This document shows, piece after piece, positions 1 to 48,309 of a stretch of 48,309 bases of DNA (positions are counted from its first letter, which is position 1; the number at the start of each line of letters is the position of its first letter). The DNA comes from an uncultured Ignavibacteria bacterium (GTDB taxonomy: Bacteria; Bacteroidota; Ignavibacteria; Kapaibacteriales; UBA2268), in assembly GCA_903862655.1 (NCBI GenBank), contig CAIOZA010000011.1, forward strand, positions 1 through 48,309. The letters run 5' to 3'. The position numbers and the translations under genes were made by a program. Below the pieces are notes generated by a model. It was not told where the DNA came from, did not search any database, and saw nothing but the letters and a program-made list of their open reading frames with translations.

Positions 1-1
1 T

Positions 2-763
2 ACATCATTTATTGTTGAAAATAATGATTTTATTGACATTACTATTGCTATCGTTAAGGATGTTACTGAAAGGAAAAACATTCAGATTCAGTTGGAAAGG
101 AGAGAAAAATTATTTGCAATGGGTGAACTCGCAGCCGGTGTGGCTCACGAAATTCGTAATCCTTTAAACTCTATCAATGTAATTGCCCAGAGGATTCAGA
201 CCGAATTTGAGCCTAAGAGTGATAAAGATGAATACATGAAATTAATCTCAATAGTCCGATCTGAAGTTAATAGAGTGAATAATATTATTAAACAGTTTCT
301 GGAATATGCAAGACCAGCAAAGCTTCATAAAGAATTATGCAATATCAATACTGTGATTGAAGATAGTATATTGATAATTGAATCAGAAGCCAGACAACAA
401 AATATTGTCATAAATAGAGAATTTGAGAAATCTATTGACATTCAAATTGATATAGAAAAATTCAGACAAGTACTGATCAATCTTTTAAGAAATTCTATAG
501 AATCTTTTGACAACGGTGGTCACATTACAGTTTCAACTCAAAGGACAGCAAACAGTCTGCAGGTAATGATAGCCGATAATGGTGCTGGTATTCCTCATGA
601 AATTCTATCAAAAATATTTAATCTGTACTTTACAACTAAATCATCAGGCAACGGTCTGGGCTTGAGTATAGTTCATCAGATAATAAGTGAACACAATGGT
701 CAGATTAACATCGAAAGTGATGTTAATCATGGTACAAATGTTTTAATTAGTTTACCTATTTAA
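2..763 (+). CDS. PAS-type sensor histidine kinase, 5' end cut by the window edge
   Basis: The reading frame is open from base 2, so the N-terminus lies outside the window. The visible part begins with the end of a PAS domain (VKDVTERK), then a HisKA dimerisation helix with the phospho-acceptor His in HEIRNPLNS. The HATPase domain shows an N box (NLLRNSIESF), G1 (DNGAGIP) and G2 (GNGLGLSIV). It should autophosphorylate and pass phosphate to a response regulator. The obvious partner is the NtrC-family regulator at 1791-3158, two genes downstream on the same strand; kinases of this HEIRNPL type often pair with NtrC-like regulators. Only one short secreted-protein gene separates them. The sensed signal cannot be read because the sensory half is missing. 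A TTG at 92 is in frame but is internal and not the start. Confidence 0.93.
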   Translation, partial: TSFIVENNDFIDITIAIVKDVTERKNIQIQLERREKLFAMGELAAGVAHEIRNPLNSINVIAQRIQTEFEPKSDKDEYMKLISIVRSEVNRVNNIIKQFLEYARPAKLHKELCNINTVIEDSILIIESEARQQNIVINREFEKSIDIQIDIEKFRQVLINLLRNSIESFDNGGHITVSTQRTANSLQVMIADNGAGIPHEILSKIFNLYFTTKSSGNGLGLSIVHQIISEHNGQINIESDVNHGTNVLISLPI

Positions 764-773
764 ATTCATTGGT

Positions 774-810
774 TCGACATAATTCAACTATTTGTCGACA
801 TAATTGTCGA
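774..810 (+). promoter_or_regulatory. Upstream activator site of the sigma-54 promoter: half-site plus palindrome
   Basis: A perfect palindrome TCGACA-TAAT-TGTCGA lies at 795-810. The 11-mer TCGACATAATT occurs at 774-784 and again at 795-805, exactly 21 bp (two helical turns) apart. The palindrome centre is 74 bp upstream of the GG of the -24 element at 876-877. The same half-site, 21-bp spacing and 74-bp distance recur upstream of the gene at 8213-8659. This is the expected layout of an NtrC-family enhancer, probably bound by the regulator at 1791-3158. Confidence 0.7.
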
Positions 811-873
811 TTTTTTCTCTGTTGAGCTCTCTCTGAACTATTCTATTTCTTTATTTATCAATATGTTAACATA

Positions 874-890
874 TTGGCATGCAAGTTGAA
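874..890 (+). promoter_or_regulatory. Sigma-54 (-24/-12) promoter
   Basis: TTGGCATGCAAGTTGAA matches the RpoN consensus TGGCAC-N5-TTGCA, with GG at 876-877 and GA in place of GC at the -12 element. The sigma-54 promoter at 8721-8737 has the same GG-N10-GA form. Transcription should start near 901, giving a leader of about 40 nt before the ATG at 939. Confidence 0.7.
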
Positions 891-938
891 TAATATATAA
901 TTGTAGAAAAAATATATTATAAATAATTGGAGGATCTC

Positions 939-1649
939 ATGAAAAAATATTTCAGATTAAGTTTGATAATAGCAATAGTTTCAATTTTTGTTCTCACGGC
1001 TATAACAAACGCACAAAATGGAAAGGGTCATGGAAATTGTAAAAATGGCTGTACTAAATTTGTAGATGCTAACGGAGATAGTAAATGTGATAATTTCGTT
1101 GATGCTAATGGCGACGGCAAATGCGATAACTGCTCAGGTCTAGGTTCTTGCAATGGATCTGGTAAAGGACAAGGTCAACATAAATGTGGAAAATTTATTG
1201 ACGCCAATGGAGATGGTAAATGTGACAATTTTATTGATGCTAATGCTGATGGCAAATGCGATAATTGCACAGGTCTAGGTGCTTGCGACGGAACTGGCAA
1301 AGGTATGGGTAATGGTCAAGGAAAAGGTAAAGGAAATTGTGGAAATGGCTGTAGAATGAATCAAAATAACGCAACCAATACAGTTTCATCTTTTACTTTA
1401 AATCAAAATGTTCCCAATCCGGTTAATGGCACTACAAAAATATCTTTCAATCTTAAATCAGCTGATGTTGTCAAAATAATATTATCTGATAAATTAGGAA
1501 ATAAAGTTAAAGACATTTTTGAAGGCAGTTTAGCTATCGGCGATCATGATGTTGATTTAAATGTAGCAGGTTTAAATCCTGGTAATTATTTCTATAGTGT
1601 TTATGTTGGTGGTAAGGTTGAAACAAAACAACTGGTTGTCATCAAGTAA
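939..1649 (+). CDS. Secreted Asp/Cys-rich repeat protein with T9SS sorting domain
   Basis: The start is the ATG at 939, preceded by GGAGG at 929-933; a TTG at 927 would precede that SD. The 236-residue product has a signal peptide of about 26 residues ending in TNAQ. Next come four loops of the form FVDANGDGKCDN, in two pairs separated by Gly/Lys/Cys-rich linkers. The loops resemble EF-hand, dockerin or thrombospondin type 3 calcium loops (DxNxDGxxD) but carry Cys at loop position 8. The last ~80 residues (from LNQNVPNPVNGTTKISF) form a type IX secretion C-terminal sorting domain, so the protein should reach the cell surface. It has its own sigma-54 promoter and activator site and lies between the kinase and regulator genes. 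Metal or calcium binding is inferred from the loops only. Confidence 0.85.
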   Translation: MKKYFRLSLIIAIVSIFVLTAITNAQNGKGHGNCKNGCTKFVDANGDSKCDNFVDANGDGKCDNCSGLGSCNGSGKGQGQHKCGKFIDANGDGKCDNFIDANADGKCDNCTGLGACDGTGKGMGNGQGKGKGNCGNGCRMNQNNATNTVSSFTLNQNVPNPVNGTTKISFNLKSADVVKIILSDKLGNKVKDIFEGSLAIGDHDVDLNVAGLNPGNYFYSVYVGGKVETKQLVVIK

Positions 1650-1680
1650 CCTTGAAATTAATTTATAGATGCTTTGTCAG

Positions 1681-1715
1681 ACAGCCGGATTCAATCTCTG
1701 GCTGTTATATTTTTT
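1681..1715 (+). terminator. Rho-independent terminator after the T9SS repeat protein
   Basis: ACAGCCGGA (1681-1689) pairs with TCTGGCTGT (1697-1705) through a 7-nt loop, with one G-U pair, and is followed by a T-rich run. It separates the sigma-54 transcript from the regulator gene downstream. Confidence 0.75.
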
Positions 1716-1744
1716 ACAGATAATCGTTTCATCTAAATTTTTGC

Positions 1745-1752
1745 TATTTTTG
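1745..1752 (+). promoter_or_regulatory. Putative housekeeping -7 element TATTTTTG
   Basis: TATTTTTG followed by TTATATT matches the TAnnTTTG element of FCB primary sigma factors. It lies 39 bp before the regulator's ATG, just after the terminator at 1681-1715. A near-identical TATTTTTGTTAGATT precedes the metalloprotease gene (46210). No clear -33 element is visible. Confidence 0.4.
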
Positions 1753-1790
1753 TTATATTATTTACATTGAAAATATATTCTAGCGATAAA

Positions 1791-3158
1791 ATGAACTTTT
1801 CTATTTTACTGGTTGACGACGAAGAATCTCAGAGAGAGCCAATAAAAGGATTTCTTCAGAAGAAAGGATATACAGTATATCCTGCTTCTTCTTATGATCA
1901 AGCAAAAATTCTTTTTAAGGAGAATCTAATCGATTTAGTTATTACTGATTTCAAACTAAAGGGTAAGACCGGACTTGACGTTCTAAAAGAAGTAAAATCA
2001 TCGAATCCACTTATTCCGGTAGTTATTATGACTGCATTTGGTACAATTGAAGATGCAGTTAATTTAATGAAGCTGGGAGCATTTGATTACCTCCTGAAGC
2101 CAATTGAACTTGAAGAACTTCTGTTCACAATCGAAAAAGTTAAAGAACTATCTAATTTAAAATCTGAGAATAGACAATTAAGAGAGCAGCTTGTAGAAAA
2201 GTTCTCTTTCGATTCGATTGTTTCCAGCAGCGGAGAAATGGAATCTATTATAAATTTAGCCGGAAGGGTTGCTGATTCTAAGGCAACTGTTCTTATCAGA
2301 GGTGAAAGCGGAACGGGTAAGGAACTTATTGCAAAAGCAATACACTTTACTAGCGATAGAAAAGACAAGCCATTCGTCACTGTAAATTGTGCTGCCATGC
2401 CCGATACACTGTTCGAAAGCGAATTATTTGGTCATGAACGAGGAGCTTTCACTGGTGCTGACAAACAAAGAATCGGGAAATTTGAATTAGCCGATAAAGG
2501 AACATTATTTATCGATGAAGTAGGTGATATTCCTCCAGCTGTTCAGGTTAAGCTATTAAGAGCTATCCAATTCGGACAGATTGAAAGATTGGGTGGCAAC
2601 AAAACATTGAATCTCGATGTTAGAATTGTAACGGCGACAAATAGGAACCTCGAAGAAATGATCAGAAATAATGAATTCAGAGAGGATCTTTATTATCGGT
2701 TTAATGTTGTACAGATTCAAATTCCTTCTTTAAGAAGCAGAAAAATTGATATTCCCCCACTTATCAATCATTTTCTTGAAAAGTATTCGTCTCAAAACGG
2801 GAAGATTGTTAAGTCAATTTCCAAGGAAGCCCTTAATGCACTTATGAAGTATGATTATCCAGGCAATGTTAGAGAATTGGAGAATATTATTCAAAGAGCA
2901 GTCGTTTTAACACGTAATACTGTTTTATCTCTGAATGACTTGCCTAATTCAATATCTGAACCAGAATATTTCGAATTAAATGGTAAGAACAATACCAATA
3001 TTGAATTAGGTGATATGAATCTTTGTGTTGAACAGTTAGAAAAATCTATGATCGGCAAAGCTCTCAAGCAAACTGGAGGCAACCAGGTAAAAGCTGCAGA
3101 ATTGCTGAATATTTCGGAAAGAACACTCAGATACAAAATGACAAAGTATAAAATTTAG
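1791..3158 (+). CDS. NtrC-family sigma-54-dependent response regulator
   Basis: The 455-residue product (from ATG 1791; an in-frame TTG at 1767 is less likely) has all three NtrC-type domains. The receiver comes first (LLVDDEES, phospho-acceptor Asp in LVITDFKLKG, Lys in LLKPIE). The AAA+ domain has Walker A GESGTGKE, the sigma-54 contact loop GAFTGA intact, and Walker B TLFIDEVGDIP. A C-terminal Fis-type helix-turn-helix ends the protein (QVKAAELLNISERTLRYKM). It should activate RpoN promoters from distant enhancers. The two -24/-12 promoters at 874-890 and 8721-8737, with matching palindromes, are the likely targets. The kinase at 2-763 is the likely partner. The next gene starts 12 nt downstream. 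Confidence 0.95.
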   Translation: MNFSILLVDDEESQREPIKGFLQKKGYTVYPASSYDQAKILFKENLIDLVITDFKLKGKTGLDVLKEVKSSNPLIPVVIMTAFGTIEDAVNLMKLGAFDYLLKPIELEELLFTIEKVKELSNLKSENRQLREQLVEKFSFDSIVSSSGEMESIINLAGRVADSKATVLIRGESGTGKELIAKAIHFTSDRKDKPFVTVNCAAMPDTLFESELFGHERGAFTGADKQRIGKFELADKGTLFIDEVGDIPPAVQVKLLRAIQFGQIERLGGNKTLNLDVRIVTATNRNLEEMIRNNEFREDLYYRFNVVQIQIPSLRSRKIDIPPLINHFLEKYSSQNGKIVKSISKEALNALMKYDYPGNVRELENIIQRAVVLTRNTVLSLNDLPNSISEPEYFELNGKNNTNIELGDMNLCVEQLEKSMIGKALKQTGGNQVKAAELLNISERTLRYKMTKYKI

Positions 3159-3170
3159 TTTAATACCACT

Positions 3171-3497
3171 ATGAAAAAGATAATTATCTTATTTGGCTTA
3201 TTATTAGTAATGATCATTTCTATTGATGCTCAGACAGCTAAGAAAAGCAAAAATTCATTAAAAAAAACTGATGTAGTAAAGCTATCATCTGATTCGTCGC
3301 AGTCTCTGGCAATCTCTAATGATTCCTGTAGTAATAATGATTCATGCAGAGGCAAGCAATGGGGAAAAAGAAATGGAATGTGCCGAATGAAAGATACGTT
3401 TATTGATAAAGATGGCGATGGAATCAATGATAATAGATGTAAAGGTATGGGGCTTGGTTGGAAAAAGAAGAATCAAAATTGTAAAGTAAAAAAGTAA
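3171..3497 (+). CDS. Small secreted Asp/Cys-rich protein with one calcium-loop-like motif
   Basis: The 108-residue product has a signal peptide (ending near SIDAQ) and a Lys/Ser-rich stretch. A basic Cys-containing segment leads into one loop, TFIDKDGDGINDNRC, of the same DxDxDGxxD type as the proteins at 939-1649 and 8213-8659. Six Cys lie in the mature region and the C-terminus is very basic. It starts 12 nt after the sigma-54 regulator and is probably co-transcribed with it. It could be a periplasmic partner of the kinase, in the way ZraP works with ZraSR, but there is no sequence evidence for that beyond position and motif. Confidence 0.75.
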   Translation: MKKIIILFGLLLVMIISIDAQTAKKSKNSLKKTDVVKLSSDSSQSLAISNDSCSNNDSCRGKQWGKRNGMCRMKDTFIDKDGDGINDNRCKGMGLGWKKKNQNCKVKK

Positions 3498-3515
3498 TAT
3501 TTATTTAAAATCAAA

Positions 3516-4037
3516 ATGAAATCAGCTCAATCTATACAGGATTTAAACAAAGAAGAACTACATCAATTACTGCAAATCTACGCTAAGAACTGGCTTGCAC
3601 ATGATGGATGCTGGTTTCTTTCCATTGAAGAAAAACATGGAATGCAGGAAGCAATTGATATTGACAGAGAATCCTGGAGAAAATTTACTATTGTTGAAGC
3701 TAAAAGATTAATTGATTTTCTCGAATTGGGTGAAAACTCAGGTATTGCTGGTCTTGCAAAATCTTTGAAATTCAGGCTATATTCTACGATAAATGAAGAT
3801 AAAATTGAAATACCTGACGATAACACATTACTTTATTATGTTAAGACTTGTCGCGTTCAATCTGCTAGAAGAAAGAAAGGTTTAGATGATTTTCCATGTG
3901 ATTCTGTTGGAATTGTTGAATATAGTTTATTCGCTGAAACTATAGACTCCAGAATTCAAACTAAGTGCATTTCTTGCCCACCAAATATCAATAATGATGA
4001 TTATTATTGCATATGGAAATTTAGTTTGAAAGATTAA
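3516..4037 (+). CDS. Cytosolic Cys-rich protein resembling DUF6125
   Basis: The 173-residue product has no signal peptide. The first half (DLNKEELHQLLQIYAKNW, then WFLSIEEKHGMQEAIDID) is helical and acidic. The second half has a conserved-looking Cys pattern: TCRVQSARRKKG, DFPCDSVGIVEYS, TKCISCPP and YYCIWKF. It resembles the DUF6125 family, whose function I do not know; the clustered Cys could bind a metal or cluster. It starts 18 nt after the preceding gene and closes the plus-strand operon. A second, broken copy of its 3' end lies at 6796-7004, on the other side of the P-type ATPase gene. Confidence 0.7.
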   Translation: MKSAQSIQDLNKEELHQLLQIYAKNWLAHDGCWFLSIEEKHGMQEAIDIDRESWRKFTIVEAKRLIDFLELGENSGIAGLAKSLKFRLYSTINEDKIEIPDDNTLLYYVKTCRVQSARRKKGLDDFPCDSVGIVEYSLFAETIDSRIQTKCISCPPNINNDDYYCIWKFSLKD

Positions 4038-4136
4038 TTTGATTACTCCCAATGCAAAAATATTTGGATGTACCAAAGGCTTTAATGAATTATGATTAAC
4101 TCTTTATTATTTTGGGTTTTCTAGAAATTTATTTTT

Positions 4137-6530
4137 TTAGTTATCTGTTGTCCACTTCTTTAGTAATACAAACTTGATATAATCATTTATTACGAATGAG
4201 CAGAATAATGTGTAAATAATTACAATTATGGTTAGTGTCATTGGTATCGCTTTTAATCCCAACAGTCCGAAGGTTGAAAGGATTATCCCCAAAATTAAAT
4301 CGGCAAGGATTATGAGTAGTAATGTTTTGCTTGGCGCAGAGTGCCAGAAATGATTTTTCTCCCGGACTACAAATATTGAAAAAAGTGCGAAAAAGAGTAG
4401 TATCTCGAAACAGAAAGTATTGAGTGATGCGTAATCTGCAATTAAATTGAATTGATATAAGCCTATATAAAGCAGTCCGAATGCCTCTATGGTCATTAAT
4501 AAGCCTATTACTATTCCTATTTTTGCCAGTGCATTGATGTTCCATCTTGCCGGTTTATCCGACCATTTGACATTATCGGTGGATAGTGATATTTTCACGA
4601 AATCAGTCATAAATATCATTAATAATAGTGCCGATGCGGTCATGACAAATTTGCCGAGTATAAGAAATGCAAATATCACAAAACAGGTTTTTAATATTGT
4701 TCGTGCAATCTTGTTGAGTATCCATGTGTTTATGCGCTCAAACATCATACGCCCTACTTTTACCGGGCTGAGTATGTTTGATAAACCTTCCTCGGTTAAT
4801 ACGATACTGGCAGATCCTTTAGCCACATCGGTTGCATTGCTGACAGCAATTCCAACTTCAGCCTGTTTCAATGCCGGAGCATCATTGACACCATCGCCGG
4901 TCATTCCTATTACATGTCCATTGTCCTGAAATGCTTTTACGATGTTATATTTATCTTCAGGGTAAACCTCTGCAAAACCGTTGCTTTTTTCCAATAATTC
5001 AATTATATTTTCTTTTGCAACTTTTCTTAATTCGGTTGCCTGTACTATCTCGCCACCTATTTCCACAGCTTTTGCAATTTCAACTGCTATCGGAAGTGCG
5101 TCACCTGTGAGCATTTTGACCGAAACTCCTAAATCTTTAAGTTCGTTGATTAGTTTTTTAGAATCGTTTCTTGGAGGGTCATGCAATGCAACTAATCCTA
5201 CGAAACCGGGTTTGTCATTTACTTTTCCTTTTGCGATTGCCAATGTTCTGTAACCTTCTTTTGCAAAATCATTAATTTTTACTTCCCAATCGGCAACAGA
5301 TTTTTCATCCAGTCCGCATACTTGCGAAATTACGTTAAACGAGCCTTTCATCACTTTAAATTCTTCGTTCCCATTTTGTATTGTTGCTTCTGTTTTCCGG
5401 GTCTGTGCATCAAACGGAATAAATGATTTCTGTACGAAGGAATTATTTAGAATATTTTTCTGCTTTGCTGATGTAATAAAAGCCATATCAATTGAATCGT
5501 GATTAGCTTCCTGCGATGCCAGAGCACCGAAAAGCAATACATCATTTTCAGTAAAATCTTTGGCTGGCAATAAATTCGCTACGGTAAGTTTGTTCATCGT
5601 AAGTGTGCCGGTTTTATCGACACACAAAATATCCATGCTTGCTGCATCATCGGGAGCGTTCAGCCGAGTAATCAAAACTCCCTGCTTAACTAATTCTTTT
5701 GAAGCTAATGCCATACTGACAGTAAACATTGCTGATAAAGCAACAGGAATAGCTCCAAGCAGTAACACAAGCAACAAAGGCAAAATTTCTAATATATTAA
5801 TTCCATTTATGAAGGAAACAATAACTGCCAATGCCAATAAGCTGACAACAATCAGCAGAAGCCATTTTACAACCTTCGATACAACTTCATCAATATGCGA
5901 TTTCGGTTTTGCTGTTTTCACCAATTCTATCGTTTTGCCAAATTTGGTATCGGAACCAATTAGGGTTACTATACCAGTTGCCTCGCCTTTTGTCACAATT
6001 GAACCGGAATAAATAGATTCGTCAGGTTTCTTTTCTGTTTCGAGCGATTCTCCGGTTAGTGCAGATTGGTCAATGCTTATATCACCCTCAATAATCTTTA
6101 CATCTGCGGGTACAAAATCTCCTTTCCTAATTCGAATAATATCGCCCGCAACTAATTCCCGTGCTGCTAATGAACTCCAAACCCCATCTCTGAATAATTT
6201 TACATTTATTTGTAATTTTTTCTTCAATGCCTCAACGGCTTTTGCAGCATTATGTTCCTGTAGAAATCCAATAATTGCATTAAAAAAAAGTAAACCCAGA
6301 ACGATATAAGCATCAGAATGCCTGTGCAATAACAATGAAAGAATTATTATTACTTCGAGCATCCAAGCCGAGAGACCCCAAAATTTCCCAAAGAATAAAA
6401 GTAATGGATTCGCTTTTTTTTCAAGAACCTCATTGTATCCATACTTATTATGGGCGTTTTCGGCTTCGCTTTGGCTTAACCCTTTTATCTGGTTAATATC
6501 GGGATGAATAGAATTATTAATAGTATCCAT
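4137..6530 (-). CDS. P-type (P3A) proton-efflux ATPase
   Basis: The 797-residue product has the full P-type ATPase layout: N-terminal cytosolic segment, M1-M2, actuator loop with TGES (residues 159-162), and M4. The phosphorylation motif DKTGT has its Asp at about residue 305. MLTGD and MTGDGVNDAP follow, then M5-M10. The N-terminal GLSQSEAENAHNKYGYNEV and an Asp-bearing M6 (FMTDFVKISLSTDN) place it with plasma-membrane H+-ATPases rather than calcium or heavy-metal pumps. It would export protons from the cytoplasm using ATP. M4 reads PVALS where PVALP is usual. It is convergent with the sensory operon at 2-4037 and flanked by two copies of the DUF6125-like 3' end, so it may have arrived after that locus formed. 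Residue numbers are approximate. Confidence 0.92.
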   Translation of the reverse strand: MDTINNSIHPDINQIKGLSQSEAENAHNKYGYNEVLEKKANPLLLFFGKFWGLSAWMLEVIIILSLLLHRHSDAYIVLGLLFFNAIIGFLQEHNAAKAVEALKKKLQINVKLFRDGVWSSLAARELVAGDIIRIRKGDFVPADVKIIEGDISIDQSALTGESLETEKKPDESIYSGSIVTKGEATGIVTLIGSDTKFGKTIELVKTAKPKSHIDEVVSKVVKWLLLIVVSLLALAVIVSFINGINILEILPLLLVLLLGAIPVALSAMFTVSMALASKELVKQGVLITRLNAPDDAASMDILCVDKTGTLTMNKLTVANLLPAKDFTENDVLLFGALASQEANHDSIDMAFITSAKQKNILNNSFVQKSFIPFDAQTRKTEATIQNGNEEFKVMKGSFNVISQVCGLDEKSVADWEVKINDFAKEGYRTLAIAKGKVNDKPGFVGLVALHDPPRNDSKKLINELKDLGVSVKMLTGDALPIAVEIAKAVEIGGEIVQATELRKVAKENIIELLEKSNGFAEVYPEDKYNIVKAFQDNGHVIGMTGDGVNDAPALKQAEVGIAVSNATDVAKGSASIVLTEEGLSNILSPVKVGRMMFERINTWILNKIARTILKTCFVIFAFLILGKFVMTASALLLMIFMTDFVKISLSTDNVKWSDKPARWNINALAKIGIVIGLLMTIEAFGLLYIGLYQFNLIADYASLNTFCFEILLFFALFSIFVVREKNHFWHSAPSKTLLLIILADLILGIILSTFGLLGLKAIPMTLTIIVIIYTLFCSFVINDYIKFVLLKKWTTDN

Positions 6531-6795
6531 TACTTTAAATTATTTAATAAAAATTCTATAGAAGTTGGAAATTTTTATTCCGGGATTATCAGAATCCATC
6601 AGAAAGATACATTATTAAAGCTAACACAGAAATACAGTAATTAGAACAACGCATTAATTATTTCATTTTTCAAAATAGAGACAGACATTCCCGAATTTTA
6701 GTTGAAATTAAGTTCCTCAGAGCATAAATATTTTAAATTTTGTCAGAACTTTTCGTTTTTTCGTTTCTTGTAATAAATAAAACTTTTAATATAAT

Positions 6796-7004
6796 ACTTT
6801 GCTTTATTATGTTAGATTTGTAGAGTTCAGTCTGCTCGAAGAAATAAGGGTATGAATGATTTTCCATGTGATTCTGTGGGCATTGTTGAATATAGTTTAT
6901 TTGCCAAAACAATTGTTTCAAGAATTCAAACTAAGTGTATGTCTTGTCCTGCAAATATCAGTAATAATGATGATTATTGCATCTGGAAGTTTAGATTAGT
7001 ATAA
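6796..7004 (+). pseudogene. 3' fragment of a second DUF6125-like gene
   Basis: This stretch closely matches the 3' end of the gene at 3516-4037. It encodes RVQSARRNKGMNDFPCDSVG and continues through CMSCPANI and DDYCIWKF to a TAA at 7002-7004. Relative to the intact gene one base is lost near 6814-6816 (GTTAGATTTGT against GTTAAGACTTGT), which shifts the frame. No counterpart of the first half is visible upstream. 6531-6795 holds no gene that I can support. The fragment ends 10 bp before the convergent gene at 7015. Confidence 0.75.
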
Positions 7005-7014
7005 TTGCCTTCTT

Positions 7015-8139
7015 TTAAAAACCTAGTTTGACTCCGATATTAACCGCATTTGATCGGTAATTGAATACATCACTGTTAGAGGTATTAGCAAGATATAAAT
7101 AATTAAGTATCAATTTACTATTTTTAAAAATCAGTATGGTATCATTAAAACTCATTTCAATATTTATTCCTGCACCTTTGCTATAATCTTTCCTTTTATC
7201 GAGTGACAGATCATTTGAAAAGTCAAAACTATATTCATAGTTTTTATTTGAATAGAATCCGTATCCCTGAATTTTCAAATTCCAAGGTAAGTATTGTGTC
7301 AATGTAATGCTTAAATCTCTGCTTTCGAAACTGTATGGATCATCATATATTTCTTTTTCAAATATCAAGTCAGGATTTGTATTCATAATTGAAGTATAAG
7401 AAGAACTTGTATTCCAACTTTGAGAATATAACAAACTGAGTCCTGTCTTTTCGGCTAATGATTGTCCAATTTTAATATTAGCAACAATCTGTCCCAGACT
7501 TTGAGAATTATCAGAACTACTCATTCCCTTACCTTTGCCACCTAAGTTGATGATATTATTTGAAAGGTTCTTGTATCCATAATCGAGTTCAGCATTAATG
7601 CTAGTGAATGTTTCAAAGTATGTTTTATAGCCCACAAAAAGCATGTGTTCTGTAAACGAAAAATCAATATTATTATAGTAATTTTTGTAAGTTCCTTTGT
7701 AACCTGCTCTTAGAATGGAAGTTTCGGATAGATATTGATTAATTAAGGATGTAACACCAAACTGATTGTTATTATAAATACCATAATCACCGCTATTGTA
7801 CTTCAAACCATAGGAAGCTGATACTAAAAGATTATTGAAATCACCATAGTAGTATGGGATTGTCAGATTAAGCGAATTATCAGTCAATTGCGTATTGGAT
7901 AGCTGAGGAACAAGAGAGTATGCTCCGGAATATCCTAAACTTAATCCCGTACTATCAGAAACATATTCTGAGTTGATAGTTGTACTGCTGAAATTAAGAG
8001 GAACTGCCGAATTATAATGGTAAGGATTTTCATCATAATAGTTAGATAATCCTATTGTATTCTTCCATGTAGCTGATGAATTATTAAAATTTAATAAAAT
8101 ACCTGCAAGCACAACCAGAGTGATTATTCTTTTTTTCAA
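7015..8139 (-). CDS. Putative outer-membrane beta-barrel protein
   Basis: The 374-residue product starts at a TTG (8139); the signal peptide MKKRIITLVVLAGIL begins exactly there, with AAAGGA upstream. The mature part has many short amphipathic, Ser/Tyr/Asn-rich strands alternating with turns (for example SLGYSGAYSL, LLVSASYGLKYNSG, MLFVGYKTYF). It ends in GVKLGF, a terminal aromatic residue typical of outer-membrane barrels. I do not recognise a family. It lies downstream of the secreted repeat-protein gene at 8213-8659 on the same strand, beyond a strong terminator-like hairpin. It is therefore probably expressed by readthrough at lower level, as part of the sigma-54 regulon. Confidence 0.7.
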   Translation of the reverse strand: MKKRIITLVVLAGILLNFNNSSATWKNTIGLSNYYDENPYHYNSAVPLNFSSTTINSEYVSDSTGLSLGYSGAYSLVPQLSNTQLTDNSLNLTIPYYYGDFNNLLVSASYGLKYNSGDYGIYNNNQFGVTSLINQYLSETSILRAGYKGTYKNYYNNIDFSFTEHMLFVGYKTYFETFTSINAELDYGYKNLSNNIINLGGKGKGMSSSDNSQSLGQIVANIKIGQSLAEKTGLSLLYSQSWNTSSSYTSIMNTNPDLIFEKEIYDDPYSFESRDLSITLTQYLPWNLKIQGYGFYSNKNYEYSFDFSNDLSLDKRKDYSKGAGINIEMSFNDTILIFKNSKLILNYLYLANTSNSDVFNYRSNAVNIGVKLGF

Positions 8140-8161
8140 TTTAATTTCCGTCCTTTATTAG

Positions 8162-8199
8162 AAAAAAAATCAATGGGGGTTAAATTACCCCCTATTGAT
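8162..8199 (-). terminator. Terminator or attenuator between repeat-protein and barrel genes
   Basis: ATCAAT-GGGGGT (8169-8180) pairs with ACCCCC-ATTGAT (8187-8199) with one bulged base and a 6-nt loop. On the minus strand it is followed by eight Ts, the canonical rho-independent form. It lies after the stop of 8213-8659 and before the ribosome-binding site of 7015-8139, so it would limit transcription into the barrel gene. Confidence 0.8.
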
Positions 8200-8212
8200 T
8201 TATAAATCAAGA

Positions 8213-8659
8213 TTATGGTTTTATATAACGATCGCATACACCATCGCCGTCTGCATCAATAAAGTTTGGACGTGTTTTACCACGATTGCCTAAACCTGTA
8301 CCAGGGGTACCTGTTGGATTATTGTCACAAACTCCATCGCCATTTGCATCAACAAAGTTTGGTTTGTTCTGACCATGATTGCGCATTCCTGAACCTTTTT
8401 GACCTGTAGTATTATTGTCGCAAATACCATCGCCATTTGCATCAACAAAATTTGGTCTTGTCAAGCCTTTGTTGCCTAGTCCTCCACATGGTTGACCTGT
8501 TGTGTTATTGTCGCATACACCATCATTATTTGCATCGACGAATCTTGAGCCTCTTGTTCCGCCCATTTTACCTTTTCCGGGTGGCTGTGCAAATGCTTCA
8601 CTTACCAACAATGTAGCTGCAAGTAAAACAACTGTAAAGAATCCAATGTACTTTTTCAT
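8213..8659 (-). CDS. Secreted protein with four calcium-loop-like DANGDGxCDN repeats
   Basis: The start is the ATG at 8659 with an AGGAC SD; an upstream in-frame TTG at 8674 is less likely. The 148-residue product has a signal peptide ending in SEAFAQ. Four copies of a ~28-residue unit follow: FVDANGDGICDN, then NTTGQ or NPTG, then GxGxxNxGxxRPN. Each loop follows DxNxDGxxD with Cys at position 8; the last reads FIDADGDGVCDRY. There is no T9SS domain, unlike the relative at 939-1649. A sigma-54 promoter and enhancer with exactly the geometry of the 939 gene lie upstream. Calcium or other metal binding is inferred from the loop pattern. Confidence 0.82.
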   Translation of the reverse strand: MKKYIGFFTVVLLAATLLVSEAFAQPPGKGKMGGTRGSRFVDANNDGVCDNNTTGQPCGGLGNKGLTRPNFVDANGDGICDNNTTGQKGSGMRNHGQNKPNFVDANGDGVCDNNPTGTPGTGLGNRGKTRPNFIDADGDGVCDRYIKP

Positions 8660-8720
8660 AATATGTCCTTTCAAAATACCATTAAAAATTTACTTATAAT
8701 TTCGGCGCCAATTAATGATA

Positions 8721-8737
8721 TTCATTATTCGTGCCAA
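8721..8737 (-). promoter_or_regulatory. Sigma-54 (-24/-12) promoter
   Basis: On the minus strand TTGGCACGAATAATGAA has a perfect -24 element (TTGGCACG) and a GG-N10-GA layout identical to the promoter at 874-890. It lies about 60 bp before the ATG at 8659, giving a leader near 50 nt. Confidence 0.72.
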
Positions 8738-8800
8738 CTTCGTATGTGCTTTATTCACAATGTATTACATGAATTTTGATGTTGTTTAATGAATTCCAAA

Positions 8801-8837
8801 ACGACAATATTGTCGAGAATTAAGTAAATAATGTCGA
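8801..8837 (-). promoter_or_regulatory. Upstream activator site of the second sigma-54 promoter
   Basis: CGACA-ATAT-TGTCG at 8802-8815 is a palindrome of the same type as at 795-810. A second half-site, TGTCGA at 8832-8837, lies exactly 21 bp from the TGTCGA at 8811-8816. The palindrome centre (8808.5) is 74 bp from the -24 GG (8734.5), as in the first promoter. The rest of 8675-8948 also holds the promoter region of the restriction gene, with TTTGTTATATT at 8883-8893. Confidence 0.7.
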
Positions 8838-8948
8838 AATGATCTAAAATGAATAATTAAATGCCACAATATTTCATCTTCTTTGTTATATTGCAATTTT
8901 TAAATTCCAGATGTTCTGTTTGAAGACACTATACTGAGAAAATCCGTT

Positions 8949-11900
8949 ATGCCAAACATTAGTAAGCACATATTCAATAAAAAGAACCTGGATTATCTTG
9001 TTTCTAAGATGAATCAGTCTGATATTCCTGACTTCGATGGCAAAATGAAGATAATCAGTAAATGGTGCGAATTCATTAGTTCCGGCACTATTTATCAGAC
9101 TAAGGAAACATCCATTCAAGGTTCGTTTCTTAATGATATTTTCTCAGTTGTTCTTGGCTATGCTAGTCCTCTCGATAATCCTCTACAGTGGAATCTCAAT
9201 CAGGAACAGGTTACAAATATCGACGGGAAGTTTGCTGATGGATCTCTCGGTTTCTTTTCACAGACTTCTACTGATGTTAAAGCTGTGATAGAGCTGAAAG
9301 ATGGGAAAACAAACCTGGATGAACGCCAAAATCGCCACAATGACACAAGAACTCCCATTGAACAGGCTTTCAGTTATCAACACAAGATCGGCAAGTCATG
9401 TAAATGGGTTATCGTATCTAACTTTATCGAAATTCGCCTTTATCATCATTCTTCGTCAACCGAATACGAAGTGTTCAATATCTCTCAATTGAAAATCTGG
9501 GAACATTTCCGCAGATTTTATTTCCTGCTTTCGATTGACAATTTAATAGCTAAAGTTGGCGATAGCAACATTGATATTTTGTTCGCAAAGAATGAAGCCG
9601 AAGAAGTAAACATCTCAAAACAGTTCTATTCTGAATTCAAACAAGCCAGAGTTAAGCTATTCGAGCATCTCAAAGAGCATAATCCCAATAGACCAGACCT
9701 TTTCCTTTTGGAAAAAACTCAGAAATTCCTCGATAGATTTATTTTTGTTAGCTTCTGCGAGGACAACAGGCTTCTGCCTGAAAAGGTATTTAAGAGCATA
9801 ATCGATTCTGGAAAAAAGTCTTTCTCGTTCTCCGATACGAAAATCTGGAACGAGCTAAAAGGTCTCTTCCATGCTATCGACGTTGGTTCTCCGCCTCATA
9901 ATATCAATAAATTCAATGGCGGTCTGTTCGCTTCTGATCCAGAACTCGATAGTCTGACAATCAAAGACAGTATCCTTGAATCGCTCGCTGGTCTGACTGA
10001 TTATGATTTCGAAACCGATGTCGATGTGAACATTCTCGGTCATATTTTCGAGCAGTCTATCAACGATCTCGAAGAGATGAAGAACTCATTCGAGGGCAAG
10101 GAATTTGACAAGAAGACAAGTAAACGCAAAAAAGACGGTATCTACTACACACCAGAATATATCACAAAGTACATTGTCGAAAATGCCGTAGGTGGCTGGC
10201 TAGAGGATCGAAAAAAAGAACTGGGATTCTACGAACTGCCAGAGCTACAGAGCAATCCAGCCAATCCAAAAGACATCAGCAAATCTGATAGTAAAAAACA
10301 TCTGGAATTCTGGGAAGCATACAAAGAAAAGCTGATGAACATCAAAGTTCTCGATCCTGCTTGCGGTTCCGGTGCTTTTCTCAATCAAGCTTTCAATTTC
10401 CTTTATGCTGAAGGTCAGAGGGTAAATGACAAAATTGCCGAACTTTTGGGCGGTCAGTATTCAGCCTTTGGACTTGATAAACACATTCTCGTTAATAATC
10501 TTTTCGGTGTTGACCTGAACAATGAATCAGTCGAGATAACTAAGCTTTCACTTTGGATTAAGACTGCGAACAGACATTCTGAACTTACAGCACTAGACGA
10601 TAACATCAAATGTGGTAACTCGCTCATTGATGATCCTGCTGTTGCTGGCGACAAAGCCTTCAACTGGTTCAAAGAGTTTCCAAATGTATTCCCGGGTTAT
10701 CGTGATTATTCAGAAAATAAAAAAGAAAACGAATTTCAGCATGTTACTTTGGAAGAAATTAAATCCAGAAAATTGCAAGAACCAACTATAACATACGATG
10801 CAGTACAATCAAACGAAGATACCTCTGCAATAGGAGAGCCATCTTATTCCTACAGTCCCGGCAGCAAAGGATATGAAAAGCATGGTTTTGATGTTGTGAT
10901 TGGGAATCCACCTTATGGAGCAGAGTTATCAAGGGATGATCAAGAATATTTTAATAAATATTATATAACTGCTTTTTATAAACTTGATTCATATTCATTA
11001 TTTCTAGAAAAAGCGATTTCATTGTTAAAATTAAATGGCTATTTAGGGTTTATTGTACCATATACATTTTTAACAATTCAACAACATTTTCTATTAAGAG
11101 AAATTATTTTAAAATTAAATATTCAGAGTATAATAAATTTGCCACAAAAAGTATTTGAAAGTGCTGATTTAGATACCGTGATATTGATAATTAATAATAT
11201 ACATAGACCACAAGACTTTTTTGTTGGAAAAATAAAAGATAGTATAATACTAAAAGAAAATATTCTAAAAATTGAATATATTCTAAATTCAGATAATTTA
11301 TCTATTAATTTGAAATTGACTCAAGTTGATATTCTCTTATTGCAAAAAATAAGGGCAAGTTCTGTTGCATTAGGTTCCTTTTGTAAAATATCGCAAGGAC
11401 TAATTCCTTATGATAAATACAGAGGACACGATGAATTTACAATCAAGAATAGAATTTGGCATTCTGATAATAGGAAAAATGAAACTTATAAGAAAGAAAT
11501 TCAAGGTGGTGATATTTCAAGATACTTATTAGATTGGAATGGTAAAACTTGGATTAGTTATGGGAAATGGCTCGCAGCACCTAGAGATGAAAAATTTTTT
11601 ACAAATCCAAGAGTTTTGATAATGGAAATTACTCGGGGAAGTGTCTATAAGATTTCTGGAGTATATACCGACCAAGAATATTACAATAGTCCATCAATAA
11701 TTAACATTATTCATCCTGAGAATAACATTGAAACATTAAAATTTGTTTTGAGCTTTATTAATTCAAAACTATACACTTGGTATCATTTAAATGTTAATCC
11801 AAAAGCGAATGCGATTACATCTATACCCAAAATATTAGTTGATGATGTTAGAAAACTCCCCATCCCAAATATTTCTCCTGAAGCTCAACAGCCCTTCATC

Positions 11901-12242
11901 GCAATTGCAGATATCATGCTCGAAAAGAATAAAGAGTTACAGAAAATACGGAAGACTTATCTTGAGTTTATTTGCGGACAATATGGTATAGCTAAGCCAT
12001 CAACCAAGCTTCAGGACTGGTACACGCTCAGCTTCGATGAATTTATCAAAGAATTCGAAAAAGCTAAAGTAAAACTGAATACAACTCAAAAGTTTGACAT
12101 AAAGGAATTATTCGACCGTGAAAAAGTCAAAGCTATTGAACTTAAAACCCTCATAGAACAAACCGACAATAAGATAGATACGATGGTCTATGAACTGTAC
12201 GGACTCACCGAGGACGAAATCAAGAATGTGGAGGGGGAGTGA
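8949..12242 (+). CDS. Type IIG-like restriction-modification enzyme (nuclease, methylase and target recognition in one chain)
   Basis: The 1097-residue product has an N-terminal PD-(D/E)xK nuclease-like domain with Asp109, Glu115 and Lys117 in STDVKAVIELK. A helical linker leads to an N6-adenine methylase: motif I LDPACGSGAFLNQAF near residue 466 and motif IV IGNPPYGAEL near 653, as in Eco57I-like enzymes. Then comes a TaqI-like target-recognition region and a C-terminal helical segment (LEKNKELQKIRKTY). One chain would both methylate and cut, so no partner gene is needed and none is seen. Codons for about residues 650-970 are clearly more AT-rich than both flanks, which suggests the recognition part was replaced by recombination. 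The gene sits on the 3' side of a tRNA gene, a common site for islands. BREX PglX is less likely because no BREX genes are nearby. Confidence 0.88.
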   Translation: MPNISKHIFNKKNLDYLVSKMNQSDIPDFDGKMKIISKWCEFISSGTIYQTKETSIQGSFLNDIFSVVLGYASPLDNPLQWNLNQEQVTNIDGKFADGSLGFFSQTSTDVKAVIELKDGKTNLDERQNRHNDTRTPIEQAFSYQHKIGKSCKWVIVSNFIEIRLYHHSSSTEYEVFNISQLKIWEHFRRFYFLLSIDNLIAKVGDSNIDILFAKNEAEEVNISKQFYSEFKQARVKLFEHLKEHNPNRPDLFLLEKTQKFLDRFIFVSFCEDNRLLPEKVFKSIIDSGKKSFSFSDTKIWNELKGLFHAIDVGSPPHNINKFNGGLFASDPELDSLTIKDSILESLAGLTDYDFETDVDVNILGHIFEQSINDLEEMKNSFEGKEFDKKTSKRKKDGIYYTPEYITKYIVENAVGGWLEDRKKELGFYELPELQSNPANPKDISKSDSKKHLEFWEAYKEKLMNIKVLDPACGSGAFLNQAFNFLYAEGQRVNDKIAELLGGQYSAFGLDKHILVNNLFGVDLNNESVEITKLSLWIKTANRHSELTALDDNIKCGNSLIDDPAVAGDKAFNWFKEFPNVFPGYRDYSENKKENEFQHVTLEEIKSRKLQEPTITYDAVQSNEDTSAIGEPSYSYSPGSKGYEKHGFDVVIGNPPYGAELSRDDQEYFNKYYITAFYKLDSYSLFLEKAISLLKLNGYLGFIVPYTFLTIQQHFLLREIILKLNIQSIINLPQKVFESADLDTVILIINNIHRPQDFFVGKIKDSIILKENILKIEYILNSDNLSINLKLTQVDILLLQKIRASSVALGSFCKISQGLIPYDKYRGHDEFTIKNRIWHSDNRKNETYKKEIQGGDISRYLLDWNGKTWISYGKWLAAPRDEKFFTNPRVLIMEITRGSVYKISGVYTDQEYYNSPSIINIIHPENNIETLKFVLSFINSKLYTWYHLNVNPKANAITSIPKILVDDVRKLPIPNISPEAQQPFIAIADIMLEKNKELQKIRKTYLEFICGQYGIAKPSTKLQDWYTLSFDEFIKEFEKAKVKLNTTQKFDIKELFDREKVKAIELKTLIEQTDNKIDTMVYELYGLTEDEIKNVEGE

Positions 12243-12253
12243 GCATTTTTGAA

Positions 12254-12277
12254 ATTGAAATACTGACGTATTTCAAT
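12254..12277 (+). repeat. Perfect inverted repeat after the restriction gene
   Basis: ATTGAAATAC (12254-12263) and GTATTTCAAT (12268-12277) form a 10-bp stem with a TGAC loop, 11 bp after the stop codon. There is no T-run, so it may stabilise the mRNA end or bind a protein rather than act as a standard terminator. Confidence 0.55.
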
Positions 12278-12307
12278 CAAAGTGAATAAATTCCGGCACC
12301 TGCTGCT

Positions 12308-12442
12308 ATGATGTCAGTATGGTATCGCCATTGCCTTAAATTGAAGTCTCTCGGACTACTGGAGATGATTAGCGAACAGTATGAGGATAATGTTTCCCTG
12401 TTTGTCTGCAAGACCACCAGCAAGGGGAGAAAGCTAAAATAA
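12308..12442 (+). CDS. Possible small protein or remnant with a winged-helix-like segment
   Basis: A 44-codon frame starts at tandem ATGs. The product includes YRHCLKLKSLGLLEM, then a short acidic turn and TTSKGRKLK. The pattern of a helix, LxSLGLLE, and a KG-containing wing resembles the end of a winged helix domain, so this could be the 3' relic of a DNA-binding protein. Codon usage is GC-richer than the surrounding noncoding DNA. There is no convincing SD. I do not recognise it with confidence. Confidence 0.3.
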   Translation: MMSVWYRHCLKLKSLGLLEMISEQYEDNVSLFVCKTTSKGRKLK

Positions 12443-12521
12443 GAACAAAAAAAATGCTAATATTTTTTTTCATTTCTGAGATTGTTTGGATGAGAATCGT
12501 GTATGTAATGTGTAATGTAAA

Positions 12522-12557
12522 AATAAAAAACCCTTGTAAGTTGTTGATTTACAAGGG
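12522..12557 (-). terminator. Rho-independent terminator of the tRNA-Ser transcript
   Basis: On the minus strand CCCTTGTAA pairs with TTACAAGGG (12549-12557 with 12531-12539) through a 9-nt loop, followed by TTTTTTATTTTTAC. It lies 14 bp after the 3' end of the tRNA. Confidence 0.85.
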
Positions 12558-12571
12558 AATTGTCTTGACTT

Positions 12572-12663
<92 letters not shown>

Positions 12664-12765
12664 ATTAAAGAACCAGCTAGTGTTGAATCAAAGGTTGAAT
12701 CAAGACTTCAAAAATAAGGAATTTTGCCGGATTAATAAAATTAAATTTATACTTCCATAATCTGC

Positions 12766-13536
12766 TTATTGCTTTTTATTAACTATTGTTGCTGTTGCCT
12801 GATCTAATGGGGTAACTAGAATATCCTGAATCTGCACATGATGTTTTCTAGTGACTGCGAAGAGAGCTATATCAGCTATGTCCTGAGCTTCAAGTGGCTT
12901 GTATCCCTGATATACCTTCTCTGCACGTGATTTATCACCATCGAATCGAACCTCGGCGAATTCCGTCTCAACGAGTCCCGGAGCTATGTTTGTCACCTTG
13001 ACACCTGTCCCGTTCAAATCGATTACCATTCCTTTGGAAATAGCATGAACTGCGAACTTTGAGGCACAATATACATTTCCTGATGGATAGACTTCAAGTC
13101 CGGCTATTGATCCGATATTCACTACATGCCCCGATGCACGTTCAACCATTCCCGGCAAAATCAATCTTGACAAATAGAGTAATCCTTTGACATTCGTATC
13201 AATCATTTCCTCCCAATCACTCAGCAAACCACCCTGAATCTTGTCCAATCCCTTTGCTTTGCCGGCATTGTTGACTAGTATATCAATATTTGCCCAAGCC
13301 GATCTGAGATTTTTTATGGCTGCTTCGACTTTATCGAAGTTACGGACATCTAGTTCTATTAATTGAGTTTCTGTACCAAATTTTGAATGTAAATCCTCGG
13401 CCAGAACTTTGAGTTTATCAATTCTTCTTGCCGAAAGAATAAGGTTTGCACCGGCTTCAGCAAAAGTTTCTGCGATAGCTTTACCTATACCGGCAGATGC
13501 ACCGGATATAAATGCGATTTTACCATTAAGATTCAT
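12766..13536 (-). CDS. NADP-type short-chain dehydrogenase/reductase (YdfG-like)
   Basis: The 256-residue classical SDR has the cofactor motif GASAGIG (residues 11-17) and ARR after strand 2, favouring NADP(H). NNAG and the catalytic YCASK with an upstream Ser (IGSIAG) are present. The overall order resembles YdfG-type 3-hydroxy acid/serine dehydrogenases acting on beta-hydroxy acids such as L-allo-threonine, but substrate cannot be fixed from sequence. The start is the ATG at 13536 with AGGAG upstream. It follows the TraB/GumN gene by 19 bp on the same strand and is probably co-transcribed. Confidence 0.88.
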   Translation of the reverse strand: MNLNGKIAFISGASAGIGKAIAETFAEAGANLILSARRIDKLKVLAEDLHSKFGTETQLIELDVRNFDKVEAAIKNLRSAWANIDILVNNAGKAKGLDKIQGGLLSDWEEMIDTNVKGLLYLSRLILPGMVERASGHVVNIGSIAGLEVYPSGNVYCASKFAVHAISKGMVIDLNGTGVKVTNIAPGLVETEFAEVRFDGDKSRAEKVYQGYKPLEAQDIADIALFAVTRKHHVQIQDILVTPLDQATATIVNKKQ

Positions 13537-13555
13537 TAATTTGCTCCTGATCTTT

Positions 13556-14449
13556 TTATAATTGTTTAATTGAATACTTTTTTGATTTCCCGATTAAATC
13601 TAAAATGCCATCTTTCCCAATGATATGAGCGGCTCCAACAACAACAAAGTACGTTTTATCTGTTTGCAGGAAGTCATTAATCTTTCCGGCCATCTTTTCA
13701 TTTCTCTCAGTAAGGAATTTTTTAATAAAAACTTCAGCATTGGGTAAAAGCTTGAACTGTTCCAAAATATTATCCTCTAAGGCTTGCTGGTCTCCCTTTT
13801 CCCATATTTCAAACATTCCATCAACAGCTTCAGAACTGCTGTCCAAATCTGTTAGTGTATATAATACAAACTCATTTTGAAATTTTCCAAGGACTGAATC
13901 CATAAGATTAATCTGGAAGTCAGCAGACTCGAGCTCCAAAACTTCCTTCTTTGAATTAGTTGCAGAGTTCATGAAGAACATATCTATCCCTGAATCTGCT
14001 TTATAACCTTCCTTCATTAATTTCAAATTTGTAAGAGTCATAACCGCAAACCACGGTTTCATCTTAGAGTAGAGTATTTCAGGCATTTTTAGACTGTCAA
14101 AAGCATCCTTCATCTTGTTGAAAACTTCGAGCTTGAGCGAGGACTTCAGAGTTTGTCCATCTTGATAAGTAGCTCTTTTCATTATTTCGAGAGGATTAGC
14201 CTTGTTCATGTCCACTTCAACAACCAGAAAATCTGAACTATCGTATGAGTCGGTGATAATTGGATCTAACGGATACAACTCTTCCTTAGCCAGATGAATG
14301 GATCCTAATAGAAAAACTGTGGCTTTCTGAGATTGAATCTGCCATAAAAAGTGCTTTGAATCATTATTCTGAGCTGAGGAAGAAAAAACAGATAAAAAAA
14401 ATAAAAATAAAATGTACAGCAATAATCTCTTGTTTATGCTTTTCAACAT
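13556..14449 (-). CDS. TraB/GumN family secreted or membrane-anchored protein
   Basis: The 297-residue product has an N-terminal hydrophobic signal or anchor (LLLYILFLFFLSVF) and then the TraB/GumN core. The core begins with FLLGSIHLAKEELYPLD and VVEVDM and ends with YFVVVGAAHIIGKDGILDLI. The paired GSIH and GAAH motifs are the family's conserved His positions and resemble the metal sites of Tiki-type proteases. Whether this bacterial member cleaves peptides is unknown. It heads a two-gene unit with the SDR downstream. Confidence 0.85.
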   Translation of the reverse strand: MLKSINKRLLLYILFLFFLSVFSSSAQNNDSKHFLWQIQSQKATVFLLGSIHLAKEELYPLDPIITDSYDSSDFLVVEVDMNKANPLEIMKRATYQDGQTLKSSLKLEVFNKMKDAFDSLKMPEILYSKMKPWFAVMTLTNLKLMKEGYKADSGIDMFFMNSATNSKKEVLELESADFQINLMDSVLGKFQNEFVLYTLTDLDSSSEAVDGMFEIWEKGDQQALEDNILEQFKLLPNAEVFIKKFLTERNEKMAGKINDFLQTDKTYFVVVGAAHIIGKDGILDLIGKSKKYSIKQL

Positions 14450-14537
14450 TCAAATACCTAATCACAACATTTAAAAAAATAGAGTCGGATAAATACTAAT
14501 AAAATTGAAAAACAAAAAAAATTAATATAATTTGTAA

Positions 14538-14636
14538 CTTATCTGAAATGATATCGTAGTACTCATTGTAAGCAAAAGTTTTCATAGCAGCCTCTAGCCC
14601 GTTTGATTTAAGCGCATCAAACGGGCATTTTTTTTT
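14538..14636 (+). ncRNA. Candidate small RNA ending in an orphan terminator
   Basis: GCCCGTTTGAT (14597-14607) and ATCAAACGGGC (14616-14626) form a perfect 11-bp stem with an 8-nt loop, followed by nine Ts: a textbook rho-independent terminator on the plus strand. No plus-strand gene lies upstream for more than 2 kb; both neighbours at 12766-14449 run the other way. A promoter-like TTGAAA at 14505 and TATAATTTG at 14526 would start a transcript near 14538. The result is an RNA of about 100 nt with no plausible ORF. The 5' end is a guess; the terminator is solid. Confidence 0.4.
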
Positions 14637-14701
14637 GTAACATTTACGTCAATAAAGCATATCTAGTAATAAAGCTAGTTAACACATTTATAAGGTTTAT
14701 T

Positions 14702-15439
14702 ATGAAAAAGTTCTTTTTATTATCAGCAATAGTTTTATTATTTGTAGGATTGAATTCCTGCTCCAACACTACTACAGCTCCAAACAATCAGGCAACCGTG
14801 AGCATTGAAACAGGATTTGAAGGCTATCCTTCAGTTTCTTCCGTTTATAAGGGGAATGCAGGAATTAACGGATTAACAGTTGATTCTATATTTATTAAGA
14901 AGGTAAGAATTTTAATCAAGGAAATCAAAGTTACAGTTGACAATGAAGACCGTATGTTCGATGATAATCATGAGGGAAATGATCATACTAAATTCAAAAC
15001 AGGTCCTTATCTGTTAACTGTGGAATATGGTACTAACACAGTATTTACACTAAGTACAGATATAGTTCCAGGTTTGTTTGAAAAGATTAAATTAGAATAT
15101 CACAGATTTAGCACATCAGAACTTGCTAATTATATTATAGATAGTACGTTCAAGGATTTTGCAACCACTGACAGGTATTCTGTAATCATCGAAGGTACTG
15201 TTTATTCAGGAGGAGTAGGCGAGAATTTCACATATAATTCTAATGTAACAGCCAATCTGGAACTGAAGCTTGAGCAGATACACAGACTTGAAGCAAATAA
15301 GTATTCTAAGTTAAGATTATTAATCACTCCATCTCTTCTATTCAAGAAAGATAATTATTTACTTGACCCAAGAGATAGTAAAAATGAGAATGAAATTGAT
15401 GATTTGATCAAACACATGCTGAAATTAAAATTGAAATAA
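14702..15439 (+). CDS. Lipoprotein of unknown function
   Basis: The 245-residue product has a lipoprotein signal with Cys at about residue 20 (VGLNSC) and a Ser/Thr/Asn linker. The folded part looks all-beta (VSIETGFEGYP, VRILIKEIKVTVDN, LLTVEYGTNTVFTLS). It recalls DUF4382-like secreted domains with regular alternating strands, but I cannot assign it. A His/Asp stretch (DDNHEGNDH) could bind metal. It stands alone, with a terminator at each end (14597-14635 upstream, 15460-15492 downstream). Confidence 0.7.
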   Translation: MKKFFLLSAIVLLFVGLNSCSNTTTAPNNQATVSIETGFEGYPSVSSVYKGNAGINGLTVDSIFIKKVRILIKEIKVTVDNEDRMFDDNHEGNDHTKFKTGPYLLTVEYGTNTVFTLSTDIVPGLFEKIKLEYHRFSTSELANYIIDSTFKDFATTDRYSVIIEGTVYSGGVGENFTYNSNVTANLELKLEQIHRLEANKYSKLRLLITPSLLFKKDNYLLDPRDSKNENEIDDLIKHMLKLKLK

Positions 15440-15459
15440 AACAGCAAAATGATATTAAG

Positions 15460-15492
15460 AAAAGCTGGGGATTGATTTTCCCGGCTTTTTTT
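15460..15492 (+). terminator. Rho-independent terminator after the lipoprotein gene
   Basis: AAAGCTGGG pairs with CCCGGCTTT (with G-U) around GATTGATTTT, followed by a T-run that touches the end of the convergent adenine deaminase gene at 15491. Confidence 0.7.
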
Positions 15493-17116
15493 ATATGGAA
15501 TTTAAACTTGTGAATTCAAATTTCTCGACATCGAATAAACCTTTATCGCTGAGTTTCAATTTTGGTATAACGATCAGTGATAGAAATGACAGAGTCATAA
15601 ATGGTGCATAAAGCTGAGAACCTAGTAATTGAGCCTTTTTTTCAAGTTCTTCATATTTATGAGCAACATCAGAGCAAATATTGGTTGACATTAAGCCTGC
15701 AACGGGAAGGGGGAGAGAGTCTAATTCTAAGCCATCAAAAACTACCATGCCGCCCTTATTTTTCGTAAGTTCATTGATAGCTGTTTGCATTGAATGGTCA
15801 TCAACACCTATGCAGATAATATTATGGGAATCATGAGCAACAGAAGTTGCAACAGCACCCTTTTTGATGCCAAAACCCTTTACAAAAGCCACTGCTGGAG
15901 TCGCTTCTGAATATCTGTTAACCACTGCTAATTTTAATATATCCCTACCTGCATCAGGAACCAGATATCCATTATCGGCATTCAACTGATATTCGTTCGA
16001 TTCTGTGATAATTTCACCTGGAATTATTCCAATAACTTTAGTCTTGCCACCAACAAATGGTACTTTTAGACTCTCAACATTCAGTGAGGAAATATTGAAA
16101 TTATTTATTGGCGTTAAAGGAATTGATACTATGAGAGATTTTCCATCTTCAGCTACTAATTCTCCTTTGAGGTAAGTCTTTTGAATATTAAAATCTTCAG
16201 GCGAATCGATTATGACAAAATCGGCATCATCTCCTGTCTGAAGTAAGCCTGAATTTAATCCATAATGTTTAACGGGGTTAACCGTACAGGTTGTTAATAT
16301 ATCAATCAAATCATAATCAAGAGAGAGAGCCTTTTTAATGATTAGATTGATGTGTCCTTTTAGCAGATCGTTCGGGTGAAGATCGTCAGAGCATAGCATC
16401 ACCATTGAATTGTCGCTATGAATCAGACTATGCAAAGCATCAAAATTCTTGGCGGCTGAACCTTCCCTAATTAGAATCTTCATACCAAGTGAAATCTTTT
16501 CTTTAGCCTCTTCAAGACTGAAACATTCATGGTCGGTGCTAATGCCGCTGCTAACATACTTTTTAAGATCATCTCCCCGAAGCCCGGGAGCATGACCATC
16601 AATTGGTTTATTAAAATCCTGAGCAATCTTGAGTTTAGCCATAACAAATGGGACATTATAGATTACTCCGGGATAATTCATCATCTCACTCAAATATAGT
16701 ATCCTGGGGTCGGATAATAATTCGGATATGGAGGTACTATCCAATACGGCTCCTGATGTTTCAAACTGAGTGGCAGGGACGCAGGATGGTGCTCCAAAAT
16801 TGAATTTGAATTGTACAGAGTCTCCATTGTCAATCATGAATCTTATTCCTGGAATGCCAAGAACATTAGCTATCTCATGTGGATCTGAAACTGTTGCTGT
16901 TGTTCCATGAACAGTTGCAATACGTGCAAATTCCGTTGGAACCAGCATTGAACTTTCGATATGAATATGAGCATCTATTAAACCTGGGAGAATATACTGA
17001 GGGTCACACGTTTCCGTTGGTAATATTGCTGATATTATCCCATTTTCAACAGAAATTTCACCTTTGAAAATTCTGCGGTTTAATACATCAACAATATTAC
17101 CGGATATTTTTAGCAT
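15491..17116 (-). CDS. ade: Adenine deaminase
   Basis: The ~541-residue product, from the ATG at 17116, matches AdeC-type adenine deaminases (adenine + H2O to hypoxanthine + NH3, purine salvage). It shows the amidohydrolase metal motif PGLIDAHIHIES, then TTATVSDPHEIANVLG, IDGHAPG, the Asp in MLCSDDLHP, and the C-terminal VATSVAHDSHNIICIG typical of the family. Length is normal. It begins 6 bp after the stop of the RsmI gene, so the two are one operon; this is an accident of organisation rather than a known functional pair. Confidence 0.94.
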   Translation of the reverse strand: MLKISGNIVDVLNRRIFKGEISVENGIISAILPTETCDPQYILPGLIDAHIHIESSMLVPTEFARIATVHGTTATVSDPHEIANVLGIPGIRFMIDNGDSVQFKFNFGAPSCVPATQFETSGAVLDSTSISELLSDPRILYLSEMMNYPGVIYNVPFVMAKLKIAQDFNKPIDGHAPGLRGDDLKKYVSSGISTDHECFSLEEAKEKISLGMKILIREGSAAKNFDALHSLIHSDNSMVMLCSDDLHPNDLLKGHINLIIKKALSLDYDLIDILTTCTVNPVKHYGLNSGLLQTGDDADFVIIDSPEDFNIQKTYLKGELVAEDGKSLIVSIPLTPINNFNISSLNVESLKVPFVGGKTKVIGIIPGEIITESNEYQLNADNGYLVPDAGRDILKLAVVNRYSEATPAVAFVKGFGIKKGAVATSVAHDSHNIICIGVDDHSMQTAINELTKNKGGMVVFDGLELDSLPLPVAGLMSTNICSDVAHKYEELEKKAQLLGSQLYAPFMTLSFLSLIVIPKLKLSDKGLFDVEKFEFTSLNSI

Positions 17117-17122
17117 CAAACA

Positions 17123-18778
17123 TTACCTTTTTGGAGGTCTGCCTTTACTTCCTCTTTTAGCTGAACGATCATCATTGGAATGTTTTTTAAAAGGTTTTTT
17201 GAATCCTTTATCTTTACTTCCCCAATCATCTCGCTTTTTACCTTCAAATTTCTTGTCGTCAGAACGCTTGAAGTCTCTGGGTTTTCTGTCGAAGTCCCTG
17301 CCTTCGCCTCTATTTTCACTTCTATCTCTAGAAGGACTATCCGAATTCCATCTGCCTACTGGTCTTCCGCCACCTTCAGGTCTGCCTCCGCCAAAAGGTC
17401 TTCTGCCACCCTCTTGTCTATCACCGGAATCAGCACCTTTATCTATCCAAGGTTTTCTTCCGCCTTCAGGTCTCTTGATAAATCCTGGTCTTCGGTCACC
17501 GTCGGGTCTTCCACCACCAAATGGTCTTCTGCCACCTTCAGGTCTATCACCGGAATCAGCACCTTTATCTACCCAAGGTTTCCTTCCACCTTCAGGTCTC
17601 TTGATGAATCCTGGTCTTCTACCGCCCTCTTGTCTCTCGCCGGAGTCTGAGCTTCCTTCATTTTCTGAACTTCTATCGCTAAATGATCTTCTAGGACTTT
17701 CAGGTCTTCCACCTGAATCAGATCTCCTGTCCCCATAAGGTTTTCTGTCACCTTCTGGACGTTTGTGGAAACCGGATCTTCTGTCGTCGCCTTCTGAACT
17801 CCTATTGCCGAACGATCTTCTTTCACCTTCGGGTCTATCGCTGAATCCAAATTTTCTTCCGCTTCCGCCCTCAGGTCTTCTGCCTGAGTCGGATCTTCTA
17901 TCGTCACCGTCAGAACCTCTATCGCCGAATGATCTTCTGGCTCCTTGTGGTCTATCTCCATAACTGTCCGATCGGCGGGGTCTGTCAGAATAATCGGATG
18001 AACTTCCTGAAGATTTGATAACTTTTCTTTCTGATTGATGTCCTTCTGCTTCAGCTTCTTCTGTTAATCCTGGAGCACCTTCAAATACTATAACGAATTC
18101 ACCTTTGAATTTCACTTCTGCAAATTTTGCGTGAAGTTCTGTAAACGTGCCATAATGATGCGTTTCGAACGGCATTGTCAAGTTGCAGCCTATATAGACC
18201 TGACGATTAGGTAAAACCATTGCTGCTGCATCAAGCAGAGGCATTAATCTATAAGGTGTCTCCAGAAGAACGATAGTTTTAGATTCATCTTTTAATCTTC
18301 TTAGTTGTGCTATTCTTTCATCTTTTATGCGGCTAAGAAAGCCTGCGAATACGAACTGATTCAATGAAAAGCCACTTCTTACGACTGCTGTCATGATGCT
18401 GGTTGCACCTGGAACAACAACAATCTTAATGTCTTTTTTGATAGCCTGCTTGACCAATATCAATCCTGGATCAGCAAACACTGGTGTGCCACAATCGCTC
18501 ACAAGGCATATATTTGAACCACTTTCCAAAAGGCTTATTATTTCAAGAGTTTTTGTGGTTTCATTCTGCTCATTGAGTAACTCCATATTTTGATTCAGAT
18601 TGAGTTTGTGCAGCATTCTTGCGCCAATCTTTGGCTCTTCGCAAACTACTACATCACAGTTTTTGAGCACTCTTAGTGCTCTTAGTGTTATATCTTCATC
18701 ATTACCGATTGGGGTGGAAACAATGTATAGTGTACCGATTTTAACACCTTCATCGGTGTTTTCGTCTTCTTTAATCAT
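17123..18778 (-). CDS. rsmI: 16S rRNA 2'-O-methyltransferase RsmI with a long Arg/Gly-rich tail
   Basis: Residues ~12-235 are a complete tetrapyrrole-methylase-fold RsmI: LYIVSTPIGNDEDIT, ALRVLKNCDVVVCEEP, CLVSDCGTPVFADPG, VVPGATSIMTA, FAGFLSR and ETPYRL. RsmI methylates the ribose of C1402 in 16S rRNA. Usual proteins end at about 230-290 residues. This one continues for some 310 residues of Arg/Gly/Asp/Ser/Pro-rich disordered sequence (RPEGGRRPF, SGDRPEGGRRPFGGGRP), including a 126-bp tandem repeat, and ends in a very basic stretch. The tail looks like RNA-binding RGG-type sequence and could hold the enzyme on rRNA or the ribosome. It is in frame without a stop, so a fusion is real in this sequence. 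Confidence 0.93.
   Translation of the reverse strand: MIKEDENTDEGVKIGTLYIVSTPIGNDEDITLRALRVLKNCDVVVCEEPKIGARMLHKLNLNQNMELLNEQNETTKTLEIISLLESGSNICLVSDCGTPVFADPGLILVKQAIKKDIKIVVVPGATSIMTAVVRSGFSLNQFVFAGFLSRIKDERIAQLRRLKDESKTIVLLETPYRLMPLLDAAAMVLPNRQVYIGCNLTMPFETHHYGTFTELHAKFAEVKFKGEFVIVFEGAPGLTEEAEAEGHQSERKVIKSSGSSSDYSDRPRRSDSYGDRPQGARRSFGDRGSDGDDRRSDSGRRPEGGSGRKFGFSDRPEGERRSFGNRSSEGDDRRSGFHKRPEGDRKPYGDRRSDSGGRPESPRRSFSDRSSENEGSSDSGERQEGGRRPGFIKRPEGGRKPWVDKGADSGDRPEGGRRPFGGGRPDGDRRPGFIKRPEGGRKPWIDKGADSGDRQEGGRRPFGGGRPEGGGRPVGRWNSDSPSRDRSENRGEGRDFDRKPRDFKRSDDKKFEGKKRDDWGSKDKGFKKPFKKHSNDDRSAKRGSKGRPPKR
17397..17648 (-). repeat. 126-bp tandem repeat within the RsmI tail
   Basis: Two near-identical 126-bp (42-codon) units begin at 17397 and 17523. 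Each encodes, in order, KRPEGGRKPW, a V/I-D-K-G-A-D-S-G-D-R segment and EGGRRPFGGGRP. The second unit fades after about 17620. Further, more degenerate RPEG units continue to about 17960. In-frame length change by slippage is likely. Confidence 0.8.
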
Positions 18779-19008
18779 TATAAGCTTTTGAAAAATAAAT
18801 AATAACGCAAAATTACGAAATTTTTTTGAGACCTTTCTGAATTTTATATTTATGCTCTTTGGATATATAATACTTAAATCAATCAGATATTGTTCTGCAT
18901 GAGTGTGATTGCCAAAAATTTACTTTAGTTTCCTGCTCACAAAAATATTTTTTTATATATTTCGCCTAATCTTTCTTTACTTTTCGAATTTATTATAATC
19001 GGATTTAT

Positions 19009-20391
19009 ATGAAATACTTATATTATTCGGCAATTGCTACTGTAGCTGTAATTATGCTTATCGGTTGCCAGACTGCTCCAAAAGGTGAGGCAGAAATTAT
19101 GAATGATGCAACTCCACCAGCCGGATATAATCCGGTTTTTATTAAATCCAAAAAGGACTTTGTTCCCGAAAATGTTTCAAAGTCATCAATTCAGATCAGC
19201 GGAATTGATACCCGTCAGCCGAATGCAGTAAAAGTTAGATTTCATCTGGTTGAGGACAATCAATATTACCTAAGTGGTGCTAATCGTAATCAATTTAAAA
19301 AGTATTGGTGTCTGGTTGCAGATTCAACAGGTAACAGAGAGAAAGTTATTGCAAACTACAAGATTAAAGAACTCACTGATGAAGAGCAAAAACCTGTATC
19401 GATAGCTTTGGTTGCGGATCACAGTGGCTCGATGGGAGATTGGCGTGCTTCTGCCGTTCAGGATGCTTTCGAGAAATTGGTCAAGAATAAGAAGCCTGAA
19501 GATGCGATTACAATCGTTAAATATGACAATAAGACTGTAACGGAAGTGCCTTTATCAAATTCTTCAGATGAGATTCTATCTAAGTTCCAAAAGAATAAAC
19601 TTAACGGATTCGGTGGCATGACGGCTATTTCAGATGGAATATCTGCCGGAATCAGAGAGTTAATGAAAGCACCGGTACACTCGCCCAAAGCAGTTATTAT
19701 CTTTACAGACGGATGGGATAACAGTTCTACTATGAAGCAGGACTCTATTGTTAGATTGGCACGAGCAACTAACACACAAATCTATGCTATAGATTTTGGT
19801 GACAATATCAATCAGGGATATATGAAGAGTTTCTCTGATTCTGCTAACGGATATTATCATCATATCTACAAGACAGATGAATTCGATCTTGTGTTCGATG
19901 ACGTTTACAATCGTCTGAAGAACTACTATGAAATTGAGTATAATCCTCAGGTTTATGGTCAGCATAAACTAAAGCTGAAAATGTGTCTTCCCAAAGATAC
20001 ATTGTATCAGGAAGTTACATTCGACAACACTCCCAATATAGGTTCAATCGGATTGCTGAATGTATATTTCGATTTTGATAAATCTGCCTTAAAGAAGGAA
20101 AGTGATGAAGCTCTGGAGGCTATTTTGTCACTCATGAAAGGTTATCCTAATATGGAGATTGAGCTTCGTGGTCACACCGACAATATGAATGGCACAAAGG
20201 ATCCTGATTATAATGTTAAACTCTCCCAGAAGCGAGCTGATGCGGTGAAAGCAAGTCTTGTCAAAAAGGGAATTAAAGAAAATAGAATAAAATCAAAGGG
20301 TTTTGGTGAAACCGTGCCTGTTGCAGACAACGCTACTGATGAGGGCAGAGCCATGAACAGAAGAACCGAATTTGTTGTTCTGAAGAAGTAA
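19009..20391 (+). CDS. Lipoprotein with VWA and OmpA peptidoglycan-binding domains
   Basis: The 460-residue product has a lipobox (MLIGC, Cys at 20), an N-terminal Ig-like region, and a von Willebrand A domain. The VWA has an intact MIDAS (DHSGSMGDW; later TAISDG and FTDGWDN). It ends in an OmpA/MotB-type domain (VYFDFDKSALKKESD, RGHTDNMNG, LSQKRADAVKASL, KGFGE, NRRTEFVV). It would be anchored in the outer membrane by lipid and to peptidoglycan by the OmpA domain, with the VWA domain holding a metal-dependent protein partner. It is monocistronic, with a terminator at 20412-20463. Confidence 0.92.
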   Translation: MKYLYYSAIATVAVIMLIGCQTAPKGEAEIMNDATPPAGYNPVFIKSKKDFVPENVSKSSIQISGIDTRQPNAVKVRFHLVEDNQYYLSGANRNQFKKYWCLVADSTGNREKVIANYKIKELTDEEQKPVSIALVADHSGSMGDWRASAVQDAFEKLVKNKKPEDAITIVKYDNKTVTEVPLSNSSDEILSKFQKNKLNGFGGMTAISDGISAGIRELMKAPVHSPKAVIIFTDGWDNSSTMKQDSIVRLARATNTQIYAIDFGDNINQGYMKSFSDSANGYYHHIYKTDEFDLVFDDVYNRLKNYYEIEYNPQVYGQHKLKLKMCLPKDTLYQEVTFDNTPNIGSIGLLNVYFDFDKSALKKESDEALEAILSLMKGYPNMEIELRGHTDNMNGTKDPDYNVKLSQKRADAVKASLVKKGIKENRIKSKGFGETVPVADNATDEGRAMNRRTEFVVLKK

Positions 20392-20411
20392 ATATATTAC
20401 TTGTAATCTTT

Positions 20412-20463
20412 AAATGCTCTGCTGTGTTAGATTAATTTCCAAACAGACAGAGCATTTTTTATA
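20412..20463 (+). terminator. Rho-independent terminator after the VWA-OmpA gene
   Basis: AATGCTCTG at 20413-20421 pairs with CAGAGCATT at 20448-20456, extended by TGT/ACA, and is followed by TTTTT. Confidence 0.8.
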
Positions 20464-20668
20464 CCTTTAAATATATATATAGACTGATTCTTTTACACTA
20501 TTAATTTACTGATTAGTAAGTATTATTTTGGAGAATGTTGCATTTTGTATTATATTCCGTTATTAAATTTTACGTCATTGACAAATAATAATAATTATAT
20601 ATAAATTGCAGCATTAATTTCAGCACGAATAGCATCAGAATTTAAATCAATCATAACACCTAACATCT

Positions 20669-20773
20669 TCCCCATGCTTTAGCATGGGGTTGATGAAGGA
20701 TGGATTCCATACTTTAGCACGGGGGTGAAGAAGAAGTCTCCCATGCTTAAGGATGTGGTTGATGAAGAATGTC
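20669..20773. repeat. Three diverged copies of a REP-like palindromic repeat
   Basis: Copy 1 holds the perfect palindrome CCCCATGCTTTAGCATGGGG followed by TTGATGAAGGATG. Copy 2 (TCCATACTTTAGCACGGGGG, then TGAAGAAGAAG) and copy 3 (TCCCATGCTTAAGGATGTGG, then TTGATGAAGAATG) are decayed versions at a period of about 34-35 bp. The pattern resembles REP elements mobilised by RAYT transposases; none is encoded here. The rest of 20464-20819 is AT-rich with no gene. Confidence 0.7.
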
Positions 20774-20819
20774 TGATAAAGCAATTCTACTGTTGAACTC
20801 TGTAATTTAAAATAGATAT

Positions 20820-21497
20820 ATGAGAAATGTACTTGTTATTGACGATGACGATATTTTCCGTTCGAACCTTTGTATGGGCTTGAATTTGGAGAACTATGAG
20901 ACATTCGAATCACCTTCGGGTGAACATGGTTTGTTGCAATTCAATCAAATCAATTTTGATGTAGTTCTGCTTGATTTGGATCTACCGGTAATGAACGGAT
21001 TAGAAGTTTTGAAAAGAAAAAAAAATCATTCTGATACCCCTGTTATAATGATATCAGGTAAATATACCCAGGAAGATGTCCGTCGTTCATTCATGGAACA
21101 CGTTAATGACTTTTTATTTAAGCCCTTCATATTTGATGAACTATTGGCCAGTATCAAGAAAATTGAAACAAAAAATTCTAAGCCGGAGAAGAGCAATATT
21201 ATTAAAGCAAATGATATTGAAATTGATGTACTCTCGCAGACTGTAAGAGTAAGGGGTACAGTAGTTCATTTTTCAAATATTGAATATAAAATTTTAAAAT
21301 TATTCATTGAGCATAAAGGAGAAATTTTAAGCAATGAATTTATACTTACTAAAATCTGGGGCGATAACCATGCTTATGACAATGAATATATTAAGAATAA
21401 TGTTTATCAAATAAGAGTTAAAATAGAAGAAATTCTCAATATCCCCAAAATAATCATCAACATTCATGGGAGAGGTTATAAAATTTCGTTTGATTAG
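20820..21497 (+). CDS. OmpR/PhoB-family response regulator (orphan)
   Basis: The 225-residue product has a receiver (VLVIDDDD acidic pocket, phospho-acceptor Asp in VVLLDLDLPVMNG, Lys in LFKPF). The C-terminal winged helix (VHFSNIEYKILKLFIEHKGEILSNEF, then GRGYKISF) is typical of OmpR regulators. No kinase lies next to it; the nearest are more than 15 kb away and belong to other modules. Four 11-bp direct repeats, a common target type for this family, start 18 bp after its stop codon and precede the promoter of the next operon. It most likely activates that operon. Confidence 0.92.
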   Translation: MRNVLVIDDDDIFRSNLCMGLNLENYETFESPSGEHGLLQFNQINFDVVLLDLDLPVMNGLEVLKRKKNHSDTPVIMISGKYTQEDVRRSFMEHVNDFLFKPFIFDELLASIKKIETKNSKPEKSNIIKANDIEIDVLSQTVRVRGTVVHFSNIEYKILKLFIEHKGEILSNEFILTKIWGDNHAYDNEYIKNNVYQIRVKIEEILNIPKIIINIHGRGYKISFD

Positions 21498-21514
21498 CTG
21501 ATCAATTTGCTTTC

Positions 21515-21558
21515 TTACTAAAAAATTACCAAAATCTTACCATTTTCTTACCAATTGA
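21515..21558 (+). promoter_or_regulatory. Four 11-bp direct repeats, probable OmpR-family binding sites
   Basis: TTACT, TTACC, TTACC and TTACC begin at 21515, 21526, 21537 and 21548, an exact 11-bp phase. The full first units read TTACTAAAAAA and TTACCAAAATC, then TTACCATTTTC. The array ends just upstream of the -7 element at 21574. Tandem 11-bp half-sites are how PhoB/OmpR-type regulators bind. Confidence 0.72.
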
Positions 21559-21573
21559 TTGAAATGATTGAAT

Positions 21574-21581
21574 TATCTTTG
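21574..21581 (+). promoter_or_regulatory. Activator-dependent promoter, -7 element TATCTTTG
   Basis: TATCTTTG fits the TAnnTTTG consensus. The last 11-bp repeat covers the place where a -33 element would be, which suggests the promoter depends on the activator. Start of transcription is expected near 21588, giving a leader of about 180 nt. Confidence 0.55.
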
Positions 21582-21587
21582 TATTGT

Positions 21588-21766
21588 AAGTTTAGATTGA
21601 ATTAGTTTTTTGAAATACGAAGAAAAGAAAAACACCTGTGCCGGCATGGTGCAGTCTTGCAGATAATTGGTTACCCCTATTACAAATTGAAGCTATACTG
21701 TATAGTGACGGTAAATAGGGGCAGGTGAATTAAATAATTTTTAATTCAATTTTTTAGGAGTTTGAA
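21588..21766 (+). promoter_or_regulatory. Structured 5' leader of the secreted-protein operon
   Basis: Several helices nest. CACCTG (21633-21638) pairs with CAGGTG (21722-21727), enclosing CCCCTATT (21674-21681) with AATAGGGG (21714-21721). Inside are the hairpins TGCA/TGCA (21650-21661) and CTATA/TATAG (21693-21705). A further stem GAATTAAA/TTTAATTC (21727-21747) precedes the SD AGGAG. The two main helices abut at 21721/21722, so they could stack coaxially. It does not match a riboswitch class I know. No ORF is present. Confidence 0.5.
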
Positions 21767-22225
21767 ATGAAAAAGTGGGTATTTTTACTGGCTATTCTAA
21801 CTTGCTTCATGTTTGTAAGCAATAATCTTTTCGCAGAAACTGATTGTTGGATTCATCGCAAAACAGATCCCGGACAAGGTGGATGGAAGATTTATGATGA
21901 TGAACAAAACAAATTTTGCATAAGTCTTGGGACTAATTGTGAAATTGTACCATGTAGTAAATCGACACAACTTGGAACCATAGTGCCTCAATCTTCAGGT
22001 TGGATCATTAGTGCAAATGTCGCTTCAATTGAACTGAAAAAACTAACTCTAGGTGCTTGGATCGACATTAACCGAGACGGATCCTATTATACGTTTTCAG
22101 CACAAGAAAAGTTAATTATAGATGATTGTAGTGCTTTCCCACAATTGAAAAATCTACAATTGGATCTAAATGGAATCACAACTGATAATAACGGTAACTT
22201 TTCAGTTTATGTTCCAAGCTTATAA
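21767..22225 (+). CDS. Small secreted protein of unknown function
   Basis: The 152-residue product has a signal peptide cleaved near LFAET. The mature part begins TDCWIHRKTDPGQGGW and has five Cys, four of them in the first half (DCW, FCIS, NCEI, PCSK), so disulfides are likely. The second half looks beta-rich. I recognise no family. The SD is AGGAG with good spacing to ATG 21767. It is the first gene after the 11-bp repeat promoter and a long structured leader, and is followed by an attenuator-like hairpin, which suggests it is made in excess over the next gene. Confidence 0.7.
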   Translation: MKKWVFLLAILTCFMFVSNNLFAETDCWIHRKTDPGQGGWKIYDDEQNKFCISLGTNCEIVPCSKSTQLGTIVPQSSGWIISANVASIELKKLTLGAWIDINRDGSYYTFSAQEKLIIDDCSAFPQLKNLQLDLNGITTDNNGNFSVYVPSL

Positions 22226-22232
22226 TATGAAC

Positions 22233-22277
22233 AGGGGTTTCAATATTAAATTGGAACCCTATTTATTTTACTTTTTT
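22233..22277 (+). terminator. Terminator or attenuator between secreted-protein and propeller genes
   Basis: AGGGGTTTCAAT pairs with ATTGGAACCCT (22250-22260) with one bulge and a 5-nt loop, followed by a T-rich run. The next gene begins at 22285 on the same strand, so readthrough is probably partial. Confidence 0.6.
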
Positions 22278-22284
22278 AGAAATC

Positions 22285-23817
22285 ATGAATAAAATACTAA
22301 TTTATATCTTATTTTATGTACTATCGAATTTATTTTGTATTGCCGAAAATATTCAAAATTATGCTGGTATCAGAGTAAATGACACAGTAAGAGTGATTAA
22401 TAAAAGTATTGATTTTGATGCAAGAATATATATTTTTACAAATATGGATGCTTGCAATGTTTGCAATACAAATATTAATGTACTATATCAAAATTATGGT
22501 TTGAACTGTGAATTTATAGTTTTTGTTGACAATGCTAACGAAAATGATCTCATCTCAATTAAAAAAAATTTCGACGGTAAATATAAATTCATTGGAGATG
22601 AGTTCGGTCTGTATAAAGCATATTACAAAATTAATTTTCAACCCCTAATATTAATTTTAGATAATGATGGTATAGTATTTGGTTATGATAAAGTCGGCGG
22701 GAAACAAGTTAATATTGATTCTACTCTCTTATTAATAAACTCCAAAAATAGCAAAAATAAAATCAAAGATACTCAAAAATCAATGATTGAAATCAATAGA
22801 ATAAAAGTTAAAATTAATAACAGTGATTTTATTACTTCATTATTTAGAGAATGTCTTTTTAAAAAAAATGATCAAAGCTATGTATTGGTAAACATGAGGA
22901 AACCAGATATATTTTTTATTGATTCATCTGGGAATGTTTCAAAAACTTTATCAGCAAATAAATTTACCAATTATAAATTAGATTTTATTCAAGATTTCTC
23001 TTGGGCTTTTCAAGATTCTATTATTTTTTTGTATGGTAATGATGACAAGAATACCATTATTCAATATTACAATGTATATTTTGACAATTTTTCTAAATAT
23101 AAAGAATTAAGCCCGATTTCATTGAATCATCCTTATTCAGAGAGTTTTAACGCATGCTTTTTGACCGACAAGAAGAGATTTGTAAATAATAATAGATACT
23201 ATTTTGCACATGATACAAATTTATACCTATCTGATTCAGATACAATTGGGAAAATTTTCAATATGGATGGAAATATTATAAAAACTTTTGATAAACCTGA
23301 TCTCCATTTTAAATCATATAGACAATCTAAGCATTTTTCAATGATATTTGGGTATAGTAATGATGTAATATACACAATCCAAAATTTTACAAATAATTTA
23401 CAAAGATGGGATCATGAAGGTAATTTACAACAAACCAATTATCTAGATCTTGGAAATTATTTCCGGAAGATTGATATTGATTTTCAAAAAAATTCAAATT
23501 TTCAGGAATACGCTATTTTGAACAATAAAATTTCAAAATTTGAAAGAATTTTAGTCGACAACACTACTGCAAATATTTTGATTGTATATAAGAATGAAAC
23601 TTACCCATCTGGTATTGTTGATTTTATGTCGGATAAAGTTAAATGGGAGATAGTATTAAATATATACAATCAGTATGGGGTTAAATTAAATGATTTAGAT
23701 GTTATTCTACCGAAGGGGACAATCCCTTTCTTTTTTGAAAACAATATAATCTATACGACAGAAATAAATGGCAATAAACTTGAAATTGTGAAATATTTAT
23801 TTAAATCAGCAATATAA
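22285..23817 (+). CDS. Secreted protein with thioredoxin-like N-terminus and probable beta-propeller
   Basis: The 510-residue product has a signal peptide (to about residue 20). The thioredoxin/AhpC-like part has CNVC in IFTNMDACNVCNTN, then FIVFVDN and QPLILILDNDGIVFGYDKVGG. Residues ~165-510 look like a six-bladed propeller of the 6-bladed beta-propeller secreted type, with repeating VLVNMRKPDIFFIDSSGNV, NMDGNIIKTFDKPD and IYNQYGVKLNDLDV units. It lies 59 bp after the small Cys-containing secreted protein and could act on its disulfides. That is inference from position. Codon use is very AT-rich. Confidence 0.65.
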   Translation: MNKILIYILFYVLSNLFCIAENIQNYAGIRVNDTVRVINKSIDFDARIYIFTNMDACNVCNTNINVLYQNYGLNCEFIVFVDNANENDLISIKKNFDGKYKFIGDEFGLYKAYYKINFQPLILILDNDGIVFGYDKVGGKQVNIDSTLLLINSKNSKNKIKDTQKSMIEINRIKVKINNSDFITSLFRECLFKKNDQSYVLVNMRKPDIFFIDSSGNVSKTLSANKFTNYKLDFIQDFSWAFQDSIIFLYGNDDKNTIIQYYNVYFDNFSKYKELSPISLNHPYSESFNACFLTDKKRFVNNNRYYFAHDTNLYLSDSDTIGKIFNMDGNIIKTFDKPDLHFKSYRQSKHFSMIFGYSNDVIYTIQNFTNNLQRWDHEGNLQQTNYLDLGNYFRKIDIDFQKNSNFQEYAILNNKISKFERILVDNTTANILIVYKNETYPSGIVDFMSDKVKWEIVLNIYNQYGVKLNDLDVILPKGTIPFFFENNIIYTTEINGNKLEIVKYLFKSAI

Positions 23818-23840
23818 ATTCCAGATAGAAATACACAAAA

Positions 23841-23864
23841 TTCTTCAATTCTTCAATTCTTCAA
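23841..23864 (+). repeat. Three tandem TTCTTCAA units
   Basis: An 8-bp unit repeats three times and is followed by T6. It lies in the 262-bp gap between the propeller and sugar transferase genes, in which I see no other feature. Confidence 0.8.
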
Positions 23865-24079
23865 TTTTTTGAATTTTTACCAATTCTCCGAACTGTTCAT
23901 CTGATCAAGCTATCCAAAGTATTTTTATTTTCCGTGAGACGTTTTACGTTTTTCTGTGTCATATATAATGAGGATGGACACAAATTGAAAAACATATTCT
24001 CAATTTACATTTCAAAATTTACGAAAGAATATCGATGACACCTTAATACCATTGTATAACTCATTATGGAGAATTGACA

Positions 24080-24769
24080 ATGTATTACGATGTATTTTTT
24101 GTAGAGCCTGCTAAATCTGCCAGATTTGACTACGATTCATCTTTGTACTGCTTATATATGGACTTGATGAGTAAGAATGATTTTTTGAATATGAAGAGAA
24201 TTATTGACATTATCTTTTCTTCACTACTGATTCTCTTTCTTGCTCCGTTAATGCTTCTTGTAATGATTTTGATTAAGATTGATTCATATGGTCCGGTATT
24301 GTTTAAGCAGATTAGGGTAGGATTGAATGGAGAGATTTTTACTTTCTATAAATTCAGATCCATGAAATTCGATTTACTATATAACGATCCAATTGTTAGT
24401 CATGATGGTACTTTGTATAAACCAAAGAATGATAATCGCGTAACCAGAATCGGAAAAATCCTACGCAAAACAAGTATAGATGAACTTCCTCAGCTTTTTA
24501 ATGTCTTTTTAGGAAATATGAGTTTGATTGGTCCTCGTCCTTTGATAAGTTCAATGGTAGAACCATTCCCATATATTTCTAAAATAAGGAACATTGTTAA
24601 ACCCGGAATAACCGGTTTATGGCAGGTTGGGTCAAGAGAAAAAAATACATCGGTTTTGGATATGATCGATCTGGATCTTCACTATATTAAGAATTGCAGT
24701 TTATCTTTAGATTTTGTAATTCTGCTTAAAACATTGAAAGTTGTGTTCAGCTGCAAAGGTGCAATGTGA
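24080..24769 (+). CDS. Polyprenyl-phosphate sugar-1-phosphate transferase (WcaJ/PglC type)
   Basis: The start is the ATG at 24080, with GGAG 8 nt upstream; the in-frame TTG at 24074 is too close to the SD. The 229-residue product has a short N-terminal extension, one membrane helix (SSLLILFLAPLMLLVMILI) and the bacterial sugar transferase core. The core shows VLFKQIRVGLNGEIFTFYKFRSM, then RKTSIDELPQLFNVFLGNMSLIGPRP and KPGITGLWQVGSR. It would transfer a sugar phosphate from a UDP-sugar to undecaprenyl phosphate and start an exopolysaccharide or glycan chain. No glycosyltransferases lie beside it, so it is an isolated initiating enzyme. Confidence 0.93.
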   Translation: MYYDVFFVEPAKSARFDYDSSLYCLYMDLMSKNDFLNMKRIIDIIFSSLLILFLAPLMLLVMILIKIDSYGPVLFKQIRVGLNGEIFTFYKFRSMKFDLLYNDPIVSHDGTLYKPKNDNRVTRIGKILRKTSIDELPQLFNVFLGNMSLIGPRPLISSMVEPFPYISKIRNIVKPGITGLWQVGSREKNTSVLDMIDLDLHYIKNCSLSLDFVILLKTLKVVFSCKGAM

Positions 24770-24817
24770 GCATGGGGCAATCGGAATAGATTCATAGCTT
24801 TGTGAATGCTGCTATTA

Positions 24818-24927
24818 TGTCATTCTGAGGGAGCGTAGCGACCGTGAGTTCCGAAGGACTGCGTAGCGCATCCAGGCTGTTTTTGAAAGAAAAAATACAA
24901 CGATTCCTCATTACGTTCGGAATGACA
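24818..24927. repeat. Dispersed intergenic element with terminal inverted repeats
   Basis: The ends TGTCATTCTGA and TCGGAATGACA are inverted repeats with one mismatch. Inside lie GGGAGCGTAGCGACC and a CGATTCCTCATTACG segment. Its GC content is higher than its surroundings. This resembles non-coding repeats found in many copies in FCB genomes. The weak minus-strand frame across it is not a gene. Confidence 0.65.
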
Positions 24928-24939
24928 GGGCAGATTAGT

Positions 24940-25002
24940 GATTAGTGTTAGGTGAGGAGTGTGGAGAGAATTAAAAGATCCCTGCATGCGCAGGTATGAC
25001 AG
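24940..25002. repeat. Short interspersed repeat, copy 1
   Basis: GATTAGTGTTAGG, then AAAAGATCCCTGCATGCGCAGG and TATGACAG match a second copy at 26388-26451. The core is a small palindrome (CCTGC/GCAGG) of REP type. The two copies flank the T9SS propeller gene. Confidence 0.65.
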
Positions 25003-25008
25003 CATTAT

Positions 25009-25043
25009 AAAAAGGGTTGCTATCTTGCGAGCAACCCTTTTTG
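25009..25043. terminator. Bidirectional terminator
   Basis: AAAAAGGGTTGCT (25009-25021) and AGCAACCCTTTTT (25030-25042) form a perfect 13-bp stem with A/T runs on both sides. It serves the convergent genes at 24080-24769 and 25075-26184. Confidence 0.88.
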
Positions 25044-25074
25044 TAAAAAAATATCCTGATTGAAATTATATCAG

Positions 25075-26184
25075 CTATCTCAAAACGACAAATCTTCTTT
25101 TTTCCATAAAATCATTTCCTCTGATGATTATGTAATAAGTACCGGATTCAAGATTTTGAACATCTATTTGATAATTTAATGCACCTTCAAGTTTGATTTC
25201 GTTTAAACTCATACCAAGTTGATTATAAAGAGAAATAGAATTAATTCTCTTATTCGTAACATTTAGATTAATATTCAAATTTGCGGCTGATGGATTAGGG
25301 AATAATTCAATGGATGACAAAGATTCTGTTTCTTTTACATTAGCTTGAATGTCTAATGGAAGGAAATCAATAATGTTACCCATATAATTAGGAATAATCA
25401 AATAATACGAGCCATCTTCATATATAACACTAATGTCTGCCGGTGCTGAATAGCCTTCAGCAAATACTGCCAAATCCTGACTAGTAGATTTAGGATCCCA
25501 CTCGTATATCTTTCCCTGCTGTTTGTCAAATGACATCACTTGCCAAGCTGATACTAAAAACTTACCATTTGGGAGCTTGACAATACCATCCATATATTTT
25601 ACTTTAGGATCAACAACTGTCTTCATTATTTGTGCAGTAGCCAGATCAAGAGTAACAATTGCACCGGGATCGGTATATTCGACATAAACTAATTGATTTG
25701 TTTCTTTGTCATACAAAATCCCGTTTGGAGAATTTACATTATCTTGAATATTAAGAACCTCAACAGCCTGAGTCTTAGGTGTATACTTATATATAACCAA
25801 TGCCTGAGTGTCTGTAATATAGAGGTGTCCGCTGCTATCAGAACAAATATCATTGAGCATTAATGCATTTTCTAATGGTAGATTAAGATCCAGCTCTTTG
25901 GTTGTCAAATTATACCCTTTTAGACTGGATCCGTCAGCAACAAATAGCATTCCATCATAAATTAGAAGCCCTCGTGGTGAAATTAATCCACTTGCAAAAA
26001 ATGATAATTTAGACTCTAAATCCATTGTTAGTATCTGTTTTCCGGCTTTACTAGATACATAAAACGTTTTGTTCGCGCTATCATAAGCAGTACTTTCAGG
26101 ATAGTTTAATGCTTGACTGTAACTATTGATGGAATAGAAAGCAATAATTATAACTATTGATAAAATTAGTCTGAAATTAAACAT
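25075..26184 (-). CDS. T9SS-exported SMP-30/NHL-like beta-propeller protein
   Basis: The 369-residue product has a signal peptide (FYSINSYSQA), then about 260 residues of propeller blades of SMP-30/gluconolactonase type. These include YPESTAYDSANKTFYVSSK, GLISPRGLLIYDGMLFVAD, DICSDSSGHLYITDT and VNSPNGILYDKETN. The last ~80 residues (SSIELFPNPSAANLNINL to MEKRRFVVLR) form a type IX sorting domain. It should be a surface protein. No enzymatic residues can be confirmed. Short repeats lie on both sides. The 369-bp gap upstream (26185-26553) holds only the second repeat copy. Confidence 0.85.
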   Translation of the reverse strand: MFNFRLILSIVIIIAFYSINSYSQALNYPESTAYDSANKTFYVSSKAGKQILTMDLESKLSFFASGLISPRGLLIYDGMLFVADGSSLKGYNLTTKELDLNLPLENALMLNDICSDSSGHLYITDTQALVIYKYTPKTQAVEVLNIQDNVNSPNGILYDKETNQLVYVEYTDPGAIVTLDLATAQIMKTVVDPKVKYMDGIVKLPNGKFLVSAWQVMSFDKQQGKIYEWDPKSTSQDLAVFAEGYSAPADISVIYEDGSYYLIIPNYMGNIIDFLPLDIQANVKETESLSSIELFPNPSAANLNINLNVTNKRINSISLYNQLGMSLNEIKLEGALNYQIDVQNLESGTYYIIIRGNDFMEKRRFVVLR

Positions 26185-26387
26185 AAAACCTCACTAATAT
26201 TATTGAAACTCAGTTAAAAAATATAATTTACAAAAATTTATGCAATTTCAGACAATTTTTAATTATTTTTTTCTGTTCATTATTTCACTTTATTTCGTTA
26301 TAATAATATCACTATTTTTTATTGTGATACTATCTTTGATTTAACAATTTGCTATAAACGAAGTTCAGGATGGCAGAATAAAATATT

Positions 26388-26451
26388 GATTAGTGTTGGG
26401 AGAGCAGTGATGAGGATATAAAAAGATTCCTGCATTCGCAGGAATGACAGT
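26388..26451. repeat. Short interspersed repeat, copy 2
   Basis: GATTAGTGTTGGG, then AAAAGATTCCTGCATTCGCAGG and AATGACAG; see copy 1 at 24940-25002. The palindrome TTCCTGC/GCAGGAA is complete here. Confidence 0.65.
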
Positions 26452-26553
26452 GCTGAGCAATAATTAGTCAAACAGGGATGTTTGACCTACGTTTACAGCC
26501 AAATACAAAGATGATTGGCCTACGGAGGTAAGATGTTCAGAAATGATCAAGCA

Positions 26554-27501
26554 CTAAAAATCAATTCTGGTGCTGTAAGCTAAACTTAATCCGAATGAAT
26601 TTTTATAACCTAACTGACCGTTGTCGCCGTAATAATATTGGTAAGCCGGCATGTCGAAGAATAAGTTGACAACAAAATCTCCGATAGAGTATCGGATAAT
26701 CGGAGATAGAATCAGACTTGACATTCCAGATTCCTTTAACTCTTCGCTTTTGCCAGGGGAATAATCAAAATCCTTTAGACGTGTTTCATTTCTTGCTTCC
26801 AATCCAACCATGAAATTCTCAAATACACTGCTGACAAACATTAGAGATGTTCTGAAAGAATTCCCATACTTGTAATCATAATTATTTTTATAGTTTATAT
26901 CAGTTCTGTGCGACAGGATTAATCCACTATTGATTGATGAGAAAATCTTTTTTCCAACAACTGTGAATATTGTAGCATAGGCTCCGGTTGAAGCCAGAAT
27001 GTTCTGTGGAATATAAACAGAGCCGGTGGATAATGGAATTTTGACACCAACTCCACCCGAAAAGTCCCATCCATTCTCGGGGTCTTTGAAGAATGTGTAT
27101 CTTGAATAAAATGATAAATCGGAAAAACCATTTGAAGATTGCTTTCCGCCGAGATCAATCATTGTTTTATTGACAAAGTAGCCTAATTCGGTTTCAATCA
27201 TTAATTTACTAATTGGTTTATAGCCGACCCTCATGCTTAAGAAGTTGGACTTGTAATCCTTGATTGTTCCCTCACCTTTTGGAATATCCCTAACCATGTA
27301 AGTATCGGCAAAACCATAACTATTATTCAAACTAACGAACAGATTGTCTCCAACGAATGAATTAACGTTTGATAATTCGCTGAGTGAAACAGTACCAAAT
27401 GTGCTGGAATTCCCCGGGCATCCACATTGTGCGGATAAGAATTGAGAATGGCATATAAACCCGACCAATGCTAAAAAGGCAATATTAACAAAATTTTTCA
27501 T
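26554..27501 (-). CDS. Outer-membrane beta-barrel protein at the end of the fibre cluster
   Basis: The 315-residue product has a signal peptide cleaved near FLSA, then QCGCPGNSS and amphipathic strands (LFVSLNNSYGFADT, FLSMRVGYKPISKLMIETELGYF, SFRTSLMFVSSV). The C-terminus YSTRIDF has the terminal Phe of barrels. It resembles the MetA/transporter-type barrels often annotated as putative transporters. The N-terminal CGCPG recalls the CPGC of the cluster's subunits and the CAC of the adjacent lipoprotein. It starts 30 bp after the lipoprotein gene, so it belongs to the same operon. Role unknown. Confidence 0.7.
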   Translation of the reverse strand: MKNFVNIAFLALVGFICHSQFLSAQCGCPGNSSTFGTVSLSELSNVNSFVGDNLFVSLNNSYGFADTYMVRDIPKGEGTIKDYKSNFLSMRVGYKPISKLMIETELGYFVNKTMIDLGGKQSSNGFSDLSFYSRYTFFKDPENGWDFSGGVGVKIPLSTGSVYIPQNILASTGAYATIFTVVGKKIFSSINSGLILSHRTDINYKNNYDYKYGNSFRTSLMFVSSVFENFMVGLEARNETRLKDFDYSPGKSEELKESGMSSLILSPIIRYSIGDFVVNLFFDMPAYQYYYGDNGQLGYKNSFGLSLAYSTRIDF

Positions 27502-27531
27502 AGTTTAATTTTTATACATTTTTTTACAAAA

Positions 27532-28065
27532 TCAATTTAAACATTTCAGTAGTGACTCTTCTAATGAAATTTTGGGATTTTTATCTCTAAATACATAAAG
27601 TGAATCGAAAACGGATTCTAATGCGACATTATCTTTCATAATGAAAAGAGCCGGCAAATAGTTAATCTTCAATATGTTAGTGAATGGGTTCTTCATCGCT
27701 GGGTATGTCATTGAATATACTTTGAAGACAGGTTCACTAATTCCTGCATTTTGGAGAATTTTGACTGCTGAAGGAAAGTGTTCCTGAGTGCCAACACAAG
27801 CACATGAAGGATTGACAAAGAGCAAAAAAGTTTTACCGGAATTTTGCAACTTGGCTTTTACCTCGTTAACAACGTTTATATCATAAGTATATTTATCATA
27901 TCCCTTCTGATACCAGGTATAACCCTTAGTTGTCTTTATTTCATCTATTGTCAACTGTTTAGCTTGATCAGTGTCAGGTTCCGCCAACTGTTCGGTGCAG
28001 CTCTGCATGGATAAAAAAGATATAGCTACTAGAGCCAAAGCAATCAATGATTTTATATTATACAT
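27532..28065 (-). CDS. Thioredoxin-like lipoprotein
   Basis: The 177-residue product has a lipobox (SMQSC, Cys at about 23). It has a thioredoxin-like core: TFLLFVNPSCACVGTQEHF in place of the usual WCxxC, then an INYLPALFI strand with the conserved cis-Pro. The active site reads C-A-C, a CxC motif, which in known thiol proteins favours isomerase or reductase chemistry. It should face the periplasm from the outer membrane. It lies 38 bp downstream of the usher gene; the putative subunits are rich in Cys, so a role in their disulfides is a reasonable inference. The SD is AGGAG. Confidence 0.72.
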   Translation of the reverse strand: MYNIKSLIALALVAISFLSMQSCTEQLAEPDTDQAKQLTIDEIKTTKGYTWYQKGYDKYTYDINVVNEVKAKLQNSGKTFLLFVNPSCACVGTQEHFPSAVKILQNAGISEPVFKVYSMTYPAMKNPFTNILKINYLPALFIMKDNVALESVFDSLYVFRDKNPKISLEESLLKCLN

Positions 28066-28103
28066 AACAATACTCCTTATTATTTTAAGTGGAAATTTCT
28101 TTT

Positions 28104-31100
28104 TTATTTCTCAATAACTTTTAAATCAACTCTTCTGTTTTTCGCTCTTCCGGTTGTTGACATATTATCCGATATTGGCAATAAAGCACCATGACCGGTA
28201 GACAACAGCCTATCCTTCTTTATTCCCTTACGGGATAAATAATTGACAACTTCACTGGCTCTATTATTTGATACAGCCATGTTTTCATCAGGTGTACCAA
28301 AATTGTCGGAATGACCATCAATTTGAAGTTTTGCTACGGAATTTTTTTGAAGATAAGCAGCGACTTTGTCAAGCTCTTTTTGCATTGGAAGAGTCAGATA
28401 TGTCATCTTTGATGTTTTGTATGACAAGGAATTCTGCATCTTAACAATTCCATCATCTTTAGAAGAAATCTCTGTAGAATCGATACGAATTACATCTTTC
28501 TTACTAAGCTCATTCTGAACAACTAGATTAGAATCTTTTTGAATAAAATTCGCCAGATAACTGCTAGCTTTATCGATTGGAGTTTGATCCGGGTTAGAAG
28601 TCGAAGCAGTTATAACTTTCTTAGAGTCAACTTGTTTTTCTGGAGCCAAACCTGGTACGTTGTTCAATAAAGTAAAGTTGAGATTACTAACAAGGTCACC
28701 AGTTGAAGTCTTTTTTATAGTGAATTGTATCGACTTTGGTTCGGAATGAACATTCAGAACATCCATTTGTAATGAGTCCACAGTAGCAGTATAATCTCCC
28801 GGTGGAACTCCCATATAATAATAATTACCGTCTGCAAACACAGAAACCTCTTGGTTCCATGAACTATCTATTTTTACAATCTGAATCTTAATCCCGGCTT
28901 GCCCATGCTTTTCATTGCCATTATCCCTTATGACACCGCCTTCGATGATACCGGCTGAATAACATGGCACATCTATCGGTTTGTAGGAATTGGGATCGGC
29001 AATGAACGAGAATTCTGATGCTGTAGGCGTCCAAAGAGGATTCTTGAATGATTCTTTATCGACAACAAGGTTATATTTGCCATATGCCACCAGATTATGT
29101 ACTCTGCTTAATGTATTATTAGAATTTTTTGAAATAGTTATATTTCTAATATTGAAGTTAACATCTGGAATAACTACTTCTCCATCAGTATATTCTCCAT
29201 CTTCATTTTCATCAAGAAAAAATCTTACAGATAAAGCTCCCATTCCTACACTGTTTAACATTCCATCAGTTTTAAGAAATAATTCATTTTGATATGAGTC
29301 GAAAGCAAGTGTTGACTGTATTCCTTGACTAATGGAGCCTCTATGAGGATTAAAATTAGCATTTGTGTTTGATCTTAAAGAAGGGAGATTAAGCAGAACT
29401 CCTAATGAAAAATTTGGCTCTTTCATTATAAAATTATAATCAACACTCAATCTTACATTAGTTGATTGTCCAATTAATTTGTCGGTAAAAAATTGTAAAT
29501 TCTGGAATCTTCTATTTGTTATGTCTAAAAGACTTGCGACTCCAATTCTACAGCTATTAAGAAATTCCCATGCACCTTTCAAGCTGTATGTGGTATAAGT
29601 CAGGTTAAAACTCATTGATTGAAAATTTGAATGAAAATTCCCATTTCTCTCTTCATAACTGGATCGATACATTGCATTTAGGAATAGAGAATTATAACTT
29701 GTATTAAAATTTGCTACAATATTATAATCATTTAAACTCGCTAACTGGTTCCGAGATAATTGAATTGATGTTCCAAATGGAACATAAGTGAAACGTGGTA
29801 AACCGAATGACAACAATGCCTTATTTTTCAATGTCTTAGCTAATATTCCATCATATTGAATAAAGCTAAAATTCACTCCTCCCAGATTTTCAGATTGAGT
29901 GGAAAAAGATGCTCTGTAATAATTTTTTGGAGAAATATCTATGTTGGTCAATAATCCATTATAAATTCTTAGCCCAATATGATCAACAAATGAAATTGAG
30001 TCTGAACCCAAAATTTTAGTTACTAATACTGAATTTGTTAAAAATCCAGTTATTCCAGTAGATATTCTGGCAGTAGTTAATATTTCATTACTGTTTGATT
30101 TTTGACCACCTGTAATCGCATAACGAACTTCACCAGGTCTAAGAAACTCTGAAGGTATATTCAGAAAATCCTTTTTACTTATTACTTCTCCCTTTGGTCC
30201 ATAATATCTTAATTCTATAGTGGTAAAACCAAAACTTACAGGTAAATCAAACCTGAAGTAACCTGTCATATCACACTGTTTTTGTCCGTAAAGCTGATTA
30301 TTAATCCATAACTCTACCTGCCATTCAGGATTTATTTTATCTTCTATTATTATAGTTGAAAAATATTGGTTCTTCATCGAAGGATCATTCGAAATCTGAA
30401 CTCCAGTCAAAGCAGAAGATGGTAAAGAATTACTTAGAAAGCCACCTGTAGATACCAATCCTGCAGAAAATTGCGATAAATATGGATTTTCACTTATGAA
30501 ATATCTCCATCTATAATTATATAAATGTACATTTAATTTTGTTCTTTCATCATAATATCCATTTGCCGAGGCTGAAAGGTCACCACCAAAAATTTCTATG
30601 CCAGAATTAAGATTATAGCTATAATATCTGTTACGTGGATTTAATGTTTGTGTAGCATTAAGACTATAATCTAACATTCCTCCATTTAGTAAACTCCTTT
30701 TTCTGTCAAATAACAAAGGTCCATAGTTTAAAAAATTATTTGACGATAAAGACATATTCTTATAATTACCATTTCTTTTAGCTTGAGCAAGGAGTGGTAG
30801 ATCTATCTTTGAATCTACTCGAACTTCAAGATCTGAGTAATTTGTCTTAATATTAATTCCAAAAATATTAGATAATACTTCTGGTTTCATATAAATCTCT
30901 AAGTCAGTTAGGAAATATTGATCTGATGCTATCGCTGTAACTCTATCATTATAGATAGCTTTACCTTCAGATAAACTTATATGATACAACGAATCTGTTT
31001 TAACAAAGAATCCTGAAATACTCTTACCACTATTTTCTAACCTGTTATCAATACCTAATGCAGTTAAAAAAGAAGTTGTTGGAATGTATAATTCATTTTT

Positions 31101-31274
31101 ATAAATAACTGCATTAATATTTGTTCTTACAACATTTGAATATCTCAATAAAAATATACCTTCTTCTGCGTCATTGGGAAGATGTGAAATGATTATCTGA
31201 GCTTTAGTATCAACTAATATAAATAAGATCAGAAGGAGTAAAATTACAAAGTATTTGGGATTTATTTTAGTCAT
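28104..31274 (-). CDS. Divergent chaperone-usher outer-membrane usher fused to an OmpA domain
   Basis: The start is the ATG at 31274 (TTG 31280 is in frame). The ~1056-residue protein has a signal peptide (to about 26) and an N-terminal domain ending SDLEVRVDSKIDLPLLAQAKR. A long barrel region follows, with a plug-like segment (GFTTIELRYYGPKGEVISKK, RPGEVRYAITGG). C-terminal beta domains read VRFFLDENEDGEYTDGEVV, as in archaic CsuD-type ushers, and AGIKIQIVKI. Residues ~955-1056 are an OmpA/MotB domain (LQIDGHSDNFG, NNRASEVVNYLSRKGI, NRRVDLKV). Ushers secrete and assemble fibre subunits; an OmpA domain would tie the pore to peptidoglycan, which standard ushers lack. The PapD-like gene upstream supports the call. 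The barrel is recognised by pattern, not by alignment. Confidence 0.72.
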   Translation of the reverse strand: MTKINPKYFVILLLLILFILVDTKAQIIISHLPNDAEEGIFLLRYSNVVRTNINAVIYKNELYIPTTSFLTALGIDNRLENSGKSISGFFVKTDSLYHISLSEGKAIYNDRVTAIASDQYFLTDLEIYMKPEVLSNIFGINIKTNYSDLEVRVDSKIDLPLLAQAKRNGNYKNMSLSSNNFLNYGPLLFDRKRSLLNGGMLDYSLNATQTLNPRNRYYSYNLNSGIEIFGGDLSASANGYYDERTKLNVHLYNYRWRYFISENPYLSQFSAGLVSTGGFLSNSLPSSALTGVQISNDPSMKNQYFSTIIIEDKINPEWQVELWINNQLYGQKQCDMTGYFRFDLPVSFGFTTIELRYYGPKGEVISKKDFLNIPSEFLRPGEVRYAITGGQKSNSNEILTTARISTGITGFLTNSVLVTKILGSDSISFVDHIGLRIYNGLLTNIDISPKNYYRASFSTQSENLGGVNFSFIQYDGILAKTLKNKALLSFGLPRFTYVPFGTSIQLSRNQLASLNDYNIVANFNTSYNSLFLNAMYRSSYEERNGNFHSNFQSMSFNLTYTTYSLKGAWEFLNSCRIGVASLLDITNRRFQNLQFFTDKLIGQSTNVRLSVDYNFIMKEPNFSLGVLLNLPSLRSNTNANFNPHRGSISQGIQSTLAFDSYQNELFLKTDGMLNSVGMGALSVRFFLDENEDGEYTDGEVVIPDVNFNIRNITISKNSNNTLSRVHNLVAYGKYNLVVDKESFKNPLWTPTASEFSFIADPNSYKPIDVPCYSAGIIEGGVIRDNGNEKHGQAGIKIQIVKIDSSWNQEVSVFADGNYYYMGVPPGDYTATVDSLQMDVLNVHSEPKSIQFTIKKTSTGDLVSNLNFTLLNNVPGLAPEKQVDSKKVITASTSNPDQTPIDKASSYLANFIQKDSNLVVQNELSKKDVIRIDSTEISSKDDGIVKMQNSLSYKTSKMTYLTLPMQKELDKVAAYLQKNSVAKLQIDGHSDNFGTPDENMAVSNNRASEVVNYLSRKGIKKDRLLSTGHGALLPISDNMSTTGRAKNRRVDLKVIEK

Positions 31275-31347
31275 TTTCAATATTTATTTTTTTATTCCTA
31301 CGTTTGTTAGTTTCTAATTTTAAAATTCAGTATAATTTAAAAAATTA

Positions 31348-32175
31348 TTATGGTAACATAAATTCAAATCTTTTAGTTAACGGTGCTACTTTGATTGTCT
31401 TTTCCTCTGGAATGTCTGACCTAAGAGTGTTGACAGTTATCTCTGCAGTATAAAACCCGGGTTTAAATTTTGTTTTTTTGCTGCTAATATAGAAACTTTT
31501 CTGAGTATTTGTGTAAACTCCGAAATGCTCACTTAGCGTATCTACCACCATTCCCTGTGTATCAAATATTGAAATTTTGGCTTTACCCCAATATGGCGAA
31601 TTCCCTTCTTTTTCCATACCAAATGTAAGTTTAAGACTATTTGTATCCAAAGCAGAATTCATATTTGTTAGATTAAGGGCGGTAGTTAGCTTCCCTTTCT
31701 GATAAATTACCATTGAAATAATTCCAGTTTTAAGAACCATATTCATAGATATATTCTTTTTATCTGAAGTATCAATTTGTTTACCAACTGGCTGCGAAAC
31801 GAAAGTAATTTTTGAAGTATACGTTCCATCGTGTATATCAGGAGGATGCATAACAAGAAATCTAACCATCTGATCCTTTTTTGGTTGAACTACCAACCTT
31901 TTAGGAAAAACCTTCAAATATTTCAGTAAAGAATGCTTTGCTTCAATTAAGCTGTCAGTTGAATTTTTAATAACAAAAATTGAATCTAGGGAGTTATAAC
32001 TGAATGATACATTAATATCAATTTCCATTGGAACATCAGAACCATTTACAACCCGGATGTATCCAGAACGACTAATAGGGTCAATAAAAACTAAGTTTGG
32101 ATAAACAGTTACTTGTGAATTGGAAATATTCCAAAAAATTGGGATTAAAACCAATATTATGAATATTTTTTTCAT
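31348..32175 (-). CDS. PapD-like periplasmic fibre chaperone
   Basis: The 275-residue product has a signal peptide and two Ig-like domains. The first reads VTVYPNLVFIDPISRSGYIRVVNGSDVPMEI and then LKYLKVFPKRLVVQPKKDQMVRFLV. It has the order of PapD-type chaperones: strand A1, the 'IxNxs' strand, then 'fP..~~l.P...q.vRv'. The second domain (TALNLTNMNSAL to KTIKVAPLTKRFEFMLP) ends in a long basic strand. It would bind fibre subunits in the periplasm by donor-strand complementation and hand them to the usher, which is the next gene. It is slightly longer than usual (~230-250). Confidence 0.75.
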   Translation of the reverse strand: MKKIFIILVLIPIFWNISNSQVTVYPNLVFIDPISRSGYIRVVNGSDVPMEIDINVSFSYNSLDSIFVIKNSTDSLIEAKHSLLKYLKVFPKRLVVQPKKDQMVRFLVMHPPDIHDGTYTSKITFVSQPVGKQIDTSDKKNISMNMVLKTGIISMVIYQKGKLTTALNLTNMNSALDTNSLKLTFGMEKEGNSPYWGKAKISIFDTQGMVVDTLSEHFGVYTNTQKSFYISSKKTKFKPGFYTAEITVNTLRSDIPEEKTIKVAPLTKRFEFMLP

Positions 32176-32231
32176 ATTTCTTTACTCTGATATAATTAAC
32201 TAAAATTAGACGATCTTTTTAAACTTAATAT

Positions 32232-33509
32232 TTATTTACAATTTGATTCAATCATGTTAAAACCATCAACAAATCCAAGGTCTCTTGCGATTTTCCATTC
32301 CATACATGCCCCATCTGAGTCTCCAATATTATAATATGCATGACCAGCTTTATAGTGTGCGTTTGTATGCTTAGCATCTATTCTAATTACTTTTTTAAAA
32401 TCTTCTAATGCTTCTTTATATTCTTTCAAATCCAATTTCAACTCGCCTCTTTCCATCAAAGCACCGGTATGAGTCGAATCAATTCTTAATGTTTCATTGA
32501 AATCATCAATTGCTCCAGAATATAATTCATTTTGCTTTTTGACTATCCCTCTATTATAATAGGCATCCGAAAAATCATTTTTTAATGTAATTGCTTTTGA
32601 AAAACTTTCAAGTGATTGTTGAAAATTCTCAATACTATGGTAAACAATTCCTCTGACAAAATATCCTTCTGCAAAATTAGGCTTTTTATAAATTACAAAA
32701 TTTACGTCATCTAATGCTCCACGATAATCTTGGATTTCCTGCCTGATCAAAGCTCTTGTAAAATATGCATCAATATAATCACCTTTTATTTTAATAGTCT
32801 TATCAAGATCTGCCAAAGCATCCGGGTAGTTTTTCATCTGTCTTTTTGTAATTGCACGATTATAAAAAGCATCAGCATAATCAGACTTGATAGTTATTGC
32901 ATTATTAAAATCTGCTAAAGAACCGTTATTATCTTTAAGTTTTTGCTTTACAAGCCCTCTGTTGTATATTGCATCAAGATAATTGTCTCTGTGACTTATA
33001 GCAGAATCCAAATCAGCAAGAGAACCTTTCAAATCATTAATGTAATTTTTTGATATTCCGCGTATAAAATATGCTACTGGTAATCCCGGTTTAACATTAA
33101 TAGCTCTATTACAATCTTCAATAGCTTCATCATATTTAAAACCATAATATTTAACTAACGCTCTTTGTAAATATGCATCTGTATAATCCGGTTTAATTTT
33201 AATAAGAGCTGAATAATCTGCAATAGCATCATCATAAGCACCAAGATAATATTTTGATAATCCTCTCATTGCTAATGCATCAATATATATTGGATTAATT
33301 CTTAATGCTTCATCAAATTCATCAATCGCTTCATAATAATTTCCAGTTTCACCTTTTGACATTCCTTTTTTAAAATGTTCTTCCGCAGGACTTGAAAGTT
33401 CTGAAATACCTTGAATAGGCAATTTATTATCTGGTATTTCAGCGTTGATAATTGAAATGAATGAGGTAAAGATAAATACAAGAAGTGCTAATTTTGATAT
33501 ATTTTTCAT
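32232..33509 (-). CDS. Secreted TPR-repeat protein in the fibre operon
   Basis: The 425-residue product has a signal peptide (to about 23) and about eleven 34-residue tetratricopeptide repeats from residue ~42 to ~415. They are regular: GNYYEAIDEFDEALRINP, then GAYDDAIADYSALIKIKP and so on. A C-terminal GACMEWKIARDLGFVDG helix closes the array. TPRs are protein-binding scaffolds. Placed between the subunits and the chaperone, this one could sort or hold subunits or dock on the usher. The SD is GGAG. No classical chaperone-usher operon known to me carries such a gene. Confidence 0.88.
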   Translation of the reverse strand: MKNISKLALLVFIFTSFISIINAEIPDNKLPIQGISELSSPAEEHFKKGMSKGETGNYYEAIDEFDEALRINPIYIDALAMRGLSKYYLGAYDDAIADYSALIKIKPDYTDAYLQRALVKYYGFKYDEAIEDCNRAINVKPGLPVAYFIRGISKNYINDLKGSLADLDSAISHRDNYLDAIYNRGLVKQKLKDNNGSLADFNNAITIKSDYADAFYNRAITKRQMKNYPDALADLDKTIKIKGDYIDAYFTRALIRQEIQDYRGALDDVNFVIYKKPNFAEGYFVRGIVYHSIENFQQSLESFSKAITLKNDFSDAYYNRGIVKKQNELYSGAIDDFNETLRIDSTHTGALMERGELKLDLKEYKEALEDFKKVIRIDAKHTNAHYKAGHAYYNIGDSDGACMEWKIARDLGFVDGFNMIESNCK

Positions 33510-33551
33510 ATTAAATTCTCCATTAAACCTTAAGATTAAAAAGACAAGCTA

Positions 33552-34115
33552 TCAACTACCCTTGCTACTATGGTGGTCTTCATCATAACTATCATAGCAT
33601 GAAACAGTAACAGTAAAACCACAATCCAAATTACAAGTACCTTGAGTACTAGGAATTTGTAATCCCGTTACACATACCCTGAATCTAACCATATTATTTC
33701 CATCATGACAATCAGAACTTGATCCTTTAATGTTAAAAATATTATTTATATGCCCAGAACAAGAAGTTGGATTTTTACAATTGTTAAATTGTTTCCATTC
33801 TCCTGAAAGATCATCTTGATATGTCCACACCCAATCAAGATTTAAGCTTGCTGAATTCGATGGATTAGAAAAGAATACCTGAAAATTCTGATCTGACTGA
33901 TTTGTAGTAACAACCCATTCCAGACAATAACTTTCTGTTGAAAATATTTTCGGGCAACCAGGGCAAACTGATGCTACAGCAATTGTTTGAGGCAGTGATA
34001 TTTCAAGATTTTTTTTATTATTCTTATCATTAGATAATACACCTTGAGCCTGACAAGTATTTAAATCGGCTATAAGCATTAACGCTGGAATAAAAAATAT
34101 AAAAAAAGACTTCAT
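33552..34115 (-). CDS. Putative Cys-rich fibre subunit C
   Basis: The start is the ATG at 34115, where the signal peptide begins (MKSFFIFFIPALML); the longer frame from 34148 is unlikely. The ~187-residue product has the pattern shared by the three subunit-like genes: IAVASVCPGCPKIF, a Trp-containing strand (YCLEWVVTTNQ), WTYQDDLSGEWKQF, several further Cys, RFRVCVTG, and a penultimate strand CGFTVTVSCYD. A hydrophilic tail DEDHHSSKGS follows. It is the last subunit gene before the TPR protein and may be a tip or minor subunit. The assignment rests on pattern and operon context. Confidence 0.6.
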   Translation of the reverse strand: MKSFFIFFIPALMLIADLNTCQAQGVLSNDKNNKKNLEISLPQTIAVASVCPGCPKIFSTESYCLEWVVTTNQSDQNFQVFFSNPSNSASLNLDWVWTYQDDLSGEWKQFNNCKNPTSCSGHINNIFNIKGSSSDCHDGNNMVRFRVCVTGLQIPSTQGTCNLDCGFTVTVSCYDSYDEDHHSSKGS

Positions 34116-34175
34116 ATTTAACTCGACTGTACCAAATTTATAATTCATCAGATTTAATTATAATCATTTTTTAAT

Positions 34176-34236
34176 ACCAATAAAAAATTTACCAACGACT
34201 CTCCAAAGTCATCCCAGCTCTGGAGGGTCGAGGTAA
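34176..34236 (-). terminator. Terminator or attenuator between subunit genes B and C
   Basis: TTACC, CGAC and CTCCA on one arm (34189-34206) pair with TGGAG, GTCG and GGTAA on the other (34221-34236), with two single mismatches. On the minus strand the stem is followed by AATTTTTTATTGG. It would reduce transcription of subunit C and the assembly genes. Confidence 0.65.
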
Positions 34237-34247
34237 TGTTTTGCCAA

Positions 34248-34820
34248 CTAAAGTGGGCAAGTTGGGCAAGGATCTTCTTCAATTTGAACAAATCCACATA
34301 CGTAGTTTACTGTTGCTGTTACACAAAAGCAATAAACACCAGATGCATTGCAATTTGAAGTTTGTGATGTCAGGTAATACCTGAAAGCACCAAATCCATG
34401 ACCATTATTGTTAAAGAAATTTCTGGGATTTTCATCTTGCCTCGGTTCCCATATTCCCTGAGCATTTAACTGATACCAGCAACCTATAAGTGATGCATTG
34501 GCATCTCCTGTACAACGTCTAATCCTGCCTCCATTAAAATCGTAAAGACATTCGAGCGAACCAGTTACATCCCACTGAATATAAGGACCTTGTCCGCAAC
34601 TCCAGCTTCTGCCGCATCCGGGGCAAAGATTATCTAATACAGGATTTATCGCTACTATAGTAATTGCAGGTTCAACATCAAAATTGAAATGAGCCGAAGA
34701 ATTGGCTGCACAATTACTTGATCCAACATCTACTGCATTAGCATTACCATAGTTCAAGAGAAGTATAAATATTGACACAACGCTGTATGTCACCAATTTA
34801 ATTTTATTTCTCATTTTCAT
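34248..34820 (-). CDS. Putative Cys-rich fibre subunit B
   Basis: The 190-residue product has a signal peptide (ending NANAVDVG). The mature part begins SNCAANSSAHFNFDVEPAI and continues with LDNLCPGCGRSW, IQWDVTGSLECLYDF, GCWYQLNAQGIWEP and CFCVTATVNYVCGF. It ends with an acidic Cys-containing tail (EEDPCPTCPL). The N-terminal xCxxxxxxxFxFxVExAI and the CPGC motif line up with subunit A. It carries about thirteen Cys in the mature chain, unusually many for a pilin-like protein. Confidence 0.6.
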   Translation of the reverse strand: MKMRNKIKLVTYSVVSIFILLLNYGNANAVDVGSSNCAANSSAHFNFDVEPAITIVAINPVLDNLCPGCGRSWSCGQGPYIQWDVTGSLECLYDFNGGRIRRCTGDANASLIGCWYQLNAQGIWEPRQDENPRNFFNNNGHGFGAFRYYLTSQTSNCNASGVYCFCVTATVNYVCGFVQIEEDPCPTCPL

Positions 34821-34849
34821 TCTCTCTAAATAAAGATTTTTTTATGTTC

Positions 34850-34916
34850 TCTTAAAAATTAAGATGTATCTCCGATTTACAATCTAATGCAATCAAATTG
34901 TTTCAGAGATACATCT
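34850..34916 (-). terminator. Attenuator-like hairpin between subunit genes A and B
   Basis: AGATGTATCTC (34862-34872) and GAGATACATCT (34906-34916) form a perfect 11-bp stem with a 33-nt loop. On the minus strand TTAATTTTTAAG follows. A stem-loop after the first subunit gene is typical of pilus operons, where it protects or ends the abundant major-subunit mRNA. Confidence 0.6.
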
Positions 34917-34982
34917 ATTAAATAATTTCAAATAACTATTTCGAATAATTCTTAATAATTATTAAAGTAATTATTAATTTTA

Positions 34983-35534
34983 TTAGAGTGCACAAGTATA
35001 ATCAACTGTAAGTGTGTATGAGAAAGAATATGGTGCTGGAGTTGTATTGCAATCTACTGCAACATTACCTACACAGATACGGAATTTTGTAGGATCATTT
35101 GCGGTATTTGAATAATGTGCATTATTGTTGACAAAGAAATAACCACCTGCTTGGTCTGGATGACTCGTCATTCCAATAAAGTTTCCAGATGCTAAACCTT
35201 CCCAAGGACCGGTATCGTCAGAATATTGCCAAGTTGAAATAACAGATATTCCTGCTGGAAGTGATCCTAAAGTATTTGATGTAGAAGCATTAAATTTACA
35301 ATCTGCTCCACCTGTTACTGTCCAAGTAGCACATTTGTCAGTAAATTCTTTGTTGCAGCCTGGGCAAATTCCGCCTAATTCAAAAGTTTGGGCGCCACCG
35401 GTTAAACCAATTGCTGCTTCTACTGTGAAAGTAAAAGTACCTGTTGCTGTAGCGGAACAATTGCTACCTTGTTGTGCCTGTGCTGCGAATGCTGTGAAAA
35501 GCATTACAACTGCGATTGCTAATAAATTTTTCAT
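34983..35534 (-). CDS. Putative major Cys-rich fibre subunit A
   Basis: The start is the ATG at 35534, with AGGAG 6 nt upstream and the signal peptide MKNLLAIAVVMLFTAFAAQA beginning there; the frame from 35615 is an overextension. The ~183-residue product begins QQGSNCSATATGTFTFTVEAAI, an alternating strand suited to donor-strand exchange. Next come LGGICPGCNKEF, WTVTGGADCKF, STWQYSDDTGPWEG, FRICVG and a terminal strand FSYTLTVDYTCAL. Codon use is GC-richer than the rest of the cluster and the SD is strong, both signs of high expression. It is first in the operon and followed by a stem-loop, as major pilins are. Confidence 0.65.
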   Translation of the reverse strand: MKNLLAIAVVMLFTAFAAQAQQGSNCSATATGTFTFTVEAAIGLTGGAQTFELGGICPGCNKEFTDKCATWTVTGGADCKFNASTSNTLGSLPAGISVISTWQYSDDTGPWEGLASGNFIGMTSHPDQAGGYFFVNNNAHYSNTANDPTKFRICVGNVAVDCNTTPAPYSFSYTLTVDYTCAL

Positions 35535-35740
35535 GGAAAACTCCTGATATATATTTGTTAAAAATATTTTTGTTAAAAAAGAGTGCATTTGAATATTGAA
35601 ACTTTGGAAAACCACACACTTATTTTTAGATAATCCTCAATTTCATATTCCATATTCTTACAAATAATACCAACTAGATTTGTACTATATAATATAATGT
35701 TTCAAATATCGTCGATAAAATTTGTCTAGCGACACTGCTT

Positions 35741-35807
35741 AAGCCCCGAACGGATCCTAACATCCCAAAAGGGCTTTTGTGGCATTTACCACATCCAAAG
35801 TGGCTTA
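35741..35807 (-). promoter_or_regulatory. Structured element with two exclusive folds upstream of the fibre operon
   Basis: TAAGCC (35741-35746) can pair with GGCTTA (35802-35807), enclosing the hairpins CCC-AAAA-GGG (35764-35773) and TGTGG/CCACA (35778-35793). Alternatively AAGCCC (35742-35747) can pair with GGGCTT (35771-35776). The two pairings exclude each other. On the minus strand it would lie in a long leader of the fibre operon. The rest of 35535-36201 has no gene; 35548-35570 carries TTTGTTAAAAA twice. Confidence 0.4.
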
Positions 35808-36072
35808 GTCTCTGCGAATCTGCCGTCAACAATTCTATTTAATATTCTAATGCGTGCACTCATTTGATTATCTTATAAATTTGCTTTTTGCTATCCGCTG
35901 TCTTATATGTCAATTTTACAATAAGGTCTTTTATTTCGATTATCATGAAGATTAAATTATTGAACTTAATATCTTCTAATAATCATTTGGATTCTGTTTT
36001 TGATTTCTAAAACTTTTCTCAAAGAACGACATCATTTTCTTGGTACAAACATACGACAATCAGATACTGTTA

Positions 36073-36137
36073 ATCAATACCATCAAAACGGTATTTTGCA
36101 AAAATACCATCAACTACGTAGTGGCTACGTATTCCAA
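36073..36137. promoter_or_regulatory. Cluster of ATACCA motifs and palindromes downstream of the receiver gene
   Basis: ATACCATCA, then GGTATTTT-GCA-AAAATACC (36090-36108) and CTACGTAG occur here. CAAAAATA at 36099-36106 is a minus-strand TATTTTTG, a possible -7 element pointing toward the fibre operon. AATACCAT, ATCAACTA(C/A)GTA and GGAATACGT also occur at 36759-36834. Confidence 0.4.
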
Positions 36138-36201
36138 TGTATGGTTTTGAGCAACAACAACAATTATGATTCGATCTATTCATGTGTTTCGTAAATGATT
36201 T

Positions 36202-36681
36202 CTAATGTTGAATATTAAAAAAGGACTCTAGTACTTTAGTTTTGATCTTACTACCAAGTTGAGTTTCGAATGATGTTGAGCCTGAATATGCAATTTTTAC
36301 AGCTTCTGAAATTTTATGATGATCAGCATCCTTGGTGATGTAGCCACAAGCACCTAATTTAATAAGTTTTGAAAGTGATGATGAATCACTGTCAAAATCA
36401 CTATAAATAATCACTTTCAATTGAGGATAGGTTTCTCTAAAGAAATTCATTGTTTCTTCAGCCTCAAACCCTGGGAGTTCTATATCAAGTAATAATATAT
36501 CAGCATTCCAGTTTGATAGATATTGTTTAATTTCTATCTCGCTTTCTGCGTTTCCTAGATATTGGATATCTCCATTTTTTGATAGTAATATTTTTAAGTA
36601 CTTTGCACTCAACACATAGTTTTCTGCCGTTAGAACCTTGATGGGCTTTACATTATCACTATTAGTTGTGATGTTGATCAT
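36202..36681 (-). CDS. Receiver-only response regulator with altered acidic pocket
   Basis: The 159-residue product is a CheY-like receiver of the NarL/FixJ type (phospho-acceptor Asp in ILLLDIELPGF, Lys in YITKDAD). It stops before any helix-turn-helix. The usual acidic DD pair is replaced by Glu-Asn in KVLTAENYV, so magnesium binding and phosphorylation may be weak or different. The conserved Thr/Ser position reads S in VIIYSDF. It is divergent from the NarL-type regulator at 37253 and on the same strand as the fibre cluster, about 670 bp upstream of subunit A. It could act as a phosphate sink or protein-binding regulator for the kinase at 38078. Confidence 0.85.
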   Translation of the reverse strand: MINITTNSDNVKPIKVLTAENYVLSAKYLKILLSKNGDIQYLGNAESEIEIKQYLSNWNADILLLDIELPGFEAEETMNFFRETYPQLKVIIYSDFDSDSSSLSKLIKLGACGYITKDADHHKISEAVKIAYSGSTSFETQLGSKIKTKVLESFFNIQH

Positions 36682-36758
36682 GGATATACAACAATTAATA
36701 CTATTAATAAATTCATTATTTCTATTAATGCAACATATACTAAATGGTTAGAACTTGA

Positions 36759-36834
36759 AATACCATGGAATACGTGATTTCATAAATACCATATAGGTGG
36801 TATCAACTAAGTACTTCATGGTATAAAATTGATA
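36759..36834. promoter_or_regulatory. ATACCA motif cluster in the divergent regulator intergenic region
   Basis: ATACCATGGAATACGT, then ATACCA-TATAGG-TGGTAT (inverted repeat), ATCAACTAAGTA and ATGGTATAAA. A further AATACCAT lies at 36950. Similar words occur at 36073-36137 on the other side of the receiver gene, so a shared DNA-binding protein is likely. No gene is seen in the rest of 36682-37252, which is very AT-rich. Confidence 0.45.
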
Positions 36835-37252
36835 AAATCTGTCATTAAGAGCATATTTAATTCTACATATTAACTATATGTTACTAACATGATATGTGTC
36901 GCATAGGAACTGTAAGCAAATGAGTATAATAACTTTTGAAACAAATCAAAATACCATAATACTTATTTCAAAAAGTAAGTAGTTCTACAGATATTTTTTC
37001 CTTTAAATTTGCCTAATTTTGCGTTGTAATTTTTTATCTGATCTTTGCTCAAATCTTCATTGCAATAAGATTATTTTATGAAAGATTGCAACAGTTCAAC
37101 TATTTATTAATTTAGGCTATATAAAATATAATATTATGCGCAACGTAATATATTTAAATTTTCAAACTAAATTTAGAATACTTGCAACCCGGCTAGGCAT
37201 GACTTGGAATTACATGAATTATAAAATTTATTTTTAACATTAGGAATATTAA

Positions 37253-37990
37253 ATGGAACAAGTTGTGAATATTTTAATAGCAGATGACCATCTTTTATTC
37301 GCAAAATTGCTGAAACATGAACTGAATTCAGAGCCTGGTTTCAACGTTGTTGGTATTCTTGACAATGGTCCTGATATTATTGAGACAATTGAACGAGACA
37401 ATGTCGATGTACTTTTGCTTGACATCCATTTGAACCAATCCAATGGGATTGCAATTCTTGAGGAAATCAGAGGGATTCATCCTAAACTAAAAATAATAAT
37501 GCAAACATTTGAAACTGGCGGAGCAATTGTCAAAAAAGTAATTGAACTAGGAGCAAATGGATTTATCACAAAATTCTCAGACAGCGATGACATCAAAAAG
37601 TCTATACATGCGGTTCTCAAGGGTGAAACTTACCTGTGCAAACTGAGTTATGACAACCTGATGACAACAATGAACCAAGGAATAATAAATAATAGCAGAA
37701 ATTCAACACCGAGTAAAATGAACTCACAAATGCTGAGTTATGATAAAATTTCAGACATGGGATTTGATGATAACAAGCAGCAATCATCGGAATTACTATC
37801 AGAAAGAGAAAAGGAAATTCTTAAATTGATAGTGAAAGATAAATCGTCAAAGGCTATAGCCGACGATCTTTCAATTAGCTATCGGACAGTGGAAACGCAT
37901 AGGAGAAATATATTCAGGAAACTTGGCGTTAGAAATTCATTAACCCTGATGAAAAGAATAATTGAATTAGACTTGAGATTTGAAGCGTAA
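37253..37990 (+). CDS. NarL/FixJ-family response regulator
   Basis: The 245-residue product has a complete receiver (ILIADDH, Asp in VLLLDIHLNQSNG, Lys in FITKFS). A linker of ~45 residues rich in Ser/Asn/Met follows, then a LuxR-type helix-turn-helix (LLSEREKEILKLIVKDKSS, KAIADDLSISYRTVETHRRN, IFRKLGV). It starts with an AGGA SD. The PAS histidine kinase 87 bp downstream on the same strand is the obvious partner. The repeated ATACCA motifs on both sides of the neighbouring receiver gene are candidate binding sites. Confidence 0.93.
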   Translation: MEQVVNILIADDHLLFAKLLKHELNSEPGFNVVGILDNGPDIIETIERDNVDVLLLDIHLNQSNGIAILEEIRGIHPKLKIIMQTFETGGAIVKKVIELGANGFITKFSDSDDIKKSIHAVLKGETYLCKLSYDNLMTTMNQGIINNSRNSTPSKMNSQMLSYDKISDMGFDDNKQQSSELLSEREKEILKLIVKDKSSKAIADDLSISYRTVETHRRNIFRKLGVRNSLTLMKRIIELDLRFEA

Positions 37991-38077
37991 ACTTTTTTTT
38001 GCGTTCTAACAATTTTAGGCATCACTAAATAATATTTTTTGTGTCGTTAATTTTTTCGATTTAATAAAGAGGATTAC

Positions 38078-40198
38078 TTGTTTAAAATAATGAAGCAAAA
38101 AAATGTAATGATATTAGTGGGAATATTAGCTTTCACTACTTTTTCTATTACTTTTATTTCCCTTTTTATTGTTTACAAAACTACAAATACGACAATATCA
38201 CATGTTCTAAAGGATTTGGCTGAGGGTCAAAAGGCCTTGATCAATTCTCTAATCGACAACAATGTATGTGAGCCTGAAATTGTCAATATTCTAATGAAGA
38301 CAAATAAGAAATTAGTTATTGGCAATACTGGTGAATTTGTTATTGCTAGGAAAATTAACGATAGAATAGATTTCATACTATATCAGAATCCTTCTGGTCA
38401 TTCAAATAAAAAATCAACCCCGACAGATACAAACTTAGCTGTTCCAATGAGGAAAGCACTTCAAGGACTGACAGGATACATAAAGGCATTGGATTATGAC
38501 GGCGATGAAGTATTTGCCGGATACACGTTTATAGAAAGACTGAATTGGGGACTGGTAGCGAAGATTGATACTTCTGAAGTTATGGAGCCATTTATCAAGG
38601 CAGCATATTTCTCTATGATACTTGCCTTATTTTTAGTGACATTGGGTGCCTATTTCTTCATTAAAATTACAAATCCTCTATTAGAACGAACATACCAGAG
38701 TGAAAAAAGATTAAAAATTTCAGAAGAAAAGCTCAGACAGCAATATCTGATGCTACAATCAATTATAAACAGTACTGATCAGCCCATTTTCACATTGGAC
38801 AGCAAATTCTGCTTTATCAATTTCAATTCTTCTTACTCCGAAATGATGCTCGATATCTATGGAACTGATATTGATTTGGGTAAGAATTTCTTCGATTATC
38901 AAACTGTTATTGAAGATAATGAATCTTCAAGATTACATCTGGAATCAGCACTTCGTGGCAATAAATCCATTCATGAAGTATTGATTGGAGATAAGCATCA
39001 TACCAGGTTATTTCTCGAGATTGCATATAATCCTATTCGCGACCTGAATGACCTAGTAATAGGTGTTGCTGTTTTTGCCAAGGATATTACAATACGTAAA
39101 CGCGCTTTGTTAGCTCTTAAAGCAAGTGAAGAGAAATTCAGAACCCTTATCGAGAATTTTCCTCTTCCAATAGTTTTGAAAGATAAGGGCGGAGTTTACA
39201 CATTTGTTAATTCACAGTTCTTGTCTAATATTGACTCAACGCTGTTGCCAATAAATGGCAAAACTGACTTCGATTTCTTTCCATTTGAATTAGCTGAGCG
39301 AATAATTTCCGATGACGCATTGGTATTGGAGAGCGGCAAAACAAAGACATTTGAAATGGAATATGCCAACAATGGCAATTACCGTTACGTTATAGTAACA
39401 AAAATGCCGATCAGAGATGAAGATGGAGTAATTAACGGAATATTATGTGTTCATCTAAATCTAACAGAACTTAAAAGAATCGAGAAAGAATTAAGAGAAT
39501 CAAATGCGTCCAAGGACAAGTTCTTCTCAATTATTGCTCACGATCTAAGGAATCCGCTTGCTACATATAGAGCAAGTCTTGTTTCACTGACTGATTGTTA
39601 TGCAGACTTCAATGAGGGAGAAAGAATTGAATTCCTCGAACTTCTCCGCAAATCATCTGAGCATTTATATGAGTTACTGGAAAATCTTCTTTCATGGGGT
39701 AGAATCCAAACCGGGAAACAACACTTCAGATTTGAGAATGTGAATCTCAACAATTTGATCGAATTGAGTATAAAAACCAATCAGGATACGGCTCAGCAAA
39801 AGGGTATTCACATTGTATCAAATCTCCCCGGATCAGTTCACGGATACGCTGATGACAACATCATTTCGATAATAATGAATCACCTAATTTCAAATGCTAT
39901 TAAGTACTCAAACAAAGATGGAGTAGTTCTTCTCTCAGCCCTCGAGAATTCCGAACAGGTTGTGATTTCTGTTAAGGACAGAGGAATAGGAATAAATCCA
40001 AAATTTATGCCAGAACTGTTTAAACTCGATCAAACTCAGAGTATACCGGGTACAGCCGGAGAAAAAGGCACAGGTCTAGGATTAATCCTATGCAAGGAGT
40101 ACGTCGAGAAGCTGGGTGGCCGAATCTGGTTCGATAGTGTGTATGGATTGGGCAGCACGTTCTACTTCTCGATACCAAAAGCAATTTACAACGAATAA
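38078..40198 (+). CDS. Membrane sensor histidine kinase with Cache-like and PAS domains
   Basis: The TTG at 38078 has AGAGG 5 nt upstream and is the likely start; ATG 38090 is in frame but 17 nt from the SD. The 706-residue product has TM1 (~11-33), a Cache-like periplasmic domain (IGNTGEFVIARK, GYTFIERLNWGLVAKID) and TM2 (~172-195). Two PAS domains follow (QSIINSTDQPIFTLD; LIENFPLPIVLKDKGG). HisKA has His488 in FFSIIAHDLRNPL. The HATPase has NHLISNAIKYS, KDRGIGI and GTGLGLILCKEYV. It would sense an external small molecule and phosphorylate the NarL-type regulator upstream, and perhaps the receiver-only protein. Confidence 0.93.
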   Translation: MFKIMKQKNVMILVGILAFTTFSITFISLFIVYKTTNTTISHVLKDLAEGQKALINSLIDNNVCEPEIVNILMKTNKKLVIGNTGEFVIARKINDRIDFILYQNPSGHSNKKSTPTDTNLAVPMRKALQGLTGYIKALDYDGDEVFAGYTFIERLNWGLVAKIDTSEVMEPFIKAAYFSMILALFLVTLGAYFFIKITNPLLERTYQSEKRLKISEEKLRQQYLMLQSIINSTDQPIFTLDSKFCFINFNSSYSEMMLDIYGTDIDLGKNFFDYQTVIEDNESSRLHLESALRGNKSIHEVLIGDKHHTRLFLEIAYNPIRDLNDLVIGVAVFAKDITIRKRALLALKASEEKFRTLIENFPLPIVLKDKGGVYTFVNSQFLSNIDSTLLPINGKTDFDFFPFELAERIISDDALVLESGKTKTFEMEYANNGNYRYVIVTKMPIRDEDGVINGILCVHLNLTELKRIEKELRESNASKDKFFSIIAHDLRNPLATYRASLVSLTDCYADFNEGERIEFLELLRKSSEHLYELLENLLSWGRIQTGKQHFRFENVNLNNLIELSIKTNQDTAQQKGIHIVSNLPGSVHGYADDNIISIIMNHLISNAIKYSNKDGVVLLSALENSEQVVISVKDRGIGINPKFMPELFKLDQTQSIPGTAGEKGTGLGLILCKEYVEKLGGRIWFDSVYGLGSTFYFSIPKAIYNE

Positions 40199-40279
40199 TG
40201 GGCAAAATAACTATTACCAATAGATTCAGAAATTTCACCGATCTCACTCTGCCCTCCAATAATCGAAGAAGTAAAACAA

Positions 40280-40311
40280 GTAAAAAAAAAGGCGGTCGTT
40301 AAACCGCCTTT
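40280..40311 (-). terminator. Terminator of the S21 transcript
   Basis: AAAGGCGGT (40288-40296) pairs with ACCGCCTTT (40303-40311) through a 6-nt loop. On the minus strand a run of nine Ts follows, so it ends the operon containing rpsU. It may also serve the kinase gene from the other side. Confidence 0.82.
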
Positions 40312-40334
40312 AGATTCTGTGTTGGAAGATGTTT

Positions 40335-40529
40335 TTATTCCATCTCTTGCGTGGCTTTGTGCTGTCTGCGCTGAGCCTTTAGTCTCGATAGTCTTGACTC
40401 GACTGAGGGCTTCATGAAAGCTGTTCTTTTCTTAAAATCTCTAAGAATACCACTTCTTTCGTATTTCTTCTTAAACCGCTTTAAAGCTCTATCAATACTT
40501 TCATTTGTTTGAAGAGTAACGCCTATCAA
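40335..40529 (-). CDS. rpsU: 30S ribosomal protein bS21
   Basis: The product IGVTLQTNESIDRALKRFKK, continuing YERSGILRDFKKR and FMKPSVESRLSRLKAQ, is bS21. The frame can be extended to a GTG at 40541, but AAGGTGGTGA (40544-40535) is an almost perfect SD and points to the TTG at 40529. That gives 64 residues and the N-terminus expected for the family (short, directly into the first beta segment). The last residues (RRQHKATQEME) are a small extension. It follows the CarD-like gene by about 50 bp. Confidence 0.93.
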   Translation of the reverse strand: MIGVTLQTNESIDRALKRFKKKYERSGILRDFKKRTAFMKPSVESRLSRLKAQRRQHKATQEME

Positions 40530-40581
40530 GTAATTCACCACCTTCCGTTTTTTTTTATTTATTTGTGAATAAATAATTCAA

Positions 40582-40986
40582 CTACATTTTCAAATTTTCG
40601 ATAAGTCTCTTTTCAGAGTTCTTTTCGAACTGCACCAGAATGGCTTTGCCACCTGTGCTTGTAACTTCTTTTGCTCTAACAACCCCAACATCGTCCCAGA
40701 TCTGATGATAAATAAAATCACCGATCTCGTATTCGTTCTTGGGGGAGTATTTCATAGCATCTTCCCTGGTAATATGCACGACTGCTCTCGATTTGTCAGA
40801 TTCCGCCTCGATAGCATCTAGATTAACCAGTTGTGAATGCCTTGAACGTGTACAGCGAGCCCACTGTTGTCTTCCTCTTTCAGTCTCAATTGGTTCACCA
40901 ATCAGTTCATGTTTGGTTTCTCTCATGAGAAAGGGGGAATAGAGAGTGATATATTTTGCTCTCCTCGACCTTTTTCTTCCAGCCAT
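40582..40986 (-). CDS. Small basic protein with CarD/Tudor-like C-terminal domain
   Basis: The 134-residue product starts with a basic stretch (MAGRKRSRRAKY). A middle part contains TERGRQQWARCTRSRHSQLVN. The C-terminus (YEIGDFIYHQIWDDVGVVRA to KAILVQFEKNSEKRLIENL) resembles the CarD or UvrD/PcrA C-terminal Tudor-like fold (pattern: Y..GD.V.H...G.G.V......I.V.F..G.K.L). That fold often binds RNA polymerase. It shares a promoter at 41023-41053 with rpsU. A role in transcription or translation is inferred; I do not know a named homologue. Confidence 0.7.
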   Translation of the reverse strand: MAGRKRSRRAKYITLYSPFLMRETKHELIGEPIETERGRQQWARCTRSRHSQLVNLDAIEAESDKSRAVVHITREDAMKYSPKNEYEIGDFIYHQIWDDVGVVRAKEVTSTGGKAILVQFEKNSEKRLIENLKM

Positions 40987-41022
40987 TGGTCACTTTTGTA
41001 TAATAGACAAAAATTAGGAATA

Positions 41023-41053
41023 CAAATATATGATTTTTTTTTTGCTATTCCAA
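41023..41053 (-). promoter_or_regulatory. FCB-type promoter (-33 TTTG and -7 TATATTTG) for the CarD-like/rpsU unit
   Basis: On the minus strand TTTTTGG with TTG at 41053-41051 is followed after 20 nt by TATATTTG at 41030-41023. Spacing fits the TTTG-N19/20-TAnnTTTG arrangement. The leader would be about 30 nt. Confidence 0.6.
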
Positions 41054-41075
41054 AAAGTTCTTGTATATTAATAGT

Positions 41076-42161
41076 CTAAGCCAATTGCGAAAGTAGATTT
41101 TTCAGTTTTGAAATCAACGGAATTGGCGTAGGATCGACACCATTCAGCAAAGCTAAATAGTAACTAACCCAATCTCCCAAATAAATTAGATCGAACATTC
41201 TCGACATGAAATTTGTCCCTTTGCTTGAAACAGGGATTATTCGTTGAACATGTTCTCCAAGTATTTCCTGAATTGCATTGAATCTTGTCTGAACTTTTGT
41301 ATGATCGGACTCATCACGCAGGAGTACGATCGAAAAATTGTGAATACTATTTTCGGGATAACTCCAGGCATTTATCTCGTTGTGGTTCATTTCAGGAAGA
41401 ACACTTCCAAATGCGAGATTTTTAGCATTTTCCTGTATCTGACACCTCCATCTGAGGTTGACTGAGTCAAGTTTGTTTGAAGAATACACAACAGGAACCG
41501 TATCATAAAGCTTGATTGCGAGTGCATAGGCTGGATTATCCTCATTCATCTGTGAGTAAATCCCTGATTTCTCAGTAATGAAAGCTAATGTGTCCGTTAA
41601 TTGCGAATCAATTATTGATGAAGTTTTCTCGTCGAAAGCACCAGACTTTTTAAGTAATAAAAGCATCGGGAAGAATGAATATGCCAAAGCACATCGGGGC
41701 ATAAATCCACCAGGAACAGTTATTCTGGGAAGTTTATTCGCATCTGCTAACTCACCAAGCTTGCCACCGGTTGTTATGCAAACAATGTTTTGCGTTATCT
41801 GTAGAGCTTTCTGAAGACCTTCGATAGTTTCTTCAGTTCCACCTGAATAAGAGCTGGCTATAATGTTGTAATTTTCATCAATAAATCCTGGGATTGAATA
41901 GTCACGGTTGGCTTTCACAGAAATTTTTCCGGCTCCTTCGAGGTTACCAAGATATGATGAGAGAATGTCGCCACCGATAGCAGAACCGCCCATGCCCAGC
42001 ACGAGAAAATTTGAGGATTTGAATTTGTGAGGAAATGTTGGTGCATTTTTTCCTATAGAAATTGCTTCTGTGATCTGAGCTGGAAAATCGCTTAGTGTTT
42101 TGAACATGTTCGAACAGTCAAGGTTCAGAATGTCATCTTTATTAAGATTCGGATAACTCAT
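41076..42161 (-). CDS. Bifunctional phosphoglucose/phosphomannose isomerase
   Basis: The 361-residue product has two SIS-type sugar isomerase halves. Motifs are LVLGMGGSAIGGDILSSYL, then ASSYSGGTEETIE, GGFMPRCALAYSF and LPEMNHNEINAW, typical of the archaeal/bacterial bifunctional PGI/PMI family rather than classical Pgi. It would interconvert glucose-6-P and fructose-6-P, and mannose-6-P and fructose-6-P. It follows pyruvate kinase by 12 bp and has a strong SD (AGGAGCC), so the two glycolytic genes are one operon. Confidence 0.93.
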   Translation of the reverse strand: MSYPNLNKDDILNLDCSNMFKTLSDFPAQITEAISIGKNAPTFPHKFKSSNFLVLGMGGSAIGGDILSSYLGNLEGAGKISVKANRDYSIPGFIDENYNIIASSYSGGTEETIEGLQKALQITQNIVCITTGGKLGELADANKLPRITVPGGFMPRCALAYSFFPMLLLLKKSGAFDEKTSSIIDSQLTDTLAFITEKSGIYSQMNEDNPAYALAIKLYDTVPVVYSSNKLDSVNLRWRCQIQENAKNLAFGSVLPEMNHNEINAWSYPENSIHNFSIVLLRDESDHTKVQTRFNAIQEILGEHVQRIIPVSSKGTNFMSRMFDLIYLGDWVSYYLALLNGVDPTPIPLISKLKNLLSQLA

Positions 42162-42173
42162 TTGGCTCCTAAT

Positions 42174-43595
42174 TTAAACAATTTTGTGTACTTTAATCAT
42201 ATTTGTTGGCACAATAGATCGTGCAGAAAGTCCGGCAACTATAACAATGTAATCACCTGCTTGTATAAAGTCATATTCTTTGATTGTATAATCTATAATA
42301 TCCGTAATTTCATTTTTTGTAACTGATTTACTAATAAGGTGCCCCATTGCACCACGAACAATGCAAAGAAATCTAAGAACATCAATACTATCAGTAAATG
42401 CAATCACTGGCTCTGATGGTCTGTATTTAGCAATATCCAGAGCTGTAAAGCCTGAATAAGTAACAGGGATAATTGCTTTTGCTCCGATTTTATTTGAAAT
42501 CGAACACGCTGCAGATCCCAATGCTTCAGAAATTTGAGAAGCAGCAAAATGATTATCATTAACAGTAAATTGAGTGAAATACTGCTCTTCAACTGCCAGA
42601 ATTATCTTACGCATATACTCAACAGCATCGAAAGGATAATCGCCCACACTAGTTTCGCCGCTTAGCATAACGCAGTCAGAGCCATCCAGAACTGCATTGG
42701 CAACGTCACTGGCTTCAGCGCGGGTAGGTCTCGGATTTTTAATCATTGATTCCAGCATCTGAGTAGCAATAATAACCGGTTTACCATAATGATTACATTT
42801 TTTTATTATTTCCTTCTGAAGAACTGGAACCTGTTCAGCAGGCATTTCGAGACCAAGATCACCACGTGCAACCATAATGGCATCTGATTCATTGATGATG
42901 TCAACAATGTCTTCTACACCCTCATAGCGTTCAATTTTTGAGATAACAGGTACAGTCCTGCCGAATATCTTCATAGTGGCACGCAATTCAATAACATCAC
43001 GTTCTGAACGGACGAAAGACAATGCCACCATATCTACACCTGCATCAAGTCCAAATTTGAGATCTTCTATGTCTTTTTGGCTAAGAGATGGAGCAGTACT
43101 TGAGACACCAGGAGTGATAATACCCTTGTTATCTTTTAAGATTCCACCCTTGACAATTCTAGTATAAATGTTGATTGAATCAACACGAATGACTGTTAAA
43201 ATCAGGTATCCATCGTCGAGAAGAATTGTATTGCCGGGACTTACTTCCTTAATCAGGCTTTTATAGGATGTAGAAACTCTTGTGGAATCTCCCATTTCAA
43301 TATCTTCGACGGTTATGATTAATTCTTCGCCATCGACAAGTGGTACTCCCCCGTTTTTGACTTTACCGGTACGAATTTTTGGTCCCTGGAGATCTTGAAT
43401 GATAGCGATAGGTTTACCGGTTACTTCTTCTGCTTTGCGGATATCGGCAATAGTTTGAAGATGAACCTCATGACTCCCGTGAGAGAAGTTGAGCCGAGCC
43501 GCATCCATACCTGCATTAGCGAGTTTAATCAGATTGTCGACACCGGCTGTTGACGGTCCGATTGTGCAAAGAATTTTTGTTTTTCTGAAAGCCAT
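42174..43595 (-). CDS. pyk: Pyruvate kinase
   Basis: The 473-residue product matches pyruvate kinase throughout: KILCTIGPSTAG, AARLNFSHGSHEVH, QDLQGPKIRTG, LSFVRSERDV, the catalytic VISKIER, VARGDLGLEMP and the signature TRAEASDVANAVLDGSDCVM. It transfers phosphate from phosphoenolpyruvate to ADP, the last step of glycolysis. Domain B and the C-terminal domain are present and the length is normal. It sits between sixA (19 bp) and the PGI/PMI gene (12 bp). Confidence 0.97.
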   Translation of the reverse strand: MAFRKTKILCTIGPSTAGVDNLIKLANAGMDAARLNFSHGSHEVHLQTIADIRKAEEVTGKPIAIIQDLQGPKIRTGKVKNGGVPLVDGEELIITVEDIEMGDSTRVSTSYKSLIKEVSPGNTILLDDGYLILTVIRVDSINIYTRIVKGGILKDNKGIITPGVSSTAPSLSQKDIEDLKFGLDAGVDMVALSFVRSERDVIELRATMKIFGRTVPVISKIERYEGVEDIVDIINESDAIMVARGDLGLEMPAEQVPVLQKEIIKKCNHYGKPVIIATQMLESMIKNPRPTRAEASDVANAVLDGSDCVMLSGETSVGDYPFDAVEYMRKIILAVEEQYFTQFTVNDNHFAASQISEALGSAACSISNKIGAKAIIPVTYSGFTALDIAKYRPSEPVIAFTDSIDVLRFLCIVRGAMGHLISKSVTKNEITDIIDYTIKEYDFIQAGDYIVIVAGLSARSIVPTNMIKVHKIV

Positions 43596-43614
43596 ACTAC
43601 TCTTCTCTAAAATT

Positions 43615-44112
43615 CTATAATAAATGTTTTTTGGGAAATTCGAAATACCTTGTTCTTCCTGGCACAGAGTCTAATTCATACCAGTGATCTACTTTAAAAT
43701 CAATGCAGGCAACACCACATGTTGGAAAATGGTCGAAGGAATTGGAAGAAAGATTATTACAAAGGATGCTGATTGTAGGGTTATGTCCAAAGACATAAAC
43801 TGTATCATATTTGTCGTCTGTTTCAATCAGTAATGTAGCAATGTCCTTCCAAATTCCATAGTAAATCTTCTCTTCAATCTTAATATCATGTTCATTGTAG
43901 TTTTGATGCGCAGCAAAAGTTTTTGCCGTTGTAAGAGCTCTGTTGGCAGGACTGGAAAAAATCAAATCAGCCTTAGGGCCTTTTTTAGCAACTATTTCAG
44001 CCATGAAAGCACTATTGCTTACTCCACGGGAGTTGAGGGGGCGGTCGATATCATGAGTATCAGGTACATCCCAGTCTGATTTAGCATGGCGAACAAGAAC
44101 TAAAGTTTTCAT
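43615..44112 (-). CDS. sixA: SixA-type histidine phosphatase
   Basis: From the ATG at 44112 the ~165-residue product begins MKTLVLVRHAKSDW, the RHG motif of the phosphoglycerate mutase-like superfamily in its SixA variant (RHAKSD). It continues with RPLNSRG, LIFSSPANRALTTA and VYVFGHNPTIS, the second catalytic His. SixA removes phosphate from phospho-His in phosphorelay or PTS proteins; the substrate here is unknown. A TTG at 44124 is in frame but the family N-terminus fits the ATG. It is probably co-transcribed with pyk. Confidence 0.88.
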   Translation of the reverse strand: MKTLVLVRHAKSDWDVPDTHDIDRPLNSRGVSNSAFMAEIVAKKGPKADLIFSSPANRALTTAKTFAAHQNYNEHDIKIEEKIYYGIWKDIATLLIETDDKYDTVYVFGHNPTISILCNNLSSNSFDHFPTCGVACIDFKVDHWYELDSVPGRTRYFEFPKKHLL

Positions 44113-44185
44113 ATTCTTAACCAATTAATTATAACTTAACAAATCAGATAATTATTCTATAATATTATCGTAAAAAGGTAGTGAT

Positions 44186-45493
44186 TTATTTCAAACGATT
44201 CATAAATAATTCCTGTTCCGTCTTAATTATTACCCAAACCTGTTTAGCTTTATCTGTCTGCTTTTGTTTAGTATAAGCCGTACTTAGCATAACAGCGAAT
44301 TGATTGCGTATTTGATCTCTCTCAGCCAAATCAGGCACCTGAAGCCAGGCGTGTTGATTGAAATAAACTGAAAGATTATTTACTACATTTTTTGGTCTTT
44401 TGGCTGTATCGGCACAAGCCTTATTCAATGCGTTTCTTAGAATTCTTGCAGGATTAGGCTGAGTACTCTTTGTAGAATCACTAAGATATGATTCGTTAAA
44501 ATTCTCAATTTTTCCTTTGAGAGACTGAATAACTGCTTCATCGCCAAAATCATAAATTTTGAATTTGCTGAACATTGGTGGCCTGACTTTCACTCGAATT
44601 GATTCCGGAGATTTTGCAAAACCTTTAGATTCGAGTTTGTCTATTATATCTTTCAAAATTGTAGTTGTCAGATTTGTCTCAAGCAGAATCAGACCTCCGC
44701 GTATCAGAACTTCGCCTGTCAATCCTTTGAATTTATTGAAATGCTTCAGAACCATTTGACGAACAAACTGTCCCTGATTATAGCATCTCTGATAATCATC
44801 CCCACCAAGACCTACTCTGGAACGAAGTACCTGAAGAGTAGATTTTGAATCCTTTATTCCAAGGAACTCAATCAGCCCCATAACCTGGGAAAAACTTCCT
44901 TCTACGAAATAGTGAATTTTATCAACACCGGCAATGATTGCAAGTTCTTTATGGTAGGCTTCTCTACCTTTGCCGGCTCTGACGATTGTAAGTTTATTCT
45001 GATTGGATGTGTCCGGCATACCTGCATCGGCAGGGGTATCCCTTGGAACAGAAATAATTTCGACAGTTCCGCTATCGACAAGGATTGACACAACATGATT
45101 TGCATCGGCGTGGTTGGAACGTTGTCCAAGCCGATTGTCAAGTCCCGTAACTGCAATATTTATTCTTCTACCTGTGTAAACACGTTTAACAGATTTGCCT
45201 GCCTCCTCGTCTAGGACATAAGCGACATTGCCTTTGAGTGGAGAACTGGAATATACAACTTTCATGGTAGTATCTTCTGAGCTTGTAGCGGCTCGAACGA
45301 AATCACTGTCAGACTTTGCTTGTTGTGCTTTAATTTTTGTTGAATCGACTTCTACATAATTATTAGTGCTTACTGGTTCGAAATAATCATTAATATACAG
45401 ATATCCACCTGCAACAAGCAGGGCAATTATCCCAAGAAATATAATCAAGCTTCTGGTTTTATTCCCAGAATTACCGTTCTTTTTATTCGACAT
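44186..45493 (-). CDS. LytR-CpsA-Psr (LCP) family membrane protein
   Basis: From the ATG at 45493 the ~435-residue product has a short cytosolic head (MSNKKNGNSGNKTRS), one membrane helix (LIIFLGIIALLVAGGYLYI) and a linker. The LCP domain contains INIAVTGLDNRLGQRSNHADAN and VSILVDSGTVEIISVPRDT. The conserved Arg/Asp pattern is that of phosphotransferases that attach polyprenyl-linked glycans to cell-wall or surface acceptors. The last ~80 residues (NNLSVYFNQHAWLQVPDLAERD onward) are an extra helical part. The frame can extend to 45541 but without an SD. LCP proteins are mostly known from Gram-positives; here it may act with the isolated sugar transferase at 24080. Confidence 0.82.
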   Translation of the reverse strand: MSNKKNGNSGNKTRSLIIFLGIIALLVAGGYLYINDYFEPVSTNNYVEVDSTKIKAQQAKSDSDFVRAATSSEDTTMKVVYSSSPLKGNVAYVLDEEAGKSVKRVYTGRRINIAVTGLDNRLGQRSNHADANHVVSILVDSGTVEIISVPRDTPADAGMPDTSNQNKLTIVRAGKGREAYHKELAIIAGVDKIHYFVEGSFSQVMGLIEFLGIKDSKSTLQVLRSRVGLGGDDYQRCYNQGQFVRQMVLKHFNKFKGLTGEVLIRGGLILLETNLTTTILKDIIDKLESKGFAKSPESIRVKVRPPMFSKFKIYDFGDEAVIQSLKGKIENFNESYLSDSTKSTQPNPARILRNALNKACADTAKRPKNVVNNLSVYFNQHAWLQVPDLAERDQIRNQFAVMLSTAYTKQKQTDKAKQVWVIIKTEQELFMNRLK

Positions 45494-45670
45494 TTTTACT
45501 GATTTTTTTAAATTGTTAAATATAGCCACACAAATTAACACAAATTAGGAATGTATCAAAAAATCGATAAGATAAAAATTTTTTAAAAAAATGTAACTTT
45601 TTATCCTTTTGAAGCGTCTTAGTAATAAATATATTTGCAAATGCTCTTTCAAATTAATATTTTTGTTCTT

Positions 45671-46096
45671 ATGAAAAAGATTATATCCATATTGATTATC
45701 GTTACAGCTATTAGTGTGCTGTTTGCACAGGATTATCTGCTTGAATCATTTACTGCAAATTCAGACGGGCGCAATGTAGTGCTTGACTGGAAGTCAGCCA
45801 GTGAAGCGAATATATCCGGTTACGAAATTGAAAGAAGCAGCTCAGGTTCAGATTTTAAATATATCTGGACAGAAAAAGCTCATGGTTATGCTTCTGTTTA
45901 TTCTTTCAAAGATGATAATATTTTTATGAAAGATGATGCTAACGGGGACAAGGTATTAAGCAAAAATAATTTTGCTTATAGAATTAAAATTCTAAAGAAA
46001 GATAATTCTATAGCTTATTCAAATAATGTGAATGTGGTTCACAGCCTCAGTGGAATCCAGAAGACTTGGGGAATGATTAAGGAAATGTTCCGTTAA
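45671..46096 (+). CDS. Secreted FnIII-like protein
   Basis: The start is the ATG at 45671, where the signal peptide MKKIISILIIVTAISVLFAQ begins; the upstream in-frame ATG at 45635 adds a non-signal segment. The ~141-residue product has one fibronectin III-like domain (LESFTANSDGRNVVLDWKSA, ISGYEIERSSSGSDFKYI, YSFKDDNI, FAYRIKILKKDNSIAYS). It resembles the modules that precede T9SS sorting domains but lacks such a domain itself. A short helical C-terminus (IQKTWGMIKEMF) is left. It is monocistronic, with a terminator at 46123. Confidence 0.8.
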   Translation: MKKIISILIIVTAISVLFAQDYLLESFTANSDGRNVVLDWKSASEANISGYEIERSSSGSDFKYIWTEKAHGYASVYSFKDDNIFMKDDANGDKVLSKNNFAYRIKILKKDNSIAYSNNVNVVHSLSGIQKTWGMIKEMFR

Positions 46097-46122
46097 TAAA
46101 TTTAAAAATGAAAATTAAAAAT

Positions 46123-46152
46123 AATGCCGGTCTTGAGCCGGCATTTTCGTTT
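46123..46152 (+). terminator. Rho-independent terminator
   Basis: AATGCCGG (46123-46130) pairs with CCGGCATT (46138-46145) through a 7-nt loop, followed by TTCGTTTT. Confidence 0.78.
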
Positions 46153-46209
46153 TATAATCGTAACGAATATAATAGATATCTTTACTCAAACAAATTGAAA
46201 AAAAAATGA

Positions 46210-46217
46210 TATTTTTG
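46210..46217 (+). promoter_or_regulatory. Putative -7 element TATTTTTG of the metalloprotease gene
   Basis: TATTTTTG followed by TTAGATTG is nearly the same as the element at 1745. A TTG lies 12 nt upstream (46195-46197). The ATG follows at 46255. Confidence 0.4.
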
Positions 46218-46254
46218 TTAGATTGATTTTTTCAAGAAATTAAACTGATTATTA

Positions 46255-47931
46255 ATGCAGAAATATAAATTCATTTTCTTAATATTATTATCATTATTCC
46301 TTGGTGAGTCACTACTTGCTCAGGATGATACCGATGAAACATACCCTGGTTCGAAGTGTGGTACATTCCAGACAAGCAGATTCCAGCCTGACAAGAAAAA
46401 ACGTAATGACAATATTCTCAACAGCCGTCCCAATCTGCAGATGCAATTAGCTTCTCAATCGGGATTATTCCTAATTCATTTCGATACTACAGGGCATAAT
46501 GCCGTTCCAGTGAGAGATGACAACAAGAATGGTATTTCTGATTTTGTAGATTCAGCATTGATATTTATTGATTATGTGTATGATGTAGAAGTTAATCAAA
46601 TGCATTATCTGAAGCCCAAAACTGACAATGGCGTTGGTTCTTCAGATGCCTATGATATCTATTTGGTTAATATCGGCGATGGTGGCACTAATGGAGAAGG
46701 ACTTTACGGCTATACCGACACTGAAGATGAATATTCATCAACTTACAACAGACCAAAATTTACTTCTTACATAGTAATCGATAACGACTTTTCTCAGAGA
46801 GATTCAACAAACTCTTCTAATGGTACTAAATACAGAACATTTAACGATACCGGCTTTACGGCATTAAAAATTACTCTGGCACATGAATACCATCACGCTG
46901 TTCAATTCGCTTACGGACAAGATTACACATCGCCCTGTTTAAATGAAATGACAAGTACCTGGATGGAGTATAGATTAGTACCGTACACAAGAGATTATCT
47001 TCAGTATGTTCGTTTGCTGTTTCGCAATCCCAGAGCATATCCATTTGGAAATGGGATAGCCGAGACCGGATATTTATATTCAATATTCGGGCAATACCTT
47101 CACTCAAATTTCGGTGACAGCTTGTTTCTGAGGATGTGGGAACGTATTGGTCTAGGTGTACAGGGATATCAAGCATTGGATAGTGCACTTATCGATAAGA
47201 ACACTTCACTTGCTGAGGAATGGTGCAAACAGCTGCAATGGCTATACTTCACCGGAAAACGCGCTAAAGAGAATCAGTTTTTCAAGATGGCTTCTCAATT
47301 CCCTTTAGTAACTTATTACAAAGATGAAGTATTCAATGAGCCTTCGTTCACTCATTCAGGAGGTCTGTTGTCGTATGAGTTCCGCTTTTTCAGAGTTAGA
47401 TATGATTATCCTGATCTCAACCCTACATCGGACACTACCGACATATTAATCACGGACACAGACACTCAATCAGCTGTTTTGCAGGGAACAAGAGAACTGC
47501 CATATACTATTGCTCTTTCTTCAACGCCACTGACTGACTCTCACGAATATGGCAAAAATAAGAAATACTATTATCAGTTGTTAGCTCCCCAGTCTAATAT
47601 CTGTGATGAGTTTTTCTATTCGGGAGGAGATATAACGAAGCTAATTGCTTATGCTTATCCAAACCCCTTTATCAAATCGCAGGATCCTAGTCAAAATATG
47701 TTCTTCCCAGTGCCTGAAGGAGCAAATATAAATTCCAAAGTTGAATTTTATATAATTAATTCATCCATGGAAAAGGTATTCGAATCATCACAGATGATTG
47801 TAGGCTTGAATAATCAAAACAGGGTAATTATTATGAGCAATGACCAAATGGATTTTTCATCCGGTGTCTATCTGTTCCATGCAAAGTATGGGAACAATGA
47901 GTGCTCAGGCAAATTTGCAATTATTAAATAA
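46255..47931 (+). CDS. T9SS-exported putative metalloprotease (MXAN_6640-like)
   Basis: The 558-residue product has a signal peptide (ending SLLAQ), a segment FLIHFDTTGHNAVP typical of this family, and an Asp-rich turn DDNKNGISDFVDSAL. The zinc motif ALKITLAHEYHHAVQFAYG (HEYHH) is followed by a downstream Glu in LNEMTSTWMEY. The C-terminal ~90 residues (LIAYAYPNPF to NECSGKFAIIK) form a type IX sorting domain. It would act at the cell surface or outside. The pattern matches the MXAN_6640 family of putative metalloproteases. The ABC ATPase gene follows after 16 bp. Confidence 0.87.
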   Translation: MQKYKFIFLILLSLFLGESLLAQDDTDETYPGSKCGTFQTSRFQPDKKKRNDNILNSRPNLQMQLASQSGLFLIHFDTTGHNAVPVRDDNKNGISDFVDSALIFIDYVYDVEVNQMHYLKPKTDNGVGSSDAYDIYLVNIGDGGTNGEGLYGYTDTEDEYSSTYNRPKFTSYIVIDNDFSQRDSTNSSNGTKYRTFNDTGFTALKITLAHEYHHAVQFAYGQDYTSPCLNEMTSTWMEYRLVPYTRDYLQYVRLLFRNPRAYPFGNGIAETGYLYSIFGQYLHSNFGDSLFLRMWERIGLGVQGYQALDSALIDKNTSLAEEWCKQLQWLYFTGKRAKENQFFKMASQFPLVTYYKDEVFNEPSFTHSGGLLSYEFRFFRVRYDYPDLNPTSDTTDILITDTDTQSAVLQGTRELPYTIALSSTPLTDSHEYGKNKKYYYQLLAPQSNICDEFFYSGGDITKLIAYAYPNPFIKSQDPSQNMFFPVPEGANINSKVEFYIINSSMEKVFESSQMIVGLNNQNRVIIMSNDQMDFSSGVYLFHAKYGNNECSGKFAIIK

Positions 47932-47947
47932 GGAATGTGAATTGAAT

Positions 47948-48309
47948 ATGAAGGATTTTAAACTGACGGGAAATAATTTAAGCAAAAGTTTTATCCGCAA
48001 TAGGTTTATCTTTCGCGATATTTCAATCAGTTTAAGCAATTCTAAAATGATATCAATCGGTGGCGAGAACGGATCCGGTAAGACAACAATGCTAAAGATT
48101 TTATCAGGGATTATCCCGCCAACTTCCGGGCAGGTTACACTTAATATTGATGGGAAGCTGATTCCGAAGGATAAAATTTCTGAAAGTATTGGATTTGTTT
48201 CTCCATACTTGATTCTTTACGAGGAATTTTCACCCATTGAGCATCTCCAACTATTTGCGAAGTTCCATTCTTTAACCTTCGACATGGATTGGGCAATAAG
48301 TATGCTTAA
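47948..48309 (+). CDS. ABC transporter ATP-binding protein, 3' end cut by the window edge
   Basis: From the ATG at 47948 about 120 codons are visible: MKDFKLTGNNLSKSFI, Walker A GGENGSGKTTMLKILSG, and the Q-loop region IGFVSPYLILYEEFSPIEHL. Signature and Walker B lie beyond the window. It resembles short CcmA-like exporter ATPases in having an ENGSGKTT P-loop and few insertions. It is 16 bp after the metalloprotease gene, on the same strand. The substrate cannot be told. Confidence 0.88.
   Translation, partial: MKDFKLTGNNLSKSFIRNRFIFRDISISLSNSKMISIGGENGSGKTTMLKILSGIIPPTSGQVTLNIDGKLIPKDKISESIGFVSPYLILYEEFSPIEHLQLFAKFHSLTFDMDWAISML

Follow-up and report, generated by a model that had tools for sequence, protein, structure and literature searches.

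Archaic (sigma) chaperone-usher pili have been placed in proteobacteria, cyanobacteria and Deinococcota (PMC4654587, PMC10104325), and have been reported beyond the Beta- and Gammaproteobacteria (PMC4654587, PMC9452303, PMC10104325), as far as the available text of these papers goes. In our literature search, we found no description of the branch presented here, nor of a chaperone-usher route in the bacterial group to which the present genome belongs. We propose that a cluster of an uncultured Ignavibacteria bacterium is likely to encode a remote chaperone-usher system (DUF4402-type group, our name), which would probably build a surface fiber. The gene order runs from secreted subunits through a PapD-like chaperone to an usher-like protein, which has an OmpA domain at its C-terminus. 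A divergent chaperone-usher system had been suggested by the first-pass annotation, and profile matches to K-12 ushers and chaperones support it.

The window, i.e., the whole stretch of 48,309 nucleotides analyzed, carries on its minus strand, from 26554 to 35534, eight consecutive open reading frames separated by gaps of 30 to 162 bases. All eight were found where the first-pass annotation had placed them, and its list of parts was confirmed: three secreted proteins with CPGC and Trp (S1, S2 and S3), a TPR protein, a PapD-like protein, an usher-like protein with an OmpA domain, a thioredoxin-like lipoprotein and a barrel-like protein. The chaperone-like, usher-like (core) and thioredoxin-like proteins of the window gave no significant Pfam or NCBIfam match for these functions, and their names are therefore based on profile and family evidence. 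Two hairpins matching the terminator consensus lie 3' of the last gene (26487-26466 and 26445-26426, minus strand); in the region 26100-36300, 7 terminator-like sites were found versus 3.7 in shuffles. The Bacteroidota promoter motif TTTG-N17-21-TANNTTTG gave 4 matches in the window for 2.5 expected, none of them 5' of S1, and sigma-70-like sites were at chance level (61 versus 53.8). The next gene downstream, 369 bases past the cluster, encodes a protein with a T9SS sorting domain. A role of T9SS was considered for this reason and rejected, this neighbor being located at that distance and behind the terminator-like hairpins.

The usher-like outer membrane protein (28104..31274, minus strand, 1056 aa) was compared with known ushers through a profile of its family. 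With hhalign, this profile matched 6 K-12 ushers at 97.7% (A1, 514 columns, plug region included) and 98.4% (A7), for 0.0-1.9% in reversed and column-permuted controls. It matched FimD alone at 72.2% and a Pantoea usher at 74.7%, while the unrelated barrels FhuA and BamA gave 0.1% and 0.2%; EcpC, an usher of the alternative (CFA/I, Ecp) systems, was not matched (0.5%). The same Pantoea usher was reached by tblastn from the Balneolaceae usher L066 (E 6e-4), which is above the Pfam Usher cut-off, with an Usher stretch at residues 248-426. Pfam Usher matches were present in 3 of 35 members of the usher family (best E 7.2e-7). Based on what we take to be the position of the plug within FimD, the putative plug region of the window usher was placed by hhalign at residues about 302-382 (30129..30371, minus strand). 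The protein encoded at 28104-31274 may form a large, plugged barrel. Neither PapC_N nor PapC_C was found in it at E up to 10 (Pfam), nor in 35 relatives among the best 25 of 28 families; both were detected in the FimD control. In sequence searches of the PDB, the core-usher profile found nothing and the full profile found OmpA-type domains (best 60 of 82 matches). Of the 35 family members, 27 matched a CarboxypepD_reg-like domain (E up to 0.1), which in the window usher lies at residues 781-838 (28761..28934, minus strand; Pfam E 0.0014, under the cut-off).

The C-terminal OmpA domain anticipated by the first-pass annotation was clearly recognized at residues 960-1047 (28134..28397, minus strand; PF00691, E 3.5e-17), and was also matched in NCBIfam and the PDB. 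It contains both the Asp of HSDNFG and the Arg of NNRA, which we take to be the peptidoglycan-binding residues of OmpA domains. A search for fusions of ushers with OmpA beside PapD-like genes had been proposed there as a check. A chaperone match lies upstream of 60 of 61 strong usher matches, and OmpA is one of several alternative peptidoglycan-binding tails, which also include SPOR and LysM. The scan of usher tails covered 37 of 40 ushers, the short L077, L115 and L121 being omitted. The usher tree omits L052, L077, L115, L121, L128 and L130-L134 and contains two duplicate gene pairs (L049/L106 and L050/L107); its label "none" on many tails was set before those tails were scanned, and the OmpA label of L057 comes from aligned length and not from its own scan.

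The putative periplasmic chaperone (31348..32175, minus strand, 275 aa) belongs to a family whose profile matched 8 K-12 chaperones at 92.4% over 92 columns of domain 1 (hhalign; controls 0.1-0.4%); domain 2 gave no match to the K-12 chaperones in this profile alignment. The profile is nearer to EcpB (50.7%) than to FimC alone, which it did not match (1.2%), and a sequence search of the PDB with it found no chaperone. PapD_N was matched by 8 of the 33 chaperones of the family (E up to 0.1, best E 0.0027), and the family also weakly matches Fn3-like, WxLIP and Cep192. A proline is described as the sole residue invariant across the chaperone superfamily in the available text of PMC4654587. Pro91 is invariant in the present family (33 of 33) and aligns at the Pro-Pro of FimC.

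Usher matches were detected in at least 89 of 395 genomes of the phylum, 57 of which have matches of at least 310 bits; these counts are lower bounds, since two candidates were scored per genome and 2 of the 5 ushers of the source genome were listed. For the 61 usher matches of at least 310 bits, compared with the best 65 chaperone matches, a chaperone match was found upstream, on the same strand and within 2.5 kb, in 60 cases. In 20 of 21 mapped loci, a relative of the usher is accompanied by one of the chaperone; a contig end cuts the remaining locus. The order subunits-chaperone-usher is found in the cluster and its relatives. No place in 60 related genomes scored above the Pfam cut-off of Usher or PapD_N. 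A system dedicated to FCB bacteria, as proposed by the first-pass annotation, was not borne out, because close relatives, DUF4402-chaperone-usher operons among them, occur on plasmids from three proteobacterial classes (Alpha, Beta and Gamma). Plasmid 2 of Polaromonas sp. JS666 (NC_007950.1) and pE5SP1 of Polaromonas sp. E5S show the same gene order, i.e., DUF4402, a fimbrial chaperone and a "carboxypeptidase-like regulatory domain" protein. In JS666, the usher profile matched the protein adjoining the chaperone at 100% over 799 columns, and the chaperone profile matched the annotated "fimbria/pilus periplasmic chaperone" at 99.2%; the latter also passes the PapD_N cut-off (25.3 versus 23 bits). 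The chaperone profile gave 98.9% in E5S. These operons differ from the cluster by their annotated subunits (DUF4402 or hypothetical), by an usher without OmpA match and by the absence of an annotated TPR, thioredoxin-like or barrel gene in the operon.

The three small secreted proteins are encoded at 34983..35534 (S1, 183 aa, candidate main fiber subunit), 34248..34820 (S2, 190 aa) and 33552..34148 (S3, 198 aa), all on the minus strand. The common pattern ascribed to them in the first reading was recovered in an alignment of S1-S3 with a subunit of a second copy of the system in the source genome (C69), which contains 14 invariant columns, including CPGC, three Trp, a Val, a Gly and an F-R pair. 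Their richness in Cys was likewise verified, with 8, 13 and 11 Cys in S1, S2 and S3, respectively. The mature parts contain 7 (S1, cut one Cys short by the automatic signal cleavage), 13 (S2), 10 (S3) and 8 (C69 subunit) Cys, the four highest values of 59 subunits, the next being 6. This subunit set (A9) was chosen by eye and comprises 58 of 86 candidates plus one more. S1 matched a profile of neighboring subunits built without it (59.5 bits, E 6e-17; none of 500 shuffles as high, best 21.0), and its mature part matched the subunit profile at 41.4 bits (0 of 1000 shuffles, best 11.3). S2 matched weakly, at 15.0 bits, a score that none of 500 shuffles reached; its mature part gave only 7.1 bits (E 1.5), which none of 1000 shuffles equaled, but the unrelated chaperone protein gave 4.9 bits. 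S3 gave 12.9 bits (not reached in 500 shuffles, best 9.6) and 13.9 bits for its mature part (E 0.012), and is 41% identical to the C69 subunit. S2 and S3 are weakly tied to the other subunits of the family.

DUF4402 was detected in 25 of the 59 subunits (best E 6.7e-28), and four matches are present in the source genome, within two of its five copies; S1-S3 gave no DUF4402 match at E up to 10 (Pfam). The match of the subunit profile to 19 K-12 pilins reached 52% but was confined to 32 C-terminal columns (controls 0.0-0.7%). The best PDB match was the pilin FimG (E 0.027) and the second an unrelated transporter (E 0.028); FimG or CsuE account for 7 of the 21 PDB matches listed, none being significant. 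A test for alternating strands was non-discriminating, with 29 of 59 N-termini positive for 18.2 expected, yet an internal control stretch was positive in 41 of the 59. We infer that the subunits would adopt incomplete Ig folds and undergo donor-strand exchange.

The TPR protein (32232..33509, minus strand, 425 aa), with a signal-peptide-like start, matched Pfam TPR_1 in 8 stretches (E 5.5e-46) and is kept in the C69 copy. TPR also recurs as the tail of other ushers and as a gene after a Pseudoalteromonas operon. The lipoprotein (27532..28065, minus strand) carries a CxC motif (C88, C90) conserved in 13 of 13 distinct aligned sequences (window, C69 and best loci of 11 other genomes), with a conserved (L/I)-P further on. 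Thioredoxin-like oxidoreductases typically have two active-site Cys where the first helix starts, and a cis-Pro. Its thioredoxin-like character gave no significant match in Pfam, NCBIfam or the PDB; the match to the Pfam bacilliredoxin family is weak (E 0.013). The barrel-like outer membrane protein (26554..27501, minus strand) has a weak Pfam match to Phenol_MetA_deg (E 0.0047, below the cut-off) and a 73% identical copy in C69. Cys-rich subunits are present in two of the five copies of the source genome, each with the TPR, CxC lipoprotein and barrel genes, and among the 21 mapped loci this association is special to that genome. The earlier idea of a type defined by thiol and TPR helpers was not supported, since in these 21 loci they adjoin only the two copies mentioned.

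The lipoprotein and the barrel-like protein could be bystanders of a functional operon that stops at the usher, which we regard as unlikely. Relatives of the lipoprotein are found in at least 55 of 60 related genomes; among the matches listed, only those in the two copies of the source genome lie beside an usher. Barrel-protein relatives, present in at least 21 of 60, lie elsewhere except for these two copies and a third located some 6 kb away from the L048 usher (G020). Against this, both genes keep the same order in the two Cys-rich copies and are next to no further usher in the 21 mapped loci, the gaps between usher and lipoprotein and between lipoprotein and barrel gene measure 38 and 30 bases, respectively, and the terminator-like hairpins come after the barrel gene.

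According to the chaperone-usher reading, S1-S3 would be exported by Sec and held by the periplasmic chaperone through donor-strand complementation. Chaperone-subunit complexes would dock on the usher, whose plugged barrel would pass the subunits out, the N-terminal strand of each replacing the chaperone strand of the preceding one. The OmpA tail could tie the usher to peptidoglycan and so anchor the fiber to the wall. The CxC thioredoxin-like lipoprotein may make, shuffle or remove the disulfides of the Cys-rich subunits before export, and a scaffolding role in the periplasm is probable for the TPR protein. The most likely product is a thin adhesive or biofilm-matrix fiber. The same machinery evidence would also suit a chaperone-usher machine building a protein coat, a capsule-like layer or a matrix sheet from short subunit oligomers instead of a pilus: no tip adhesin was recognized, the subunits are small and two (S2 and S3) have C-terminal tails past the last strand-like stretch, and the five different subunits located before one chaperone in L049 fit a mixed coat as well as a fiber. 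Sequence does not separate a coat from a thin fiber, but a wall-anchored usher would better suit a load-bearing fiber, and we consider the coat improbable. An ordinary OmpA-tailed outer membrane barrel with an Ig-fold partner, forming an export or adhesin system without donor-strand exchange, would agree with the lack of direct matches of the window proteins to usher or chaperone models, of PapC_N and PapC_C, and with the other weak matches of the chaperone family not being specific to pilus chaperones, but we consider it very unlikely in view of FhuA and BamA at 0.1-0.2% where FimD reaches 72%, of the chaperone upstream of 60 of 61 strong usher matches and of Pseudomonadota relatives annotated as fimbrial or molecular chaperones beside DUF4402.

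Beyond the chaperone-usher assignment of this cluster, we tentatively suggest, with slightly less than even confidence, that a whole chaperone-usher branch is common in Bacteroidota and shared with Pseudomonadota, that each usher brings its own peptidoglycan anchor (SPOR, LysM or OmpA, the last acquired on two or more occasions), and that this organism has evolved a heavily disulfide-linked fiber with a dedicated CxC lipoprotein oxidoreductase in the operon. If the chaperone-usher assignment is right, at least 89 of the 395 sampled genomes of the phylum carry a system that annotation can miss, since in the annotated plasmid relatives a small domain, carboxypeptidase-like or SdrD-like, is all that the usher is named after. 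Fusions of an usher with OmpA, SPOR or LysM would then allow direct tests of how pili are anchored against pulling force, and the Cys-rich copy, which has a thiol lipoprotein of its own, could serve as a model for disulfide-locked fibers.

The archaic Csu system of Acinetobacter and CupE of Pseudomonas have the same kind of parts as the cluster. Spore coat U (PF05229), the subunit family looked for as a sign of an archaic system, was matched by 0 of the 59 subunits at E up to 0.1, the comparison with archaic systems being made through Pfam and the descriptions in the papers. The CupE1 pilin has one conserved disulfide according to the available text of PMC10104325, versus 8-13 Cys in S1-S3. 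The classical FimA-FimC-FimD system resembles the cluster, in profile matches, over the usher barrel and plug region and, with the profile of 8 chaperones, over chaperone domain 1; it differs in that the cluster usher has an OmpA tail and undetected PapC_N and PapC_C, the cluster subunits are remote from the classical ones and FimC alone is unmatched by the chaperone profile. The Mfa1/FimA fimbriae of Porphyromonas are surface fibers of Bacteroidota for which a donor-strand mechanism has been proposed, but their precursors are cleaved by signal peptidase II and gingipain, and no ushers or fimbrial chaperones had been reported for them as of 2016, in the available text of PMC4789730. Finally, peptidoglycan anchors of the YiaD and Pal types share the C-terminal OmpA domain, whereas in the cluster this domain is fused to an usher-like protein.

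The eight genes reported in the first-pass annotation were all found, consecutive and on the minus strand of the window (26554-35534). They encode three secreted Cys-rich CPGC subunits (S1, S2 and S3), a TPR protein, a PapD-like chaperone (31348-32175), an usher with a C-terminal OmpA domain (28104-31274), a CxC thioredoxin-like lipoprotein (27532-28065) and a barrel-like protein (26554-27501). The window is one complete contig of a 4.07 Mb genome assembled in 148 contigs. Just downstream of the cluster, and separated from it by terminator-like hairpins, lies a minus-strand gene (25075-26184) whose SMP-30/NHL-like product carries a T9SS sorting domain (Por_Secre_tail, E 2.7e-10).

Taken alone, the window proteins matched no known usher, chaperone or pilin model in Pfam or NCBIfam, and the Pfam Usher and PapD_N cut-offs were passed at no place in 60 related genomes. 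At the sequence level, the tie to known chaperone-usher proteins is shown by profile comparison. The profile of the usher core aligned with six E. coli K-12 ushers over 514 columns with an hhalign probability of 97.7% (98.4% with a larger alignment), while reversed and permuted controls gave 0.0-1.9%. Against single proteins, the probability was 72.2% for FimD and 74.7% for a Pantoea usher, compared with 0.1% for FhuA, 0.2% for BamA and 0.5% for EcpC. Pfam Usher was matched by three of 35 family ushers (best 7.2e-7; E up to 0.1). Residues 49-148 of the usher weakly resemble Cu_amine_oxidN1 (E 0.089 in the window; 5/35 relatives, best 2.3e-5), a stretch occupying the N-terminal part, where FimD has PapC_N.

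The chaperone profile reached 92.4% against eight K-12 chaperones, in domain 1 (controls 0.1-0.4%); individually, EcpB scored 50.7%, EcpE 15.2%, FimC 1.2% and Skp 0.3%. PapD_N was matched by eight of 33 family chaperones (best 0.0027; E up to 0.1). The sole PapD_N match in this genome (E 0.0078) is a paralogous chaperone on contig C97 (L039, 6606-7478), which has EYRSH in place of the GxYWxR of most others; a similar motif is known from archaic chaperones.

We then evaluated the distribution of the two families. The genome itself carries four usher paralogues, on contigs C69 (63% identical), C27, C92 and C97, each accompanied by a chaperone paralogue, with one DUF4402 gene between the two in C97. 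Searching with the window usher gave matches in all 60 related genomes, mostly through the OmpA domain alone; by our own reading, at least 14 of the 60 have usher-core matches among those listed. We mapped 21 loci, counting the window; 20 of them contain both usher and chaperone, and in the other a contig end truncates the usher. Scanning species genomes yielded 29 loci, partly on the same contigs as these 21. Usher relatives in the named collection belong to Kapabacteria, Ignavibacteria, Balneolales, Bacteroidales and other Bacteroidota-group records, which makes membership of this group probable for the source organism as well. In the Balneolaceae isolate ANBcel3, two contigs each carry one cluster (L066 and L077), and by eye the two look alike. 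Both profiles were run against 395 genomes from the phylum. At E up to 1e-10, the usher profile matched 89 of them, spread over 33 of the 171 genera, some of these matches being partial and weak; 57 genomes reached at least 310 bits. The chaperone profile matched 109 (E up to 1e-5). A chaperone match lies upstream, on the same strand and within 2.5 kb, for 60 of the 61 usher matches of at least 310 bits.

The system had been proposed as a dedicated FCB type, a restriction that is not borne out: relatives were found on plasmids of Polaromonas, Novosphingobium, Sphingopyxis and Pseudoalteromonas. The queries were one chaperone, two ushers and one subunit of the family; each chaperone or usher query matched 5 to 7 plasmid records and the subunit query one. 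One usher query also matched a Pantoea ananatis usher. For the usher profile, the match probability was 100% against a protein of Polaromonas JS666 (799 aligned columns) and 99.9% against a Sphingopyxis protein. On the Sphingopyxis and Polaromonas plasmids the order is DUF4402, chaperone and carboxypeptidase-type protein, with a hypothetical protein after DUF4402 in Polaromonas. There the chaperones are annotated as "fimbria/pilus periplasmic chaperone" or "molecular chaperone" and the usher as "carboxypeptidase (regulatory-like) domain-containing protein". The Pseudoalteromonas xiamenensis chaperone is annotated as hypothetical, yet matches PapD_N (E 7e-5); its operon contains or adjoins genes for SPOR proteins and a TPR protein. 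The usher of Pseudoalteromonas sp. Bsw20308 is annotated "SdrD B-like" and stands beside hypothetical proteins; the Novosphingobium THN1 record is without annotation.

Two response-regulator-like genes, named by eye, adjoin the window cluster (36202-36681, minus strand; 37253-37990, plus strand), similar ones lie near usher clusters at L041, L046, L050, L053, L065 and L067, and a LuxR-type regulator is near the Polaromonas operon. Their proximity may point to common control of these usher systems.

OmpA, SPOR and LysM are peptidoglycan-binding domains. Among 35 family ushers, domain matches were to OmpA (18), SPOR (2), LysM (1) and TPR (2); a scan of 37 tails, partly from the same loci, gave SPOR (17), TPR_2 (11), OmpA (3) and LysM (1). 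In a tree of 59 ushers, built by a quick method and containing several long branches, 18 OmpA rows group together with a support of 99; the window usher and two duplicate pairs are among them. Because the Bacteroidales OmpA usher L063 sits outside this group, in a different, well-supported clade, the history of the OmpA tail must include two or more gains, or else frequent losses.

DUF4402 was matched by 25 of 59 family subunits (best 6.7e-28; E up to 0.1). Against 19 K-12 pilins, the profile of the subunits reached 52%, over its last 32 columns only (controls 0.0-0.7%). S1 scored 59.5 bits against the family subunits (best of 500 shuffles, 21.0), and its mature part 41.4 (11.3); on this sequence comparison S1 belongs with the other subunits of the family. 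S2 and S3 exceed all their own shuffles by a small margin, and mature S2 (7.1 bits) is close to an unrelated protein (4.9). The alternating-strand test on subunit N-termini did not discriminate.

Cys-rich CPGC subunits are present in the window and C69 copies. More C69 subunits may be missing, since the contig ends about 370 bases before the one visible. Among 391 genomes from the class, a profile of S1-S3 and the C69 subunit matched 5; outside this genome it found four places, only at E 1e-4 to 4e-4, one of them (in G004) a chaperone-adjoining subunit in L040. Besides this genome itself, S3 as sole query matched just two places among 60 genomes, both interrupted by stops (E about 0.005). Among the 21 mapped loci, the TPR, CxC lipoprotein and barrel genes adjoin only the window and C69 copies; the C27 copy sits at a contig end, and in L048 some 6 kb separate the usher from a relative of the barrel gene. 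The CxC lipoprotein family has matches in 55 of the 60 related genomes, with CxC kept in 13 of 13 distinct aligned sequences. A third such lipoprotein of this genome is encoded at C86:14056-14532, on a contig without a listed usher. Since a CxC thiol protein accompanies the Cys-rich subunits in both of these related copies of a single genome, it may act on the subunits' disulphides.

The subunits would follow a chaperone-usher route with donor-strand exchange, a mechanism that published work documents in both archaic and classical pathways (PMC4654587, PMC9452303). In the open-access literature covered, on chaperone-usher systems including archaic ones across phyla (PMC4793230, PMC4654587, PMC9452303, PMC10104325, PMC13067283, PMC4789730) and on such systems in Bacteroidota, Ignavibacteria, Kapabacteria and Balneola, on DUF4402, and on OmpA- or SPOR-tailed ushers, we found no description of this branch. 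In Pseudomonas, fusion of an usher with a translocator domain has been described (PMC4793230). Domain searches detected neither PapC_N nor PapC_C in the window usher or among the families listed for its relatives, and none of the 59 subunits matched the spore coat U family (E up to 0.1); the cluster was therefore filed as neither classical nor archaic.
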